From Megasphaera hutchinsoni (GTDB lineage Bacteria; Bacillota; Negativicutes; Veillonellales; Megasphaeraceae), in contig NZ_KQ960933.1 in NCBI RefSeq assembly GCF_001553405.1, positions 1 through 64,000 on the forward strand: DNA of 64,000 bases, written 5' to 3'. Positions 1-64,000 of the stretch are shown piece after piece (position 1 is the stretch's first letter; every line of letters starts with the position of its first letter). The notes beneath the pieces were generated by a model. It was not told where the DNA came from. It did no database searches and saw nothing but the letters and a program-made list of their open reading frames with translations. Made by a program: the position numbers and the translations under genes.

Positions 1-10
1 GATTAAATTA

Positions 11-46
11 AAAAAGAGTACCGATATATCGGTATTCTTTTTTTTA
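11..46 (+). terminator. Intrinsic terminator of the upstream (off-window) gene
   Basis: An AGAGTACCGA / TCGGTATTCT stem with a four-base loop is followed by a run of nine T. The gene it ends lies before the window. Confidence 0.75.
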
Positions 47-206
47 TTTGCTAGTATTTATTTGGAATATATAGGCAGTGTAGATAGTAAATTATCGTAT
101 TAAAATTTTATGTATCAGGACATTTTCTCTTGACGTTTTTTTTTATAATTATTACTATAATCTTATACTGTAAACATAGGATTAGATTATAATTTGGAGG
201 ATGCAT

Positions 207-626
207 ATGAAATTAGGAGAAGGTATAGTTGAAGAGATTATTGACAATAAATATGCTAGTATAAAAGTAAGTAGAGAACAATTATTTAGTGCTTGTAGCT
301 CTTGTATAGGCGTGGAACGAGTGGTTGTCAAAGCACGAAATTTAGTGCAAGCTAAAAAAGGACAAGCTGTACGATATTACATGCCAGAGGGACATTTAAT
401 TTTAGGAGCCTTTGTCTGTTTTATTTTACCCTTATGTTTGTTATTTCTAGGAGGATTAGTCGGCTATTATGTTTCGCTTTTGTGGGGAAGCCCCGTATTT
501 GCTTCTATTGTAGTGGGAACGGGGATTAGTTTAGCACTCATATTTATTATTTGGCGAGTTTGCGATCGGCGTATTTCTTTTTTGCTTAATACGGAACCAT
601 GTATATGTGAAATTATTCAAGATTAG
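207..626 (+). CDS. RseC/SoxR-reducing-system family membrane protein
   Basis: This is a 139-residue protein of the RseC/MucC (SoxR reducing system) family. The N-terminal half is soluble and has a Cys-Ser-Ser-Cys motif near residue 30 (ACSSCIG). Two hydrophobic segments follow, at about residues 62-85 and 92-115, and a second Cys pair (PCIC) lies at the C-terminus. An earlier ATG at 201 directly abuts the GGAGG ribosome site, so the ATG at 207 is the better start. RseC relatives often sit next to Rnf or NADH-linked electron-transport genes, but none are visible here. The partner and role in this organism are unknown. The family call is fairly secure. Confidence 0.75.
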   Translation: MKLGEGIVEEIIDNKYASIKVSREQLFSACSSCIGVERVVVKARNLVQAKKGQAVRYYMPEGHLILGAFVCFILPLCLLFLGGLVGYYVSLLWGSPVFASIVVGTGISLALIFIIWRVCDRRISFLLNTEPCICEIIQD

Positions 627-662
627 CGTGTATATGCGTGATGGGAGGGGGGAAAAAAGAAA

Positions 663-1511
663 ATGAAAAAATTATTTTTACTATTGATGGCGGCATTTTT
701 AGTAACTTGGGGAAGCTATGGGAGTAAGATAAGCCAGCAGACTGATTCAGCGACACAAGTACATGAATATGTGCAAGCTGTTACGAAAAATGTAGATGAA
801 CAAGTTGAACCTTCAGGCACATTAAAAGATGTATATTTGGCTGGAAAGAATGTTCCTGATTATAATGGACATGATTATTACCTTATTAATCGAAATGTTC
901 CCTTTTTTTCAAAGAGTGATTTAAATAAAAAAGCAGGGACAATTAAATTGTCTGAAATGGATGCATACGGTAGATGTCGAAGTAACTTTATGATTGTAGG
1001 ACCCGAAACATTACCGCATGTGCCGCGAGAAGGTATTGGCATGGTACGACCTTCTGGCTGGAGAACGATTAGATATGATTTTATTGAAAATAGATACTTG
1101 TATAATCGCTCGCATTTATTGGGATATCAATTATCTGGATTAAATGCAGAACGGCGCAATTTAATTACGGGTACAGAGTATTTTAATAAACGCTTGATGT
1201 TGCCGTATGAAAATCGAGTGGCGGAAACGGCGAAGCGAGGATTCCATATCGCTTATCGCGTAACACCGATTTATAAAGAGCGAGAATTAGTGGCACGAGG
1301 AGTTATTATGGAAGGGTACTCGATAGAAGATTCGGGACGTCTACATTTTAATGTTTTTGTGTATAATATAGAGCCGGGTGTAGTTATTAATTATGAAAAT
1401 GGTGATAGTTATGCTCAAGATGATGCGGCTAGTATCGCAGAGAAAAAGGCTATTGAAAAGTCTATACGACGACATTATAAGCATAAGAAAAAAATAACTA
1501 ATAGTACCTAA
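663..1511 (+). CDS. Exported DNA/RNA non-specific endonuclease (EndA/NucA-like)
   Basis: This 282-residue protein begins with a signal sequence (MKKLFLLLMAAFLV, then small residues). The region near residues 160-210 holds NRSHLLGYQLSGLNAERRN. It matches the DRGHLLG...N core of streptococcal EndA-type beta-beta-alpha-Me nucleases, where the His is the general base and the downstream Asn helps bind Mg2+. Here the first residue of the motif is Asn rather than Asp. A strong GGGAGGGGGG ribosome site precedes the ATG. The likely role is extracytoplasmic nucleic-acid degradation or processing of DNA during uptake. No competence genes are next to it, so that choice is open. The lysine-rich tail could bind nucleic acid. 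Confidence 0.8.
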   Translation: MKKLFLLLMAAFLVTWGSYGSKISQQTDSATQVHEYVQAVTKNVDEQVEPSGTLKDVYLAGKNVPDYNGHDYYLINRNVPFFSKSDLNKKAGTIKLSEMDAYGRCRSNFMIVGPETLPHVPREGIGMVRPSGWRTIRYDFIENRYLYNRSHLLGYQLSGLNAERRNLITGTEYFNKRLMLPYENRVAETAKRGFHIAYRVTPIYKERELVARGVIMEGYSIEDSGRLHFNVFVYNIEPGVVINYENGDSYAQDDAASIAEKKAIEKSIRRHYKHKKKITNST

Positions 1512-1524
1512 TATTGGAAAAATA

Positions 1525-1558
1525 AAATCACTGCTTTTTATATAAAAAGCAGTGATTT
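1525..1558. terminator. Bidirectional intrinsic terminator between convergent genes
   Basis: The stem AATCACTGCTTTTT / AAAAAGCAGTGATT lies between the nuclease gene and the convergent lysR gene, with A/T runs on both sides. Confidence 0.8.
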
Positions 1559-1571
1559 ATTTGCCTGAAAA

Positions 1572-2474
1572 TTATTTGTTTGCATTTGTTTTACCATAAT
1601 ATTCTTTAAATGATTGCACCCATGTTTGTGCTGGATGGGATAAAAATCCTTTACTTTTCCAAATCATGGCTAAGGTCCAGGGAATAACGGGCTTTGATAG
1701 AGGAATGCAAAGTGCTGTTTCAGGTTTTATTCGTTTGCAAATGCTTTGAGGTAACAATGCAATACCTAATTGCGAATGAACCATTTCAGAAATAAAATCC
1801 CAATGGCTACTTTGGCAGACGATCTTTGGTTGAGCTATAATATCTTGGTAAAAAGAGCGTATATAGCCATATAAAGTGAAAGAATTAGGATAATAAATAA
1901 GTGGTTCATCTTTTATTTCTTCCAAGGTTAATTCACTTTTTTTAGCTAAAGGATGAGTTGGCCATAAAACAACTTGAAGATTTTCGCGATTAAAAATAAA
2001 AAAATTGTAGGGCATATCTGTTTGAATAGGTAATGCTACTATTCCTGCTTGGATTAAGCCGTCATCAATTGCCGAGATAACATCTTTAGAGCCGACTTCT
2101 GCTAATGCTAATTCGATACGGGGATAAAGTGACATAAAATGAGTGATAAAAGGAGATATAAATGAAGACCCAACCATAGGAGGTATACCAATGGCTAATT
2201 TTCCTGTATTTAATAAATGTGGAGAATCTATTTCTTCTTTTAAACTAGAAAAATTTTTAATAATTTCTTCTATTTTGGGGAGCAAATAAGCACCACGTTC
2301 AGTGAGTTCGATTGATTTTCCTTTGCGATTAAATAGTTGCACATCCCAATGTTCTTCTAGTGCTTTGATGCCTTTACTAATAGATGGTTGACTTATATGT
2401 AAAGCTTTGGATGCTTTTGTAAAACTTTTTTTGTGGGCCACTTCAACGAAGTAGGTCAATTGGAACAAATCCAT
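1572..2474 (-). CDS. LysR-family transcriptional regulator
   Basis: This 300-residue protein has the standard LysR layout. A winged helix-turn-helix occupies about residues 1-60 (FTKASKALHISQPSISKGIK), and a periplasmic-binding-protein-like effector domain runs from about 90 to 295. The ATG is preceded by AGAGGTG. It is transcribed away from dinB across a gap of about 200 bp. LysR proteins often act on divergent neighbours, but a link to dinB would be unusual, so the target is not assigned. The effector domain resembles the CidR/CynR branch only in general form. Confidence 0.9.
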   Translation of the reverse strand: MDLFQLTYFVEVAHKKSFTKASKALHISQPSISKGIKALEEHWDVQLFNRKGKSIELTERGAYLLPKIEEIIKNFSSLKEEIDSPHLLNTGKLAIGIPPMVGSSFISPFITHFMSLYPRIELALAEVGSKDVISAIDDGLIQAGIVALPIQTDMPYNFFIFNRENLQVVLWPTHPLAKKSELTLEEIKDEPLIYYPNSFTLYGYIRSFYQDIIAQPKIVCQSSHWDFISEMVHSQLGIALLPQSICKRIKPETALCIPLSKPVIPWTLAMIWKSKGFLSHPAQTWVQSFKEYYGKTNANK

Positions 2475-2675
2475 GACATATTCACCTCTTTTGTATATTC
2501 TTATACTATCATATATTATAGTTTTTTTGAATAAACAAGTATTGAAAATATTAATAAATAAGTATGTAGGAAATTTGCTTGCATTATATGAGAAAGATGG
2601 TAGATTAAAATTATTTTATCTATATTGGGAGGTAAAATCGGTGTATAATAAAAATATCCTAATAAGGAGGACGAT

Positions 2676-3863
2676 ATGGGCTTACGTTGGGTTATGCATG
2701 TAGATATGGATGCTTTTTATGCATCGATTGAGCAACGAGATCATATTCAGTATAGAGGAAAACCAGTTATTGTAGGTGGTCTTTTTGACCGAGGTGTAGT
2801 GGCAACGGCATCATATGAAGCACGTGCATTTGGCGTGTATTCGGCAATGAGTATGAAATTAGCTAAACGATATTGTCCTGAGGGAATATTTATAGCACCT
2901 AGAATTGATTATTATAAGCTTATATCAGAACAGATATATCAAATTTTTCAGCAATATTCACCGCAAGTAGAGCGATTGTCTTTAGATGAGGCTTTTTTAG
3001 ACATATCGGGTATGGAACGAAAGTATTCTCAATATACAGATATGGGAAGAGAAATTAAGCAAGATATTTTGAATCATATAGGATTAGTAGCATCGGTAGG
3101 TATTGGGCCGAATAAATTTATTGCTAAAATTGCTTCAGATATAGAAAAGCCGAATGGATTGGTTTTTGTTCCTTATGGACAGGAACAAAAATTTTTATAT
3201 CCTTTATCAGTAAAACGGATTTGGGGCGTGGGAAAGATTACCGCTCAAAAATTAGAAAAATTAGGGCTTAGCCACATTGGCGATGTAGCAAATGCGTCTG
3301 TTGCAATATTGCGACAAGCGGTAGGAGAGCAGGCCAAGCATTTGAAAGCATTAGCACAAGGAGTGGATACACGACCTATTATTTCCCAACGAGAGCTTAA
3401 ATCAATTAGTTATGAACATACTTATACAAAGGATTTAGTTACACGAGAAGAAGTATATCAAAAATTACGCATATTGGCGTATGAAGTGGCAGGTAGACTT
3501 CGTAAGCAAGGGGTAATGGGCAGAACGATAACATTAAAGATTAGAAACCATTTGTTTTATACGTTTACTCGTTCATTGACGAGTAAACAAGATGGCTTTT
3601 ATGATGAAATAGAATTATATAATATAAGTTTGCAGTTATATAATAAGAGTAATATTCCGGGTTCCATACGATTATTAGGGTTAGGCATAAGCCATTTGTG
3701 TGTTTATCAACGACAAGCGGTGCTTTTTTCAGATAAGACAGAAAAATTAGAAAATCAAGAAAAATTAAATTATACATTGGATAGATTACACGAACGGTTT
3801 GGCAATAAAGTGATAATAAAAGGTTTTTTATTGGATAAGGATATTAATAATAAGAAAGATTAA
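2676..3863 (+). CDS. dinB: DNA polymerase IV (Y-family translesion polymerase)
   Basis: This Y-family polymerase copies damaged DNA and is error-prone. The 395-residue length is slightly above the usual 350. The catalytic acidic residues are visible: Asp10/Asp12 in HVDMDAFYASIE, and Asp104/Glu105 in LSLDEAFLDIS. Phe14-Tyr15 is the expected steric-gate position. A helix-hairpin-helix thumb (VKRIWGVGKITAQKLEKLG) and a little-finger domain follow. A strong AAGGAGG lies 5 bases before the ATG. No clear LexA box was seen upstream. The C-terminus lacks an evident QLxLF beta-clamp peptide, though a degenerate one cannot be excluded. Confidence 0.95.
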   Translation: MGLRWVMHVDMDAFYASIEQRDHIQYRGKPVIVGGLFDRGVVATASYEARAFGVYSAMSMKLAKRYCPEGIFIAPRIDYYKLISEQIYQIFQQYSPQVERLSLDEAFLDISGMERKYSQYTDMGREIKQDILNHIGLVASVGIGPNKFIAKIASDIEKPNGLVFVPYGQEQKFLYPLSVKRIWGVGKITAQKLEKLGLSHIGDVANASVAILRQAVGEQAKHLKALAQGVDTRPIISQRELKSISYEHTYTKDLVTREEVYQKLRILAYEVAGRLRKQGVMGRTITLKIRNHLFYTFTRSLTSKQDGFYDEIELYNISLQLYNKSNIPGSIRLLGLGISHLCVYQRQAVLFSDKTEKLENQEKLNYTLDRLHERFGNKVIIKGFLLDKDINNKKD

Positions 3864-3877
3864 ATAGGGGGACCGAC

Positions 3878-4177
3878 ATGTCAATATATAAAGTTGCTGC
3901 ACATACTGGTGCGAATGATAATGGATACATTGAATATAATACAGAAACAAAGGAAGTAAAAGCACATTTTTCAGCGGATAAAGTGTGTCAACGGGTAGTA
4001 GATTATTTGACGAAAGAACAGGAATTTCACTATTTTACAGGATTAACAACTTATAAAATGATTTGTGCTGTACCTACTAGCAATTTAGAAATTTTTAAAT
4101 TGTCCTTATGTTATATTTGGACACGTGCAAACATATATATTGATTGGAGTAGACCAGTCGATATTGATGAGATATAG
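3878..4177 (+). CDS. Small conserved-looking protein of unknown function
   Basis: This 99-residue protein starts 14 bases after dinB with AGGGGG before the ATG, so it is probably co-transcribed with dinB. I do not recognise a family. It is acidic to neutral and has no membrane segment. It has two Cys and aromatic-rich motifs (FHYFTGLTTYKM, CYIWTRANIYIDW). Codon use matches the neighbours, so I believe it is real. Its immediate 3' side holds a cluster of DnaA-box-like sequences, but a functional link to these is only speculative. Confidence 0.65.
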   Translation: MSIYKVAAHTGANDNGYIEYNTETKEVKAHFSADKVCQRVVDYLTKEQEFHYFTGLTTYKMICAVPTSNLEIFKLSLCYIWTRANIYIDWSRPVDIDEI

Positions 4178-4192
4178 TTTATTCATCCACTA

Positions 4193-4374
4193 CATATCCA
4201 CAATTTGTGAACAATATGTGGATATGTTTTATAAAGGGCAAGGATACCTCATTTTGGTTTTGATAAAAAGTTTATAAAATGTGGATAACTTGGGAAGTTA
4301 GTTCTTTTAGGTAAAAAAAATAGCGTAATTAAGCTAAATATACACCATTTAAGTTATGCACATAAAGTGGATAA
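4193..4374. promoter_or_regulatory. Cluster of five DnaA-box-like 9-mers
   Basis: Two sites match the TTATNCACA DnaA-box consensus exactly: 4280-4288 (minus strand, TTATCCACA) and 4354-4362 (plus strand, TTATGCACA). Three more differ at one position: 4194-4202 (ATATCCACA), 4217-4225 (minus) and 4366-4374 (minus). The first pair forms an inverted repeat, CATATCCACA...TGTGGATATG. The stretch is AT-rich and lies in a 248-bp gap. It could be a replication-origin element, a DnaA-titrating site or a DnaA-controlled promoter. dnaA itself is not in the window. Confidence 0.6.
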
Positions 4375-4425
4375 CAGATGAAAATAAGACACCATTATTT
4401 GTCGGTTAAGAAAGGATTCGTGCAT

Positions 4426-5031
4426 ATGAAAGCAGTTATTGATGGCGTTATATTAACAAAGGGGAAGTTATTGTCGGGTTATGTTTTATTATATGAAGAA
4501 GCTATTTGGAAAATTATTCCTCGAAACGAAGTGCGTGTAAGAATGTGTACGGAAATAGTGGATGCAAATGGTGGTTTTGTAGTACCGGGCTGGGTTCATG
4601 TCAATGTAGACTGTAAAAAAGAAGGGTGTCGGCATTGGCAGCAAGTATTGCCATCTCAGGGAATTGTGGCATTTGTTCCTAGGTATGCAGAAGCGACTGC
4701 GTTTAGTAATAAAGGTGCAAGAGTTATGACTAATGGCTGTCTTGATGCTAGTTCTATGCTTGTGCTTAATAGAGATTCTTCTACGGCAGCATCGTTTATG
4801 ACGGCTGTATGTGATTTTTTGAAAGAAGGGACATATTCGTTTACCGAGTGTATGCATATGTTATCAACGGTTCCTTTACAATGTTTAGGGTATAAGGATC
4901 GCGGTGAATTGCAAGAAGGATATGTAGCTGATTATTTGGTTTTAGATGGGGATACGTTGCAAGTAAAGCAAACAATTATATCTGGGGTAGTTGTATATGA
5001 TAGTACGGATGGTAAGCGTATTATTCGTTAA
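4426..5031 (+). CDS. Degenerate amidohydrolase related to NagA, catalytic core missing
   Basis: The 201-residue product aligns by eye with the two ends of N-acetylglucosamine-6-phosphate deacetylase-type amidohydrolases. The N-terminal beta-sandwich strand and PGW motif are present (IVDANGGFVVPGWVHVNVD), as is the C-terminal strand set (LGYKDRGELQEGYVADYLVLD). The canonical PGxIDxHxHG metal site has become PGWVHVNVD, so the HxH pair is lost. The central TIM barrel, normally around 250 residues, is reduced to about 100. It is unlikely to be a metal hydrolase. The start at 4426 is chosen because AAAGGA lies 9 bases upstream. It could be a decaying gene or a repurposed scaffold; the open frame argues for the latter. 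Confidence 0.6.
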   Translation: MKAVIDGVILTKGKLLSGYVLLYEEAIWKIIPRNEVRVRMCTEIVDANGGFVVPGWVHVNVDCKKEGCRHWQQVLPSQGIVAFVPRYAEATAFSNKGARVMTNGCLDASSMLVLNRDSSTAASFMTAVCDFLKEGTYSFTECMHMLSTVPLQCLGYKDRGELQEGYVADYLVLDGDTLQVKQTIISGVVVYDSTDGKRIIR

Positions 5032-5271
5032 TCATTGTAGCTATTAAGACTTGAAATTCATGGTGTAAGATTACGTGAAAAATGAGCGGATAGGATAAAA
5101 TAGAGGTACAGTTGCATAAGAAGTAGGGCTTTTCAGACGAAGCTTTTTTATAGACCGCAAGGGGCGATTAATGGATATATTAATCTTTTTTGAGGAAATA
5201 TGGGTGATATAGTAAAAATCATACGGTTTATTTTTTTTTGCAATTGGAAGATGATCCGTGATTTAAACGAT
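5032..5271. other. Intergenic stretch with no recognised gene
   Basis: I see no supported ORF or known RNA here. A 13-codon frame at 5171 has no ribosome site. The only clear element is the terminator that follows. Confidence 0.4.
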
Positions 5272-5308
5272 AAAAAAGCATCATCTCTTTATAGAGATGA
5301 TGCTTTTT
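5272..5308. terminator. Bidirectional intrinsic terminator
   Basis: An AAAAAAGCATCATCTCT / AGAGATGATGCTTTTT hairpin lies downstream of mrp on the minus strand, with T runs in both directions. Confidence 0.85.
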
Positions 5309-5340
5309 ATTATTCCTTAGCCTATGTTTTAGGTATATTT

Positions 5341-6183
5341 TTAAATACCTACTTTGGCTAAAATATATTCCGCTGTTTCTTTTAGATAATTGGCTTTATA
5401 TAATTCAATATCGCCTTGATCACAGAGCTGTGCTAGCGTTGGATCTATAGGCAATTTTGCTACATGAGCAATGCCATGTTGGTCGGCATATAATTGGGTT
5501 TGCCCTTTGCCAAATATTTCATGGCGTGAATGACAATCGGGACATTCAAAGTAGCTCATATTTTCGATTAATCCGAGAACCGGAATTTTTAGCATGGTAG
5601 ACATTTTTAATGCTTTTTCTACAATGAGGGAAACTAATTCTTGTGGTGAGGTAATGACTAAAATGCCATCAATGGGTAAAGATTGGAAAACCGTTAAAGG
5701 GACATCTCCCGTTCCAGGGGGCATATCTACAAACATATAGTCTATATCACCCCAAGATACATCTGTCCAAAATTGTTTGACGGCACCAGAAATAACTGGA
5801 CCACGCCAGACAACGGGGACGGCCGGATCTTCTAATAGCACGTTCATAGACATGATTTTTATGCCCGTTTTACTGAGAACGGGAAAAATGTTCTTGTCAT
5901 CACCTTTTGCATGTTCGGTGATTCCAAATGCTTTAGGAATAGATGGACCGGTAATATCAGCATCTAAAATAGCTGTTTTTAGATGTTGTCGTTGCATTTG
6001 GATGGACATGAGCGAGGTAACTAGTGATTTACCTACGCCACCTTTCCCGCTTACAACGGCAATGATGTGCTTTACTTTACTGTTTGGATTGGGTGGAAGG
6101 GTAGTTGGTTTTTGTGGGGTACTATGACAACCTCCAACTGATGGACAAGCTGAACAAGCTTCTTTATTACAATTTTCACTCAT
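5341..6183 (-). CDS. mrp: Mrp/ApbC/NBP35-type P-loop Fe-S cluster carrier
   Basis: This cytosolic ATPase of the Mrp/ApbC family binds and transfers [4Fe-4S] clusters. The deviant Walker A GKGGVGKS is at about residues 46-53. A Mrp signature (VDMPPGTGD) and a CxxC motif (FECPDCHS) follow. The N-terminus has an extra Cys cluster (CNKEACSACPSVGGC), as in the NBP35/MinD-like group. The ATG at 6192 overlaps the ribosome site, so the ATG at 6183 is preferred (280 residues). It lies 18 bases after the DUF134 gene and is probably co-transcribed. With the NifU-like gene at 13.4 kb, it could mature the [4Fe-4S] dehydratase encoded nearby; that is inference. Confidence 0.9.
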   Translation of the reverse strand: MSENCNKEACSACPSVGGCHSTPQKPTTLPPNPNSKVKHIIAVVSGKGGVGKSLVTSLMSIQMQRQHLKTAILDADITGPSIPKAFGITEHAKGDDKNIFPVLSKTGIKIMSMNVLLEDPAVPVVWRGPVISGAVKQFWTDVSWGDIDYMFVDMPPGTGDVPLTVFQSLPIDGILVITSPQELVSLIVEKALKMSTMLKIPVLGLIENMSYFECPDCHSRHEIFGKGQTQLYADQHGIAHVAKLPIDPTLAQLCDQGDIELYKANYLKETAEYILAKVGI

Positions 6184-6201
6184 AAGAGACATCTCCTTTA
6201 A

Positions 6202-6543
6202 TTATCTTTTTTTTATTGCACAATATGGATACGTGCAGGTTTGTGCATTTGCACATAGCTTGATTGTTCCTCCTGCAATGCGTAGTTTTTGATTTTCTAC
6301 GAGGGTACGTGCTAATTTGTATCTCGCTTTTTTATATATTGCGGTGACAGTAGTACGAGACACCTGAATTTGATGGGCACATTCTTCATGTGTTAGTCCT
6401 TCTAGATCAATGAGGCGAATTACTTCATATTCATCAATTCCGAGGGTAATGTATCCAGGGTTTTCTGTTGTACTTTTTAAAGGAAAAAATTCTTTTGCTT
6501 TGGGTAAGGAACAGATTCTTCTACCATGTTGGGGGCGTGACAT
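6202..6543 (-). CDS. DUF134-family DNA-binding protein
   Basis: The 113-residue product starts at the ATG at 6543, behind AAGGAGGAA. A longer reading of the frame has no ribosome site. DUF134 proteins carry a sigma-70 region-4-like helix-turn-helix, seen here as LTHEECAHQIQVSRTTVTAIYKKAR at about residues 55-80. The N-terminal MSRPQHGRRIC is characteristic. Family members commonly sit beside Mrp-type ATPases, as here. The C-terminus has four Cys (CANAQTCTYPYC) that could bind a metal or Fe-S cluster, suggesting a sensor. The target is unknown. An inverted repeat just upstream (6584-6609) is a candidate self-operator. Confidence 0.85.
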   Translation of the reverse strand: MSRPQHGRRICSLPKAKEFFPLKSTTENPGYITLGIDEYEVIRLIDLEGLTHEECAHQIQVSRTTVTAIYKKARYKLARTLVENQKLRIAGGTIKLCANAQTCTYPYCAIKKR

Positions 6544-6583
6544 CACACATTCCTCCTTGCCTGAGCTGGTTTTATTATAAAAA

Positions 6584-6609
6584 ATATTATTGTCATATGT
6601 CAATAATAT
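6584..6609. promoter_or_regulatory. Inverted repeat upstream of the DUF134 gene
   Basis: Nine-base arms ATATTATTG and CAATAATAT flank an 8-base centre. It lies in the 49-bp gap between the sigma-54 activator and the DUF134 gene, and overlaps the activator stop codon. It may be an operator. Confidence 0.45.
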
Positions 6610-8056
6610 GGGAAGATAACATCTCTTGACATCGTTTTCGGCGGCGGACAAATTTTGAAGGGGTAATATGTAATAATTTAGCGGCATCTCGCACCGTTCG
6701 GCCTTGCTCGTAGGCTTGTTGTAAATACATATACTCAATAGAAGTTAATACTTCAGCAAGATTGAGTGGAAGTTTTTGTGGTGTTACTGCTTGTGTTGCG
6801 ATATGTTTGCTTGATGGGACGAGTTTATCCGATAAGTCTTTAGTAGATGGAGGACGTAAAATATGTAAATCCTCTGGTTCGATTTTATTTTCAGGACTAA
6901 TAATTATAGCTCGTTCTACTATATTTTTTAATTCGCGGATATTTCCAGGCCAATTATACTCTTGTAAGACTTGACAGGAATAAGAAGAAAATGATTTATG
7001 AAAAGAATATTTTTGATTTAATTTAGCTAAGAATGATTCAGCCAAGGGGATGATATCTTTTTGACGTAAACGAAGTGGGGGAAGGGCAATGGGAAATACA
7101 CTTAAACGATAGTACAAGTCTTCACGGAACAACTTTTGTTGAACCATTTCTTTAAGATTGCGATTGGTGGCAGCGATGATGCGTGTATCGATTTTTATAG
7201 GTTTTGTGCCACCGATGCGCATAATTTCCTGTTCTTGCAATGCTCGTAATAATTTTACTTGCATGTCTTTTGGCAATTCGCCTACTTCATCAAGGAAAAG
7301 AGTGCCTTTATTAGCTAATTCAAATAAGCCCATTTTTCCATTGCGGTTAGCACCTGTAAAAGCGCCGCTTTCATAACCAAATAATTCACTTTCTATTAAG
7401 TTTTCTGGAATAGCCCCACAATTTACTTTAATAAAACTGTCATGACAGCGGTGACTATGCTGATAAATATAGTGAGCCAACACTTCTTTTCCTACACCCG
7501 TTTCACCTAATAATAAAACGGTTGTATCTAAAGGGGCAACACGATTAGCCAGTAATACAGATTGTAAGGCTGATTCATCTTTTATAATTAGCTCATCTTT
7601 AATAAGCGTTTCTTGTAAATGCGTTAATTCTAAACGAAGTCGCTCTACTGTTGCATTTTTTCGTTCTACCGCTTCTTTTAAGTTGTAAATTTCACTTAGA
7701 TCGCGAACATTTGTTACGACCATAATAAGATTACCTTGGGTGTCAAAAATAGGGGAACTTGTCACTAAGGCTTCTTTGCCCGTTTTAAATTTCTGCTGTA
7801 AGGTAACGGGTTTTTTTTTGTGAATAACTAGAAGTGATGCCGACTCAGAGATTATTTTTTGTGTTACGAGATCTTTCATGTTTTTACCGATGACATCTTC
7901 TTTTTTTAAGCCGGTAATAGATTCATAGGCGGTATTTATTCGTAAGACATAGGCATCTTTGTCAGTAATAAATATACCATCAAAGGAGTGTTCAATAATG
8001 GCATTTAGATGGGTGTTAGCATCTTCGATAGTTGAGAAAAATTCTTGTTTAATCAT
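6593..8056 (-). CDS. Sigma-54-dependent activator (PAS-AAA+-Fis HTH)
   Basis: This is a 487-residue bacterial enhancer-binding protein. Domains in order are an N-terminal PAS sensor (about 12-120), a short coiled linker (about 122-160), an AAA+ module (about 165-400) and a Fis-type helix-turn-helix (about 455-475, RTVRDAAKLLHITPSKF). Walker A GETGVGKE is at 184-191. The sigma-54-contact loop GAFTGA is intact at 231-236. It is of the RocR/PrdR/TyrR-like class, sensing a ligand through PAS rather than by phosphorylation. Two strong -24/-12 promoters lie 5-6 kb away, beyond the lux-like operon, and are its likely targets. The 84-bp gap after the acyl-AMP ligase leaves open whether it is co-transcribed with that operon. 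Confidence 0.92.
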   Translation of the reverse strand: MIKQEFFSTIEDANTHLNAIIEHSFDGIFITDKDAYVLRINTAYESITGLKKEDVIGKNMKDLVTQKIISESASLLVIHKKKPVTLQQKFKTGKEALVTSSPIFDTQGNLIMVVTNVRDLSEIYNLKEAVERKNATVERLRLELTHLQETLIKDELIIKDESALQSVLLANRVAPLDTTVLLLGETGVGKEVLAHYIYQHSHRCHDSFIKVNCGAIPENLIESELFGYESGAFTGANRNGKMGLFELANKGTLFLDEVGELPKDMQVKLLRALQEQEIMRIGGTKPIKIDTRIIAATNRNLKEMVQQKLFREDLYYRLSVFPIALPPLRLRQKDIIPLAESFLAKLNQKYSFHKSFSSYSCQVLQEYNWPGNIRELKNIVERAIIISPENKIEPEDLHILRPPSTKDLSDKLVPSSKHIATQAVTPQKLPLNLAEVLTSIEYMYLQQAYEQGRTVRDAAKLLHITPSKFVRRRKRCQEMLSSHIIDI

Positions 8057-8140
8057 ACACTATATCCCCCTGTACACAGAGAACTAATGATAATTTTATT
8101 ATAGCATAAATATATATTTTTTTTGAAAATTTTATATACT

Positions 8141-9544
8141 TTATTGTAATGATGTGGGTAATTGAGTATATTGCACTTTTCCTGAAGAGTTAAGAGGAAT
8201 TTTGGTGATGACATTAATTTTGTACTGTTGAGCATGTAAGCCAAAAGTTTCACTCAGGGTAGTATGAAGTGTGGGAATAGAATCTATTGTTGTAACAAAA
8301 ATTTGCAGATAATCATCTGTTCCAGTACATGCTATATGGGGAGAGTTTATTTTGGTTTTTAGAATTTGTTCGGCTTCATCTAAATTAAATCTTTTTCCCG
8401 CTAATTTTATAAAGCGTTTTTTTCTGCCAACAATATAAAAATATCCATCTTCATCTTTATAGGCGATATCTCCTGTAAATAACTTTCCTTTAAATTCATC
8501 TTCCTTTTTTAAATCATCACGAGTTTGGGCATAGCCGAGGGTTACATTTTTTCCTTCATAATATAATTCGCCTGAAATATGATCTTCCGTAATTTCCGTA
8601 TGATTATTTTCCATGATTTTAAAGGTTCCACCAGGGATGGCTATGCCGATGCTGCCTAGTTTTTTTAAACATTGATCAGAGGGCAAGTAAGACATCCGTG
8701 CAGTTGCTTCAGTTTGACCATACATCACGATAAATTGTTTGCCTGACGATTGGGCAAAGGTGCCAAATTTTTCTTGTAGTGGTTTGCCAAGGCGACCACC
8801 AGCTTGAATTAATAAGGTTAAATGGGGGAGACTCATTTTTGTAAAGCCGATTTTATCTAGACAGGCGTACGTAAATGGGACCCCAGCTAAAGAGGTTATT
8901 TTTTCATGTTGACAAATGTGCCAAAATTCTTTTTCAAATAAGGTGTGCTGAGTTAAGCGAATTGCGGCACCGCAATATACATGACTATGGATAACGGATA
9001 AACCAAAGGTATAATGCATGGGTAGGGTTGATATCGGGTATTGGTTAGACGTTAAGTTTAAATAGGTGGCAATAGAAGTAGCATTTGCGTGTAAATTTGT
9101 ATAACTTTGGCGAACTAATTTGGGACTTCCCGTGCTACCGGAGGTGGTTAATAATAAGGCTAGTTCTTTATATAGTTTACAGGCGGGAGCTGGATTTTTA
9201 TAAACGCCGTAATCGGCAATAGTATATAAGGGGGGGATTGTGGTGGATTGGCGTGGTTGGAAAATGTATTCGGGTTGATACTGGCATAGTATATGTTGTT
9301 GCAATTCTGGTGCAAGTGTTGAATCTATCATAATAGGAACGATACGGTTTTGTAAGCAAGATAAATAAGATAATAAAGAACCAGCCGTATTATTACAGAA
9401 AATGGCAACTAAAGTGCGTGAGGGAATATATGTTGCAAGGCATGCCGCATGCGTATACCAATCATTATAGGAATATAAATGATTGGTATCATCTGTACAG
9501 AGTGGACGGGTAGAGAGAGGGGTAAATGTATCAAAAAAGTACAT
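8141..9544 (-). CDS. AMP-dependent acyl ligase (ANL superfamily)
   Basis: The 467-residue adenylating enzyme has the ANL P-loop TTSGSTGSPK at about 133-142. It also has the ribose-binding GDIAYKDEDGYFYIVGR region and a C-terminal catalytic Lys in NSSGKVQYTQL (Lys456). It is shorter than CoA ligases of about 550 residues and resembles free-standing acyl-AMP ligases that load carrier proteins. Given the acyl carrier protein in the same operon, loading that protein is the best guess, but a CoA ester product is possible. It is the last gene of the seven-gene minus operon, 12 bases after the luxC-like gene, with AGGAGG before the ATG. The substrate is unknown. Confidence 0.85.
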   Translation of the reverse strand: MYFFDTFTPLSTRPLCTDDTNHLYSYNDWYTHAACLATYIPSRTLVAIFCNNTAGSLLSYLSCLQNRIVPIMIDSTLAPELQQHILCQYQPEYIFQPRQSTTIPPLYTIADYGVYKNPAPACKLYKELALLLTTSGSTGSPKLVRQSYTNLHANATSIATYLNLTSNQYPISTLPMHYTFGLSVIHSHVYCGAAIRLTQHTLFEKEFWHICQHEKITSLAGVPFTYACLDKIGFTKMSLPHLTLLIQAGGRLGKPLQEKFGTFAQSSGKQFIVMYGQTEATARMSYLPSDQCLKKLGSIGIAIPGGTFKIMENNHTEITEDHISGELYYEGKNVTLGYAQTRDDLKKEDEFKGKLFTGDIAYKDEDGYFYIVGRKKRFIKLAGKRFNLDEAEQILKTKINSPHIACTGTDDYLQIFVTTIDSIPTLHTTLSETFGLHAQQYKINVITKIPLNSSGKVQYTQLPTSLQ

Positions 9545-9556
9545 AATGAAAACCTC

Positions 9557-10738
9557 CTAATGAATGTAACGAGATAATGTGTCAATAATATGTATGCCAT
9601 CCCAAATAATATCCATCGTTAAGGCTTGACCAAAGGGAACAATGCGATCTATACCAGCGAGTTGTTGTTCGATTACTTGTCGACGTAATGATATGATATC
9701 TTTGGCGAAAGTTGTAACGGTTTGTATTTTTTTGTTTACATGAGGCCAAAATTCATGGATATCCTCATATTCTATTTCAAAAAAAAGACCACTAATACCA
9801 CGCAAGGTACTTATGTCTTGAGGTAACGTGGATAAGGTATAGACATATAAGAAATTAGTATAGGTGGAAATACTGCCGGGAATATTCAAGGATAGTGCAT
9901 ATTTCCATAATTGATTATATTTTAATGTTACTTTATCGCTGGTTAATTTATAAGAAGAACTTTTTTGAGCGAGCAAAGACCACCATATTTTTTTTGCTTG
10001 ATGACAATCTTGGGGAGTACCAACCCAAATGATAATTTGAGGGGAGGCACAACCATTCTGATCAACGTGATAGGTATCCATATAGAAATGGTGTATTGCC
10101 GTTTCTTGAGATTCGTGTGATAGTTGTAGTAATGTTTGGGCATAGATAATGGCAATAGAAGAGCGATCCCTAAATACGAGTTCTATAGCATGGGGAGGTA
10201 AGGGAATTTGTCGTATATTGGTTAATGTTGTATCACTTCCCCAGAGGATGCGACAGTCACAAAGACGAGAAAAGTATGCCGTTAGAGTTGGGTCTTTATC
10301 GTATAAAATAAAGGCATTTTGTTGTTTTAAAGCGGCGTATTGTGGTTGTTGCAATACTGTTTGCAGGATGGCGATGACTTGTTGGGCATGGTTGTATATA
10401 CGAGGAGAAATACGGATGATATTGCCATTACCACTTAATAAGGATAAGAGAAAGCTATAGGCGAAAACTGTGGGTATATTACTAGGTGGAATATGGAATG
10501 ATAAGCCGCGTCCCAAGCGATAGTGAGGTTGTTGTAAGTTGGTCTGCCATTTTTTTATTTGTTGAGGGCGTAACCAAAAAGCTAGGCTTTTCCAATCAGG
10601 TGATAAAGAAGGATTTTTTAATAATTGGGTTCTGAAGTCAGCAATAAAGGATTGGACGATGGGAGAAAATGGTACAGCAGGAATCGTTTTTTGCGGGATG
10701 TGACCAGCTAATAGTTTATAGGCGTTATCGATAGACAT
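9557..10738 (-). CDS. LuxC-like acyl-CoA/acyl-protein reductase (aldehyde-forming)
   Basis: The protein has 393 residues and the LuxC acyl reductase signature. An N-terminal GRGLSFHIPPSNIP lies at about 76-89, where NADPH binds. The expected nucleophilic Cys is Cys230, in DQNGCASPQ. LuxC takes an acyl group from LuxE and reduces it to an aldehyde. Its start overlaps the end of the luxE-like gene by about 14 bases, implying coupled translation. AAGGGGG precedes the ATG at 10738; a GTG three bases earlier is less likely. No luxAB luciferase is present, so the aldehyde must serve another purpose. The family call is firm; the substrate is not. Confidence 0.85.
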   Translation of the reverse strand: MSIDNAYKLLAGHIPQKTIPAVPFSPIVQSFIADFRTQLLKNPSLSPDWKSLAFWLRPQQIKKWQTNLQQPHYRLGRGLSFHIPPSNIPTVFAYSFLLSLLSGNGNIIRISPRIYNHAQQVIAILQTVLQQPQYAALKQQNAFILYDKDPTLTAYFSRLCDCRILWGSDTTLTNIRQIPLPPHAIELVFRDRSSIAIIYAQTLLQLSHESQETAIHHFYMDTYHVDQNGCASPQIIIWVGTPQDCHQAKKIWWSLLAQKSSSYKLTSDKVTLKYNQLWKYALSLNIPGSISTYTNFLYVYTLSTLPQDISTLRGISGLFFEIEYEDIHEFWPHVNKKIQTVTTFAKDIISLRRQVIEQQLAGIDRIVPFGQALTMDIIWDGIHIIDTLSRYIH

Positions 10739-11792
10739 CACTACACCCCCTTAGTTCGGTATGTGGAATGCGTCCTAGGACATTAAAATATTTACCTTTT
10801 CGGCCACAGGGACAATCATCTATGCCTAGAAGAATTCCTCTATCTTCGGTAAGGATACTATGCCCAGGGTAGGCCGTTGCTAAGGGGGTTAGTACTTGGA
10901 TTATACCTGTTTCGTTTGTTTTGCAGGGCACAAAGGTTTGAGGATGGCGTATAATGATATCGGAGAATATTGAGGCATGAAGGTGACCATATTCGCACTC
11001 TATATAAATACAGCCTGTTTGTTCAGCCATGCCATAATAATTATAAATATGGCGTAGTTGGGTTTGATTTTGTAAATTTGTTTTAAATGTATTAGGAGAA
11101 ACGGCAATGTGGGACATTTTTTTCCAACCTCCTCCATGGATCAGGATAGCATTAGATAAATCTAACGTATACTGACATTGGTGTAAAGCTTCATAAAAAT
11201 AACGCCATATCATAAAAGTAAAACCAAAAATAAAGAATGGTTGCGTAGCATATTGTTTTATTTCATTTAATACATCCATATTTAAGGATAAATCTGGATG
11301 GAGGGCAAAATATTTTTTTTTGGCGAATAGAGAAAAACCTAAAATGGCAGCACTACGAGCATTAAAGCTTTTTCTGTTTGTTAGTACTTCTGGGGTATCT
11401 ATAATAAGCGTGGGTAAGCGTTTGCTCCCTAGTATTTGTTGACCTAAAACGCATAGCGCTTGTTGTTGTGTTTGGGCATTTTTTTGATCCAAATAGATAT
11501 GAGATACCGCTTGTCCTGATGTTCCAGACGAAGTAATTATTTTAAAAATATCTTTTTCAGGAATACTTTTTAGCGTCATATTTTTAAAAATAGATATAGG
11601 AATAAAGGGTATTTCTGATAAGGTTGTAGCTTTTTTATAATTAAATATTTGGAGTGCGTGGTTATAAGGGGGGCACTGGTGACGATGATAGTCTGTTAAT
11701 TCATTTAAATAAGGAAGATAAAGGCTTTCTTTTTCTTGTTGGGAAATGCGATATGGGGAAAAAGAAAGCCAATTTTCATAGTCCGTAAGCAT
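10725..11792 (-). CDS. LuxE-like acyl-protein synthetase
   Basis: LuxE enzymes activate a carboxylic acid as acyl-AMP, hold it on a Cys and pass it to LuxC. This 355-residue protein has the adenylation loop ITSSGTSGQ near residues 86-94. It has a YNYYGMAEQTG motif in the middle and the typical C-terminal DCPCGRKGKYFNVLGR with two Cys at about 327 and 329. The start at 11792 has GGAGGA 8 bases upstream. The frame extends further upstream within the hydrolase gene but without a ribosome site. It overlaps the preceding hydrolase gene by 17 bases. Together with the LuxC homologue it forms a fatty-acid-reductase-like pair. Confidence 0.85.
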   Translation of the reverse strand: MLTDYENWLSFSPYRISQQEKESLYLPYLNELTDYHRHQCPPYNHALQIFNYKKATTLSEIPFIPISIFKNMTLKSIPEKDIFKIITSSGTSGQAVSHIYLDQKNAQTQQQALCVLGQQILGSKRLPTLIIDTPEVLTNRKSFNARSAAILGFSLFAKKKYFALHPDLSLNMDVLNEIKQYATQPFFIFGFTFMIWRYFYEALHQCQYTLDLSNAILIHGGGWKKMSHIAVSPNTFKTNLQNQTQLRHIYNYYGMAEQTGCIYIECEYGHLHASIFSDIIIRHPQTFVPCKTNETGIIQVLTPLATAYPGHSILTEDRGILLGIDDCPCGRKGKYFNVLGRIPHTELRGCSDVYR

Positions 11793-12447
11793 GTTTTTGT
11801 TCCTCCGTAAGAATAAAGTGGGAACCATGACCAGGATAGGTGAGTAAAGAGAGTGGTAAGGACTGCAAGCGAGGTTTGCCCTTTTTTTCATATGCCAGGG
11901 GATCGCCACCAGGTAGACGAGTAATTACTTGTTCGCCTGGAATCAAATAATCACCAGAAAATAAAATGGAATGATCAAAGATAAAACAAGTGCTACCTAA
12001 GGTATGTCCTGGTACTTGGAGGCAGGCACAGTGATAAGAATTCCATGTAAAGGCATGCGTATTGACAAAGGTAATATCCGCAGGGGCACAGGTGAATTCG
12101 GGATAAGGGGTGGTACATAATTGATGGGTACGAAAATATAAATACGTTTCCATAATGTGACTCATATTCCGTTTGCTATTTTGAATACCGTTACTACAAT
12201 CAGTACTGGCTAATACAGGGCAATGATATATTTCGCGGAGACGATTTAAGCCAGAAATATGATCACAGTGTTCATGGGTTAGGAGAATTAACTCAGGATA
12301 TAAATGATTTGCGGTAAGATGAGATATAATCGCATCGGGAAGATTAGGATCAATAATAAGGGCGTGTTGTTCCATAGAAATGATATAACAATTGCTAGTC
12401 GTTAGCGGATCGGTTATACAGGCGATGTGATTTGCTAAGATGTTCAT
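11776..12447 (-). CDS. Metallo-beta-lactamase-fold hydrolase
   Basis: This 223-residue enzyme of the glyoxalase II-like branch has the metal motif THEHCDH at 57-63. His148 (PGHTLGS), Asp165/166 (SGDYL) and His207 (PGHGSH) complete a di-metal centre. The second-site Asp62 and His63 suggest two zinc or iron ions. Related enzymes hydrolyse thioesters. In this operon, a thioesterase releasing an acyl group from the carrier protein, the part LuxD plays in bioluminescence, is an attractive inference. It follows the acyl carrier protein gene with no gap. No signal peptide is visible, so it is cytosolic. Confidence 0.85.
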   Translation of the reverse strand: MNILANHIACITDPLTTSNCYIISMEQHALIIDPNLPDAIISHLTANHLYPELILLTHEHCDHISGLNRLREIYHCPVLASTDCSNGIQNSKRNMSHIMETYLYFRTHQLCTTPYPEFTCAPADITFVNTHAFTWNSYHCACLQVPGHTLGSTCFIFDHSILFSGDYLIPGEQVITRLPGGDPLAYEKKGKPRLQSLPLSLLTYPGHGSHFILTEEQKHAYGL

Positions 12448-12684
12448 TTATATGTCTACACCGTATTTGCGTAAAATGTCTAATCCTTTTTCAAAGGAAC
12501 TAAAGGCTAATACATCGGGTGTGTCAATTGAAATATCAAATGCTTCTTCTATATCCTCCATTAATGTCATATGACCTAACGAATCCCATGTTTTGATGCT
12601 GCGGTATTTTAAACCAGGTAATTCATTTTCTGTTACTTTTAAAATAGTCATAAAAATTTTTTTATATGTTTCTAAATTTGTCAT
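12448..12684 (-). CDS. Acyl carrier protein
   Basis: The 78-residue protein carries the phosphopantetheine attachment motif WDSLGHM, with Ser35 as the modified residue. Acidic helices II and III (LMEDIEEAFDI) follow. It differs from a housekeeping AcpP, which has DSLD or DSLDTVE. The Gly-His after Ser-Leu is typical of carrier proteins in secondary pathways and D-alanyl or LuxE-associated clusters. It overlaps the upstream gene by 4 bases (ATGA). No ketosynthase or ACP synthase is nearby, so it probably carries a pre-formed acid loaded by the operon's AMP ligase. Confidence 0.9.
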   Translation of the reverse strand: MTNLETYKKIFMTILKVTENELPGLKYRSIKTWDSLGHMTLMEDIEEAFDISIDTPDVLAFSSFEKGLDILRKYGVDI

Positions 12685-13379
12685 AATAAAACCTCGCTTT
12701 TATAAATAAATATGTTTTTAGGAAAGTGACAACGAATATGTCCACGTAATAGAGGCACATCCGTATTGGTATATCCCGTGCAAGATAACAATCCGCTGTA
12801 TTGGCGTTCCTTTTCTAGTAGGGACTGTAATTGCAAGGTTATTTTGATGGTTTGCGGAACTTTCATAGATAAGTAAAAAGATAAAGTCTGTTTTACTGTT
12901 TGTAATTCTGGATGGGGATATAATGACTGCAATGTTTGTGTTATGAGCATGATAAAGATTGCTTTTGGTATCATGGGATTTTCTCTCATGATGGGGGTAG
13001 TTTTTCCAATAAGTGTATTGTTAAAAGCGTGATAATCTTGTAGTTGTTTCCATGTAAGTGGGTAAGATTGTGTATACGTTTGATGTAAGAAAATAGGAAT
13101 GCTTGTGGGAGGAAGTTTTTTTTCTAGAGAGTCTATAGACAAATCAAGGGTATTTAATTGGTGTGGAGAAGTAATGAATTTAACTTGTTTTGTTAATAAC
13201 GCAGTTACTTCTGGACATGCGGTAGGACAGCCGCAAATGACCAAACATATATCGCAATATTGCGTTTCCGGATCATAGATATAGGTATAGTGCGGATGAT
13301 TTTTTATAAAGTTATTTACTGCTTGTGTGCGGTTGTAACGGCAATTACAGCCTCCACAATATTTTATTCCCACATTCAT
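12681..13379 (-). CDS. Cys-rich CGGC protein with possible C-terminal hotdog domain
   Basis: The 232-residue protein has two parts. Residues 1 to about 75 hold KYCGGCNCRYNR near the N-terminus and ICGCPTACP further on. These could bind a metal or Fe-S cluster. The remaining part contains a segment around 130-225 (SLYPHPELQ...LSFYLSMKVP...RGHIRCHF) whose strand pattern suggests a MaoC/FabZ-type hotdog fold. I cannot point to a catalytic His/Asp pair, so dehydratase activity is unproven. It overlaps both neighbours by 4 bases and is clearly part of the operon. I do not recognise a named family, and the domain reading is tentative. Confidence 0.6.
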   Translation of the reverse strand: MNVGIKYCGGCNCRYNRTQAVNNFIKNHPHYTYIYDPETQYCDICLVICGCPTACPEVTALLTKQVKFITSPHQLNTLDLSIDSLEKKLPPTSIPIFLHQTYTQSYPLTWKQLQDYHAFNNTLIGKTTPIMRENPMIPKAIFIMLITQTLQSLYPHPELQTVKQTLSFYLSMKVPQTIKITLQLQSLLEKERQYSGLLSCTGYTNTDVPLLRGHIRCHFPKNIFIYKSEVLL

Positions 13380-13675
13380 GAGTGTTTCGCACCTTTAGAT
13401 TTTTGTAACATTTGTTTGGCTGTTTCGATTAACGAAGCACTTACGCCAAAGGCTAATTGTACACGTTTGATTTCTGGAAAATGCTCTTGCACGGTTTGTG
13501 TGATTAATTCCTCTGTAGTTATTAACGCGGAAGGACAGCCGCTGCATTGTCCTGTAAGACGAATATGTAGATGGTTGTTTTCATATGAAATAATTTCTAC
13601 ATTTCCTCCATGTGATTGGAGGGATGGTCTAATTTTTTCGTTAAATAAAGATTCCAATTGTGTTAATGTAGGCAT
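13376..13675 (-). CDS. NifU C-terminal-domain Fe-S scaffold protein
   Basis: The 99-residue protein matches the NifU C-terminal/Nfu domain. Its N-terminus is LFNEKIRPSLQSHGGNVEI, and the CSGCP cluster-binding motif has Cys44 and Cys47. Nfu proteins assemble or carry [4Fe-4S] clusters. It is the first gene of the minus operon, with AAAGGAGG before the ATG, and lies about 35 bases from a minus-strand -24/-12 promoter. Its presence suggests that an operon or divergon product needs an Fe-S cluster. The divergent 4-hydroxybutyryl-CoA dehydratase is an obvious client, though this is inference. The C-terminal 30 residues after the Nfu core are extra. Confidence 0.88.
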   Translation of the reverse strand: MPTLTQLESLFNEKIRPSLQSHGGNVEIISYENNHLHIRLTGQCSGCPSALITTEELITQTVQEHFPEIKRVQLAFGVSASLIETAKQMLQKSKGAKHS

Positions 13676-13709
13676 CAGAAAACCTCCTTTTAGTATTTAA
13701 TAAAATATA

Positions 13710-13726
13710 TGCAAGATTTGTGCCAA
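13710..13726 (-). promoter_or_regulatory. Sigma-54 (-24/-12) promoter of the lux-like operon
   Basis: Read on the minus strand the sequence is TTGGCAC-AAATC-TTGCA. The GG and GC dinucleotides have the exact spacing expected. It lies 35 bases upstream of the nifU-like start codon. Confidence 0.85.
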
Positions 13727-13825
13727 ATAACAGATGAGGTAAAAAACAGTAGTACAAAGAGAGATACATCAGCCTAATAGAAAATAAGTTTCATTACCGT
13801 TTCAATTGTGAAAAAAATATCTTGA

Positions 13826-13871
13826 TTGTTTTAAAAATGCAACAAGATAAATCGAATTTTGTTTTAAAAAT
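13826..13871 (+). repeat. Two 13-bp direct repeats, 33 bp apart
   Basis: TTGTTTTAAAAAT occurs at 13826-13838 and 13859-13871. The 33-bp offset is about three helical turns, placing both copies on one DNA face between the two sigma-54 promoters. This suggests regulator or bending-protein sites. Confidence 0.45.
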
Positions 13872-13886
13872 AGAATTATATACATG

Positions 13887-13933
13887 AAAAAGTCATATAT
13901 ATATATATATAGGAATTATATATATGACTTTTT
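13887..13933. promoter_or_regulatory. Inverted repeat, candidate enhancer between divergent sigma-54 promoters
   Basis: Perfect 16-bp arms (AAAAAGTCATATATAT and its complement) flank 15 bases. It lies about 50 bp upstream of the plus promoter and 160 bp upstream of the minus promoter. These are usual positions for an enhancer-binding-protein site. Confidence 0.6.
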
Positions 13934-13983
13934 AACATGAATAACGTGAAAAAAATGCATGAAAAAGAAAAGAAATAAGCGAG

Positions 13984-14000
13984 TTGGCACAATTTTTGCA
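13984..14000 (+). promoter_or_regulatory. Sigma-54 (-24/-12) promoter of the 4-hydroxybutyryl-CoA dehydratase operon
   Basis: The sequence TTGGCAC-AATTT-TTGCA matches the sigma-54 consensus. The start codon of the dehydratase is 66 bases downstream. Confidence 0.88.
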
Positions 14001-14066
14001 TATACATTAGTGACGCACTAATAGAGTGCTATATAAGCCGTTATATTTATAGAGAGGATGATTAAT

Positions 14067-15518
14067 ATGGCATTAATGACAGGTGAACAGTATGTAGAAA
14101 GTATGAGAAAATTGAACATGCAGGTGTATATGTTTGGAAAGAAAATCGAATGTCCCGTAGATGATCCGATTTTACGTCCATCATTAAATTCTGTGAAAAT
14201 GACTTATGATTTGGCCCAGTTACCAGAATATCAAGATTTGATGACCGCTGTTTCTCCTTATACGGGAAAACGTGTGAATCGATTCACGCATATTCATCAA
14301 AGCACACAGGATTTGATGAATAAAGTGAAAATGCAACGGTTATTGGGACAAAAAACCGCAGCATGTTTTCAACGTTGTGTAGGGATGGATGCATTTAATG
14401 CTGTATTTTCCACTACGTATGACATTGATAAGAAATATGGTACTACCTATCATGAAAATTTTAAAAAGTTTTTATTAAATGTACAAGAGCTTGATTATAC
14501 TGTAGATGGTGCTATGACAGATCCGAAAGGTGATCGTGGGTTGGCACCGCATGCACAAGCGGATCCAGATTTATTTTTACATGTTGTCGAAAGACGTCCC
14601 GATGGCATTGTGGTTCGTGGAGCAAAAGCACATCAAACTGGTTTTATTAATTCGCACGAAGTTATTGTTATGCCGACAATGGCTATGGGTGAAGATGATA
14701 AAGATTATGCAGTTGCTTTTTCATGTCCAACTGATGCTGAAGGTATCTTCATGATTGTTGGTCGGCAATCTTGCGATACTCGTAAATTAGAAGGGGCTGA
14801 AATGGATACAGGCAACCCTACTTTTGGTGGTATGGAAGCATTGGTTATTTTTGATGATGTATTTATTCCGAATGATCGAATTTATTTAAATGGTGAATTT
14901 GAATTTGCTGGTGTCTTGGTAGAACGCTTTGCTGGATATCATCGTCAATCTTATGGTGGTTGTAAAGTTGGTGTAGGTGATGTCTTGATTGGTGCTGCGG
15001 CAGTAGCAGCTGATTATAACGGATGCCCGAAAGTATCGCACATAAAGGATAAAATTATTGAAATGCAGCATTTAAATGAAACCTTATTTGCTTGTGGCAT
15101 TGCGTGCTCTGCTTTAGGTACAAAGACGGAATCAGGAAATTATTTGATTGATTTATTGTTAGCGAATGTATGCAAACAGAATGTTACTCGGTTCCCCTAT
15201 GAAATAGTTCGGTTAGCGGAAGATATTGCAGGTGGATTAATGGTAACAGCACCATCTGAAAAAGATTTGCGTGATCCCAAGATTGGACCGTATGTTGATA
15301 AATATTTACGTGGGGTTGCTTCTGTATCTACGGAAAACCGGTTGAAAATTTTACGTTTAATTGAAAACTTGAGCTTGGGAACAGCGGCGGTTGGTTATCG
15401 TACAGAATCGATGCATGGAGCTGGTTCACCACAAGCACAACGGATTATGATTTCGCGACAAGGCAATTTACGTATGAAAAAGGCGTTAGCTAAAGAAATT
15501 GCACATATTAAAGAATGA
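14067..15518 (+). CDS. abfD: 4-hydroxybutyryl-CoA dehydratase / vinylacetyl-CoA delta-isomerase
   Basis: This [4Fe-4S]- and FAD-containing enzyme converts 4-hydroxybutyryl-CoA to crotonyl-CoA through a ketyl-radical mechanism. The 483-residue product keeps the cluster ligands at the positions known from Clostridium aminobutyricum: Cys100 and Cys104 (AACFQRCVGMDAF), His292 and Cys299 (YHRQSYGGCK). The flavin-binding TDPKGDRGL and AHQTG stretches are present. An ATG at 14058 abuts the ribosome site, so the ATG at 14067 behind GAGAGGA is chosen. The gene heads a sigma-54-controlled operon with the matching CoA-transferase. The pathway would feed 4-hydroxybutyrate, GABA or succinate carbon to crotonyl-CoA and butyrate. 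Confidence 0.96.
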   Translation: MALMTGEQYVESMRKLNMQVYMFGKKIECPVDDPILRPSLNSVKMTYDLAQLPEYQDLMTAVSPYTGKRVNRFTHIHQSTQDLMNKVKMQRLLGQKTAACFQRCVGMDAFNAVFSTTYDIDKKYGTTYHENFKKFLLNVQELDYTVDGAMTDPKGDRGLAPHAQADPDLFLHVVERRPDGIVVRGAKAHQTGFINSHEVIVMPTMAMGEDDKDYAVAFSCPTDAEGIFMIVGRQSCDTRKLEGAEMDTGNPTFGGMEALVIFDDVFIPNDRIYLNGEFEFAGVLVERFAGYHRQSYGGCKVGVGDVLIGAAAVAADYNGCPKVSHIKDKIIEMQHLNETLFACGIACSALGTKTESGNYLIDLLLANVCKQNVTRFPYEIVRLAEDIAGGLMVTAPSEKDLRDPKIGPYVDKYLRGVASVSTENRLKILRLIENLSLGTAAVGYRTESMHGAGSPQAQRIMISRQGNLRMKKALAKEIAHIKE

Positions 15519-15550
15519 GCCTAGACATTTGTTATCAGCATAGTTGACGT

Positions 15551-15595
15551 AGTCTCAAGCATACTGATGACACAGTATGCTTGAGACTTATTTTT
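15551..15595 (+). terminator. Terminator-like hairpin between abfD and the CoA-transferase gene
   Basis: The perfect 16-bp stem AGTCTCAAGCATACTG / CAGTATGCTTGAGACT has a six-base loop and is followed by TATTTTT. It probably stops part of the transcription or stabilises the abfD mRNA end. No other promoter was found before the next gene. Confidence 0.75.
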
Positions 15596-15613
15596 AAAAA
15601 GGATGTGAGTAAT

Positions 15614-16912
15614 GTGCAGGATTGGAAAGAAAAATATGCAGGAAAAATAGTATCTCCTGCAGAAGCGGTAAGTCATGTTAAATCTGGAGATAAAATTGTT
15701 TTTTCTCACGCTTGTGGAGAATCTCAGGTGTTAACGGAGGCATTGGTTAAACAAGCTGACCGATTGAAAGACGTAGAAATTATTCATATGGTAGCGATGG
15801 GTGCGGCGAAATATTGCTTGCCTGAAATGGAAGGCCATTTTCGGCATAATGCGTTATTTGTAGGGGCGACTACACGGGAAGCGGTAGAATCGGGGCGAGC
15901 TGATTATACGCCTTGCTTTTTTCATGAAGCACCGCGGTTATTTACAGATGGTACGATTCCCGTTGATGTAGTTATGTTACAAGTAAGTGAACCGGATGAA
16001 AATGGCATTTGTTCTTTGGGGATTTCTGTTGATTATACGCAAGCTGCTGCAAGTGTAGCTACATTAAAAATCGCTCAAATTAATAAGAATATGCCTTATA
16101 CCTATGGCAATGGTATTCATTTAGATGACTTAGATTATTTGGTTATTAAAGATGAGCCGATTATTGAATTACCGCCACCTAAAATAGGGGAAATTGAACA
16201 GCGTATTGGTGAACATGTAGCTTCGCTTATTCAAGATGGAGATACACTTCAACTAGGGATTGGTGCGATTCCCGATGCGGTATTATCCTTCTTAGGCGAT
16301 AAAAAAGATTTAGGTATTCATTCGGAAATGTTTTCGGATGGGGTTGTTGATCTAGCGGAAAAAGGAGTTATTACGAATCGCAAAAAAAGTTTAGATCCAG
16401 GAAAATTCCTTTCTTGTTTTTTAATGGGTACGAAAAAGTTATATAACTTTATTGATCATAATCCTGATGTTATTATCAGACCCGTAGATTATACGAATGA
16501 TCCCTTTGTAATCTCTCAAATTGACAACATTATTTCGATTAATTCAGCGATGCAAGTAGACCTGATGGGGCAAGTAAATGCTGAAATGATTGGATTGCGT
16601 CAATTTAGTGGCGTAGGCGGACAAGTTGACTTTGTTCGGGGTGCAGCAAGAGCTAAAGGGGGCAAAGCGATTATTGCAATGCCATCGACAACGGGTAAAA
16701 CTAAAAAAATATCAAAAATAGTGCCCTTACTTGATCGTGGGGCTGCGGTTACTACTTCACGTAATGATGTGGACTATATTGTGACGGAATTTGGGATTGC
16801 TGCATTACATGGAAAAACGTTACGGCAAAGAGCAAAGGCATTAATTGCGATAGCTCATCCTGATTTTAGAGCATCGTTAGAAGAGGAATTTAACGCACGG
16901 TTTGGGTTGTAA
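15614..16912 (+). CDS. abfT: 4-hydroxybutyrate CoA-transferase
   Basis: This family-I CoA-transferase moves CoA from acetyl-CoA to 4-hydroxybutyrate. The 432-residue protein begins MQDWKEKYAGKIVS, matching the family start, if the GTG at 15614 is used. AAAAGGA lies 10 bases before it. An upstream TTG at 15581 falls inside a terminator stem and is unlikely. The catalytic glutamate is Glu238 (GIHSEMF), the same number as in the characterised clostridial enzyme. GIGAIPDAV and GGQVDFVRGA motifs complete the active site. It directly supplies substrate to the dehydratase encoded upstream. Confidence 0.93.
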   Translation: MQDWKEKYAGKIVSPAEAVSHVKSGDKIVFSHACGESQVLTEALVKQADRLKDVEIIHMVAMGAAKYCLPEMEGHFRHNALFVGATTREAVESGRADYTPCFFHEAPRLFTDGTIPVDVVMLQVSEPDENGICSLGISVDYTQAAASVATLKIAQINKNMPYTYGNGIHLDDLDYLVIKDEPIIELPPPKIGEIEQRIGEHVASLIQDGDTLQLGIGAIPDAVLSFLGDKKDLGIHSEMFSDGVVDLAEKGVITNRKKSLDPGKFLSCFLMGTKKLYNFIDHNPDVIIRPVDYTNDPFVISQIDNIISINSAMQVDLMGQVNAEMIGLRQFSGVGGQVDFVRGAARAKGGKAIIAMPSTTGKTKKISKIVPLLDRGAAVTTSRNDVDYIVTEFGIAALHGKTLRQRAKALIAIAHPDFRASLEEEFNARFGL

Positions 16913-16925
16913 AGGAGGAATAATT

Positions 16926-18359
16926 ATGTTTGGACCTATGTTTGCACGAAAAGCAGGGGAGATTCAACCAGGTATTAAGTTACCTATATTTAATTTAGTA
17001 TTTCGGTTACCATTTATACATTATCGGTTTGAATGGCCTGATTATGTTCAAGGACTATTGTTATGTGCGGTTTGTTTAGGGATTATTCCTGTATTACAAG
17101 AATATTTAGGGATGCCCTTTGAAATAGCTATTACGATTGTTATTATGAATGGTTTTTTGTATACATGGCACGCCCATTTGGGTGATCCTGTTGTACCTGG
17201 TTGGATCACACCGGCTATACCATTGTTACTATTGTGGCTGTCAGGTTTTTCACATGAAACGGCCGATCGGATGCATGCACTTATCGCCTTTGAATTTGAA
17301 TTAGGGATTTTGACTTTTTTCTTAGGTGCTACAGGTTTAGCAAAACGTGTGGTTGATTTAGTTCCAGATGCTTTAAAATCAGGCATTTTAATTGGAGCGG
17401 GTATTGCAGCGGTTCGCTTAGTATTCAATACGGGAGGAAGTTTTGATAAATATCCCTTGACTATTGCCGTAGCGGTAGGTTTTGCTTTTTACTGTTCCTT
17501 TAGCAATCATTTTAAAGGAATTATGAATAAAAATCGCATATTTCGTTTGATTTCTGATTTAGGGTTATTGCCAGCGATGGTATTAGCCGTTATTATTGCT
17601 CCTTTAGTGGGAGAATTGCCGTGGCCATCGATAGAATGGGGATTTACACATCCGCATTTTATAGAGGTATTCACGCAATGGAGCCCTTTTGCCGAACGCA
17701 TTGGTTTTCCATCTTTAGATTATTTTATTTCGGCCGCACCGTTGGTTATTGCTACTTATGTGGTGTTGTTTGGTGAACTCATTCAAGCGGATGCTTTAAT
17801 TGATGAAGCAAGAGAGTTTAGACATGGGGATGAAAATATTCATTTTGATGCCAATCGTAATAATGTTATTGTGGGTGCTAGAAATATGGTTATGGCTTTA
17901 GCTGGCCCAGATTTATCCATGTGTGGTCCTTTATGGGCAGCGATGCAAGTGGTTATTTGTGAACGGTATAAGCATGGACGTGAAGCTATGGATAGTTTAA
18001 TTGGTGGTGTTGCTTCTTTTAGATTAGGCACATTTACCGGTTATTGGCTATCGCCAATTGTTAGCTTTGTTAAACCTGTGTTGCCTATTGCCTTAGCATT
18101 GACGATGCTTATTCAAGGATATGTAGCGGTACGAGTTGGCGTGTTGCGTGCAAAAACGTTTAATGATCTAGGGGTAGCAGGTATTATTGGCGGTGTTTTA
18201 GTATCGCGAGGTGCAGCTATGGCCTTAGGCGTAGGTATTGTATTGTGTTTGATTATATATGGACGGCATTTTTTTGAACGAAAAATTCATTTGTATAACA
18301 CGAAAGGAGACCCGCTATTTAATATTGCAGCTCAACATGAGCAAGAGAAAGGCGTTTAG
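16926..18359 (+). CDS. Multi-pass membrane permease of the 4-hydroxybutyrate operon
   Basis: The 477-residue protein has about 11-12 hydrophobic segments. GDPVVPGWITPAIPL near residue 80 resembles the helix-break motif of the NCS2/benzoate/SulP-like permease fold. The start at 16926 follows AAAGGAGG; an upstream frame extension lacks a site. It lies 13 bases after the CoA-transferase gene. I do not recognise an exact family. By context it may import 4-hydroxybutyrate or a related carboxylate, but the fold class also includes purine and sulfate carriers. A charged loop (DEAREFRHGDENIHFD) sits in the middle, around residue 300. Confidence 0.7.
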   Translation: MFGPMFARKAGEIQPGIKLPIFNLVFRLPFIHYRFEWPDYVQGLLLCAVCLGIIPVLQEYLGMPFEIAITIVIMNGFLYTWHAHLGDPVVPGWITPAIPLLLLWLSGFSHETADRMHALIAFEFELGILTFFLGATGLAKRVVDLVPDALKSGILIGAGIAAVRLVFNTGGSFDKYPLTIAVAVGFAFYCSFSNHFKGIMNKNRIFRLISDLGLLPAMVLAVIIAPLVGELPWPSIEWGFTHPHFIEVFTQWSPFAERIGFPSLDYFISAAPLVIATYVVLFGELIQADALIDEAREFRHGDENIHFDANRNNVIVGARNMVMALAGPDLSMCGPLWAAMQVVICERYKHGREAMDSLIGGVASFRLGTFTGYWLSPIVSFVKPVLPIALALTMLIQGYVAVRVGVLRAKTFNDLGVAGIIGGVLVSRGAAMALGVGIVLCLIIYGRHFFERKIHLYNTKGDPLFNIAAQHEQEKGV

Positions 18360-18377
18360 TCGTAAATAGGTGAGCGT

Positions 18378-18977
18378 ATGCAATATTATGGTGATTTATT
18401 AAGACGATTACAAAGGGAAAATCATACAGAAATTTGTCGATTTTTTGTTAAGACTTGTTTACAGCAAGTGAAACAGTATAGTCAGTCGGATAATGAAAAG
18501 CGGTTTTTTATGATGTGTGCTGTCTCGGCTAATGATAGCATTCATAAATTTTTAGCACAGCAAAAATGGAAAGCGACAGGATTTTGGCAGCATCGTTTGT
18601 ATTTTTCTTCCGTAAAAAAAGAAATTCCTTATGTAGTAAAAGCCTATTTATCTTGTCTTTTACTAGTGTTAGGAAAACAGAAATCGTTAATTCTACAAAA
18701 GACGGGATTGACAGAAACCTTATTTATTCAGAAATGGGAGTTGTTATTCCAATATGATGTGGATGATAAGCACCTATTTAATGAATTTTGTATGATTGTA
18801 CAAGAATTGAATGGACGAGATATATTATTTAGTCGTTTAAGCAATTTATTGTATGAAAAGCTGAAAGGAAAGCAGATGTTGGCACCTTTGTCTAGTCAAC
18901 AGAATAATACGTATATACAAGAATTTATAGGGGAAGATGCGTATATTATTACGTGTAGATTACAGGAAATGATATAA
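18378..18977 (+). CDS. Unknown protein, last gene of the 4-hydroxybutyrate operon
   Basis: The 199-residue protein has no recognised domain. It is basic in its N-terminal half, has one moderately hydrophobic stretch (VVKAYLSCLLLVLGK, about residues 94-108) and is otherwise predicted helical. It starts 18 bases after the permease gene behind GGTGAG, so it probably shares the sigma-54 transcript. A 46-bp perfect palindrome that serves as terminator lies just after it. The context suggests an accessory role in 4-hydroxybutyrate metabolism, but the sequence gives no direct clue. Confidence 0.6.
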   Translation: MQYYGDLLRRLQRENHTEICRFFVKTCLQQVKQYSQSDNEKRFFMMCAVSANDSIHKFLAQQKWKATGFWQHRLYFSSVKKEIPYVVKAYLSCLLLVLGKQKSLILQKTGLTETLFIQKWELLFQYDVDDKHLFNEFCMIVQELNGRDILFSRLSNLLYEKLKGKQMLAPLSSQQNNTYIQEFIGEDAYIITCRLQEMI

Positions 18978-19002
18978 ATGAAAGGTCTTTTTTGTGGATC
19001 TA

Positions 19003-19048
19003 CCTATAAAAAATACCAGGTACATATGTACCTGGTATTTTTTATAGG
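19003..19048. terminator. Bidirectional terminator: 46-bp perfect palindrome
   Basis: Two 23-bp arms meet at the centre with no spacer, containing CCTATAAAAAATACCAGGTA and its complement. It separates the 4-hydroxybutyrate operon from the convergent thiE gene and runs into the thiE 3' end. Confidence 0.85.
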
Positions 19049-19638
19049 TTTGATTTTAAAGCTTCTACATACGTAGATGGATTTTTACATGTCAGTAGAC
19101 TAGACATGAGAGCCACACCAGTAATGGGAACATCACGTAATTGCGTGATTGTTTCTAAATTAATACCTCCTAAGGCATATACTGGAATAGACACGGCTTG
19201 ACAGATTTCTCGCACAGTATCAACGCCAATAGGTGGCATATCTTTTTTACAACTGGTAGGAAAAACATGACTAGCCATAATATATGTTGCTCCTAATTCT
19301 TCAGCACGCTTAGCTTCTGCAACTGTATGAACAGAAACACCTAAGTTAGTCATGTAATATAATAATGATGAATGACTCTCTAAATAAGAGAGGGAACATT
19401 GAAAACGAGGAATATGCAAGCGAACGGCTACTTTGCCAAAGTTATGTAAAATACATGTTTTATCATGAATATTACAAATTTTCAATAGTCGTTGAGCATA
19501 TTCGGCATAGTCATCTTCTGACAAGGTCTTTTCACGCAAAATTATAGAGTCAATTGGAGAAGCAACAATCTTTTCCAGTCGATCCCAATAATTAGTAGAA
19601 ACTAGGGCATGATTGGTTATTGCTAGTATTTTTAACAC
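19042..19638 (-). CDS. Thiamine phosphate synthase-like protein (ThiE/TenI family)
   Basis: The 198-residue TIM-barrel protein shows family motifs: the Arg/Glu near IILREK, a phosphate-contacting YIMASHVFPTSCK region, and the C-terminal VYALGGINLETI. ThiE joins hydroxymethylpyrimidine diphosphate with thiazole phosphate. The related TenI aromatises the thiazole. True ThiE usually has G(P)I-F-T-TKTK; here the loop reads VFPTSCKKD, which is closer to TenI. I therefore keep both options. It is shorter than most ThiE (about 210). The start is a GTG at 19638 behind AGGTG. A terminator separates it from the thiSGH operon. Confidence 0.75.
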   Translation of the reverse strand: MLKILAITNHALVSTNYWDRLEKIVASPIDSIILREKTLSEDDYAEYAQRLLKICNIHDKTCILHNFGKVAVRLHIPRFQCSLSYLESHSSLLYYMTNLGVSVHTVAEAKRAEELGATYIMASHVFPTSCKKDMPPIGVDTVREICQAVSIPVYALGGINLETITQLRDVPITGVALMSSLLTCKNPSTYVEALKSNL

Positions 19639-19805
19639 AATATATCACCTTGAATCATAAAAGTATAAATGTTCTAGTTATTACTATACATTATTAACAT
19701 ATATACGTCAATAATTATGCGTAAAATAAATTTATGAAATGTAATAAAAAAAATTCATTTATTACATTTTCGTACAAGAATATAGCGAGCAGTGGAGATG
19801 ATAAA

Positions 19806-19844
19806 AAAACCCCTATCATAATGAATGACTATGATGGGGGTTTT
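19806..19844 (-). terminator. Intrinsic terminator of the thiSGH operon
   Basis: An AAAACCCC[C/T]ATCATA stem is followed on the minus strand by seven T. It lies 15 bases after the thiH stop codon. Confidence 0.85.
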
Positions 19845-19859
19845 GGTATACTTATGGAA

Positions 19860-21023
19860 TTATACATAAATGTATTCACTAGTTACCGGTTGTAGACCTA
19901 ATTTTTTTATGGTCGTATATATTTCTTCAAAAGAACGATTGTCTGAAATTTCAAACTGTTCATCGCCTACTTCTTTATGGTTTTTTTCTAAGTGTCCACC
20001 AATACCGACACAAACACCAGCAGATAGTTTCGTTGCCATTATTTTGACGATATTATTGCGATAATGTGCATTTTCACGACTTGATACTACGATGGAGGCA
20101 AAGGGGAGAAACAATCGATATGCACACAATATTTGTGTTAATTTTCGTTCATCTACGTCCTTGGGGTTTATTTTGTCATTGTTAATAATAGGACGGAGAC
20201 GAGGACAGGATAAAGAAATTTCTGCATAAGGATATTTTTTTTGCATTAGCCAAGCATGTATGCCTGTGGCTAATGCGTCTTTTTGGTAGTCATCTAACCC
20301 TAATAGAGCGGCAAAGCCAACACCACGCATACCACCTAATATAGCTCTTTCTTGAGCGTAGAAGCGATAAGGAAAAATACGTTTATTGCCAGCTAAGTGC
20401 AATGTTTCATATTTATCAGAATTATATGTTTCTTGAAAGACTGTTACATAGTCAACGCCACATTCGTGCAAATACTTATAGTCATTTGTGTTTACTGGAT
20501 AGATTTCTAATCCTACTTGGCGAAAGTATTGGCGTGCAATTTTTACGGCATTACCGATATATTTTACATCGGATAGATGGGGACTTTCTCCAGTTAGCAT
20601 TAGTACTTCTTCAAAGCCTTCGTTGGCAATATTTTGGCATTCTCTATGTAATTCTTCATCACTTAAGCGGGCCCGTTTAATTTTATTATGGGAGTTGAAT
20701 CCGCAATAGATACAAAGATTTTCACAATAATTGGCAAAATAAATAGGGGTAAAGATAGAAATGCTATTGCCAAAATGACGACGGGTTACAGCATGTGCTT
20801 TTTGAGCCATTTCTTCTAAAAAGGGGAGAGCCGCCGTGGAAAGCAGTGCCATAAAGTCTCTTGGTTGTAAATGTGTTTTTTGTAGTGCCGCTCGGACATC
20901 TTTTTCGGTAAAGTCGGCATCATTAAACGCAGAATGATAGGATAATACATCATCCAACATAGTAGATTCTAAAACTTCCATTTGGGGTAAATATTTCATA
21001 TGATCAGTTCGTTTGATTGGCAT
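19860..21023 (-). CDS. thiH: 2-iminoacetate synthase, radical SAM tyrosine lyase
   Basis: ThiH cleaves tyrosine to dehydroglycine (2-iminoacetate) for thiazole synthesis in anaerobes. The 387-residue protein has the radical-SAM motif CENLCIYCGF near residue 107 and the ThiH/BATS C-terminal domain. It also has the family's ISLSCPRLRP strand. AAGGAGG lies 7 bases before the ATG at 21023. It is 13 bases after thiG. The oxygen-sensitive tyrosine route, rather than glycine oxidase ThiO, fits an anaerobe. Confidence 0.94.
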   Translation of the reverse strand: MPIKRTDHMKYLPQMEVLESTMLDDVLSYHSAFNDADFTEKDVRAALQKTHLQPRDFMALLSTAALPFLEEMAQKAHAVTRRHFGNSISIFTPIYFANYCENLCIYCGFNSHNKIKRARLSDEELHRECQNIANEGFEEVLMLTGESPHLSDVKYIGNAVKIARQYFRQVGLEIYPVNTNDYKYLHECGVDYVTVFQETYNSDKYETLHLAGNKRIFPYRFYAQERAILGGMRGVGFAALLGLDDYQKDALATGIHAWLMQKKYPYAEISLSCPRLRPIINNDKINPKDVDERKLTQILCAYRLFLPFASIVVSSRENAHYRNNIVKIMATKLSAGVCVGIGGHLEKNHKEVGDEQFEISDNRSFEEIYTTIKKLGLQPVTSEYIYV

Positions 21024-21036
21024 GACTATGACCTCC

Positions 21037-21807
21037 TTAGTCGCCTAAAAAGCCTGTCAACGGATCGGATGCAGAAGCCGTTTCACGGACTTGTCCTAAG
21101 CCAGATAGATAGGCATTTCTACCAGCTTGAATAGCAAGTTTAAATGCTCGTGCCATTTGGTTTAAATTTCCAGCTGTAGCTAGTGCGGTATTTGCCATAA
21201 CTGCAGCAGCCCCCATTTCCATTGCTTCACATGCTTGGGATGGACGCCCAATTCCGGCATCGACAATGATGGGAAGATCGATCTCATCAATAAGAATTTG
21301 TATAAAATCTTTGCTGCATAAGCCTTTATTTGTACCGATAGGAGCAGCTAAAGGCATAACTGCAGCAGCACCTGCATTTACTAAATCACGGGCAATATAT
21401 AAATCAGGGGTTACATAAGGTAATACCACAAAATTTTCTTTAGCTAGTTGTTCTGTTGCTTTTACGGTTTCTACATTGTCCGGTAAAAGGTATTTGGAAT
21501 CTTTCATAATTTCAATTTTAATAAAATCACCACAGCCAAGTTCGCGGGAAAGATGAGCAATTCTAACGGCTTCTTCGGCATTTCTTGCACCAGAGGTATT
21601 GGGTAAAAGGGTGGTTTCTTTGGGAATAAAATCGAGAATGTTATCTTTTGCTCCTGCTTCAGCTCGACGTAATGCCATGGTTACAATTTGGGCACCTGCT
21701 TCTTGGACTGCTGCTTCAATTAAATTCACAGAATATTTTCCTGAACCTAAAATGAAGCGAGAGGTAAATTCATGCCCACCTAATGATAAAGTATCGTTTG
21801 TATTCAT
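21037..21807 (-). CDS. thiG: Thiazole synthase
   Basis: ThiG condenses deoxyxylulose phosphate, dehydroglycine and ThiS thiocarboxylate into the thiazole phosphate. The 256-residue length is standard. The imine-forming Lys lies in FIKIEIMKD. The phosphate-binding [12 protein letters not shown] and [11 protein letters not shown] loops are visible. It lies between thiS and thiH in one operon. No thiF adenylyltransferase is in the window, so ThiS activation must rely on a gene elsewhere. Confidence 0.95.
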
Positions 21808-21850
21808 GATACGGCTCCTTTTTTATAAAATAAATAAATGATTAGGAGGA

Positions 21851-22045
21851 TCAGCCACCTCCGACAAAATGGACGATTTCAATGGAATCACCATCGACGA
21901 ATGTTACATTTTCATACGTTTTACGTGGAACAATGAATCCGTTGCGTTCAATGGCGATACGTTCTGGACGTAAGTTGTGTTCTTTTAAATAGGTTAGTAA
22001 AGAAATTTCTTTTTCAGGGATTGTTGTTCCATTTATTGTAATCAT
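21851..22045 (-). CDS. thiS: Sulfur carrier protein ThiS
   Basis: The 64-residue ubiquitin-like protein ends in the required Gly-Gly (VHFVGGG), where a thiocarboxylate is formed. It has a strand pattern typical of ThiS (ITINGTTIPEKEISLLTYL). An AAAGGAGG site precedes the ATG. It is the first gene of the thiSGH operon, and a structured leader RNA precedes it. Confidence 0.93.
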   Translation of the reverse strand: MITINGTTIPEKEISLLTYLKEHNLRPERIAIERNGFIVPRKTYENVTFVDGDSIEIVHFVGGG

Positions 22046-22071
22046 ATAAAACCTCCTTTATATAAAATAGA

Positions 22072-22117
22072 CCGCACGAAAGTTATTACACCCAAGGTGG
22101 TGTACCCCTTCGTACGG
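22072..22117 (-). promoter_or_regulatory. Structured leader of thiS, not a recognisable TPP riboswitch
   Basis: On the minus strand a 9-bp stem CCGTACGAA / TTCGTGCGG encloses an inner 6-bp hairpin TACACC / GGTGTA, joined by an internal loop (GGGG / ATAACT). It ends about 12 bases before the thiS ribosome site. The CTGAGA and ACCTGA elements of TPP riboswitches are absent. It may control translation of thiS. Confidence 0.5.
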
Positions 22118-22140
22118 CTTCACGTTCTTTGTATATTTTT

Positions 22141-22168
22141 ATTATATCAGTCATATAATTGTTGTCAA
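22141..22168 (-). promoter_or_regulatory. Sigma-70-type promoter of thiSGH
   Basis: On the minus strand TTGACA, 16 bases, TATAAT. The predicted leader is about 90 bases long and contains the hairpin element. Confidence 0.8.
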
Positions 22169-22237
22169 GATTAGAATACAGAAGATAAGGATAATTACTG
22201 ATTTTGATAATATATAATGGGGTAGTTTGATATAATT

Positions 22238-22275
22238 AAAAAGCCAAGAGGATTATAAATTCCTCTTGGCTTTTT
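22238..22275 (-). terminator. Intrinsic terminator of the OPT transporter gene
   Basis: An AAAAAGCCAAGAGGA / TCCTCTTGGCTTTTT stem has T runs on both ends, 13 bases after the transporter stop. Confidence 0.85.
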
Positions 22276-22287
22276 GTGTTTCTTGTT

Positions 22288-24366
22288 TTATTTATCATTT
22301 GGTGTAAAAGGGGTTGAGAAGATATGGCGAACAAAGATAATAATTGAAATAATAAAGGCAATAAGCCCTAATATTTCAGCTGTATTTCCAAAGCCTTTTC
22401 CCACTAATGCTAAGGGGTTTTCACTACCACCAGATGATACAGAAATAACGATGATGAAAGCGATAATAACGCCAATAATACTTTCACCTACAATTAGACC
22501 GGAAGCAAATAATACGCCACGATGGGTGCATGATTCTACATCTTCTTCTTCGTGCCCAGGACTACGTTTTGCAGCTCTTGCCTTTAAGGAACGATGTACG
22601 ATATAACCAATGATAGAACCGATTACTAGCGGAATTTCTAAGGTGGGAGGCAAGTAAATTCCCATACCTACGGCTAGTGGTGGTAACATTAGTGATTTTG
22701 TATTGTGTTTTAATAATTGATCGACAATAATTGCGATGATACCTACAATAATACCAAAGATGATATAGTTCCATTCCAAGGTTGAACTAAATATACCTTG
22801 GGCAATTGTAGTCATTAATGTTGCTTGAGGAGCAGCTAATGCTTGTGACGGATCCATACTGGCACGAGGTAATGCACCCGTAAAGCCATAGGCTTGGTAT
22901 AAGAGGTTTAATACAGGTGCGATGGCAAAAGCACCAACAATAGAGCCTAAAATTAAGGCAACCTGTTGTTTCCAGGGGGTTGCACCTACGACGTAGCCTG
23001 TCTTTAAGTCTTGTAAATTATCGTTTGAAATAGCAGCAATACTTACAATGACACTTGTAATAAAAATAGCTAATGCCGTTGCAAATTGCGATCCGCCAGG
23101 CAGATCAAATACATGAAAAGATGTACTTAAACCGAATACAACGAGCGAAGATACGATAATTCCTAAAATACCGATACCTGAAATAGGACTTGCGGAAGTA
23201 CCAATTAATCCTGCCATGTAACCACATGCTGCCGCAACGAAAAAGCCCATCAATACAGCAACTAAGATGCCAACTACAATATAGATAAATGTTACGCTTG
23301 GAGGTAATTGGAATGCATTTACAAAAGAGAAAAATGCAATGGCGAGTCCAATAATAATTGCTAAGAAAACGAGACCAATGGATTTAGGAGACATATCTAA
23401 ATCAGTATGATGTAAGGCTTTCTTTTCATCGGTATCATTGGTGCGTAATGCTTGTAATGATGCACGCACGCCTTCGACAACTGGTTTAGCGAGGCAAATT
23501 AGTGTCCAAATGGCAGCGATACCAATACATCCAGCCCCGATAAAGCGGACTTTATGGGCCCAAATAGTGCTAGCAAATTCAGCGGCTGCCATACCTTGAT
23601 CGGGCGTGAAAATACTTGTTAAATAAGGAACAAAAATTGCCCAAGCTAAAATCATACCGACTAAAATAGCTGCCCCACTAGCAATTCCTATTAAATATCC
23701 AGCACCGAGTAAGGCCATGGAGAAACCTAAAGGTAATTGCGTTGTGGCTGTTTTTCCTAAAGAAATCCAATAACTGAATTCGGAAGAAAGTACATGAAAA
23801 CCATTGGAACATAGGCTAAACAGACCAGATAAGGCGGCACCGCCTACGATATCTTTCATCCCAGTAGATTTATTTTTTGTGTTTGCGGGTTCATCGTCAT
23901 GTTTTTCACTGCCAACTTTTAAAATTTCTGCAGCGGCTAAACCTTCAGGATAAGGTAAATCACTATTTACTACCATTGCACGACGCAGCGGAATGGTGAA
24001 GAGTACGCCTAAGGATCCACCACAAGCACAGAGTAATAATGTTTCCCAGAATGGGAACCCTTGCCAATATCCAATCATTAATAAACCAGGAAGAATAAAA
24101 ATAATAGCTGATAATGTACCTGCAGCGGATGCTTGGGTTTGAACCATGTTATTTTCAAGTACATTTGAGTTTTTGAACATTCTCAAAATTGCCATTGAAA
24201 TAACAGCGGCAGGTATAGAGGATGAAAAGGTTAGACCTACTTTTAAACCTAGGTATACATTTGATGCTGTAAAGATGATTGTAATTAAAACACCTAACAG
24301 CATACCACGGACTGTTAATTCCGGCAAAGACGGATAATTGACAGTCACTTTTCCGGGTGATGCCAT
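22288..24366 (-). CDS. OPT-family oligopeptide transporter
   Basis: The 692-residue integral membrane protein has about 15-16 hydrophobic segments. OPT family motifs include SNVYLGLKVGLTFSSSIPAAV near the N-terminus, PYPEGLAAAEILK near residue 145, and NLQDLKTGYVVGATPWKQQ near residue 460. The last is characteristic of the bacterial OPT branch. It would import small peptides. A CCTCCTT-complement ribosome site precedes the ATG. The gene stands alone, next to the divergent dipeptidase pepD. Together they could make a peptide-scavenging pair. Confidence 0.92.
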   Translation of the reverse strand: MASPGKVTVNYPSLPELTVRGMLLGVLITIIFTASNVYLGLKVGLTFSSSIPAAVISMAILRMFKNSNVLENNMVQTQASAAGTLSAIIFILPGLLMIGYWQGFPFWETLLLCACGGSLGVLFTIPLRRAMVVNSDLPYPEGLAAAEILKVGSEKHDDEPANTKNKSTGMKDIVGGAALSGLFSLCSNGFHVLSSEFSYWISLGKTATTQLPLGFSMALLGAGYLIGIASGAAILVGMILAWAIFVPYLTSIFTPDQGMAAAEFASTIWAHKVRFIGAGCIGIAAIWTLICLAKPVVEGVRASLQALRTNDTDEKKALHHTDLDMSPKSIGLVFLAIIIGLAIAFFSFVNAFQLPPSVTFIYIVVGILVAVLMGFFVAAACGYMAGLIGTSASPISGIGILGIIVSSLVVFGLSTSFHVFDLPGGSQFATALAIFITSVIVSIAAISNDNLQDLKTGYVVGATPWKQQVALILGSIVGAFAIAPVLNLLYQAYGFTGALPRASMDPSQALAAPQATLMTTIAQGIFSSTLEWNYIIFGIIVGIIAIIVDQLLKHNTKSLMLPPLAVGMGIYLPPTLEIPLVIGSIIGYIVHRSLKARAAKRSPGHEEEDVESCTHRGVLFASGLIVGESIIGVIIAFIIVISVSSGGSENPLALVGKGFGNTAEILGLIAFIISIIIFVRHIFSTPFTPNDK

Positions 24367-24878
24367 ACAGTAAAACCTCCTTAATAATAGTAAAATTATG
24401 CATTTTTAATTTTATGCATCTCACCATAAAATACATTTGCACACACTTAGTATACACCACTTTAATAATAAAGTCATGTAAAAATTTTATAAATTATTAT
24501 AAATTATTAAATAGAAAAAAATAGAAAATCTTGGTTGCAAAAAAAAAGAGGGGATGTATTTAAAAAAGTAATGTAGAAATATCGTATACTTGTGTGTGAG
24601 AAAAAAGAAAGTTAGCGTATACTATGGCGTTTAGGAGAGATAAAATATTTCTAATGCGTAAAATGCAGGAAGATATTCCGTTTTAGAAGAGTGTTTGTCG
24701 GTGATTTAGTAATTAGGGATGAGGAAAAGTGAATTTATAAAAAATAATGTTATCTTTTGTGATTTTTAACATACATATATATCCTACTTTATGGTATACT
24801 AATATAATAGTATATCAAAATGGTATTAAAATAAACCGTTGATGTTTATTTCATGTTAGATGTAAGGAGGAAAGATAG
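24367..24878. other. Divergent promoter region, OPT transporter / pepD
   Basis: The minus-strand promoter has its -10 (TATACT) at 24449-24454 and a weak -35 at 24472-24477. On the plus side an extended -10 TGGTATACT lies at 24792-24800. It is within an imperfect inverted repeat TATACT-N8-AGTATA (24795-24814) that could bind a repressor. ATGCAT occurs twice in the OPT leader. I see no gene in the rest. Confidence 0.45.
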
Positions 24879-26333
24879 ATGTTAAAAAATGATGAAATTA
24901 TTACGGGTTTTTTAAAAGAGTTTGCAGGGTTAGCTAAACATCCGCGCCCATCTCATCATGAAAAGGAAATTAGTGATTATATTGTTAGTAGATTACATGA
25001 ATTAGGGGTTCAGGATGTTGTTCAAGATGAAGTGTATAATGTCATCGCTAATGTTCCAGCCACGGTAGGTTGTGAAAATTGGCCGTTGACATTATTGCAA
25101 GGGCATATGGATATGGTTTGTGTGGCTAAGCCAGGTGTTGATTATAATCCGAAGACAAGTGAAATTAAATTAATTGTAGAAGGAAATGTATTACGGGCAG
25201 ATGGCACGAGTTTAGGTGCAGACGATGGCGTGGCTGAAGCGATGATTTTTTATGTATTACAGCAAGATATTTCGCATGGGCCTTTGCGGTTAATTTTTAC
25301 GGTGGATGAAGAAGTGGGAATGACTGGTGCTACGCATTTGGATCCTAAGTATGTAGCGGATGTCAAATATGTCATTAATTGTGATTCTGAAGACATTAAT
25401 ATTATTTGCGTTAGCTCCGCTGGGAGTGTGCACACTGATTTTCGTCGTACCCTCCAGTGGCAAGCACCGCATAGTAGCAAAGCGGTAGAAATTACGGTTA
25501 AAGGACTAAGAGGCGGTCATTCAGGAGAAACGATTAACGAAGGCAAGGCAAATGCGATTAGTGCCTTAGCTCGTATATTATTGCACTTGCAACAGGCTGG
25601 GATTGGGTATGGCTTGGCAAGTATTGAAGGTGGTGTAGCTGCTAATGCTATTCCCGCAGATGCTAGTGCGGTTATTAACATTATGACCGCTGATGTAGCA
25701 CGCGTACAGGATGTGGTAATGCGAGCAAAGTCTGAATTTGACTTGATTTATGGTGACGTAGAACGGGGGGCTGCATTTGTGGTATCGGAAGTGCCTGTGC
25801 CATCTCGCGTTTTTTCTGATAACGATGCGAAAGCGGTTGTTCAATTGTTGAATATATTGCATTTTGGCGTCTTTGCTATGAATCAAATCTTGCCGAAATT
25901 ACCGGATTTATCCGCGAATATAGGGACGATACATGTAAAGGAAAATGTGTTGGGTATTCATTATTTTGCAAGAGGCTCAGCAGATGCTAGGGTGCGTGAT
26001 TTAACGATGACTTTACCGGTATTTGCAGAATTAACAGGATTTGACGTAGATATTGCAACACCCGCTCCTGCGTGGACCCGAAAAGAAGGTAGTACGTTAT
26101 TGCCATTAATTGCGGAAGAGTATCGGAATGAAAATAAAAAAGAACCGCAAATTGAAGCGATTCATGGAGGCTTAGAAACGGGATATTTTTACGCGATGAA
26201 TGATAAGTTGGATATTGTGTCTATTGGACCAGCTACACATGATATTCATAGTCCGAATGAATGGGTGGAATTAGATTCGATTGCTTCGTTGACACGGATT
26301 TTGATGAATACTTTGGAAAAATTAAAAGCGTAA
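24879..26333 (+). CDS. pepD: Aminoacyl-histidine dipeptidase (cytosolic non-specific dipeptidase)
   Basis: This M20-family metallo-dipeptidase cleaves dipeptides such as Xaa-His and has 484 residues. Metal-site motifs are visible: QGHMDMV (His/Asp), GADDGVA (bridging Asp), VDEEVGMTGA (catalytic Glu and ligand Glu), and GLETGYF near the C-terminus. GGHSGE lies in the lid domain. AAGGAGG precedes the ATG. It is monocistronic between its own promoter and a terminator. It probably acts on peptides brought in by the divergent OPT transporter, although that pairing is inferred. Confidence 0.94.
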   Translation: MLKNDEIITGFLKEFAGLAKHPRPSHHEKEISDYIVSRLHELGVQDVVQDEVYNVIANVPATVGCENWPLTLLQGHMDMVCVAKPGVDYNPKTSEIKLIVEGNVLRADGTSLGADDGVAEAMIFYVLQQDISHGPLRLIFTVDEEVGMTGATHLDPKYVADVKYVINCDSEDINIICVSSAGSVHTDFRRTLQWQAPHSSKAVEITVKGLRGGHSGETINEGKANAISALARILLHLQQAGIGYGLASIEGGVAANAIPADASAVINIMTADVARVQDVVMRAKSEFDLIYGDVERGAAFVVSEVPVPSRVFSDNDAKAVVQLLNILHFGVFAMNQILPKLPDLSANIGTIHVKENVLGIHYFARGSADARVRDLTMTLPVFAELTGFDVDIATPAPAWTRKEGSTLLPLIAEEYRNENKKEPQIEAIHGGLETGYFYAMNDKLDIVSIGPATHDIHSPNEWVELDSIASLTRILMNTLEKLKA

Positions 26334-26341
26334 TAGAAAAG

Positions 26342-26377
26342 AAAAAAGCTCTAAAGAGAGGATCTTTAGAGCTTTTT
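26342..26377. terminator. Bidirectional terminator between pepD and the DUF454 gene
   Basis: An AGCTCTAAAGA / TCTTTAGAGCT stem with a five-base loop has A and T runs flanking it. It overlaps the stop codon of the minus-strand gene by two bases. Confidence 0.85.
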
Positions 26378-26786
26378 ATAATGTATGGTTCGTTGGTTCT
26401 GTTTTTAATATAAAGAAAAAATAAACAACATGGGCAATCCAGACAAGGCCTAATAAAATCATTGCCAATATCATATTTCGCATAAAAAATGCACCTATAC
26501 ACATGAGTATGGTAACGCTACCTACAATTGTGCATTTTGTTTTCCATGTGCTCGTTCGTTTTTGGATAAATGTTTCTAAATAATTGTGATATAGTTTGGT
26601 TTGATAAAACCAGTTTAGTAGTTTGGGCGAACTACGAGCAAAGCAGAATCCGGTCAACATATAAAATGGAACTGTGGGTAAGACGGGCAATACAATTCCG
26701 ATTGTGCCCAAAATAAGGCAAAGGCAACCTAAGGTTATCCAAATGATTTTCATGGGGATACAACGAGTAGGTCTTTCTGTTAACAT
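26376..26786 (-). CDS. DUF454 (YbaN-like) inner-membrane protein
   Basis: The 136-residue protein has three to four hydrophobic segments. The DUF454 hallmark GIVLPVLPTVPFYMLTGFCFARSSP lies at about residues 27-52, followed by a Trp-Phe and KLY(H)NYLETF. Its role is unknown across the family; Escherichia coli YbaN is the reference name. AAAGGAG precedes the ATG at 26786. The gene stands alone. Confidence 0.88.
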   Translation of the reverse strand: MLTERPTRCIPMKIIWITLGCLCLILGTIGIVLPVLPTVPFYMLTGFCFARSSPKLLNWFYQTKLYHNYLETFIQKRTSTWKTKCTIVGSVTILMCIGAFFMRNMILAMILLGLVWIAHVVYFFFILKTEPTNHTL

Positions 26787-26874
26787 ATTTTTTCTCCTTT
26801 ATTTTTTATTATAAGTATACACAAAAATAGAAATAATTGTCAAAACACTTTTTTACATAAGAGAAAAGAGGTGC

Positions 26875-26922
26875 TAATAAAAAGGCGGTATGAGTATGGG
26901 AACTCATACCGCCTTTTTATTA
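26875..26922 (-). terminator. Intrinsic terminator of the alanine symporter gene
   Basis: Perfect 21-bp arms (TAATAAAAAGGCGGTATGAG and its complement, one base longer) enclose a six-base loop, with T-rich flanks. It lies 16 bases beyond the symporter stop. Confidence 0.9.
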
Positions 26923-26937
26923 GCTGATTAATATATG

Positions 26938-28302
26938 CTATTGTTCTGTTCGGTTATAATATTTGGGATTACTAAAATATTCTTTTGTTTTTTTCCGCAC
27001 AACAGGGAATAAAATGAAGAGCGCTATCATGTTAGGAATAATTACTAATCCCATTGCTAAATCTTGGATGCTCCAAACTAAATTGATTTTGGCAGTTGCA
27101 CCAATGATGCATAAAAAGGGGAAAATATATTTTATTTTATCCGTTACAGCGGGACCAAATGCATAAGTGAAACTTTTTGCGGCATTCCACCATTGTCCCA
27201 TGAGAGTAGTGAAACAAAAGATAAGTAAGGCTAAGGTTCCTGCGTGTTTTAACGGGCCCCAAATGGTGCCAAAAGAATTTAAGGCCATTACGGTTGCGGA
27301 ATTGTCAGTTAAATTCATACCTGTAACACCGATAACTAAAGCGGTAATAGTACAAATAATAATTGTATCTACAAATACTTCTGTAACGCCTGTGATTCCT
27401 TCATCGACAGGATGAGGAACAATTGAACTACCATGAGCAAAAGGTGCGGTGCCTTCACCAGCTTCATTTGAGTACATCCCGCGAGTAATCCCATATTGCA
27501 TGGCCGTGAATATGACATATCCGCCTGTCCCACCAGCCGCGGCTTTAAAGGACCAAGCTTGTTCAAAAATTTCAGCAAAAATATGAGGAACGGCTTGGAA
27601 GTTGATGATGATAACAAGTAAGCCGATTACGACATAAAACACGGACATGATAGGAACTAAATTCATGGCAATATTGGCTAAGCGTTTTAGTCCACCTAGT
27701 GTAATGGAGAGTAAGCAAATAATTAAAACGACACCAGTACCGAAAGTAGAAATACCATAATTTGATTGTAAAATACCAGAGATGGTATTGGATTGTACTA
27801 AATTTGCACCCATCATTTTTATACACATTAAAATAGCGATAACCACACCTAACCAGGGAAGTTTTAAGCCGTCACGAATATAATACATGGGACCACTTAA
27901 AATATTTCCTTCCGAGTCTTTTCCGCGATGAATTTGAGAAAGGACAATTTCACCATATTTTAAAGCCATTCCGAAAAATGCGGCGAACCACATCCAAAAT
28001 ACAGCACCCATACCGCCTGATACAATTGCTGTAGCAACACCAACTACATTTCCTCCACCTACATTTCCTGCAAGTGTTACCATCATTGCTTTAAAGGTGG
28101 AAATAGAACCATTGCCTTTGTCTTCGTGCCGAGATTTAAACGAATGAATCAATGTCTTTTTTATGATAAATGGAAAATAACGAATTTGAATAAATCCGTT
28201 TGCGATGGTATACAGGATACCTAAGCAGAGCAGAACATAGACTAGCCATTTGCCCCATAAATAAGAATTGATTAAGACAATCGTTTGTTCTAAAGCATCC
28301 AT
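26938..28302 (-). CDS. Sodium:alanine symporter (AGCS family)
   Basis: The 454-residue membrane protein has about 10-11 segments. AGCS motifs include TLAGNVGGGNVVGVATAI, FFGMALKYGE, GPMYYI and SNEAGEGTAPFAHG. Members take up alanine or glycine with sodium. The start at 28302 is preferred over 28308 because AAGGAGG lies only two bases from the earlier codon. The glycerophosphodiesterase gene ends at 28308, just before it, so the two are probably co-transcribed. Confidence 0.93.
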   Translation of the reverse strand: MDALEQTIVLINSYLWGKWLVYVLLCLGILYTIANGFIQIRYFPFIIKKTLIHSFKSRHEDKGNGSISTFKAMMVTLAGNVGGGNVVGVATAIVSGGMGAVFWMWFAAFFGMALKYGEIVLSQIHRGKDSEGNILSGPMYYIRDGLKLPWLGVVIAILMCIKMMGANLVQSNTISGILQSNYGISTFGTGVVLIICLLSITLGGLKRLANIAMNLVPIMSVFYVVIGLLVIIINFQAVPHIFAEIFEQAWSFKAAAGGTGGYVIFTAMQYGITRGMYSNEAGEGTAPFAHGSSIVPHPVDEGITGVTEVFVDTIIICTITALVIGVTGMNLTDNSATVMALNSFGTIWGPLKHAGTLALLIFCFTTLMGQWWNAAKSFTYAFGPAVTDKIKYIFPFLCIIGATAKINLVWSIQDLAMGLVIIPNMIALFILFPVVRKKTKEYFSNPKYYNRTEQ

Positions 28303-28307
28303 AAACA

Positions 28308-29027
28308 TTAGCCTCCTTGAATGATCCGACGCACTAGGTCGGGATAATTAGTGATGACACAATCTACACCTTTTTTTAATAACGTGCGGATTGCCGTTTC
28401 GTCATTCACTGTAAATGTATTTATGCGAATGCCATGACTTTTTAATTCGATAATAGTATCGTCAGTCAGGCTTTCGTAAAACGGATGATAGCAGGAGATG
28501 CCTAAATCCTTGGTATATTTACCAGGGGCAATTAACCATGATTCTGTTAATAACCCATATACTAAGGTTGGAGCAATTTTTTTCATACGTAGTATGCTAT
28601 GGTGATTAAAGCTAGAAATAATTACTTTGTCTTGGATTTGAAATGTTTGTATTAATGCATTTACTTTTTCTTCTATATGAGGATAATCGAATACACCATT
28701 TTTTAATTCGATGTTGGTAATTAAATGTGTTTGCTGTACCCATTCTAAGTATTCTTGTAACGTAGGAATAGCTACTGGGGGCATATTGGGATACGAGGCG
28801 GCAGCATTTAGCTGTTGTAATTCCGTTAAAGTAAAATCACGAACAAAACCAGTTTTGTTCGTGGTACGATCAATTCGTTCATCGTGTATAATTACCGGAA
28901 AACCGTCTTTTGTTAATTGGACATCTAATTCGATTCCATCGGCACCAGCAGATAACGCTTTTTTGAATGCAAGCATGGTGTTTTCAGGATAAGAACCACT
29001 AAACCCTCGATGGGCAAAATTTAACAT
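28308..29027 (-). CDS. ugpQ: Glycerophosphodiester phosphodiesterase
   Basis: The 239-residue cytosolic enzyme hydrolyses glycerophosphodiesters to sn-glycerol 3-phosphate and an alcohol. GDPD motifs are clear: the catalytic AHRGFSGSYPENT at the N-terminus, the metal-binding ELDVQLTKDGFPVIIHDE, and NIELK. There is no signal peptide, so it is of the UgpQ rather than the GlpQ type. AAAGGAG precedes the ATG. Confidence 0.92.
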   Translation of the reverse strand: MLNFAHRGFSGSYPENTMLAFKKALSAGADGIELDVQLTKDGFPVIIHDERIDRTTNKTGFVRDFTLTELQQLNAAASYPNMPPVAIPTLQEYLEWVQQTHLITNIELKNGVFDYPHIEEKVNALIQTFQIQDKVIISSFNHHSILRMKKIAPTLVYGLLTESWLIAPGKYTKDLGISCYHPFYESLTDDTIIELKSHGIRINTFTVNDETAIRTLLKKGVDCVITNYPDLVRRIIQGG

Positions 29028-29210
29028 GGTGAAGACTCCTTTGGTTAAGTAATTGTGACCAAACTTATTATATCATGATACATTATTTTGAAGAAGTAAT
29101 AAAAAACAATATATAGGTAATTTTAAATAATACATGATATGCTAATTTGTAATTCATCGCGACAGGTAAGGGGATGTGATAAATAACTATCAAAAAAAGA
29201 TAAAATTTGG

Positions 29211-29216
29211 TATAAT
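29211..29216 (+). promoter_or_regulatory. Extended -10 promoter of gyrA
   Basis: TGGTATAAT at 29208-29216 is an extended -10; no good -35 is seen. An inverted repeat (ATATACT...AGTATAT, 29215-29237) overlaps the start region. Confidence 0.5.
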
Positions 29217-29284
29217 ATACTATTATATAAAGTATATCTATTATAGAAATGATAAGATAATTATAGGATTTACGAGGTGAAATT

Positions 29285-31723
29285 GTGGACGAACAATATA
29301 CGGAAAAAGTGTTGCCAGTTTGTTTGGAAGACGAGATGCAAACATCATATATTGATTATGCAATGAGCGTTATTATTACACGTGCTTTGCCGGATGTGCG
29401 TGATGGATTAAAACCTGTGCATCGGCGTATTTTATATGCTATGCATGAAGCGGGAATGACTCCGAATAAGCCATATAAGAAATCGGCACGTATTGTTGGG
29501 GAAGTACTGGGAAAGTATCATCCTCATGGAGATAGTTCTGTATATGATGCAACCGTACGGTTAGCTCAGAATTTTTCTACTAGATATCCCTTAGTTGATG
29601 GACATGGTAATTTTGGCTCTGTGGATGGCGATTCTGCAGCAGCTATGCGGTATACGGAAGTACGTATGGCTAAGATTACCGGTGAAATGTTGGAAGATAT
29701 TGATAAAGAAACCGTTGATTTTATGCCCAATTATGATGGCTCATTACAAGAACCGGCTGTGTTGCCTTCAAAGATTCCTAATTTATTGGTTAATGGATCA
29801 GCAGGAATTGCTGTGGGCATGGCGACTAATATTCCACCTCATAATTTGGGAGAAGTCGTTGATGGTTGTGTTACCTTAATTGATAATCCTGAAGCTACCT
29901 TAGAAGACATTATGAAGTGTATCCAAGGTCCAGATTTTCCGACAGGGGCGAAGATCTTAGGTCGAGAAGGGATTTTAAAAGCGTATACAACGGGGCGTGG
30001 CAGTATTAAAATGCGTTCCTGTGCGACGATTGAGTCGATGAATAAGGGAAAAAATAGGATTGTTGTTACAGAAATCCCTTATCAAGTTAATAAAGCACGG
30101 GTGATAGAGTCCATTGCTGATTTGACGCGGAATAAACTGATTGATGGTATTACGGCGTTGCGCGATGAATCAGATCGCAAAGGGATGCGTATTGTCATTG
30201 AATTGAGAGCAGACGTTAATCCTGATATTGTATTAAATAAATTATACAAGCATACGCAATTACAAGAGACATTTGGCGTGATTATGTTGGCTTTAGTGGA
30301 CGGGCATCCGCGTGTGTTGACACTAAAGCAAGTGTTAAACTATTATTTAGATCATCAAAAACAGGTTATTACGAGAAGAAGTCAATTTGAATTAAACAAA
30401 GCCTTAGCACGAGCACATATATTGGAAGGGTTATTAATTGCGTTAGATCATATTGATGAAGTTATTCGTATGATTAGGGAATCTGCTAATGATGATGTAG
30501 CTAAATCTTCGCTTATGCAGTCTTTTGGGTTAAGTGAAAAACAGGCTATCGCTATTTTAGATATGCGGTTGCGGCGTTTAACTGGGTTAGAACGAGAAAA
30601 AATAGAAGAAGAGTATAAAGAATTAGAAGAACGCATTGCTTATTTACGAGCTGTATTAGCAGATGAGCATAAGGTGATGGAAATTGTAAAACAAGAATTA
30701 TTAGAAGCTAAAAAACGGTTTAGTGACATTCGGCGTACTCAACTCGTAGCAGATTCATCGGAATTAGGAGTAGAAGATATGATTCCAGATGAACGGATGG
30801 TGTTAACCTTAACGCGGCGTGGATATGTAAAACGCATGAATGCGAATGTTTATCATACGCAAAATAAGGGCGGTCGCGGTGTGCGAGGTATGGGTACGAA
30901 AGAGGAAGATACGGTAAATCATTTATTGTATACGTCATCTTTGCATACGGTGTTGTTTTTCACTAATTTAGGGAGAGTATACAGATTAAAAGCATATGAA
31001 ATTCCTGAAGCGAATAATCGAAATTCTAAGGGAATTGCAGCTATTAATATTTTACCTCTTGATGAAGGAGAAAAAGTTAATGCCTTAATTGACTTAGATC
31101 AGGCGGATCTTTCCATGCATTTGTTCATGGCAACAGAACAGGGATTAGTAAAGAAAACGCCGCTGATTGAGTTCAAGAATGTTCGTCGTAATGGTTTAAT
31201 TGCGATTTCTCTAGTAGAAGGAGATCATTTGGCAAAAGTTCGCTTAACTAAAGGAGATCAGCGGATTATTTTGGCAACAAAACAGGGGATGGCGATTTGC
31301 TTCAATGAAAATGATGTACGACCGACTGGGCGTAATACGCGAGGCGTTCGTGGTATTTCTCTAGCTCCAGATGATTTGGTTATCGGAGCGGATGTACTGG
31401 CACTAGAATGCCAAGTACTTACTGTCAGCGAGGAAGGGTTTGGCAAGCGAAATAATATGGATGCATATAATATTCAACGGCGAGGTGGCAAAGGCGTTAA
31501 AAACTTTAAAATCACGCAAAAAACTGGAGCGATTGTCGGTGTAGAAGTGGTTAGAGAAGAACAAGAATTAATGCTTATTACGACAAATGGTATCGTTATT
31601 CGGACAGATATTGAAAGTATAGGTGTAAAAAAAGGTAGAAACACATCCGGTGTAAAGATTCAAAAACTAGAAGAAAATGATAAAGTTGCTGCATTAGATA
31701 CGATTACTGTCGAAGGAGAATAA
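29285..31723 (+). CDS. gyrA: DNA gyrase subunit A
   Basis: The 812-residue type IIA topoisomerase subunit has the catalytic Tyr123 (AMRYTEVRM). The gyrase-defining GyrA box QRRGGKG is present in the C-terminal beta-pinwheel, which separates it from ParC. The quinolone-resistance region reads [13 protein letters not shown]. Ser84 and Asp88 correspond to Escherichia coli Ser83 and Asp87, so the usual resistance substitutions are absent. The start is GTG behind CGAGGTGA. gyrB is not adjacent, unlike the common dnaA-dnaN-recF-gyrB-gyrA order. Confidence 0.97.
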
Positions 31724-31735
31724 CTAGATAGTTGT

Positions 31736-31785
31736 AGATAAAAATAGAAATGACAAGCGTAATGTTGGCATTTCTATTTTTATCT
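31736..31785 (+). terminator. Terminator after gyrA
   Basis: AGATAAAAATAGAAATG pairs perfectly with CATTTCTATTTTTATCT (17 bp, 16-base loop) just after the gyrA stop. There is no long T run after it, though the right arm contains TTTTT. Confidence 0.65.
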
Positions 31786-31827
31786 AACAGAAAAGAAAAA
31801 ATATGATAAGGAATTTATCACTTATAT

Positions 31828-31856
31828 TTGACAAAAATAATAAGATATAGTATGAT
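31828..31856 (+). promoter_or_regulatory. Sigma-70-type promoter upstream of sfsA
   Basis: TTGACA, 17 bases, TATGAT. The predicted start is about 135 bases before the sfsA codon, and a strong terminator lies between. Confidence 0.8.
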
Positions 31857-31946
31857 TTATTTGAATAGAAGAAGAAATACTATGTTGATATAGCATAATA
31901 AGTCTTTTCCTATTTTGTCTATCTTTTCAGTTTTATTTCCCTATTT

Positions 31947-31985
31947 CTGCCGTACATTCCTCCGAAGTACGGTAGATTTTTTTTT
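31947..31985 (+). terminator. Leader terminator/attenuator directly before sfsA
   Basis: CTGCCGTAC pairs with GTACGGTAG (one G-T), followed by nine T. It ends at the base where the sfsA ribosome site AGGAG begins. It would stop a transcript of about 120 bases starting from the promoter at 31828, unless an antiterminator forms. Confidence 0.7.
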
Positions 31986-31997
31986 AGGAGTAAATAT

Positions 31998-33152
31998 ATG
32001 GAATGGAATACTTCGTTATTAAAAAAAGGTACCTTTATACGTCGCATGAATCGTTTTGTGTGTGAAGTGGAAATTGATGGCATTTCCACGATATGTCATT
32101 TGCCGAATCCAGGACGAATGTGGGAGTTATTGTTTTCACAAGTTCCTGTTTACGTTCGGCAATGTATGAATGCAACGCGCAAGACCCCTTATGATCTAGT
32201 TGGCGTAGAGCGGGAAGGGATTCCGGTTTTATTAGATACTCAATATACGAATGACGTAGCGGCTTATTTTATTCAGCATAAGCAAATACCTGAATGGCGG
32301 TCATGGAAGCTGATTCGAAGAGAAGTGACCGTAGGGCATAGTCGGTTTGATTTGCTGTTGGGGCGAGGAGATGAGCGTTTTTATGTAGAGGTTAAGTCTT
32401 GCACCTTATTTAGCAAAAATGGGGCTATGTTTCCTGATGCTGTGACGGAACGAGGAAAAAAACATTTGCTGGCATTAGCGGCGATGCATGATAAGGGAAT
32501 CCGGACAGGCCTTTTATTTTTAGTTCATTGGGATAGGGCGAAGTGGTTTTTACCTGATTATCATACAGATCCTGAATTTGCTACTGTTTTTTCAAAAGTT
32601 GAGCATAAATTGGATTGGCAAGCTGTTTCAGTGCAGTGGGATGAATCGTTTCAAATGCCTAGGCCCAGGGAAAGATTGCTATATCCTTCGGCAATATTAC
32701 AACAGGAAAACAAGGATGCGGGAGCATATATGCTAGTGTTAGAAGTGGAGCAAGAACGGGATATAGAGGTCGGGAAAAAGGGGATCGTACACGTTTGTCC
32801 TGGGTATTATGTATATGTCGGTTCAGCTAAGAAAAATTTGGCTGCTCGCATTGCACGACATAAGAGAAATCTAAAAAGGTTACATTGGCATATTGATTAT
32901 CTTAGGCAGGTGGCAACGGTACGGGCGGTTATTCCTATTCGGACTAGTGCCGATGTGGAACATATTTTAGCGTCTCAGGTAGTGCGGATTTGTGACTGGC
33001 ATATACGCGGCTTTGGCTGTACTGATTGTGCTTGTAAAACACATTTGTTTGCGTTTAAAGAAAATCCTATTCATTTGCAGACATTTATGAAGATAGTTGA
33101 AGATGTTCGGATGAATCGTTTGGATGCATGCATTTTAGCTAACTTAAGATAA
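31998..33152 (+). CDS. sfsA: SfsA nuclease-like protein fused to a DUF123 GIY-YIG-like domain
   Basis: The 384-residue protein is two families in one chain. Residues 1 to about 225 are SfsA: RRMNRFVCEVEIDG, CHLPNPGRMWELL, VEVKSCTLF and the FPDAVTERGKKHL block that resembles a PD-(D/E)XK nuclease core. Residues about 240-375 match DUF123: GYYVYVGSAKKNLAARIARHKR, WHIDYLRQ, and a Cys-rich CTDCACKTHLF. SfsA alone is about 235 residues. The fusion places two nuclease-type folds together, which suggests a nucleic-acid role rather than the older sugar-fermentation label. A readthrough-controlled leader precedes it. Confidence 0.9.
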   Translation: MEWNTSLLKKGTFIRRMNRFVCEVEIDGISTICHLPNPGRMWELLFSQVPVYVRQCMNATRKTPYDLVGVEREGIPVLLDTQYTNDVAAYFIQHKQIPEWRSWKLIRREVTVGHSRFDLLLGRGDERFYVEVKSCTLFSKNGAMFPDAVTERGKKHLLALAAMHDKGIRTGLLFLVHWDRAKWFLPDYHTDPEFATVFSKVEHKLDWQAVSVQWDESFQMPRPRERLLYPSAILQQENKDAGAYMLVLEVEQERDIEVGKKGIVHVCPGYYVYVGSAKKNLAARIARHKRNLKRLHWHIDYLRQVATVRAVIPIRTSADVEHILASQVVRICDWHIRGFGCTDCACKTHLFAFKENPIHLQTFMKIVEDVRMNRLDACILANLR

Positions 33153-33156
33153 AAAT

Positions 33157-33193
33157 AACCGTCTATGTCACGTTTGGAGTGATGTAGGCGGTT
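33157..33193. terminator. Terminator-like hairpin after sfsA
   Basis: AACCGTCTATGTCAC / GTGATGTAGGCGGTT is an imperfect 15-bp stem between convergent genes. Its T run is weak. Confidence 0.6.
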
Positions 33194-33220
33194 TATATTA
33201 TATGTATTTAGTTTTTGTGA

Positions 33221-33649
33221 TTAAGAAGACAAGGAAACACCTTGAATACGTCCTAATAGTCTAAATAGTTCTTGCCGCTCTGCTGGCGTTAAATTACTTA
33301 AGAGGCGTTGGTTTAGACTATCTATTTCGTGTAATAATGGATCTTTTAGTTGCCATCCCTTTTCAGTTGCTTCTACGCGGATGCTTCGACGATTATTAGG
33401 ATTTAGAATGCGTGTAACTAACCCTTGTTTTTGCATACGATCAAGGACACCAGAGATGGTGGAGTTTTCTACATGCAAGGTTTGGGCAATTTCTTTTGGA
33501 GTGATACTGGTTTCTTTATCCCAAAGACAGGTTAAAACCCCATATTGTCCTGGTGTAATGCCGAAACGGCTTAATGCATTTGAAAAGACAAGAAACACTT
33601 CGTGTTGAGCAATGGTGAGTGCAAAATTAATACAGTTTTTATGAGGCAT
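33221..33649 (-). CDS. MarR-family transcriptional regulator
   Basis: The 142-residue winged-helix regulator starts at the ATG at 33649 behind AAAGGAG; the longer frame has no site. The recognition helix is in ITPKEIAQTLHVENSTISGVLDRM and the wing in TRILNPNNRRSIRV. MarR proteins respond to small aromatic or oxidative signals. An inverted repeat AAGTAT-N8-ATACTT upstream (33701-33722 region) may be its operator, and the divergent gtrA-like gene is a possible target. Confidence 0.9.
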   Translation of the reverse strand: MPHKNCINFALTIAQHEVFLVFSNALSRFGITPGQYGVLTCLWDKETSITPKEIAQTLHVENSTISGVLDRMQKQGLVTRILNPNNRRSIRVEATEKGWQLKDPLLHEIDSLNQRLLSNLTPAERQELFRLLGRIQGVSLSS

Positions 33650-33801
33650 AGTAGGGATCTCCTTTCTCTTAAACATTGTGAAAATAATTCGTATTGCAAA
33701 GTAAGTATAGTGTAGCATACTTTTGAAATGATGACCATATTTAGATATTAATTTGTGAAAAATATATCAGAATTGACATACTTATTCTTAATTAGAGAAG
33801 G

Positions 33802-33830
33802 ATGACAGGTATTATTTCGTGAGATATAAT
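33802..33830 (+). promoter_or_regulatory. Promoter of the GtrA-family gene
   Basis: ATGACA, 17 bases, TATAAT, about 34 bases upstream of the start codon. Confidence 0.6.
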
Positions 33831-33863
33831 GGATGAAGAGATAGATAAGAAAGGTTGGGAGTC

Positions 33864-34313
33864 ATGAAAGAAAAAAAGCTGTTTGGCTTTATATATACGG
33901 ATAAAGAATGGATGAAAGTTATATTGTATTTATGTATTGGCGGAACAGCAGCTATCGTTGAATGGATTTTGTTTTATGTGTTGTTTTATTCATTTACTGT
34001 AGGTAATATTTTTTTACTTCAGACGCCGCGTGTATTGGTAGCTACGGCAGTAGCGTTTGGGTTAGCAACATTATATCATTATTGGTTAGGAAATATATTT
34101 GTTTTTGAACAGGGGAGTCGTCACGCAAGAACAACGGAAATTTCTTTGATTTTTTTAGTTAGTACCATTGGGTTAGGTTGGAATTTATTACTCATGTGGT
34201 TTTTTACTTCTCCTATATGGCTAGGGATAACCCCTTTTTATGCGAAAGTATTAGCGAGTGCCATTGTTACCGTTTGGAATTATATGTCTAGAAAAGTTTG
34301 GATTTTTAAATGA
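33864..34313 (+). CDS. GtrA-family membrane protein
   Basis: The 149-residue protein has four hydrophobic segments, as is standard for GtrA. Family motifs are YLCIGGTAAIVEW in the first segment, and a YHYWLGNIFVF loop. It ends with NYMSRKVWIFK, the usual GtrA tail. GtrA proteins are thought to flip or bind lipid-linked sugars for cell-surface glycosylation. No glycosyltransferase is next to it. The ATG at 33864 is used; a TTG at 33855 is unlikely. Confidence 0.87.
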   Translation: MKEKKLFGFIYTDKEWMKVILYLCIGGTAAIVEWILFYVLFYSFTVGNIFLLQTPRVLVATAVAFGLATLYHYWLGNIFVFEQGSRHARTTEISLIFLVSTIGLGWNLLLMWFFTSPIWLGITPFYAKVLASAIVTVWNYMSRKVWIFK

Positions 34314-34314
34314 T

Positions 34315-34359
34315 AAAGGGTGACTGTTTCTATTAAGAGGATAAAAACAGTCACCCTTT
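34315..34359. terminator. Bidirectional terminator
   Basis: AAAGGGTGACTGTT / AACAGTCACCCTTT stem between the convergent gtrA-like and pyridoxamine kinase genes. Confidence 0.75.
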
Positions 34360-34376
34360 AGTGTATTTTTATAGGA

Positions 34377-35216
34377 TTATTTCATATTCCATAATTTATG
34401 CAAATGGGGTTCTAATTGAATGCCTTCACGATAATCCGTTTTTGCTTCGTATGTATATGTGATAACTTCACTTAAGAAATCAGCAGCTGTTTTTATAGCT
34501 GTAAAGAGGTTCATTCCGCTTAATAAAGAACCCGTAATTATGCTGGTAAATATATCGCCTGTTCCACAGGTGGAAAAAGGAATTCTTTTGACCGTGTATT
34601 CATCATAAAGCATCGTATCATGGTCATAGCAGACAATTTTTATATGTTTTTCCGTATCGGGGATACTAGTGATGATTACTTTTTTTGGACCGAGAGAAGA
34701 TAATTTTTGGCAAATCTCTTTTATTTTTTTTGAAGTAGGGATTTCTGTTTGCTTATAAGGTATATCTGATAATAAGGTGGCTTCTGTATAGTTTGGTGTA
34801 ATGAGGGTTGCTTTTTGAATGAGTTTACGCATCGCTGGAACAATTTCTGGCGTAAAGATGGGGTATAATTTACCATTATCACCCATGGCAGGATCGACAA
34901 TAATCCATTCCGTATTAGCACCTAAGCGGTCAATTGCATGTTCGACTAAGTTGATTTGTGAGATATCGCCGAGAAAGCCACTATAAATAGCACTATAAGT
35001 GTAGTTTAACTCTTCCCATTTATTAATGAATTGCGGCATGGTTTTTGTGCAATCTGTAGAAATAAAAGATGGGTAGGTTAAATTATTACTAAATAAGGCT
35101 GTGGGTAAAGGGCAAACTTGAAAACCCATAGCAGAAATAATGGGGATAGCGGCAGTTAATGAACAGCGACCAAAAGAACAAAGATCATGAATAGCAAGAA
35201 CACGTTTGGTAGACAT
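34377..35216 (-). CDS. Pyridoxamine/pyridoxal kinase
   Basis: The 279-residue ribokinase-fold enzyme phosphorylates B6 vitamers. Signature features are IHDLCSFGRCSLTAAIP at the N-terminus, YSGFLG, and TPNYTEATLL. The anion-hole and catalytic Asp loop is STCGTGDIFTSIITG. The IHDLSxxGxxSL start is typical of the PdxY-like group common in Firmicutes. AGGAGG precedes the ATG. It appears monocistronic. A ThiD-type activity cannot be excluded, but a separate thiD is present at 61.9 kb. Confidence 0.88.
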   Translation of the reverse strand: MSTKRVLAIHDLCSFGRCSLTAAIPIISAMGFQVCPLPTALFSNNLTYPSFISTDCTKTMPQFINKWEELNYTYSAIYSGFLGDISQINLVEHAIDRLGANTEWIIVDPAMGDNGKLYPIFTPEIVPAMRKLIQKATLITPNYTEATLLSDIPYKQTEIPTSKKIKEICQKLSSLGPKKVIITSIPDTEKHIKIVCYDHDTMLYDEYTVKRIPFSTCGTGDIFTSIITGSLLSGMNLFTAIKTAADFLSEVITYTYEAKTDYREGIQLEPHLHKLWNMK

Positions 35217-35395
35217 AGTAAAACCTCCTAGTAATAGATTATCTTTTATTGTACGTATAATGGGACTATTCGTAAACAGGACAGATGGAATATAATCTGT
35301 CTTGTTTTTTTATTAAAATGTTAAATAAAAATAAATAAAAAAAGATAAAAAGAAAAGCTATGCAAAAATAGCAAATGAAAAACAACTATATGTTC

Positions 35396-35425
35396 TTGAA
35401 AAGTGAGGGAAGTAAAACTTATAAT
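35396..35425 (+). promoter_or_regulatory. Promoter of the second CoA-transferase gene
   Basis: TTGAAA, 18 bases, TATAAT. This gene therefore has a sigma-70-type rather than a -24/-12 promoter. Confidence 0.65.
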
Positions 35426-35473
35426 GATATTGTGCAATAATGAACGTACTATATAGGAAAGGAATGAATGCAA

Positions 35474-36817
35474 ATGTCTACATGGAGCGATATGTATAGA
35501 CAAAAATGTAAGTCTGCTACAGAAGCAGTAAAATTGGTGTGTTCAGGTGATTGGGTTGATTATGGGATGGCGACGTCGCAACCTGTTTTATTGGATGAGG
35601 CGTTAGCAGCACGAAAAGAAGAGTTACACGATGTCAAGGTTCGCATGGCACTGTCTTTAGCACCGCGAAAAGTGGTGGAATGTGATCCAACAAGAGAAAC
35701 GTTTACTGCTATGAATTGGCATATGGGGAGTTATGATCGGAAACAATGTGCCCGTGGAAGTATGTTTTTTTTACCCATGAGCTATCGCAATGAGCCATCT
35801 ATGTATAGAGATATTCTAGATGTAGATGTTGCAATGATTATGGTTGGTCCTATGGATGAACATGGGTATTTTAATTTTGGATTAACTGTTTCAGCAACAG
35901 AAGCAATAACGAAGAAAGCCAAACGAGTGATTGTGGAAGTGAATGAAGCGGTGCCTAAAGTACGCGGCGGTCGGGGTGAAGTCATTCATATTTCCGATGT
36001 CGATGTGGTTGTTGAAGGGCCGAGACGAGAAATGCCGACGTTGCCTTTTGTGCTAGGTGATGATATCGATTTAAAGATTGCTAAAATGGTAGTGGAAAAA
36101 GTTCCAGACTATGCAACGTTGCAATTAGGAATAGGTAGCTTACCTAATACGATTGGTGTGATGATCGCTGAATCAGATTTAAAGGATTTGAGTGTGCATA
36201 CGGAAATGTTAGTTGATTCTTTTTATAAGATGCATCAAACAGGGAGATTAACGAATAAGTATAAGGAAATTAATACCGATAAGACAGCTTGGTCTTTTGC
36301 TTGCGGATCTTCCGAATTGTATGAATGGATAGATGATAATCCTTCTCTATCGGCTTTTCCTGTTGATTTTATTAATGACCCCTTTGTTGTAGGTCAGATA
36401 TCGCGGTTTATCTCTATTAATAGTTGTATTGACATTGATCTTTTTGGTCAAGTATCGTCAGAATCAACGGGTTTTCAACATATTAGTGGGAGTGGAGGAC
36501 AGCTTGATTTTACGGATGGTGCTTATCGTTCACCCGGCGGCATGAGTATTATTACATTACGCTCCACTTTTTATGACAAAAAGACGAACCAAGTTCATTC
36601 GCGGATTTTGCCTACGTTTCGTGATGGTACGATTGTTACCGATCCTCGTTCACAAGTGCATTGGATAGCAACGGAATATGGTATGACGAACCTTATGGGG
36701 GCTTCAACATGGGAACGTGCAGAACGCTTGATTAGCTTGGCTCATCCTGATTTTAGAGAATCTTTAATAGCGGCAGCAGAAAGTATGAAAATTTGGCGTA
36801 AAAGTAATAAGAAATAA
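35474..36817 (+). CDS. Family-I acyl-CoA:acetate CoA-transferase
   Basis: The 447-residue protein is a paralogue of the 4-hydroxybutyrate CoA-transferase at 15.6 kb. The catalytic glutamate is Glu244 (SVHTEML). Active-site loops are GIGSLPNTI and SGSGGQLDFTDGA. It resembles butyryl- or propionyl-CoA:acetate CoA-transferases, the final ATP-yielding exchange in butyrate fermenters, but the acyl preference cannot be read from sequence alone. The ATG at 35474 has AAAGGA 10 bases upstream; the ATG at 35468 is too close. It is flanked by its own promoter and terminator. Confidence 0.85.
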   Translation: MSTWSDMYRQKCKSATEAVKLVCSGDWVDYGMATSQPVLLDEALAARKEELHDVKVRMALSLAPRKVVECDPTRETFTAMNWHMGSYDRKQCARGSMFFLPMSYRNEPSMYRDILDVDVAMIMVGPMDEHGYFNFGLTVSATEAITKKAKRVIVEVNEAVPKVRGGRGEVIHISDVDVVVEGPRREMPTLPFVLGDDIDLKIAKMVVEKVPDYATLQLGIGSLPNTIGVMIAESDLKDLSVHTEMLVDSFYKMHQTGRLTNKYKEINTDKTAWSFACGSSELYEWIDDNPSLSAFPVDFINDPFVVGQISRFISINSCIDIDLFGQVSSESTGFQHISGSGGQLDFTDGAYRSPGGMSIITLRSTFYDKKTNQVHSRILPTFRDGTIVTDPRSQVHWIATEYGMTNLMGASTWERAERLISLAHPDFRESLIAAAESMKIWRKSNKK

Positions 36818-36818
36818 T

Positions 36819-36856
36819 AAAAATAATCCCTCGGAGATATGCGAGGGATTATTTTT
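36819..36856 (+). terminator. Intrinsic terminator of the CoA-transferase gene
   Basis: AAAATAATCCCTCG / CGAGGGATTATTTT stem followed by T. Confidence 0.85.
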
Positions 36857-36895
36857 TTGTAGTATGGTACAATAGTATATTAGGAGGTGCATGAT

Positions 36896-38359
36896 ATGGA
36901 TGTGGTAAATCAACAACGGGCTCCTTTTGTTGAGGCCTTAGAAGCATATTGTCAACTGCATATGGTCCCCTTTCATACACCAGGACATAAACTTGGGCAT
37001 CAGTCATCAGCATATCAGAAGATGTTGTTTGGGGAGGCTTTAATACGAGATTTAGGTGTTATGTATGCTTTAGATGATTTGTTTCAACCAAAGGGAGCGT
37101 TACGGGAAGCGATGGATTTAGCCGCTGATTTATATGGTGCGGGACATACTTTTTTTTCTGTCAATGGGACAACGGCCTGTGTAGAAGCTATGTTGTTAGC
37201 AGTATGTCAAGCTGGTGATGAAATTATTCTTTCGCGAGAAGCACATAAAAGTGTATTTCATGGAATTCTTCTTAGTCGAACTATTCCTGTATATGTTTCT
37301 AGTCAATTTGCAGAAAAAGAACAGGTTTCGTTAGGACCGACGCTTGAGGATATTAAAGCTACCGTGGATAGTCATCCACATGCCAAAGCATTGATGTTGA
37401 CGTATCCAACTTATGATGGAATTGCGATTGATTTACCTTCAATCATACAATATGCACATGAAAATGGATTATATGTGTTGGTTGATGAAGCACATGGTGC
37501 ACATTTGCCGTTTCATCCTGATTTACCACCCGAAGCACTTGCTTGTGGTGCAGATTGCGTAGCCCAAAGTACTCATAAATTAGCAGGATCACTCACGCAA
37601 ACATCGATGCTACATTGTCGGCAGGGTTTTCCTTACGTAGAACGTATGGCGAGAGCAATGGAAATAGTACAATCGACAAGTCCGCATTATTGGTTTCTTG
37701 CCTCTTTAGATAGTGCAAGGCAACAATTAGCTGTTGAGGGAAAAGTACTGTTAGCAAAGACGATGGAGCTTGCGAGATATGCAAGAGAAGAACTGAATAA
37801 ATTGCCAGGGATTTATGTCTGGGGGCGCGAGGTTGAACGATACACTGGTGTTATTGGGGTAGATGAAACAAAAATAGTGATTGATTTTGCGGACTTGGGG
37901 CTAATGGGCGTTCAGGCGGAAAAAGAATTGCGCAAACAAGGTATTGAAGTGGAACTAGTAGCAGGCACACATGTTCTTGTGTTGATTACTATCGGTGATG
38001 ATATGGAATCTATTCAAGCACTTATTAAAGCTTGTCAGATTATTTCCTCTAATCACAAAGTACACAAAGTGCAAGCGGTTAAAGAACTACCTTTGCCTCA
38101 GCCAGAGGTAGTGATTACACCAGGAGAAGCATGGAATAAGACATTAGAGCAGATTCCTTTTGCACAAGCAAATCAGCGTATTGCTGGCGAAACTATTCTG
38201 TTTTATCCTCCGGGGATTCCTGTGGTGGCTATCGGAGAAAGAATAACATCTTTGTGTATTGCTTATATACAGAAGAAGATGAATGAAGGATATGTACCTC
38301 ATGGAGCTTCAGATCATACACTTAAAACGATTTTGGTAGTAAAGGATGGAAAAGAATGA
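36896..38359 (+). CDS. Orn/Lys/Arg decarboxylase family PLP enzyme
   Basis: The 487-residue fold-type I PLP enzyme has VPFHTPGHKLG at the N-terminus and the PLP lysine in AQSTHKLAGSLTQ. The catalytic His is in REAHKS, and VDEAHGAHLPF completes the site. It is of the short form found in Firmicutes upstream of tmk (arginine/lysine decarboxylase or SpeA-like). The exact substrate is unclear. The ATG at 36896 with AGGAGG at -8 is preferred over the GTG at 36887, which lies inside the site. It overlaps tmk by 4 bases. Confidence 0.85.
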   Translation: MDVVNQQRAPFVEALEAYCQLHMVPFHTPGHKLGHQSSAYQKMLFGEALIRDLGVMYALDDLFQPKGALREAMDLAADLYGAGHTFFSVNGTTACVEAMLLAVCQAGDEIILSREAHKSVFHGILLSRTIPVYVSSQFAEKEQVSLGPTLEDIKATVDSHPHAKALMLTYPTYDGIAIDLPSIIQYAHENGLYVLVDEAHGAHLPFHPDLPPEALACGADCVAQSTHKLAGSLTQTSMLHCRQGFPYVERMARAMEIVQSTSPHYWFLASLDSARQQLAVEGKVLLAKTMELARYAREELNKLPGIYVWGREVERYTGVIGVDETKIVIDFADLGLMGVQAEKELRKQGIEVELVAGTHVLVLITIGDDMESIQALIKACQIISSNHKVHKVQAVKELPLPQPEVVITPGEAWNKTLEQIPFAQANQRIAGETILFYPPGIPVVAIGERITSLCIAYIQKKMNEGYVPHGASDHTLKTILVVKDGKE

Positions 38360-39039
38360 AAGGAAAACTCATTATTATTGAAGGTGGCGATGGTAGCGGT
38401 AAGGCGACGCAAACGCAATTATTAAAAAGGCGGTTACAGCAAGAAGGATATGCTGTACAGGCAGTTAGCTTTCCTGATTATGATAGTCCTTCTAGTACAT
38501 TAGTTAAGATGTACTTACATGGCGATTTCGGGAAAAAACCAGAAGAAATAAATCCTTATGCGGCATCCACTTTTTATGCTATTGATCGCTTTGCTTCTTA
38601 TCAAATGAAGTGGCGTGATTTTTTGGCACAAGGAATGACGATTTTGGCAGATCGGTATACGACAAGTAATATGTTATATCAAATGATTAAAATAGATTCG
38701 ATAGAAGAACGTAAGGTTTATTTAAAGTGGCTATGGGATTTTGAATTTAATAAATTAGACTTACCAATACCAGATGAAGTCATCTTATTAGATGTGCCAC
38801 TGGACATTACGGAAAAGCTAATGTTGGAAAGAATTGGAAAAACAGGGGGAGAAACAGGCGATATTCATGAAAAAAATAAATTGTTTTTAAAACAATGTCA
38901 TGATGCTTATGATATGTTGGCAAAATTATATGGGTGGCAGCGGATACAGTGTGCTGTCGACGGGGTATTGCGAAATCGTTTAGATATTCATGAAGAAATA
39001 TTTCACAAAGTTGTTTCTATGATAAATGAGAATGTATAA
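38356..39039 (+). CDS. tmk: Thymidylate kinase
   Basis: The 227-residue kinase phosphorylates dTMP to dTDP. The P-loop is IEGGDGSGKATQ; most TMK have GxDGAGKxT. The dTMP-binding DRYTTSN replaces the more common DRYxxSS. The lid region is LMLERIGKTGGETGDIHEKN. It belongs to the longer TMK branch seen in some Firmicutes. It starts by ATGA overlap with the decarboxylase gene. Confidence 0.9.
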   Translation: MKGKLIIIEGGDGSGKATQTQLLKRRLQQEGYAVQAVSFPDYDSPSSTLVKMYLHGDFGKKPEEINPYAASTFYAIDRFASYQMKWRDFLAQGMTILADRYTTSNMLYQMIKIDSIEERKVYLKWLWDFEFNKLDLPIPDEVILLDVPLDITEKLMLERIGKTGGETGDIHEKNKLFLKQCHDAYDMLAKLYGWQRIQCAVDGVLRNRLDIHEEIFHKVVSMINENV

Positions 39040-39042
39040 AGA

Positions 39043-39092
39043 AACTATAGTGAATAAGTCACTAGAACTAGACTTTATAGTTATTTTTTTTT
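39043..39092 (+). terminator. Possible imperfect terminator between tmk and holB
   Basis: AACTAT...AAGTC pairs with GACTT.ATAGTT around a bulge, followed by nine T. Partial termination is possible inside the operon. Confidence 0.45.
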
Positions 39093-39134
39093 ATAATTAA
39101 ATATTAAGAACGCTAGCAAAGGAAGAATCTATAG

Positions 39135-40130
39135 ATGGATTTTCAGTATTGGGATTATGTAATTGGGCATGCAGCGATAAAAAATAAAATAAAAAAGTGG
39201 TTAGCGTCTGATCGTATGCCGCATGCATTGATCTTTTCTGGACCGGAGGGTGTAGGGAAAACGACCTTTGCATGTGCTTTAGCAGAGGTTTTAGTACAAC
39301 GGAAAGTGTTTCAAAAAGGGATGCCGAAGATGGGAGATCACCCTTATTTGGCTTGGGGGGAAGACGTATATTTTATATCCCCTATTACAGCTCAATTAAA
39401 GGTGGAACAATTTCGTCAGGTACGAGAAAAATTGATATTGCGTAATGCTGAAAAGGCTATGAAGGTGTGTATTATTGATCATGCCGAAACAATGAATGCT
39501 GCTTTTGCTAATGGCATGTTAAAAATAATAGAAGAGCCGCCTATGGGCGTTATTTTTATTATTATTACGAATCAACCAGAAATATTATTGCCGACGATTG
39601 TTTCACGTTGTGTAAGCTGCCATTTTGATTATGTCGATAAAGAGAGCTTACAAATGGGATTAGCTACTGTTGGAGGTCGTTCATTAGAACAAATTCAACA
39701 AGTTGTTCAACAGGCAAATGGAAATGTAGTAAGAGCATTTGCTTTATTAGAAGGAACTACGGAGGATTGGCGTCCTAAGGCCATGGAATTTTTAAGAATT
39801 TTAGGAACGCATCCGAGTCCTTATGCAAAAAGTCTAACGCTTGCTGCGTTATGGGGAAAAGAAGATTTGGCACTTTTTTTACAAAGTCTTGTACAAGTGA
39901 TACACGATGTGATGATAGTACATTATGAAGCCGGAGATATAGTGAATATATCGGCAAGTCACAGAGAACAATTACAATACATTAAAAGGAATTGGACTCT
40001 TTCTTCATTGGCACGACTTATGAAAGTTGTAGAAGAATGTAGAAAAGCGTTAAGATTAAATTTAAATGTAAAAACCATTTTTGATTATCTTTGTATTCAG
40101 AGTATTACGAATAAGGAGGACTTGCGTTGA
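39135..40130 (+). CDS. holB: DNA polymerase III delta-prime subunit
   Basis: The 331-residue clamp-loader subunit has an AAA+ N-terminus with P-loop SGPEGVGKTT and the SRC motif (IVSRCVSCHF). The first part lacks the four-Cys zinc module seen in many homologues. Instead KGMPKMGDHPYLAW fills that place. The gene position between tmk and ricT is typical for Firmicutes. The start is an ATG at 39135. It ends by overlap with ricT. Confidence 0.88.
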   Translation: MDFQYWDYVIGHAAIKNKIKKWLASDRMPHALIFSGPEGVGKTTFACALAEVLVQRKVFQKGMPKMGDHPYLAWGEDVYFISPITAQLKVEQFRQVREKLILRNAEKAMKVCIIDHAETMNAAFANGMLKIIEEPPMGVIFIIITNQPEILLPTIVSRCVSCHFDYVDKESLQMGLATVGGRSLEQIQQVVQQANGNVVRAFALLEGTTEDWRPKAMEFLRILGTHPSPYAKSLTLAALWGKEDLALFLQSLVQVIHDVMIVHYEAGDIVNISASHREQLQYIKRNWTLSSLARLMKVVEECRKALRLNLNVKTIFDYLCIQSITNKEDLR

Positions 40131-40969
40131 TAGTAGTAGGTGTACGCTTTAAACCTGCGGGAAAAGTATATTATTTTGATCCCCAGGAAGTGACCTTAGA
40201 TATAGAAGATGGCGTTATTGTCGAAACAGCACGAGGAATGGAATTTGGAAAAGTAGTTATTCCGCCTCGCGAAGTTTCCGAGAAAGAGGTTGTTCAACCA
40301 TTAAAACCGATTATTCGCCGAGCACTTCCCAAAGATATAAAACAAGTAGAAAAAAACAAAGAACGGGAAAAAAAGGCCTTTACGGTATGTTTAGAAAAAA
40401 TTGCTAAACATAAATTGCCGATGAAACTTATTGAGGTGGATTATACTTTTGATATGGGGAAAATAATCTTTTTCTTTTCGGCAGAGGGGCGAATTGATTT
40501 TCGCGAACTCGTGCGTGATTTGGCAGCTGTTTTTCGCACGCGCATTGAATTACGTCAGATTGGATTACGAGATGAAGCAAAGCTGATTGGTGGTATTGGG
40601 TGTTGTGGTAGACCTTTATGTTGTGCTACTTTTTTAGGAGAATTTAAACCAGTGTCTATTCGGATGGCGAAAACACAAGGAATGTTTTTGAACCCAACTA
40701 AAATTTCCGGTAGTTGCGGTAGATTGATGTGTTGTTTGCGATATGAAAATCAATCATATACATCTGGTGAATTAACTTGTCAAAATTGTTCTAAAATTTG
40801 TATGCACCAAGCACCACCAGCTATTGGAAAAAAAGTTATGACCGATGAAGGGGTGGGGACTGTTTTACGCATACAGGGAAAAGAACATACCGTGCGGGTA
40901 CAATTAGAATCAGGGCAAACGATTAAGGTAAACTGGACGGATGTGGCTGAAATTGAACATGAAAGTTAA
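40127..40969 (+). CDS. ricT: RicT/YaaT PSP1-domain protein
   Basis: The 280-residue protein contains the PSP1 domain and its conserved Cys: GIGCCGRPLCCATFL and GSCGRLMCCLRYE, then CQNCSKIC. In Bacillus subtilis RicT (YaaT) joins RicA and RicF in a complex with two [4Fe-4S] clusters. That complex affects RNase Y-mediated RNA processing. The TTG start at 40127 overlaps the holB stop; AAGGAGG is 7 bases upstream. Ordinary in this operon. Confidence 0.92.
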   Translation: MIVVGVRFKPAGKVYYFDPQEVTLDIEDGVIVETARGMEFGKVVIPPREVSEKEVVQPLKPIIRRALPKDIKQVEKNKEREKKAFTVCLEKIAKHKLPMKLIEVDYTFDMGKIIFFFSAEGRIDFRELVRDLAAVFRTRIELRQIGLRDEAKLIGGIGCCGRPLCCATFLGEFKPVSIRMAKTQGMFLNPTKISGSCGRLMCCLRYENQSYTSGELTCQNCSKICMHQAPPAIGKKVMTDEGVGTVLRIQGKEHTVRVQLESGQTIKVNWTDVAEIEHES

Positions 40970-41696
40970 ACAAGGAGAAAGAATAGACTCTTTGTTGTTG
41001 GAAGGCATGAAAATTATTCAGCGGTCTGATCAATTTTGTTTTTCGTTGGATACGATTTTATTAGCTCATTTTGGTAGTAGACCGCGGGGACCTATTTTAG
41101 ATTTAGGGACAGGGACCGCAGTTATTCCACTTATTTTAGCAGCTCGAGGAGCGACATCTATTGAAGCGATAGAATATAATCCTATTATGGCAGATATTGC
41201 ACAACGAAATGTTTTACTTAATCAGAAAGAGTCAGATATTCATATTCAAAAAGGGGATTATAGAAAGTTACAAGCATGGTATGCTAGCGGATCTTTTGCT
41301 ATGGTTTACGCTAATCCGCCTTATCGTGAAAAAAGTCGGGGGGCGTATAGCCAGCAAGCTGGGATTCGGCGTGCTTGTCATGAAGAAACAGTTACGTTAG
41401 AAGAAGTTATTAAAGCCGCATCATTTGCTTTGAAGTATGGAGGATATTTTCGTATGGTTCATATTACGGAGCGATTAACGGATATTTTAGCCCTTTTACG
41501 TAGATATGGTATAGAACCGAAACGATTGCAATTTGTTCATTCACGGTTAGATAAAGCAAGTAAAATTTTTTTAATGGAAGGTAGTCGGGGTGGTAATCCT
41601 GGATTAGAAATACTACCACCTTTAGTGGTACATCGTGATGATGGATCGTATTGCGATGAAATTTTATCCTATTATCAAGGACAGGGAGAAATGTAG
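40959..41696 (+). CDS. tRNA1(Val) (adenine37-N6)-methyltransferase-like
   Basis: The 245-residue SAM-dependent methyltransferase has the motif I LDLGTGTAVIPL and the catalytic NPPY (YANPPYREKS). It is the TrmN6/YfiC family, which methylates A37 of tRNA-Val in Escherichia coli. The characteristic N-terminus GERIDSLLLEGMKIIQ and FSLDTILLAHF are present. The ATG at 40959 overlaps ricT by 11 bases; an earlier in-frame codon has no better ribosome site. Target RNA in this organism is inferred from the family. Confidence 0.88.
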   Translation: MKVKQGERIDSLLLEGMKIIQRSDQFCFSLDTILLAHFGSRPRGPILDLGTGTAVIPLILAARGATSIEAIEYNPIMADIAQRNVLLNQKESDIHIQKGDYRKLQAWYASGSFAMVYANPPYREKSRGAYSQQAGIRRACHEETVTLEEVIKAASFALKYGGYFRMVHITERLTDILALLRRYGIEPKRLQFVHSRLDKASKIFLMEGSRGGNPGLEILPPLVVHRDDGSYCDEILSYYQGQGEM

Positions 41697-42557
41697 ATGG
41701 CAGAAGTTTTTCAAAAAGGGACATTATATCTTTGCCCAACGCCGATAGGCAATTTGGAAGATATTACTTATCGGACTGTACGCTGCTTGCAGTCAGCTGA
41801 TGTAATTGCCGCTGAAGATACGCGACATACGAAACAATTATTGGAAGCATACCAAATAGAAACACCACTTACTAGTTATTATGAGCATAATAAGTTGACA
41901 AAGGGACCAAAGTTAATCGAACGGTTGCAGGCGGGGGAGATGATTGCTTTGGTTAGTGATGCGGGTATGCCAGCGATTTGTGATCCAGGGAGTGACTTGG
42001 TTCGGCTTGCCTTACAACATAGCATAAGAGTGGTTCCATTGCCTGGGGCCAATGCGGGATTAACTGGATTAATTGCTTCAGGTATGGATACAACGAGATT
42101 TACTTTTATTGGTTTTTTACCTAAGACAAAAAAACATCGCATACCAGTATTAAGATCTTTGCAGGAAATAAAGGGTACGTTAATTTTTTATGAAGCACCG
42201 CATCGCTTACGGACGGTTTTACAAGAGATGCAAAAAATTCTTGGAAGTCGAGCAGTGGTTATTTGTCGAGAATTAACTAAACGGTATGAAGAATATTTAC
42301 GGGGCACCTTAGACAATGTGTTGGAGTTATTTTCGGAAGATACTTATAAAGGTGAATTTGTCATATTGATAGAAGGCATGCAGGAAACATGCGATGTACA
42401 TTGGACAAAAGAGGACTATATAGAAAAAGTACAGAAATTAACAGAACAGGGAATAAAAAAGAAAGCGGCGATACGTATGGTTGCAATACAACTGGGCGTA
42501 CCAAAGCGGGATGTATATCAAGCTACAATACAAATGGCTGATTATCATAAAAGTTAA
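41697..42557 (+). CDS. rsmI: 16S rRNA (cytidine1402-2'-O)-methyltransferase
   Basis: The 286-residue tetrapyrrole-methylase-fold enzyme modifies C1402 of 16S rRNA. Motifs are LYLCPTPIGNLEDIT at the N-terminus, AAEDTRHTKQLL, LVSDAGMPAICDPG and the VVPLPGANA loop. It starts immediately after the stop of the previous gene, with CAGGGAGA as the ribosome site. Confidence 0.95.
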   Translation: MAEVFQKGTLYLCPTPIGNLEDITYRTVRCLQSADVIAAEDTRHTKQLLEAYQIETPLTSYYEHNKLTKGPKLIERLQAGEMIALVSDAGMPAICDPGSDLVRLALQHSIRVVPLPGANAGLTGLIASGMDTTRFTFIGFLPKTKKHRIPVLRSLQEIKGTLIFYEAPHRLRTVLQEMQKILGSRAVVICRELTKRYEEYLRGTLDNVLELFSEDTYKGEFVILIEGMQETCDVHWTKEDYIEKVQKLTEQGIKKKAAIRMVAIQLGVPKRDVYQATIQMADYHKS

Positions 42558-42574
42558 TTTAGGAGGCTTCTACA

Positions 42575-44512
42575 ATGAGTGATAAAAAAAAGTATTATAT
42601 TACCACCCCAATTTATTATCCTAGTGCAAAATTACATATAGGACATACTTACTGTACAACAATAGCGGATGCATTAGCACGATTCCATCGGTTATGTGGG
42701 GAAGATGTATTTTTTTTAACGGGTTCGGATGAACATGGTCAGAAAATTCAACGGGCGGCAGAAGAAAAAGGAATCGCTCCTATTGAGTATGTAGATCAGA
42801 TTGTTTTGTTGTTTCAAGAATTATGGAAAAAGTTAAATGTTTCGTATGATGATTTTATTAGAACTAGTGAAGCACGACATGAAAAAGTGGTTCAAAAATT
42901 AATGGAAATTTCTTATAAAAAAGGAGATATTTATAAGGGGGAATATGCTGGTTGGTACTGTACACCATGTGAAACGTTCTGGCCTGAAAATAAACTTCCT
43001 GAGAGAAAGTATATTTGCCCTGATTGTGGACGAGATTTAGAATTGGTTAAAGAAGAAGCCTATTTTTTGAAAATGAACAAATATGCTGATGCATGGCTGC
43101 GTTTTATTGAAGAAAATCCTGACTTTATACAACCAGAAGCTCGGCGTAATGAAATGATTGCGTTTGTCAAAAGTGGCTTAGAAGATTTGTGTGTATCTCG
43201 GACTTCTTTTGATTGGGGGATTCCCGTGCCCTGGGATCCTAAACATGTAGTATATGTTTGGTTTGATGCATTGGCTAATTATTTGACAGCGATTGGCTAT
43301 GACTCAGATCAAGCGCTTTTTGAAAAATTTTGGCCGGCCGATTTACATTTAGTAGGAAAAGAAATTGTTCGTTTCCATACGATTATTTGGCCGATTATTT
43401 TGATGAGTTGTGATATCCCTATACCTAAAAAGGTATTTGGACATGGTTGGCTTATTGTTGATGGAACAAAAATGAGTAAGTCTTTAGGTAATGTAGTAGA
43501 TCCGATTCCGTTGATTGAGCACTATGGGGCGGATGCGTTGCGATATTATTTATTACGAGAAATTAGTTTAGGGAATGATGGGAATTTTTCCTTAGCGTCG
43601 TTTATTAAGCGGATTAATTCTGATTTGGCGAATGATTTAGGTAATTTATTGCAACGTACATTAGCTATGGTGGAAAAGTATAATGCCGGCATTGTAAGGG
43701 AGGCAAAAGAAAAATTGCCTGTAGATGAGAATTTGAAATTGTATGCTGTGCAGGCCGTAAAGGCATTTGAACAAGAAATGAATACGATGAAACTTAATGA
43801 TGCAATTCAATCTGTATGGACATTTATTCGTCGTACGAATAAATATATTGACGAAACCATGCCTTGGGTATTAGCTAAAGATGAGAGTCAACGAAATCGT
43901 TTAGATACAGTATTATATGATTTGAGCGAAGCGCTTAGAATTATTGCTATTTTAATCAGTCCGATTATGCCAAAAGCGGCACAACGTATGTGGGAACAGC
44001 TAGGACTAAAACATTTTGAAAAGACCTTATTAGCGGATGCGGTATGGGGTGGATATCCAGCTAATACAATGATTTGTAAGGGTGATGCATTATTCCCACG
44101 GTATGATTTACAAGAAGAGATTGTCGACATGGCACCTATAGCATCTGCAACGAAAGACATTTGTACGGCTGCTAAAGAGGCTATTAAGCCAGAAATTGGA
44201 ATTGATGATTTTGGTGTTGTTGATTTGCGCGTGGGAAAAATTTTGGCATGTGAAAAAGTAAAAAAAGCTAAGAAATTATTGAAATTACAAGTTGATTTAG
44301 GTACAGAAGAACGGCAGATTGTTAGTGGTATTGCTTTGTATTATACCCCGGAAGAGTTAATCGGGCGGCAGGTTGTTGTCGTTACTAATTTGAAACCAGT
44401 TACCCTATGCGGAGAAGAATCAAAAGGAATGCTTTTAGCAGCTTCTGATGGAGATGAAAAATTACAAGTCGTATTTGTAGATGGTATGATGCCAGGAAGT
44501 CGGGTGCGATAA
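42575..44512 (+). CDS. metG: Methionyl-tRNA synthetase
   Basis: The 645-residue class I synthetase has HIGH at 21-24 (KLHIGHTYC) and KMSKS (GTKMSKSLGN) near residue 300. One zinc knuckle is formed by CTPCETF...CPDC. The C-terminal about 110 residues form the EMAP/Trbp-111 tRNA-binding domain (DFGVVDLRVGKILACEKV), so it is the long dimeric type. AGGAGGC precedes the ATG. Confidence 0.97.
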   Translation: MSDKKKYYITTPIYYPSAKLHIGHTYCTTIADALARFHRLCGEDVFFLTGSDEHGQKIQRAAEEKGIAPIEYVDQIVLLFQELWKKLNVSYDDFIRTSEARHEKVVQKLMEISYKKGDIYKGEYAGWYCTPCETFWPENKLPERKYICPDCGRDLELVKEEAYFLKMNKYADAWLRFIEENPDFIQPEARRNEMIAFVKSGLEDLCVSRTSFDWGIPVPWDPKHVVYVWFDALANYLTAIGYDSDQALFEKFWPADLHLVGKEIVRFHTIIWPIILMSCDIPIPKKVFGHGWLIVDGTKMSKSLGNVVDPIPLIEHYGADALRYYLLREISLGNDGNFSLASFIKRINSDLANDLGNLLQRTLAMVEKYNAGIVREAKEKLPVDENLKLYAVQAVKAFEQEMNTMKLNDAIQSVWTFIRRTNKYIDETMPWVLAKDESQRNRLDTVLYDLSEALRIIAILISPIMPKAAQRMWEQLGLKHFEKTLLADAVWGGYPANTMICKGDALFPRYDLQEEIVDMAPIASATKDICTAAKEAIKPEIGIDDFGVVDLRVGKILACEKVKKAKKLLKLQVDLGTEERQIVSGIALYYTPEELIGRQVVVVTNLKPVTLCGEESKGMLLAASDGDEKLQVVFVDGMMPGSRVR

Positions 44513-44513
44513 G

Positions 44514-45281
44514 ATGTTGTTTGATACACATTGTCATGTACATGACGAGGCTTATAATGAAGATCGAGATGCCGTTATTCAACGTGCTTTTCAATCAGGT
44601 GTACAATATATGATGTTTCCTGGTACCGATATTCCTACGTCGGCAGCAGCAGTTGAATTAGCACGTCGGTATGAAGGCGTTTATGCAGCGGTAGGAATTC
44701 ATCCAGAAGAAGCGGCGGAAATTACGGATGAAGCATTTGCACAGATTCGATATTGGATAACTCATGAGCCCAAAGTAGTGGCGTTAGGGGAAGTCGGGCT
44801 AGATTATCACTGGCCTGAACCTTCACGGGAAATTCAAAAGAAGGTATTTATTGAACAGGTTAAGATGGCGGTGGAATTAGATATTCCTATAGATATTCAT
44901 GATCGTGAAGCACATGGGGATATGATGGATATTTTGCATACTTATGGTAAGGGCATTCGTGGTGTATTTCATTGTTATTCGGGCAGTTTGGAAATGGCTC
45001 AGGAATTGATGAAAATGGGATTTTATTTTGGCTTTACAGGAACGACTGTTTTCCCTAATTCTAAAAAAGTAAAGCGGTTGGCGGCGGAATTACCGTTAGA
45101 ACGAATATTGATTGAAACAGATAGTCCCTATTTAACACCACCACCATATAGAGGCAAACGGAATGAACCCCGATATGTACAATATGTAGCTGCCGAGATT
45201 GCACGGTTGAGAAATATGGAGACTAGCGAGGTAGCACGAATTACGTTAGAAAATGGAAAACGAATTTTTCAAATTAATTAA
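44514..45281 (+). CDS. tatD: TatD-family metal-dependent deoxyribonuclease
   Basis: The 255-residue TIM-barrel hydrolase has DTHCHVHDE at the start, GEVGLDYHW, DIHDREAH, and the C-terminal IETDSPYLTPPPYRGKRNEP. It starts two bases after metG and has only a weak ribosome site, so translation is probably coupled. TatD enzymes act on DNA ends and repair. It is the last gene of the operon. Confidence 0.95.
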   Translation: MLFDTHCHVHDEAYNEDRDAVIQRAFQSGVQYMMFPGTDIPTSAAAVELARRYEGVYAAVGIHPEEAAEITDEAFAQIRYWITHEPKVVALGEVGLDYHWPEPSREIQKKVFIEQVKMAVELDIPIDIHDREAHGDMMDILHTYGKGIRGVFHCYSGSLEMAQELMKMGFYFGFTGTTVFPNSKKVKRLAAELPLERILIETDSPYLTPPPYRGKRNEPRYVQYVAAEIARLRNMETSEVARITLENGKRIFQIN

Positions 45282-45294
45282 GTGATATGGTAGG

Positions 45295-45340
45295 ATAAAA
45301 CAAACGGGTAAAAGTAGATACTTTCACCCGTTTGTTTTAT
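45295..45340. terminator. Bidirectional terminator at the end of the metG-tatD operon
   Basis: Perfect 15-bp arms ATAAAACAAACGGGT / ACCCGTTTGTTTTAT followed by TTTTT. It overlaps the 3' end of the minus-strand lysR gene. Confidence 0.85.
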
Positions 45341-46290
45341 TTTTCTGAAGAGGAATCTCGGCTATCATAGGCGTATTTTATGGTAATTCTTTTTTTCAAC
45401 GTATGAAAAAGTGTAGAAATTTCAAGTGTTGCTGGATATGAGGCATGAGTGACAGCAAATAAGGTAAAATGAAAATTTGGATCAGTCAATTTTATAGATT
45501 GGAGGGAATTTTCGGCGATGTTAGAATATAATGTACCAGGTCCAATGGTAAAAGCGGTGGTATTTTTGATAATTCGCCAGAGCATAGCGGCATCCGTGAC
45601 AGATATATTTTTTTTGCTATCACTAAAAAGATATGTTTTTAAGGCATTGGTAAGAGTATCATCAGGTGAAGTAGCAAAGGAAACTTGTGAAAAAGTACGC
45701 AATTGACCAATGGTTAAGCAGGGATAAATAGATAAAGGGTGGTAAGGCTTTAGATATACATAAGGGGATAATTCACCTAATATAAAAATATGTAAGCCTT
45801 GTTTAATCCAATGTTCACGACGCTTTTGTAAAATTGGCGAGGGTAAATACAGTAAACCAACTTGTAATTTTTCTAAAGTAACAGCACGGATAATTTCCGA
45901 AGGTGGTTTTTGCAGTATATTAAGGGTATACAACGGGTGGCTATTAGCGGTAAGTAAAACATCTGTAATAGCGGTTAAAAATAAAGGGTGATACTGATAA
46001 GCAAGGGATACTTCGTAAGGTAAGGGATAATCAACAGGGCCATGAAAATGATGCTGTAAGTTTGTTGCTTGACGTAATATGGTTTGTGCAAAATATAAAA
46101 ATTCTCTTCCTTCTGTTGTAAAAGAAATTCCATTGTGTGTGCGGGTTATTAATTTTATTTGAAATTCTTTTTCTAAATCTTTAATAGCAGCACTAAGACT
46201 GGGTTGAGAAATAGATAAAGCTTGTGCTGCTGAGGAAATTGAAGGATGATATAATAACTCAGATAGATATTTTAATTGTTGTAAGGTCAT
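45337..46290 (-). CDS. LysR-family regulator, divergent from an amino-acid permease
   Basis: This 317-residue regulator has an N-terminal helix-turn-helix (ISSAAQALSISQPSLSAAIKDLEKEF) and a LysR substrate domain from about 90. AAGGAGT precedes the ATG. It is transcribed away from the permease gene at 46.9 kb. A 27-bp inverted repeat with the T-N11-A shape of LysR boxes lies in front of the permease promoter. In Escherichia coli the YhaO-type permease is controlled by a LysR neighbour (YhaJ/DlsR), a suggestive parallel. Confidence 0.9.
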   Translation of the reverse strand: MTLQQLKYLSELLYHPSISSAAQALSISQPSLSAAIKDLEKEFQIKLITRTHNGISFTTEGREFLYFAQTILRQATNLQHHFHGPVDYPLPYEVSLAYQYHPLFLTAITDVLLTANSHPLYTLNILQKPPSEIIRAVTLEKLQVGLLYLPSPILQKRREHWIKQGLHIFILGELSPYVYLKPYHPLSIYPCLTIGQLRTFSQVSFATSPDDTLTNALKTYLFSDSKKNISVTDAAMLWRIIKNTTAFTIGPGTLYSNIAENSLQSIKLTDPNFHFTLFAVTHASYPATLEISTLFHTLKKRITIKYAYDSRDSSSEK

Positions 46291-46598
46291 AATACAGACT
46301 CCTTATATAGTTAGACTATGGACTAGGGAAAGGTAAGAATGACTGTTTAGCATGAATAATGAAAAAAAATAGAAACGATAGAAACGAGGATGATAAAAAA
46401 AGATAAAAATAGTAGATAAAAAAATTATTCTTTTTATTAAAAAATATAAGCTGAGAAAAAAATAAAAAATAATATGCGGATAGGGACAAAAAGAAGTGTT
46501 TTTTTATGTATAAAAAAAATATATAAAAAATGACTAAAAGAAAAGTAATAGTCAAAATTACTTAAAAATATAATTAAAAAAATAAAGCGTAAAAGTAT

Positions 46599-46625
46599 TT
46601 TTATATAGTTTAAAACTATATAAAA
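46599..46625. promoter_or_regulatory. Candidate LysR operator
   Basis: Perfect 13-bp arms TTTTATATAGTTT and AAACTATATAAAA around one A. It sits at about -81 to -55 from the permease start site, where LysR recognition sites normally lie. Confidence 0.6.
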
Positions 46626-46644
46626 CGGAGAGAAAATATAAATT

Positions 46645-46673
46645 TTTACATCTTTTTTTGTGCGTGGTATACT
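46645..46673 (+). promoter_or_regulatory. Promoter of the amino-acid permease gene
   Basis: TTTACA, 17 bases, TATACT. The 5' leader would be about 175 bases. Confidence 0.7.
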
Positions 46674-46856
46674 ACAAGTAAGCCGTTATGTTATTAAATA
46701 TTGTTGATTTTACTTTATTATAGATGTATGACGAAGTGTTTGCAACTATGCATATGGAAAATGAAGTTATTTATTTTATGTATATATATAGAAAAAAAAT
46801 ATACATAATAAAAAAGATACTTAAATTTATAATGAATTAGTTAGGAGGAAGAAATT

Positions 46857-48152
46857 ATGAATTCAGTGGCAGCATTAGCTCAACGAGCGGGAATGACCGA
46901 AAGTGAGTGGAAAGATGCAGTCCGTTTTGATAGTACGGACTGGGGTTGGATTATCATGAGTATTGGTATGGCAATTGGTGCGGGAATTGTCTTTTTACCA
47001 GTACAAGTGGGATTAGTGGGTGTTTGGGTATATTTGTTTTCTGCAATTATTGCTTATCCTGCGATTTATTTACTTCAACGTTTATTTATTAATACGTTAG
47101 CTTCATCGCCTAAGTGTGAAGATTATCCCAGTGTTATTAGTGGATATTTAGGTAAAAACTGGGGATTTTTCTTAGGTATTTTATATTTCCTTAGTATTTT
47201 GATTTGTGTCTTTATGTACTCAACGGCGTTAACTAATGATAGTGCTTCGTTTTTATATTCCTTTGGGGTCACGAAGACAGTGCTTTCGGCAAATCCATTG
47301 TATGGATTGGCAATTATATGCGTGATGGTATTTTTGGCAGCTCAAGGAGAAAAATTGTTGTTTAAAATGGCAAGTTTTATGGTATTAACTAAATTGCTTG
47401 TTGTTGTATGTTTAGGCCTGATTATGGTAAAACACTGGAATCTTATGAATATTGGGACATTTCCGGAAACGGGCTATTTAGTAAAGAATATGATTGCGAT
47501 GTTACCGATTACATTGACATCAATTTTATTTGTTCCTAGCTTAAGTCCGATGGTTATTTCTTATCGTTCACATAATCAATCTATTCATGTCGCACAGTAT
47601 AAAGCGATGCGAGCTATGAAGATTTCTTTTGGCGTCTTGTTTGTTACGGTTTTCTCTTATGCTATTTCCTTTAATTTAGCGATGGGACACGATCAAGCTG
47701 TTTTGGCATATTCTCAAAATATTTCAGCTTTGGCTATTGTTGCCCGCGGATTTGATGGTAGTGCCGTTAAAATTTTTAGCCTTATCTTAAATATTTTTGC
47801 AGTAGTGACAGCCTTTTTCAGCGTTTTTATGGGCTTTAGAGAAGCATGTCAAGGAATTGCTTTGAATATATTGCGCCGAATTATGCCAGAAGAAAAAATT
47901 AATAAGGTTATTGTAAAAAAAGGCATACTATTATTTGCTATTATAATAGCCTGGGGAGCGATAGTTTTAGATGTTCCCATTTTAAAATTGTTGACGTTAC
48001 TCGGTCCTATTTTTGGTTTTATTGCATGTTTGATACCCGCGTACTTAGTGTATAAAGTAAAACATTTAGAGCGGTTCCGCGGTGTATCGTTAATATTGAT
48101 TGTTATTGCTGGTGTTTTATTGATTATCTCCCCATTTTTAGCATTCTTTTAA
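46857..48152 (+). CDS. SdaC/YhaO-type amino-acid permease (HAAAP family)
   Basis: The 431-residue protein has about 11 hydrophobic segments. It starts with a cytosolic stretch and then WIIMSIGMAIGAGIVFLPVQ, the typical first helix of the hydroxy/aromatic amino-acid permease family. YRSHNQSIHVAQYKAMRAMK in the middle is similar to SdaC and YhaO. The substrate is probably serine, threonine or cysteine. GGAGGAA precedes the ATG. Control by the divergent LysR gene is likely. Confidence 0.85.
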   Translation: MNSVAALAQRAGMTESEWKDAVRFDSTDWGWIIMSIGMAIGAGIVFLPVQVGLVGVWVYLFSAIIAYPAIYLLQRLFINTLASSPKCEDYPSVISGYLGKNWGFFLGILYFLSILICVFMYSTALTNDSASFLYSFGVTKTVLSANPLYGLAIICVMVFLAAQGEKLLFKMASFMVLTKLLVVVCLGLIMVKHWNLMNIGTFPETGYLVKNMIAMLPITLTSILFVPSLSPMVISYRSHNQSIHVAQYKAMRAMKISFGVLFVTVFSYAISFNLAMGHDQAVLAYSQNISALAIVARGFDGSAVKIFSLILNIFAVVTAFFSVFMGFREACQGIALNILRRIMPEEKINKVIVKKGILLFAIIIAWGAIVLDVPILKLLTLLGPIFGFIACLIPAYLVYKVKHLERFRGVSLILIVIAGVLLIISPFLAFF

Positions 48153-48155
48153 GGG

Positions 48156-48197
48156 TAATAAAAAAGACCAAACAATTATGTTTGGTCTTTTTTATTA
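48156..48197. terminator. Bidirectional terminator
   Basis: Perfect 19-bp arms TAATAAAAAAGACCAAACA and its complement with a four-base loop, between convergent genes. Confidence 0.9.
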
Positions 48198-48199
48198 CG

Positions 48200-50041
48200 T
48201 TAGTATTCTTTATCTTCTAATAAGCTACTTTTTCCGAAGCGTGTTACTAAATCTTTTCTTTCCATTTTCCATAAAGGTGAAGCAAGACTCATAGAGGGAT
48301 CATAATGAGGTGATTTCATATTTAAAATGCCGCAAACCAATTCATAGGCTAAGTCGTTTGTAAAATACTTGTTTTGATGATTCTTTAAGGTTTGTGCTAT
48401 TTCGGTATTTCGTTGTAAGTAATTATCGGATAAATAGCAGAACATTGGTATCCGGAGTACTGTAAAAGGTGCAATATCTGGTTGACGTAACCGCGTAGGA
48501 TCACTACCGTGATCGGAAAAATAAAGCATAGCATCTAAGTTTAAATGATCCTTGCCATACTTATATACTTCGTGTAAAAACCAGTCGTTATATAAAATTG
48601 TATTATGAAAGTCGGCAACGCGATTGATTTGGCCATCATTAAATTTTTGGAATTTAGCAGGATAGCGATTGCGATATTCAACATGGCTTCCCATTAAATG
48701 TAAAACGACAAAGTTACGATCTTTGGGATTTACCTTTTTCAAAAACTTTAGTAAGGATTCATCTAAGGTGGAATATTTAGCATCACGATCAACCCATTCA
48801 TGAACATCTGCTGTATGGGCTACTAAGGAAATCGGGGTGTCAGATACGCCGACAGAGCCTTGATTACTGAACCAGTAGGTTTTATAGCCTGCTTTTCGTG
48901 CCATATCAATAATTGATATGGACTGATTAAATTCTTTGTGATTATAAAAATTGGCTTCGGTTAAGGCGTGTTCTAAAACTGGAACTGTATACCATACGCA
49001 TGCATACGCATTGGTAAAGAAGGTAAAATGAGGATCTTGTTTCATTGCTGATAGCCAGGGTGTATTAGGTGGCTGAGAAGGGTTGTAAACATGCATATAC
49101 GTACGTGTTTCAGATTCGCCAATAACTAAAATAATCGTATTAGGATCTTTACGGGGATGCAATTGTATAGCATTTAATTTTGCATAGCGATTGTCATGCG
49201 TAGTAGCGTATAATTTGGCATGTTGTAGATATTCTTTAGAATCTATAAATGTTTTGATAGGAAATGCTGTTGGTAAAATTTCGCCGGCTAAAGCACCAAT
49301 TGATGGAAAAATAATAAATAATGAAATTAATGGAATAAATGGAGTGTATAGAGGTGTAATGGCTGCTTTTTTTTGACGATAATTTAGTATATAAGAACCG
49401 ATGATGAGAATTAATAATACAAGAATAATGCCGGATATTCTGTACATACCTAAAGAACCAAAATATTCTTTTGTTTCACGAGGCCCTGTTTGGTTAATTA
49501 AAAGAGCACCTGTAATGGTAATACAAGAATTGTATAATAAATAATATACCCATTGAATGATAATGATAAAAAATGAGGCTAATTGTAATATGGTTACAAT
49601 TAGTGCACTGAGAAAGCGCGGAATATATCGAATGAGAGCCATATTAATACAAAAAAGAATAGCAAATAAGTAAAGGCCCACATAGATATCATAAATGTTA
49701 TTAATATAAATAACGTTATGGGTTAATAGGGTGGTGTAATTTAAATAAGGTCCTGTGATTATCCAACCTAGGGCAACTATAGCGGGAGGCAAAATGGAAG
49801 TGATTGATATATTGTGCCAATATAGTCCTAGCGGGAGTACTACCGCCAATACGGCCGGTATTAATCCTAGTATTACATTTTGGATATTATCTGCACCTAA
49901 TCCTAGCGATACACTATATTGCCAACGATAGAGTATAGCATATAGTATGATATAAAGTAGAATAAGGGTAGCGAGGGTGCGTTTTTTGCTGCCCGCAGGA
50001 AAAAGTCGAGATAAAAAAGTAGAACGATTTTGAATAGACAT
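48200..50041 (-). CDS. Phosphoethanolamine transferase (CptA/EptA-like sulfatase family)
   Basis: The 613-residue inner-membrane enzyme has about six hydrophobic segments in residues 20-265 and a periplasmic alkaline-phosphatase-fold domain after about 300. Metal and catalytic residues include Glu309 (LVIGESETR), the nucleophile Thr352 (WYTVPVLEHALTEA), His448/His453 (HLMGSH) and Asp510-His511 (YFSDHGSD). The nucleophile context YTxxxLxxxLT resembles CptA more than EptA. It decorates LPS core or lipid A, supporting a diderm cell. AAAGGA precedes the ATG. Confidence 0.88.
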   Translation of the reverse strand: MSIQNRSTFLSRLFPAGSKKRTLATLILLYIILYAILYRWQYSVSLGLGADNIQNVILGLIPAVLAVVLPLGLYWHNISITSILPPAIVALGWIITGPYLNYTTLLTHNVIYINNIYDIYVGLYLFAILFCINMALIRYIPRFLSALIVTILQLASFFIIIIQWVYYLLYNSCITITGALLINQTGPRETKEYFGSLGMYRISGIILVLLILIIGSYILNYRQKKAAITPLYTPFIPLISLFIIFPSIGALAGEILPTAFPIKTFIDSKEYLQHAKLYATTHDNRYAKLNAIQLHPRKDPNTIILVIGESETRTYMHVYNPSQPPNTPWLSAMKQDPHFTFFTNAYACVWYTVPVLEHALTEANFYNHKEFNQSISIIDMARKAGYKTYWFSNQGSVGVSDTPISLVAHTADVHEWVDRDAKYSTLDESLLKFLKKVNPKDRNFVVLHLMGSHVEYRNRYPAKFQKFNDGQINRVADFHNTILYNDWFLHEVYKYGKDHLNLDAMLYFSDHGSDPTRLRQPDIAPFTVLRIPMFCYLSDNYLQRNTEIAQTLKNHQNKYFTNDLAYELVCGILNMKSPHYDPSMSLASPLWKMERKDLVTRFGKSSLLEDKEY

Positions 50042-50177
50042 GGCATTAATCCTTTCTTTGTGTGTACGTTTTCTTTTATATGACGAACCTATTATACCGC
50101 AAACCGACGGAATAACCTAGAAGAGAATCATATTTATTTATGTTTTTTCCGCCGGCGGGACGGCGGCACTCCGAAAC

Positions 50178-50209
50178 TTTTTGCGCCTGCCGTTTCGGAC
50201 GGCAGGCGC
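50178..50209. repeat. GC-rich hairpin at the left edge of the GC-rich block
   Basis: TTGCGCCTGCCG and CGGCAGGCGCAA are perfect 12-bp arms around seven bases, about 20 bases past the mgtA-like stop. On the minus strand it is followed by CAAAAAG rather than T, so it is not a standard terminator. Confidence 0.6.
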
Positions 50210-50226
50210 AACAGGTTCTACAGCGG

Positions 50227-52974
50227 TTATAATAACTGCCCGTAACGATGCAGATATATTTTTTTGATGCTCGTCGTGAGGCCCATATAGAGTGCGACAC
50301 ACGGAAGTAAGTAGGCGAAGAAGCCTGCCGGCAACGGTAAAAAGCCGATAGCTTGCCCCATATGCGTATAGGGAATGAGGGTCAGCCCGAGGATGCCGCA
50401 GGCCGTTAAAAAGGACAGGCGGAACGAGGCATGACTGTGGATAAAGGGCAGTTTGGCAGTGCGCAGCATATGGATGACCAAGGTTTGGGTCCACATGGAT
50501 TCTATAAACCAACCGGCTTGAAACATGCCGGCATAGGCGGCTTGATGCGCCGCTAAAGCGGCTCCGGAAAAATGCTGCGGCAATTCGTTATAGAGAATGC
50601 CGTGGGAGGTGCAGAGCGGGCAAATAATGAAGTACATTACTAAATACGTGGTAATGTCGAAAATCGAGCTCGTAGGTCCCAGCCAAAGCATGAACCGACT
50701 GACGGAAGAGGCGTCCCACGGACGCGGCCGGCGCAGGTATTCCGCATCCACATTGTCCCAGGGCAGGGCGGTACAAGATAAGTCGTAAATGAGGTTTAAT
50801 AAGAGCAAATGCAGACTCATCATGGGCAGAAAGGGCAGTAAGGCGGCGGAGACTAAGACGGAAAACATGTTGCCGAAATTGGAAGAGGCCGTGATTTTTA
50901 TGTATTTTATCATGTTGGCATAGGTTTTTCGGCCGGCAATAATGCCTTTTACCAAGACGGTCAGGTCTTTTTCCAATAAAATAATATGTGCCGATTCTTT
51001 GGCAATATCCACCGCCGTATCGACGGAAATGCCCACATCGGCGGCTTTCATGGCGCCCGCATCATTAATGCCGTCGCCGAGAAAGCCGACTGTATGGCCG
51101 GCCGTCCGCAGGGCCGTCAGAACGCGCACTTTTTGATCCGGCGTCAGGCGGGCGAAGACTTGCGTGCGGGCGGCGGCCGCGGCCAGGTCGTCGTCCGTCA
51201 TGGCGGCGATTTCGTCGCCGCATAAGAGGCTTGTGCAATCCAAGCCGACTTGCCGGCAAACCGTACGGGAAACATATTCGTTGTCGCCGGTTAAAATTTT
51301 GGTTTCAATTCCGTAGTCTTGTAACGCGGCGACGGCCCGGGCGGCCGATTCTTTGGGCGGATCCAAAAAGGCCAAATAGCCGAGGAGGGTCATTTCCCGT
51401 TCATCTTCGGCCGTACAAATACCGGCTTGCGGGGGATCGGATTTTTTCGCCAGGGCCAATACACGAAAGCCTTTTTTATTTAGGTCGGCCGTTACGGCGG
51501 TAATGGCGGCAATTTCTTTGTCGGATAAGGGACGGATTCCCTGCGGCGTTTCCACGGTCGTACAAATGGCGGTCATTTCATCGACGGCGCCTTTGGTGAT
51601 CATTTGTCGCCGCCCGTGACGGTCCCGCACGACTACCGACAGGCGTCGTCTTTTAAAATCGAAGGGAATTTCATCCACTTTTTCATAGTGCGTCGTACGT
51701 TCCTGCAGGGTCGACGCGTCGATTTCTTCGGCGGCTTTTTCTATAATGGCAATATCCATAAGATTTTTATAGCCGGTTTGAAAATAACTGTTTAAATAGG
51801 CATAGTGCAGGACGCGCGGATCTTCCCGACCGGAGACATTGAGATGATATTCCAGAGCCACTTTATTTTGGGTTAAGGTGCCGGTTTTATCGGTGCAGAG
51901 AATATCAATGGCGCCTAGATTTTGAATGGCGTTCAAATTTTTGACAATCGTTTTTTCTTTACTCATGGACAGCGCCCCTTTCGCCAGGGCGGCCGTGACG
52001 ATCATGGGGAGCATTTCCGGGGTCAGACCGACGGCAATGGAAATGCCGAATAATAAGGACTGCAACCAATCCCCTTTGGTAAGCCCGTTCAGGACAAAGA
52101 CGACGGGCGTCATGAGCAGCATAAAACGAATTAATACGCGGGTAACGCCGTTGACGCCTTTCGTAAAGTTCGTTTCTACCGGGGCCTGCGTAAGATTGGC
52201 GGCCAAGGCGCCGAACAAGGTGCGGGAACCGGTGCCGATGACCAGGGCCGTAGCCTGGCCGGATACGACATTGCTGCCCATAAAGGCTATATTGGTGTAC
52301 GCCGTCATGCGTTCTTGAAAGGGATTGACGGCGGCAACTTTTTCGACCGTATCGCTTTCGCCGGTCAGGGCGGCCTCACTGACGAAAAAATCTTTGCCGG
52401 TTACAATGCGACAATCGGCGGGTACCATATCGCCGGTGGATAAATGCAGGATGTCCCCTACTACGACCGTATCCATGGGAATTTCCCGGCGCGGTTGCTG
52501 CGGCCGCAGGACGGTACAGGTGGCGCTGATCATGTCCAGAAGTTTGCCGACCGCATTGTCGCTGCGGGATTCCTGTACATAGCGCAAGATGCCGGAAATC
52601 ACTACCATAATGACAATAATCAGTACCGTAACGGGATTGGTATCGGCCGGCGTATTGCCGAACAAGGAAAACATAGGAAAAATAATGTCCGTAACTGCGG
52701 AAATTAACGCTAAACAGATTAAAATAACGGTAAACGGATTAATAAAGGCATTTCGCAATAATTCCCACTGTGTTTTACTTTTTCCGTGTTCGATTTTGTT
52801 GGATCCGTATTTGAGCCGATGGGCGGCAACGAAGGTTTCCGGTAAGCCTTCGGGGGTTGTTTCATAGCGTTGCAGCGTGTCCGATACGGGATGTATGGCG
52901 GCAAAATCAAGGGCGGATTTAGCCGCATATACCGCCTTCGGGGCGGTCGTACGGGTAGAAAAAATTTTTTTCAT
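50227..52974 (-). CDS. Magnesium-translocating P-type ATPase (MgtA/MgtB type), copy 2
   Basis: This is a 915-residue P-type ATPase of the Mg2+ importer class (P3B). The phosphorylated Asp is about residue 362 in CTDKTGTLT. LTPEMLP in helix 4, TGES, and GDGINDAGAMKAADVG are all intact. The membrane part ends with five to six C-terminal helices. The start at 52974 has AAAGGAG 10 bases upstream. An intrinsic terminator lies only about 40 bases before it, so expression may depend on readthrough. High GC and GC-rich codon use contrast with the flanking genes. Confidence 0.92.
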   Translation of the reverse strand: MKKIFSTRTTAPKAVYAAKSALDFAAIHPVSDTLQRYETTPEGLPETFVAAHRLKYGSNKIEHGKSKTQWELLRNAFINPFTVILICLALISAVTDIIFPMFSLFGNTPADTNPVTVLIIVIMVVISGILRYVQESRSDNAVGKLLDMISATCTVLRPQQPRREIPMDTVVVGDILHLSTGDMVPADCRIVTGKDFFVSEAALTGESDTVEKVAAVNPFQERMTAYTNIAFMGSNVVSGQATALVIGTGSRTLFGALAANLTQAPVETNFTKGVNGVTRVLIRFMLLMTPVVFVLNGLTKGDWLQSLLFGISIAVGLTPEMLPMIVTAALAKGALSMSKEKTIVKNLNAIQNLGAIDILCTDKTGTLTQNKVALEYHLNVSGREDPRVLHYAYLNSYFQTGYKNLMDIAIIEKAAEEIDASTLQERTTHYEKVDEIPFDFKRRRLSVVVRDRHGRRQMITKGAVDEMTAICTTVETPQGIRPLSDKEIAAITAVTADLNKKGFRVLALAKKSDPPQAGICTAEDEREMTLLGYLAFLDPPKESAARAVAALQDYGIETKILTGDNEYVSRTVCRQVGLDCTSLLCGDEIAAMTDDDLAAAAARTQVFARLTPDQKVRVLTALRTAGHTVGFLGDGINDAGAMKAADVGISVDTAVDIAKESAHIILLEKDLTVLVKGIIAGRKTYANMIKYIKITASSNFGNMFSVLVSAALLPFLPMMSLHLLLLNLIYDLSCTALPWDNVDAEYLRRPRPWDASSVSRFMLWLGPTSSIFDITTYLVMYFIICPLCTSHGILYNELPQHFSGAALAAHQAAYAGMFQAGWFIESMWTQTLVIHMLRTAKLPFIHSHASFRLSFLTACGILGLTLIPYTHMGQAIGFLPLPAGFFAYLLPCVALYMGLTTSIKKIYLHRYGQLL

Positions 52975-53015
52975 GATCCTCATCTCCTTTTTATTTTCTC
53001 CGGTTAGTAGTATAA

Positions 53016-53058
53016 AAAAAAACGCAACGACTTAACATGGTTAAATCCTTGCGTTTTT
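53016..53058 (-). terminator. Intrinsic terminator/attenuator between the wHTH and mgtA-like genes
   Basis: On the minus strand AAAAACGCAA and TTGCGTTTTT close a longer stem (GATTTAAC / GTTAAGTC) and are followed by nine T. It lies 42 bases before the ATPase start codon, leaving no room for another promoter. Confidence 0.75.
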
Positions 53059-53069
53059 CTTGTTATCGG

Positions 53070-53576
53070 TCAGAAACGGTCATTAAATTTGTAGCCGATT
53101 CCCCAGACCGTCAGAATGTATTGGGGACTGTCCGGCTGGACTTCTATTTTTTTTCGTAATTTGCGAATAAAAGCCATAATATTGCTGTCATCATATACAT
53201 ACGCATGACCCCAAACGGCAGTATAAATTTCTTCTTTCGTAAATACTTGACCGCGATTGCGGGCTAAAAAATATAAAATATCAAATTCTTTGGGCGTTAA
53301 ATTGACGGGGCGATCCTGCAGGGTGACCGTATGGGACGTGGCGGAGATGGTTAAGGCGCCCAGCCGTAAGGCGGGCGGGGGCGGACCGGAAGCGTCGGCA
53401 GCGCCGGCGGGCGTGCCGTCCAGGACTACGGATTGTAAGGTGCCCCGCAGTAATTCCTGCAGATCCGCGGCCAGCGTACGGGCTGCGGGGGAGTCGGGAT
53501 GGGCGTGTTGTAAGTGGGCAATAAGCCCGGTTTCCAATTCCGGATCCAAGCGAATAATACTGATATGTTTTTTCAC
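53070..53576 (-). CDS. Winged-helix (OmpR/PhoB-type) regulator without a receiver domain
   Basis: The 168-residue protein has a PhoB/OmpR-type effector domain at about 75-165 (LTPKEFDILYFLARNRGQVFTKEEIYTAVW, then the recognition helix and YILTVWGIGYKF wing). The N-terminal 70 residues are not a CheY-like receiver. They lack the acidic pocket and phosphorylated Asp, and end in an Ala/Gly/Pro-rich linker. It may therefore respond to something other than a histidine kinase. A GTG start lies behind AAGGAGG. It is 12 bases after the first ATPase gene, co-transcribed with it. Confidence 0.82.
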   Translation of the reverse strand: MKKHISIIRLDPELETGLIAHLQHAHPDSPAARTLAADLQELLRGTLQSVVLDGTPAGAADASGPPPPALRLGALTISATSHTVTLQDRPVNLTPKEFDILYFLARNRGQVFTKEEIYTAVWGHAYVYDDSNIMAFIRKLRKKIEVQPDSPQYILTVWGIGYKFNDRF

Positions 53577-53588
53577 CGAACCGCCTCC

Positions 53589-56237
53589 TTACAGTAATTT
53601 TTTGTATTTTCGAATATAAATATATTTGCCCGCACCGACACAGAGAATATACGCCGCACAAATTCCCGGTAAAAAGACAAAGTAGGGAGCCGGCATGGTG
53701 ACCAAACCCACTACGGGGATGCCGACAGTAAAGAGCAGGCCCGTAAAGACGAAGAGCCCCGCCAGGGTGACACTCATGACCTGCCAAGAAGGACGACTTT
53801 CAATAAAGGGCATTTTGGAGGTCCGTAAAAAATATAAAATGACAATTTGCGTCCATAAGGATTCCAGGAACCAGCCGGTTTGAAACAAGCGGATATATTG
53901 TTCCTGCAGGACCGGCGGCAGGGCGGCGGAAAAAACGGGACAATGCAGGACGAGCGGAATGAACATGTAGTACAGAAAGGCGAAGGTAATGCCGTCGAAG
54001 ACGGCGCTGATAGAACCGAATAGCAGCATGAATTTGCCCAAATGTTTTCCCGACCAGTCTTTCGGATAGGCAATATCTTCTTCATCGACCGTATCCCACG
54101 GCAGGACAATACAAAGGGCGTCATAAAATAAATTTAACAGCAGCAATTGCAGGGACGTCATGGGCAGGAAGGGCAGGCAAAGTCCGGCCATGACGACGGA
54201 AATAATATTTCCCAAATTGGAGCCGGCCGTAATTTTTAAATATTTTAACATATTAGTAAAGGTTTTTCGCCCTTCCCTAATGGCGGTTGCCAAAATTTGT
54301 AAATCTTTATCCAGTAATACGAGATCGGCGGAATCTTTTGTGGCCGGTACGGCCGTATCGACGGAAATGCCCACATGGGCGGCCAGTAATGCCGGCATGT
54401 CGTTAATGCCGTCGCCCATAAAGCCGGTCATGGCCGGTTGACGGTTGATACTTTGGACGATTTGCACTTTTTGTTCCGGACTGAGTTCGGCAAACACCGT
54501 GTTTTTTCGTACCGTTGCGTCGAAGGCCGCGGCATCCAGGTCCTGTAAGTCCGTCCCGCTGACAATATGCTGCGCCGGAATGCCGACGCGACGGCAGACG
54601 GATTTGGCAATTTCTTCGGCATCGCCGGTCAGCAGTTTGGGGGTAATGTGCAGGGCTTTTAATTCTTCCAGGGAAATGCGGGCCGACGGTTTGGGCGCAT
54701 CGAAAAAGGCAATATACCCGAGGAGGGTTAAGTCTTTTTCATCCTGCGGACGGATGACGGTCGTGCCTTTCGGAAACGTTTTGACGGCAACGGCAATGAC
54801 TTTCATGCCGTCTTCCAACATATCCTGTACGATCGTATAGACATCGGCAAAAGAACCGTTGCGAATCGGCAAGGTTTTGTTTTCATAGGCGACGGCGGTG
54901 CAGCGTTTATAAATATCTTTTAAATTTCCTTTGGCAATCAATACGGGGTGTTTTTTGGGGGCGCCCACCAGTACTGTCGCAATTTTACGGGTGTAATCGA
55001 AAGGAATTTCCGCCAATTTATGATAATATTCGGTTAAGGTGCGGTAATAGTCGGTGCGGTGAGGCATGGCGGCGCAGGACAAAATGGCCGTGTCTATGGG
55101 ATTGCGAATGCCTGTATGGTAAAAACTGTTGATATAGGCCAAATCCAGGACTTTATGACTTTCTTTGCCTAAAATATCCATAAAATATTCGAGAACTATA
55201 TTTTCCCGAGTTAAGGTGCCCGTTTTATCCAGACAAAGCACTTGCAAACTGCCGAGCCCCTGGAGCGTATTTAAGTTTTTGACGATCGTTTTTTTGTGCG
55301 ATAAGGAAATACTTCCCTTGGCCAAGCAGGCCGTTAAGACCATGGGCAGCATTTCCGGAATCAAGCCTACGGCTACGGCCAGGGAAAAGGCCAAGGCGCT
55401 GCTCCAATGGTGATCGGGAAGACCCCGTAAAATAAAAATGAGGGGAATAAAAATAAAAATAAAGCGCAACATGACATAGGAAATGGAGCGGGTGCCTTTT
55501 TGGAAACTGTCCTTAAACGGGCGGGACACCCGGGCGGCTTTTCCGTATCGGGTCCGGTTACCGACGGCAATGACCGCACCCAGTCCTGTGCCGGAGAGAA
55601 CCGTCGTGGACATGTAGGCCATATCGGGCGCCGTACGACCGGCGGCCGGTGCGGCGGGAGCGGCCGTTTTTTCTATAATGCGGCTTTCGCCGGTCAGGGC
55701 GGCTTCCGAAACAAATAAATCGGCAGTTTGTAATAAGCGAATATCCGCCGGAATGGTTTGCCCGGCCGTGAGCAGGACAATATCGCCGACGACCAGTTCC
55801 GTATGGGCAATATGGCAGCACTTGCCTTGCCGCCGTACGGTGACGGTCGTATGGAGTAAGGCGCGTAATTGGTCGCCTGCATGTTTGGCTTTTATTTCTT
55901 GTGAAAATCGCAGCAGACCGCCGATGACAATCATGATGACAATAATGCCCGCCTCTACTTTCCCGCCGGCGGAAAAGCCGTTCGTATAGGAATCGGTGAC
56001 ATACGAAATAAAGGCGACAATGGCCAAAATAATACAAAAAGGATTAATAAATGCACAGCGTATACGATAGCATAAGGTATCGGCAGGTGCCTGCGAAAAC
56101 GTATTTTCACCGTCTTGCGTACGGCGGCGGCGGACTTCTTCCGGGCGTAAGCCGTCAAGGGTTACCTGCAGGTGTTGCAATACGGCGTCGCCCGACATGG
56201 CGGCAAAATCGGGGGCGTCATGAGAATCCTGTGCCAT
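53589..56237 (-). CDS. Magnesium-translocating P-type ATPase (MgtA/MgtB type), copy 1
   Basis: The 882-residue P3B ATPase shares overall form with its neighbour. The phosphorylated Asp is about residue 337 in CLDKTGTLT, helix 4 reads LIPEMLP, and TGES and GDGINDMPALLAAHVG are intact. It is clearly diverged from the copy at 50.2 kb, so it is not a recent duplication. The start at 56237 is chosen because AGAAAGGA precedes it; the ATG at 56264 lies upstream of that site. It heads a GC-rich operon of importer, regulator and second importer. No MgtC-like gene or Mg2+ riboswitch motif was recognised. Confidence 0.92.
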   Translation of the reverse strand: MAQDSHDAPDFAAMSGDAVLQHLQVTLDGLRPEEVRRRRTQDGENTFSQAPADTLCYRIRCAFINPFCIILAIVAFISYVTDSYTNGFSAGGKVEAGIIVIMIVIGGLLRFSQEIKAKHAGDQLRALLHTTVTVRRQGKCCHIAHTELVVGDIVLLTAGQTIPADIRLLQTADLFVSEAALTGESRIIEKTAAPAAPAAGRTAPDMAYMSTTVLSGTGLGAVIAVGNRTRYGKAARVSRPFKDSFQKGTRSISYVMLRFIFIFIPLIFILRGLPDHHWSSALAFSLAVAVGLIPEMLPMVLTACLAKGSISLSHKKTIVKNLNTLQGLGSLQVLCLDKTGTLTRENIVLEYFMDILGKESHKVLDLAYINSFYHTGIRNPIDTAILSCAAMPHRTDYYRTLTEYYHKLAEIPFDYTRKIATVLVGAPKKHPVLIAKGNLKDIYKRCTAVAYENKTLPIRNGSFADVYTIVQDMLEDGMKVIAVAVKTFPKGTTVIRPQDEKDLTLLGYIAFFDAPKPSARISLEELKALHITPKLLTGDAEEIAKSVCRRVGIPAQHIVSGTDLQDLDAAAFDATVRKNTVFAELSPEQKVQIVQSINRQPAMTGFMGDGINDMPALLAAHVGISVDTAVPATKDSADLVLLDKDLQILATAIREGRKTFTNMLKYLKITAGSNLGNIISVVMAGLCLPFLPMTSLQLLLLNLFYDALCIVLPWDTVDEEDIAYPKDWSGKHLGKFMLLFGSISAVFDGITFAFLYYMFIPLVLHCPVFSAALPPVLQEQYIRLFQTGWFLESLWTQIVILYFLRTSKMPFIESRPSWQVMSVTLAGLFVFTGLLFTVGIPVVGLVTMPAPYFVFLPGICAAYILCVGAGKYIYIRKYKKLL

Positions 56238-56364
56238 ATGGCGTTCATCCTTTCTTTTTATCAATGATTATCCTTATTGTAACACGGATTGTCCAAAATA
56301 ATATAAGAAAAATCTTGCTTTTTTCTTGCTTCCCTTGTTCCGGGCAAGAAGGCGGAAAAAAGAC

Positions 56365-56393
56365 TTGCCAAATATTAGGTTGCATGGTAAAAT
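56365..56393 (+). promoter_or_regulatory. Promoter of the tRNA operon
   Basis: TTGCCA, 17 bases, TAAAAT, 43 bases before the first tRNA. A CGAAGC-TGTG-GCTTCG hairpin (56404-56419) lies in the leader. Confidence 0.65.
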
Positions 56394-56435
56394 GATTCTT
56401 GTTCGAAGCTGTGGCTTCGGAGGAAAGTATGAGAT

Positions 56436-56512
56436 GGCCCCGTGGTGTAGCGGTTTAACATGTCGCCCTGTCACGGCGAAGATCGTCGGTTCAAATCCGA
56501 TCGGGGTCGCCA
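56436..56512 (+). tRNA. tRNA-Asp (anticodon GTC)
   Basis: Acceptor GGCCCCG/CGGGGTC pairs, with discriminator G and encoded CCA. Anticodon GTC at 56470-56472; T loop GTTCAAATC. Confidence 0.95.
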
Positions 56513-56517
56513 TATTT

Positions 56518-56593
56518 GCTCAGGTAGCTCAGTCGGTAGAGCAGGGGACTGAAAATCCCCGTGTCGGCGGTTCGATTCCGTCCCTGAGCACCA
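56518..56593 (+). tRNA. tRNA-Phe (anticodon GAA)
   Basis: Acceptor GCTCAGG/CCTGAGC, anticodon GAA at 56551-56553, T loop GTTCGATTC, CCA encoded. Confidence 0.96.
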
Positions 56594-56604
56594 AATAAGT
56601 ACAG

Positions 56605-56691
56605 GCGGTCGTGGCGGAATGGCAGACGCGCTACTTTGAGGGGGTAGTGAACATATTGTTCGTATGGGTTCAAGTCCCATCGACCGCACCA
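56605..56691 (+). tRNA. tRNA-Leu (anticodon GAG)
   Basis: Acceptor GCGGTCG/CGACCGC, long variable arm (GAACATATTGTTC), anticodon GAG at 56638-56640, CCA encoded. Confidence 0.95.
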
Positions 56692-56701
56692 ATAGTAAAT
56701 A

Positions 56702-56735
56702 AGCGTTTCTCGAGAAATTCGAGAAACGCTCTTTT
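56702..56735 (+). terminator. Intrinsic terminator of the tRNA operon
   Basis: AGCGTTTCTCGA / TCGAGAAACGCT stem followed by CTTTTT. Confidence 0.9.
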
Positions 56736-56738
56736 TGT

Positions 56739-57074
56739 TTGATTATATGTTGATGACAGTTTAACTGAAATAGTTGTCATATGGAGAGAGGTTAATTAGC
56801 ATAAAATTTAAAAATATTTTGCATTTTAAAAATAACAGCGGTTTTCATCATAGGTGTAATCTGAATTACTGCCAAGTATTAAAATGGGGGGAGCTATTTA
56901 TAATCACGGCTCATGGCTTAGCGATATTTTACGCAAGTAGACATTTTCCTTACTTACGATACTAATGCTTGATGCTTCTGACATGGTGGTGGGCAATAAT
57001 AACATCTTCAGCTATGTACTTGAATAGTGATACAACCTGTTTTTATTCATTCAATTATAAATAATAACAATTCT
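56739..57074. other. Intergenic region with no recognised gene
   Basis: A 63-codon frame at 56774-56965 has no good ribosome site and no recognisable protein. I see no repeats that would mark an attachment site for the neighbouring GC-rich block. Confidence 0.4.
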
Positions 57075-57103
57075 TAGACAGTAGTTATTGCTAGTGGTAT
57101 AAT
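57075..57103 (+). promoter_or_regulatory. Promoter of the amidase gene
   Basis: TAGACA, 17 bases, TATAAT, about 44 bases before the start codon. Confidence 0.65.
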
Positions 57104-57146
57104 ATAGGAGTAATTAGAATTTTTAGTATGGGTAGAGGCTTTTATT

Positions 57147-57785
57147 ATGAGAGATGTAAGTCGTAAGGATTTTTTATGTAAGTCATTTTTATCAATTGTG
57201 AGTGTAACGGTTGGATCAGCGTTACTTTCTGGGATCGCAAGTGCAAGTGGTTTAGATATACAAAAGATCATTGATGAAACAAAACCGATGTCCGAAGAGG
57301 TGAAATTGCACATTCATCGTCCCAAATTAGTTTTTGCTGAAGCATTACAGCCTCGGCTTGAAACAAAAAGAATTATTATGCATCACGTAGGAGGAACGAA
57401 TCGGGAAGCAAAGGCAGAGGAAATACATCAGTGGCATTTACAAAATGGATGGGCTGGTATTGGTTATCATTTTATTATTCATAAAGATGGGAGTATTGAA
57501 CAGGGGCGACCTATTGAGATGATTGGAGCACACTGTTATCGTTATAATTCTGATTCGGTAGGTATCTGTTCAATTGGAAATTTTCAAGAGTATTATCCAA
57601 CCGATAGGCAGTTAGAAACGGCGGGAAAATTAATTGCGTATGTTTGTAGTTTATATGATATTGTACCAGGAAAGGATACTATTTTTGGACATCGCGATTT
57701 AAATAAGACGGAGTGTCCAGGCGATCATCTTTATGCACAATTAGATAATTTACGAAAAGTAGCTTTTAATTATTTACAGGGATAA
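57147..57785 (+). CDS. Exported N-acetylmuramoyl-L-alanine amidase (Amidase_2/PGRP fold)
   Basis: The 212-residue protein has a Tat-like N-terminus (SRKDFLCKSFLS) with Arg-Lys instead of Arg-Arg. A hydrophobic stretch and an Ala-Ser-Ala site near residue 33 follow. From about residue 70 it is an Amidase_2/PGRP domain. Zinc ligands are in IIMHHVGG (first His), the mid His-Cys pair GAHCYRYNSDSVGI, and FGHRDLNKTECPGD (His and Cys). The catalytic Tyr is probably in GIGYHFII. It would cut peptidoglycan in the periplasm, in cell separation or recycling. AGAGGC is a modest ribosome site. Confidence 0.85.
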   Translation: MRDVSRKDFLCKSFLSIVSVTVGSALLSGIASASGLDIQKIIDETKPMSEEVKLHIHRPKLVFAEALQPRLETKRIIMHHVGGTNREAKAEEIHQWHLQNGWAGIGYHFIIHKDGSIEQGRPIEMIGAHCYRYNSDSVGICSIGNFQEYYPTDRQLETAGKLIAYVCSLYDIVPGKDTIFGHRDLNKTECPGDHLYAQLDNLRKVAFNYLQG

Positions 57786-57798
57786 TTGAAATATAATA

Positions 57799-57832
57799 AA
57801 AAAATCTGCAACCATGTGGCTGCAGATTTTTT
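57799..57832. terminator. Bidirectional terminator
   Basis: AAAAAATCTGCA / TGCAGATTTTTT stem with a ten-base loop, between the convergent amidase and znuA genes. Confidence 0.85.
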
Positions 57833-57865
57833 GTTGTTATAAAGTGCTAGTTATGTTAAGAAAAT

Positions 57866-58786
57866 TTATTGTAAGCTTTTAAAAATTTTATCGAGATTTT
57901 CTTGCATTGCATTAATATATGTTTTTCCACCTTCGCTGCTTTCTAAGGTGTTAATTGTTTGTACTTGTGCACCTACTTCTTTTGCCAATGTTTGAGATAC
58001 TTTGGGACTTACCATTTCTTCTGCAAAAATTGTTTTTACTTTATGTTGTTTGCAATATTTTACGAGTTCCGTCATGTTTTGCGGGCTTGGTTCGCCATCG
58101 GCAAATACGTCTTCAACACTGTTTTGTTCTAGTCCGAATTCACGGCATAAATAAGCAAAAGCAGCATGACCAGTTACAAAGTGTTTTTTTTTGACGCTTG
58201 CAAATTTAGAAGCATATTGATCATGTAATGTTTTGAGCTGAACAATATATTCTTTTGCATTTTTTTGATAAAAATCTGCGTTTTTGGGATCGGCTTTAGC
58301 TAATGCATTCGCAATATTTTGCACTTCTATTTGTGCTTCATTTAGACCTAACCAGCAATGCGGATCATATTGACCGTGTTCTTTAATTTCGTCTTCATCC
58401 GTATTCATAATCGCTTTGATGCCTTTTGATGCTTCTACGGTGATTAAGTCTTTGTTGTTCGCTGACTGAATTGCTTGGTCTGCCCAAGGTTCCATCCCTA
58501 ATCCGCTATATACAAATACTTTGACTGAACTTAAGGATTTCATGTCTTTGGTGGTTAATTCAAAATCATGAGGCTCTGTTCCATCGGGAATAATAGTAAC
58601 TACATTTACTTTATCTTTTCCTACAGCTTCTACAAATTCTTTCATCGCATTAAAGCTCGTCGCTACTTGCAATTTTTCCGCATTAGGAGTTGCTGGTGTA
58701 TTTTGTGCTTCCTGATTCCCACATGCGGTAAGCATGAATGCAGCTGCAATTGTTAAGATACCTGCGGATAACCATTTTTTTAACAT
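57866..58786 (-). CDS. znuA: Zinc ABC transporter substrate-binding lipoprotein
   Basis: The 306-residue protein has a lipoprotein signal peptide (FMLTACGNQ), then a cluster A-I/ZnuA fold. Metal-ligand regions are GTEPHDFEL (His), DPHCWLGL (His), VTGHAAFAYL (His) and the late FAEEMVSP (acidic). The His-rich loop of many ZnuA proteins is nearly absent. Divergent znuCB and a Zur-like box in its 5' region support zinc rather than manganese. AGGAGGG precedes the ATG. Confidence 0.9.
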   Translation of the reverse strand: MLKKWLSAGILTIAAAFMLTACGNQEAQNTPATPNAEKLQVATSFNAMKEFVEAVGKDKVNVVTIIPDGTEPHDFELTTKDMKSLSSVKVFVYSGLGMEPWADQAIQSANNKDLITVEASKGIKAIMNTDEDEIKEHGQYDPHCWLGLNEAQIEVQNIANALAKADPKNADFYQKNAKEYIVQLKTLHDQYASKFASVKKKHFVTGHAAFAYLCREFGLEQNSVEDVFADGEPSPQNMTELVKYCKQHKVKTIFAEEMVSPKVSQTLAKEVGAQVQTINTLESSEGGKTYINAMQENLDKIFKSLQ

Positions 58787-58807
58787 ATATATCCCTCCTT
58801 TTTATTA

Positions 58808-58832
58808 AATGCAAATAAAATGCATTTGCATT
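58808..58832. promoter_or_regulatory. Zur-like operator at the znuA promoter
   Basis: AATGCAAAT-N7-ATTTGCATT, a perfect 9-bp-arm inverted repeat. It lies just downstream of the predicted znuA start site (about 58835, minus). Confidence 0.75.
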
Positions 58833-58841
58833 GCGATAGAT

Positions 58842-58870
58842 ATCATAACACGTTATGACAAGAACGTCAA
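58842..58870 (-). promoter_or_regulatory. Promoter of znuA
   Basis: On the minus strand TTGACG, 17 bases, TATGAT. Confidence 0.7.
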
Positions 58871-58872
58871 CT

Positions 58873-58893
58873 AAATGCAAACAACTTGCATTT
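58873..58893. promoter_or_regulatory. Zur-like operator at the znuCB promoter
   Basis: AAATGCAA-N5-TTGCATTT, perfect 8-bp arms. It overlaps the -35 of the plus promoter. Confidence 0.75.
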
Positions 58894-58914
58894 TGTAATG
58901 GCCGACTATATAAT
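58886..58914 (+). promoter_or_regulatory. Promoter of znuCB-fur
   Basis: TTGCAT, 17 bases, TATAAT. Confidence 0.75.
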
Positions 58915-58962
58915 GTAAGTGTAAAAGTGTATATTTTTGTATATTGATAAAAGGGGTAATCT

Positions 58963-59637
58963 ATGATTTTGTTTAAAAATGTATATTTTACATATGGTAA
59001 TGGAGAATATATATTGAAAAATATTAATTTTACTATTAATAAAGGGGAATATACGGCTGTTGTAGGTGAAAATGGTAGTGGTAAAAGCACATTGGTAAAG
59101 CTTTTATTAGGGCTGTTATCACCAACGAGAGGATATATAAAAAGGGAATGGAACCGCTGTGCTTATGTACCGCAACGATTTGAATCTCTCAATAGTCAAT
59201 TTCCTATTACTGTTTATGAAGTATTAGATTGTTATAGAAAAGTCTTGCATATAAAGGATAAAACGACGATCAAAATGTGTTTGGATAATTTAAAAATTTT
59301 TGATTTACGAAACCATTTGATTGGGGATTTATCGGGGGGACAATGTCAGAAAGTGATGATTGCCAGAGCTCTCTTGGGAAATCCGGATGTGTTGATATTC
59401 GATGAGCCATCTACGGGGATTGATATGCCTAGCCAAATGGAATTATATCCATTTATTCATTCGCTTAATAAAGATAAGGGAATTACCATTATTACGGTTG
59501 AACATAATTTGAAATTTGCTGTGCATTATGCTATGAAAATGATTCATGTTGCCGATGGAGCGGCACACATTTGTACATCACGTGAATATGTACAAGAGTT
59601 TTTGCATCATAAGGTAGGGAGTGAACCTAATGTTTGA
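58963..59637 (+). CDS. znuC: Zinc ABC transporter ATP-binding protein
   Basis: The 224-residue ATPase has Walker A GENGSGKST, the signature LSGGQCQKVMIARAL, and Walker B VLIFDEPSTGID followed by the H-loop VEHNL. It is the divergent partner of znuA. AAAAGGGG precedes the ATG at 58963. The C-terminus overlaps znuB. Confidence 0.93.
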   Translation: MILFKNVYFTYGNGEYILKNINFTINKGEYTAVVGENGSGKSTLVKLLLGLLSPTRGYIKREWNRCAYVPQRFESLNSQFPITVYEVLDCYRKVLHIKDKTTIKMCLDNLKIFDLRNHLIGDLSGGQCQKVMIARALLGNPDVLIFDEPSTGIDMPSQMELYPFIHSLNKDKGITIITVEHNLKFAVHYAMKMIHVADGAAHICTSREYVQEFLHHKVGSEPNV

Positions 59638-60433
59638 ATATACGTTTATGCAAAATGCTTTTATGGTTTCGATATTGATATCGGTTGTTTGCCCCATTAT
59701 TGGGATATTTTTAGTGTTGCGTCGTTATGCTATGATTGGCGATACATTGGCGCATACTTCGTTAGCTGGGGTAGCTGCAGGATTGCTATTTCAAATTAAT
59801 CCGATTGTTAGTGCATTTGTGTTTACGTCTGTATTTGGAATTTTAATTGAAATATTGAGAAATAAATTTAAACGGTATGCAGAACTAATTTTAGTTATCG
59901 TCTTATCGTTGTCTGTCGGTATTGCGATTACCATTATTAGTTCAGGACATGTACATGCGAACGTAGAGTCATTTCTGTTTGGGAGTATTTTAACTGTATC
60001 ATATGCAGATGTTTTGGCTGTAGGTGTTTTGTGTATAGCCACGTTAGTGACGGTTTGTGTATTGTATTCTCGCTTGTTGTTACTTACGTTTGATGAAGAT
60101 GGCGCACAGATTGCGGGGGTTCATAGTAGGCTTATTAATTACGTGTTTGCTGTTTTAGTGGCAGCAACGGTTTCGGTTGCTATTCGTATTGTGGGAATTT
60201 TAGTGATTAGTTCGTTAATTGCATTACCTGTTGCCACGGCATTGCAATTACATGTAGGATTCCGAAAAACAATGGTAATAGCGATCTTTTTTAGCTTTTT
60301 TGATATTCTAGTTGGGTTAGTTACTTCGTATTGGTTTAATACTGCACCAGGTGGGATGACTGCGATTATTTCTGTGCTTATGCTGGTAGTTGTTATTATA
60401 AGTAAAGAGTTTATTACATTGGGAAAAAAGTGA
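59630..60433 (+). CDS. znuB: Zinc ABC transporter permease
   Basis: The 267-residue permease has seven to eight hydrophobic segments. The ABC-3 family motif is clear (IGDTLAHTSLAGVAAGLLF, and GILVISSLIALPVATAL). The ATG at 59630 overlaps znuC by 8 bases and has AAGGTAGGGA upstream; a GTG at 59621 is inside that site. It forms the membrane channel for ZnuAC. Confidence 0.93.
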   Translation: MFEYTFMQNAFMVSILISVVCPIIGIFLVLRRYAMIGDTLAHTSLAGVAAGLLFQINPIVSAFVFTSVFGILIEILRNKFKRYAELILVIVLSLSVGIAITIISSGHVHANVESFLFGSILTVSYADVLAVGVLCIATLVTVCVLYSRLLLLTFDEDGAQIAGVHSRLINYVFAVLVAATVSVAIRIVGILVISSLIALPVATALQLHVGFRKTMVIAIFFSFFDILVGLVTSYWFNTAPGGMTAIISVLMLVVVIISKEFITLGKK

Positions 60434-60442
60434 GGGACATAC

Positions 60443-60919
60443 ATGGTTAATAAAAAATACATGGGCGAAGATTATCGAGATTATTTGCATCGATATGGAT
60501 TGAAGAGTACACGCACACGGAATATGGTATTGCATATGTTTATTGAAAATGAAGGGGTATTAACAGCAGAAACCATTTATCGACAGTTAATTGGTGATCA
60601 GCATCGTATTAATTTTTCAACGGTATATCGTATTTTAGAAATGTTTACAGAGAAAAAAGTTATCATTAAGACTTTATTACCAAATTCTCGTACGTATGGA
60701 TTTTTATTACGGGCTTCTGGGCATACGCATCGTTTGATTTGTTTGCGGTGTCATCAAATTGTTGAAATTGCAGACTGTCCATTGTCTGATTTTGAAAATA
60801 TACTAGCTCAGAATACACATTTTCAAATTGCAGGACATCATTTAGAAATCTATGGATATTGTCAAATATGTCAAGAAGAACGACTGCAAGAGGCGCTAGC
60901 TGCTACGGAAAGTGCATAG
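60443..60919 (+). CDS. zur: Fur-family metalloregulator, probably Zur
   Basis: The 158-residue protein has a winged helix (TAETIYRQLIGDQHRINFSTVYRILEMF) and a C-terminal dimer domain. Two CxxC pairs (CLRC, CQIC) form the structural zinc site. HTHRLICLRC and HHLEIYGYC hold the sensory His. It lies 9 bases after znuB in the same operon. Its position and the two inverted repeats at the znu promoters favour a zinc-sensing Zur over Fur. Confidence 0.88.
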   Translation: MVNKKYMGEDYRDYLHRYGLKSTRTRNMVLHMFIENEGVLTAETIYRQLIGDQHRINFSTVYRILEMFTEKKVIIKTLLPNSRTYGFLLRASGHTHRLICLRCHQIVEIADCPLSDFENILAQNTHFQIAGHHLEIYGYCQICQEERLQEALAATESA

Positions 60920-61018
60920 ATTATCTAGCATGATATAGTACATTATCAAAGAACGTAATGTATGAATATGGTATAATATGTTTCATAAATGGATATATAA
61001 TGGATAGGGGGAACAGCG

Positions 61019-61375
61019 GTGACGCAAGAAGAGTCCAAGAAGATTGCTATGCAAGCGTTAAGTGAGGGCTTATTTCAGCATGATGAGCAGAGATTGAAAC
61101 GATATATTCAAGTATTAGCCAATAATTTTAAAATTTTAGGTGATCCTACAAGATTACGTATTTTGCAAGTTCTTATGAATCATGAATTATGTGTTCGTGA
61201 TATTGCTGACTTGATACATATGGAACAGTCCGCTGTTTCGCATCAATTGCGGACATTGCGTGATGCAGGATTAGTTATTTTTCGGCGAGAAGGAAAGGTT
61301 GTATATTATTCGCTAGCAGATGACCACGTATTCACATTACTTTCTGTTGGCATAGAACATGTTTCAGAATTTTAA
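61019..61375 (+). CDS. ArsR/SmtB-family metalloregulator (alpha-5 zinc-type)
   Basis: The 118-residue winged-helix repressor has the ArsR signature ILGDPTRLRILQVL and MEQSAVSHQLRTLRDAGLV. The last helix DDHVFTLLSVGIEHVSE has the DxH...HxxE ligands of the SmtB/CzrA alpha-5 zinc site. The alpha-3 thiol motif is only partial (ELCVRDI, a single Cys). It therefore probably senses zinc or cobalt. The GTG start is behind AGGGGG. Its target may be an efflux gene outside the window, or the znu locus. It has its own promoter (a TATAAT at 60972). Confidence 0.85.
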   Translation: MTQEESKKIAMQALSEGLFQHDEQRLKRYIQVLANNFKILGDPTRLRILQVLMNHELCVRDIADLIHMEQSAVSHQLRTLRDAGLVIFRREGKVVYYSLADDHVFTLLSVGIEHVSEF

Positions 61376-61394
61376 TATATGGAAGAGAGGTTAT

Positions 61395-61892
61395 ATGCGT
61401 ATTTTTATTATGCGACATGGCGAAGCAACAGCGGCTACCTTGGATACAGCTGATAGACAGCGAGTATTGTCGTCCACGGGAATACAACAAGCTAAGCAAG
61501 TGGGGCGTTTATTAGAGCAATATTTAAAAAGAGAATCTATTCGCCTTTGGGCGAGTCCCTATAAACGATCAATAGAAACAGTTACGTATCTTCGTACTGC
61601 ATTGCCGTTGGCTTTAGTGGGCGTCCACGAAGCAATTGCCACGGGAAATCGAGAAAAGATAGAACGGGAGTTACTAGGTGCATCAACGGAAGAAAATGTA
61701 TGCATTGTGGGACATATTCCTTATGTTAATCAGTGGGTGCAGCAGTGGTCGGGTATTGCATTACCTTTTGAACCTGCGGATATGGCTGTTTTGACCTATT
61801 TGAAGAAAGATGATATGGCAAAAGGCAATATGCAACTTAGCGTATATATTAGTAATGGTGGGTGTCGTTGGTTGTTAGGAAAAAATATATAG
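61395..61892 (+). CDS. sixA: Phosphohistidine phosphatase SixA
   Basis: The 165-residue histidine phosphatase starts at MRIFIMRHGEA, with the catalytic RHG at residues 7-9. The second catalytic His is in VGHIPYVNQ. It is the short SixA type that removes phosphate from phosphohistidine in phosphotransfer proteins. AGAGAGG precedes the ATG at 61395; the frame upstream has no site. Confidence 0.9.
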   Translation: MRIFIMRHGEATAATLDTADRQRVLSSTGIQQAKQVGRLLEQYLKRESIRLWASPYKRSIETVTYLRTALPLALVGVHEAIATGNREKIERELLGASTEENVCIVGHIPYVNQWVQQWSGIALPFEPADMAVLTYLKKDDMAKGNMQLSVYISNGGCRWLLGKNI

Positions 61893-61903
61893 GAGGAGAA
61901 ATG

Positions 61904-62707
61904 ATGATGAAAACAGTATTGTCGATTGCTGGAACAGATCCGTCGGGTGGGGCCGGCGCCGCGGCGGATTGTAAGACGATTTGTGCTCATGGTTGTTTTG
62001 CATTTAATGTTATTACCGCAGTAGTATCACAAAATACACAGGGCGTACGTGATTTTATGGATGTGCCACCACAGTTGATTACATCACAAATTGATGCCGT
62101 GTATGATGATATGTCAGTAGATGCGGTTAAAATTGGTATGGTAAGTAATCCAAAAACGATTCATGTTATTGTACAGGCATTGAAAAAATACAAGCCTCGT
62201 TTTACGGTTATTGATCCCGTTATGGTTGCAACGAGTGGACATCGGTTGTTAGCAGCTGAAGCGGAACGTACACTTGTACAAGAATTGCTTCCGCAAGCGT
62301 ATGTGTTGACGCCTAATATCCCAGAGGCAGAAGTGTTGTCAAATATGGAAATAAAGACGATAGAAGATATGGAAAAAAGTGCTAAAAAAATTAAGGAATT
62401 ACAACCAGAGTGGGTATTGATTAAAGGTGGTCATCGTGTAGCGGATTCTATTGATGTGCTATATGATGGCACTCAATTTTATTATTTAAAAGGCGATCAT
62501 TTAGATAGCACGAATACACATGGTACGGGATGTTCTTTGTCTAGTGCTATTGCAGCGAATTTGGCAATGGGAAAACGTGTAGTAGAAGCAGTTCAAGCAG
62601 CGAAAGAATATGTTTTTCAAGGAATTTTGCATGCTCCTAATATTGGCAAGGGAAATGGACCGATTCAACATTTTTACTATCTTTATCATCAGGCTGGATG
62701 GGAATAA
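61904..62707 (+). CDS. thiD: Hydroxymethylpyrimidine/phosphomethylpyrimidine kinase
   Basis: The 267-residue ribokinase-fold enzyme phosphorylates HMP and HMP-P. SIAGTDPSGGAGAAADCKT is the ThiD hallmark. GIQADLK of Escherichia coli ThiD is here GAAADCK. DPVMVATSGHRLL, TPNIPEAEVL and the THGTGCSLSSAIAA catalytic loop are present. Three consecutive ATG codons (61901-61909) follow AGGAGG; 61904 has good spacing, but the true one is uncertain. It complements the thiSGH and thiE genes at 19-22 kb. Confidence 0.93.
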   Translation: MMKTVLSIAGTDPSGGAGAAADCKTICAHGCFAFNVITAVVSQNTQGVRDFMDVPPQLITSQIDAVYDDMSVDAVKIGMVSNPKTIHVIVQALKKYKPRFTVIDPVMVATSGHRLLAAEAERTLVQELLPQAYVLTPNIPEAEVLSNMEIKTIEDMEKSAKKIKELQPEWVLIKGGHRVADSIDVLYDGTQFYYLKGDHLDSTNTHGTGCSLSSAIAANLAMGKRVVEAVQAAKEYVFQGILHAPNIGKGNGPIQHFYYLYHQAGWE

Positions 62708-62724
62708 AAAAGGAGGGCTTATTT

Positions 62725-63615
62725 ATGGCGACGTGTAAAACAATATTCCGATATCTTTGTATGGGGATAGCCGTAGTGGTTATTGGTATGGTAGGAGCAT
62801 TACATATACAAGCCGCTGATAAAACCGTGGGAGCCGCTGATTGGCAGCAAATTGTGCAACACAATGTTAATTGGCAACCAATGGAAATGCAAGTGAATAT
62901 GGCCGTAGAGATGCCTGTTGTAGGTAATGGATATGGGCAGTTAAATGTGCGAATGGATGCGAAGGGAAATAGCACCGGAGTAGTAGACGCTCATTTTTTT
63001 GGCGTAGTGAATGAACATATTTCTGTTCCTATGTGGGGTGAAAAAAAGGGAAATTTGTATTCTTTTTATTATAAGGTGCCTCAAATGTATGGTGGAAAAT
63101 GGGTAACATTTACTGTACCTGTTTTAAATATAATGGATAAAAAGCAAATGAATGCTGCTGTTGATTGGCAATCTGTTTCCGATGTAATGCAAATAGAACC
63201 TAATGTATATCGACTTGTATTAGGACCATCTTATTTTGCAAAAGTGTTGCAGAAGGTTCAACAAACACAGGGCATGATGGCAATGCAGGTAGATAAAATA
63301 GCTTTTTTACAGAAACAGATGCAGAACATACAGATTGTTATGTATGTTCGTGTTGATCCAGTAACTAAACATATTGTTCATATAGAAGGTGACCTTACAC
63401 CATTTGTGCAATTGATCGTTATGCAAGCACCGAATTTGGGATATAAAACAAACATTCCTTTAGCGGGATATAATTTGATTAGTCAGATTGCGGCTAATTG
63501 TCGTGTGCGCTTTTTTGCAGATTATCGTGAAGGAAAAAAAGAGGCTATTATTGTTCCGAAGACTGTCAAAAAAGTAGCTGTACCCCTTTCACCTTCTAAT
63601 CCTCTTTACAAATAA
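62725..63615 (+). CDS. Exported protein of unknown function
   Basis: The 296-residue protein has a signal peptide (hydrophobic MGIAVVVIGMVGALHIQAA, cleavage likely after QAA near residue 24). No family is recognised with certainty. The body is rich in Val, Met and Gln and in short beta-strand patterns. This is loosely like LolA/LppX-type lipid-carrier folds, but I cannot show that. AGGAGGG precedes the ATG at 62725. It starts 17 bases after thiD and is probably co-transcribed. Confidence 0.7.
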   Translation: MATCKTIFRYLCMGIAVVVIGMVGALHIQAADKTVGAADWQQIVQHNVNWQPMEMQVNMAVEMPVVGNGYGQLNVRMDAKGNSTGVVDAHFFGVVNEHISVPMWGEKKGNLYSFYYKVPQMYGGKWVTFTVPVLNIMDKKQMNAAVDWQSVSDVMQIEPNVYRLVLGPSYFAKVLQKVQQTQGMMAMQVDKIAFLQKQMQNIQIVMYVRVDPVTKHIVHIEGDLTPFVQLIVMQAPNLGYKTNIPLAGYNLISQIAANCRVRFFADYREGKKEAIIVPKTVKKVAVPLSPSNPLYK

Positions 63616-63847
63616 AAAAGCTCCTTTTAACAAAATAAAGTTTCATAAAAATAGTTGACAGCGTAAAAAAAATAGAGGAAAATAGAATAGATAAAGTATT
63701 TTCGAATTATACTGTTGAGTAATTTTATGGTGTTATTGTCCCTTGCTGTTTGTATTGGTACGGAAATTTGCAGTTGTTTTTTTACGCAATATTAAAACGG
63801 GGACATAAAGAATGAAACGTTTTTATTTTATATAGGAGGTATATGTT

Positions 63848-64000
63848 TTGGCTAAAAAGGAAAAATTGATGATCATTCCTTTGGGCGGATTAGGTGAAGT
63901 TGGCAAAAATATGACTGTCATTCAGTATGGTGATGATATTATTGTTATTGATGCGGGACTGGCTTTTCCTGATGACGATATGTTTGGTATTGATTTAGTC
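63848..64000 (+). CDS. rnj: Ribonuclease J, N-terminal part (runs off the window)
   Basis: The visible 51 codons read [20 protein letters not shown] and continue [22 protein letters not shown]. This is the beginning of the RNase J metallo-beta-lactamase domain. The TTG at 63848 follows AGGAGGT at 7 bases. RNase J is the 5'-3' exonuclease and endonuclease of Firmicute RNA decay. Truncated by the window edge. Confidence 0.9.

Follow-up and report, generated by a model that had tools for sequence, protein, structure and literature searches.

Divergent sigma-54 promoters and a probable shared enhancer between 4-hydroxybutyrate and lux-type genes in Megasphaera hutchinsoni

Promoters of the −24/−12 type require sigma-54 and an enhancer-binding protein (EBP), and sigma-54 is usually regarded as regulating broadly, through several activators. 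According to a 2025 survey, COG2368, the group to which 4-hydroxybutyryl-CoA dehydratase belongs, is under sigma-54 chiefly in Clostridia (PMC12316311); sigma-54 control of the AbfD enzyme class is thus not new in itself. In Desulfovibrio vulgaris, the divergent orp1 and orp2 operons have DVU2106 as their EBP (PMC3897727). The locus described below resembles the orp divergon (PMC3897727) in its pair of operons transcribed away from each other, each with a sigma-54 promoter, and in palindromic sites, putative in our case, for a cognate EBP whose gene is in the cluster. It also shares a Mrp/NBP35-type Fe-S protein, which belongs to the ORP system (PMC6345978).

The window, the whole stretch of DNA analysed, comprises positions 1–64,000 of contig NZ_KQ960933.1 of Megasphaera hutchinsoni (assembly GCF_001553405.1); all coordinates refer to it unless another locus is named. 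The window has a G+C content of 38% and the genome is 1,565,222 bases (1.57 Mb) in size. In our reading, the interval between the nifU and abfD genes would control transcription in both directions through sigma-54, with a common enhancer from which one EBP would drive both operons; we assign this reading a probability of roughly 0.83.

Promoters and palindromes between the two operons

The promoter pair reported by the first-pass annotation is present as described, both members being exact matches to TTGGCAC-N5-TTGC. The promoter of the nifU-lux-EBP operon is TTGGCACAAATCTTGCA, at 13710–13726 on the minus strand, and that of the abfD operon is TTGGCACAATTTTTGCA, at 13984–14000 on the plus strand; the TGGCAC and TTGC boxes of sigma-54 promoters are thus found at their fixed spacing. 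A scan of the whole genome, covering perfect and one-mismatch −24/−12 sites, yielded six perfect TGGCAC-N5-TTGC sites, four of them within long open reading frames and only the two divergon promoters intergenic. From a coding background of 4 sites in about 3.1 million strand positions, we calculate that a gap of 391 bp would carry a perfect site on each strand with a probability of about 1e-7 to 1e-6. With one mismatch allowed, all 24 sites from the first scan and all 4 in the window are inside reading frames, defined as open reading frames of at least 70–80 codons and not as annotated genes; among further one-mismatch sites, read in stretches, four are outside such frames, two of which have any open reading frame within 250 bp downstream. 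A plus-strand open reading frame at 13260–13700 is antisense to nifU and was disregarded. Where the abfD mRNA is predicted to start, there is a short stem, GCACU/AGUGC (14015–14029, plus strand), which could protect the mRNA or serve as an operator; several relatives have a similarly placed 5-bp stem made of other bases.

Between the promoters is an array of 18-bp palindromes, TGTTnCAAAAATGnAACA, whose distances to the abfD −24 box are constant across genomes, at about 139, 172 and 200 bp. The strongest of these candidate upstream activating sequences in the window, TGTTTTAAAAATGCAACA, is located at 13827–13844, 139 bp from the −24 box, and is the genome's only exact match to the degenerate form YGTTNYAWWWWTRVAACR. 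A weak site of the same kind is found at 13798–13815, at a distance of 168 bp, where relatives have a slot at 165–174 bp. An extra half site, TGTTTTAAAAATAGAATT, at 13860–13877 and 106 bp from the box, is part of a 13-bp direct repeat and has no counterpart at that distance in the relatives compared. The 13-bp direct repeats noticed earlier, TTGTTTTAAAAAT, occupy 13826–13838 and 13859–13871 and are part of the conserved enhancer-like palindromes. The inverted repeat also noticed between the promoters exists, with perfect 17-bp arms at 13887–13903 and 13917–13933; the resulting hairpin (13887–13933) is specific to the window genome and, not being found in relatives, is ruled out as a conserved element. 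Another good palindrome, TGTTGCAATATTGCGACA, is located at 3299–3316 within a coding region, presumably by chance.

Relative to the abfD −24 box, the palindromes of the different genomes occupy three slots, with gaps of 137–141, 165–174 and 197–206 bp; relative to the lux-side promoter, their spacing varies between 81 and 304 bp. Most relatives have a palindrome in the 139-bp slot; two slots are occupied in each of the genomes G014 and G016 and one in G337, and in the window genome the slot at 139 bp is strong and that at 168 bp weak. All nine family intervals contain palindromes with 0–3 mismatches to the consensus, and the best matches in 150 pieces of 394 bp drawn at random from the window have at least 4, a contrast that is partly circular because the consensus was derived from the same intervals. 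The constant positions of the palindromes are the stronger argument. Upstream activating sequences are thus represented by conserved palindromes at fixed distance, as putative binding sites. The array is likely the enhancer of the EBP, anchored to the abfD promoter and common to the lux-side promoter, and it is co-occurrence and position that suggest the link between the palindromes and this EBP.

The activator, its sigma factor and their distribution

The gene at 6593–8056 (minus strand), earlier taken to encode a PAS-AAA+-Fis activator, does specify such a protein, with PAS and Sigma54_activat domains, GETGVGKE and GAFTGA motifs and a C-terminal DNA-binding region; the GAFTGA loop and the Walker motifs of a cognate EBP are both in place. 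Three proteins of the genome match the Sigma54_activat model, the window EBP with an E-value of 2e-70 and the other two far more weakly. In one of the weak matches, GAFTG occurs N-terminally and not in the ATPase site, and the other is ClpB-like; on our reading of their architecture, both were rejected as EBPs. The protein encoded at 6593–8056 is the only true EBP in the genome.

The rpoN gene that such promoters call for is present as a single copy on contig C29 (L174:7222–8517), with all three sigma-54 domains. As there is one rpoN and one EBP, the sigma-54 regulon of the window genome may be little more than the abfD/lux divergon. A complete second rpoN is located between the ligase and EBP genes in seven relatives (G001, G002, G006, G011, G013, G014 and G016), and G005 has pieces of rpoN ahead of the EBP gene. 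This operon copy is missing in the window genome, which, as far as our search shows, has the general copy alone. A tree of 24 RpoN proteins unites the copies from the operon in one clade (100/99), separate from the general copies; the window RpoN groups with the general copies, on a very long branch. This placement, together with an identity of 25%, excludes the gene on contig C29 as a relocated operon copy. Loss of the operon rpoN is the simplest reading, because congeners and the second genus have it, but G337 is also without it. The RpoN box of the window protein starts with SRR, like the operon copies and perhaps by chance, the general copies of relatives in the tree starting with ARR.

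The comparison set consisted of 380 genomes of the class, 17 of which, from two genera, are of the same family as M. hutchinsoni; relatives were compared at selected contig stretches. The layout nifU-CGGC-ACP-MBL-luxE-luxC-ligase-[rpoN]-EBP, divergent from abfD-CoA-transferase(-transporter-orf199), is present in eight family genomes and the window genome, the divergon of G005 being spread over separate contigs. As the first-pass reading required, relatives with both operons keep both promoters, which have 0–1 mismatch in all nine family members that carry the divergon; in some relatives, a promoter deviates at a single position. The whole divergon is also present in G337, a member of a different family of the class, with the promoters TGGCACACTTTTTGC, likewise within 0–1 mismatch, on the abfD side and TGGCATGGTTTTTGC on the lux side; its AbfD is 89% and its EBP 66–67% identical, and there is no space for rpoN between its ligase and EBP genes. 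An EBP orthologue is present in 11 of the 380 genomes and the divergon was seen in 10 of these; the remaining one, G012, has a contig end immediately beyond the EBP gene. LuxE was found in 42 of the 380 genomes (E ≤ 1e-15), including 10 of the 11 with the EBP, and the other 32 have no orthologue of the divergon EBP. Neither abfD nor the EBP gene was seen in the stretches read from 19 of these 32, in most of which ACP and/or ligase genes adjoin LuxE-LuxC. Four of the 19 were viewed further, and reading of their sequences revealed neighbours that are largely surface-glycan and carbohydrate genes. The loci L242, L250, L252 and L253, from other families of the class, have ACP, ligase, LuxE and LuxC amid glycan and carbohydrate genes.

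Genes of the two operons

On the lux side, where all genes are on the minus strand, the first gene encodes a Fe-S protein resembling the C-terminal part of NifU (13376–13675). It is followed by genes for a CGGC-motif protein (12681–13379), an acyl carrier protein (ACP; 12448–12684; weak Pfam match, with orthologues in relatives), a glyoxalase-II-like hydrolase of the metallo-beta-lactamase (MBL) fold (11776–12447), a LuxE-type acyl-protein synthetase (10725–11792), a LuxC-type acyl reductase (9557–10741) and an AMP-dependent acyl ligase (8141–9544). In relatives, the CGGC protein has a C-terminal MaoC-like hydratase domain, recognised by Pfam in one and by eye in others; the window copy has no Pfam match for it. 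LuxE and LuxC both belong to their families by sequence, with Pfam matches above cut-off; LuxE also matches the LuxE structure 7xc6, and LuxC, which has no PDB match, is assigned from Pfam alone. No luciferase (luxAB) is present among the operon proteins scanned with Pfam and, judged by its predicted products, the operon is lux-like in chemistry only and not a bioluminescence luxCDABE operon. A DUF134 protein (6202–6543, start inferred) and a Mrp/NBP35-type Fe-S carrier (5341–6192; nearest NCBIfam model MrpORP, below cut-off) are also encoded on the minus strand.

The plus-strand genes begin with abfD, for 4-hydroxybutyryl-CoA dehydratase (14067–15518; 1u8v, E-value 1e-236). Its product aligns with 1u8v from end to end and retains the 4Fe-4S ligands Cys99, Cys103, His292 and Cys299. 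The next gene, for a 4-hydroxybutyrate CoA-transferase (15581–16912; 3eh7, E-value 7e-163), has an uncertain start, and its product matches solved 4-hydroxybutyrate CoA-transferases; for both enzymes, the identification from sequence is convincing. They are followed by a membrane transporter related to PurT (7tak; 16926–18359) and by orf199 (18378–18977), the gene of a 199-residue protein conserved in the divergon, for which a single-sequence structure model was unusable (pLDDT 43).

NifU and CGGC genes adjoin abfD outside the lux context in G009, in G001 (contig C181) and in G004, which suggests that NifU and the CGGC protein serve AbfD; in G015 (contig C71) a piece of the CGGC gene is beside abfD. 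The abfD copies outside the divergon at L168, L170, L171 and L173 have CGGC and mostly NifU neighbours, some with MaoC, acyl-CoA dehydrogenase and Fe-ADH genes. Elsewhere in the window genome, a SucD-like and a Fe-ADH protein are encoded next to each other on contig C5 (L316:6479–9015). Their best PDB matches are the succinate-semialdehyde dehydrogenase 8cei and Cvir-Hbd2, neither has an NCBIfam match over cut-offs, and none of the perfect or one-mismatch −24/−12 sites listed in the genome-wide scan is within this locus. Succinyl-CoA can therefore probably be converted into 4-hydroxybutyrate by SucD/4HbD-like enzymes, without LuxC.

Proposed circuit, alternatives and known systems

In the circuit we propose, the EBP would bind the palindromes TGTTnCAAAAATGnAACA centred on 13827–13844 and, by DNA looping, drive sigma-54 polymerase from both promoters. 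A single signal, sensed by the PAS domain, would switch on both gene sets together: abfD, the CoA-transferase, the transporter and orf199 on one side, and what appears to be one operon, nifU-CGGC-ACP-MBL-luxE-luxC-ligase-EBP, on the other. As the EBP gene is within the operon it activates, in most relatives directly preceded by a second, dedicated rpoN, positive feedback is to be expected. NifU, the CGGC protein and Mrp probably provide Fe-S clusters for AbfD. The first-pass annotation had proposed that one signal turns on both operons and that they work together. Its first half is probable: joint switching by one activator is well supported by the genome having only this EBP and by EBP orthologues tracking the divergon across the 380 genomes. 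Its second half is less certain, given the SucD/4HbD-like genes elsewhere and the Lux cassettes without abfD in other families; biochemical cooperation between the 4-hydroxybutyrate genes and the Lux cassette is something we only infer.

Besides the single promoter mismatch of some relatives, three features of the window genome count against the circuit: it has one strong enhancer site left, it lacks the operon rpoN, and no MaoC half can be recognised in its CGGC protein. The circuit could therefore be decaying, the divergon no longer being activated after loss of its dedicated rpoN and the motifs persisting because that loss is recent. The shortness of the promoter interval, which is about 200 bp longer in most relatives, and the unusually long branch of the remaining RpoN agree with such a relic. 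We nevertheless consider it unlikely, as both promoters are perfect, better than those of several relatives, the EBP motifs are intact, all divergon genes have open frames, the single rpoN has been kept with only the divergon EBP to serve, and G337 carries the divergon without an operon rpoN. It is far less probable still that two independent regulatory systems are adjacent by coincidence. The Lux cassette and abfD are each found apart elsewhere, but the divergent layout, both promoters and the shared array are conserved in several genera, and the pattern scan found no −24/−12 boxes at the abfD loci outside the divergon.

Control from a shared enhancer could also be compatible with another reading, which concerns biochemical role: starting from succinate or a different C4 acid, reduction by the ligase, ACP, LuxE and LuxC would yield the semialdehyde and so lead to 4-hydroxybutyrate for AbfD. 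LuxE and LuxC make aldehydes from acids, a chemistry established for Lux; the family's form of the cassette is strictly linked to abfD, and MaoC and AbfD both act on C4 CoA esters. Against this role are the adjacent SucD-like and 4-hydroxybutyrate dehydrogenase-like genes on contig C5, on account of which we downgraded it, and the related cassettes without abfD in other families, amid glycan genes where these were read. Related cassettes in flagellin islands (PMC7874193, PMC4875605) also argue against it, and we regard it as improbable.

The window genome seemingly retains sigma-54 for one activator and two promoters, and in relatives a sigma-54 paralogue is located within the operon it probably serves, making this a natural case for why sigma factors are kept and duplicated. 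Tentatively, and with more doubt than confidence, we suggest that most relatives have a private second sigma-54 and EBP in their own activated operon, that the reduced genome has lost the private copy, and that its general sigma-54 now serves only the divergon, which would encode an uncharacterised C4-acyl path to an ACP-LuxE-LuxC reductase. The locus also brings together 4-hydroxybutyryl-CoA dehydratase and a Lux-type cassette for acyl reduction. In a limited literature search, we found no earlier report of the link between abfD and a Lux cassette, no paper with both "sigma-54" and "4-hydroxybutyryl-CoA dehydratase" as spelled here, and no description of these features together with a sigma-54 paralogue encoded in the operon and a regulon that may be limited to one divergon. 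Among the reported markers of bacterial vaginosis is gamma-hydroxybutyrate, which the paper concerned attributes to Gardnerella (PMC4585667).

By analogy, the divergon would work like the orp system of D. vulgaris without being a member of it. The targets there are orp genes (PMC3897727), in contrast to the abfD and lux-type genes of our locus; the EBP gene is there under its own sigma-70 promoter and IHF sites are needed. The parts of that study drawn on here (PMC3897727) describe no sigma-54 gene in the orp cluster, whereas most relatives have a dedicated rpoN in the abfD/lux divergon. With flagellin glycosylation islands (PMC7874193, PMC4875605), the lux-side operon shares the set of ACP, AMP-dependent synthetase or ligase, LuxE and LuxC; unlike the islands, the divergon contains the MBL hydrolase, NifU, the CGGC-MaoC protein and abfD, under predicted sigma-54 control, and no glycan genes. 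AbfD has all four cluster ligands in common with the enzyme of Clostridium aminobutyricum (1u8v). The route of C. kluyveri from succinate via 4-hydroxybutyrate to crotonyl-CoA is likewise represented, by AbfD, the CoA-transferase and the SucD/4HbD-like enzymes elsewhere in the genome, but here it is split over two loci, with the abfD part under predicted sigma-54 control beside a Lux cassette.
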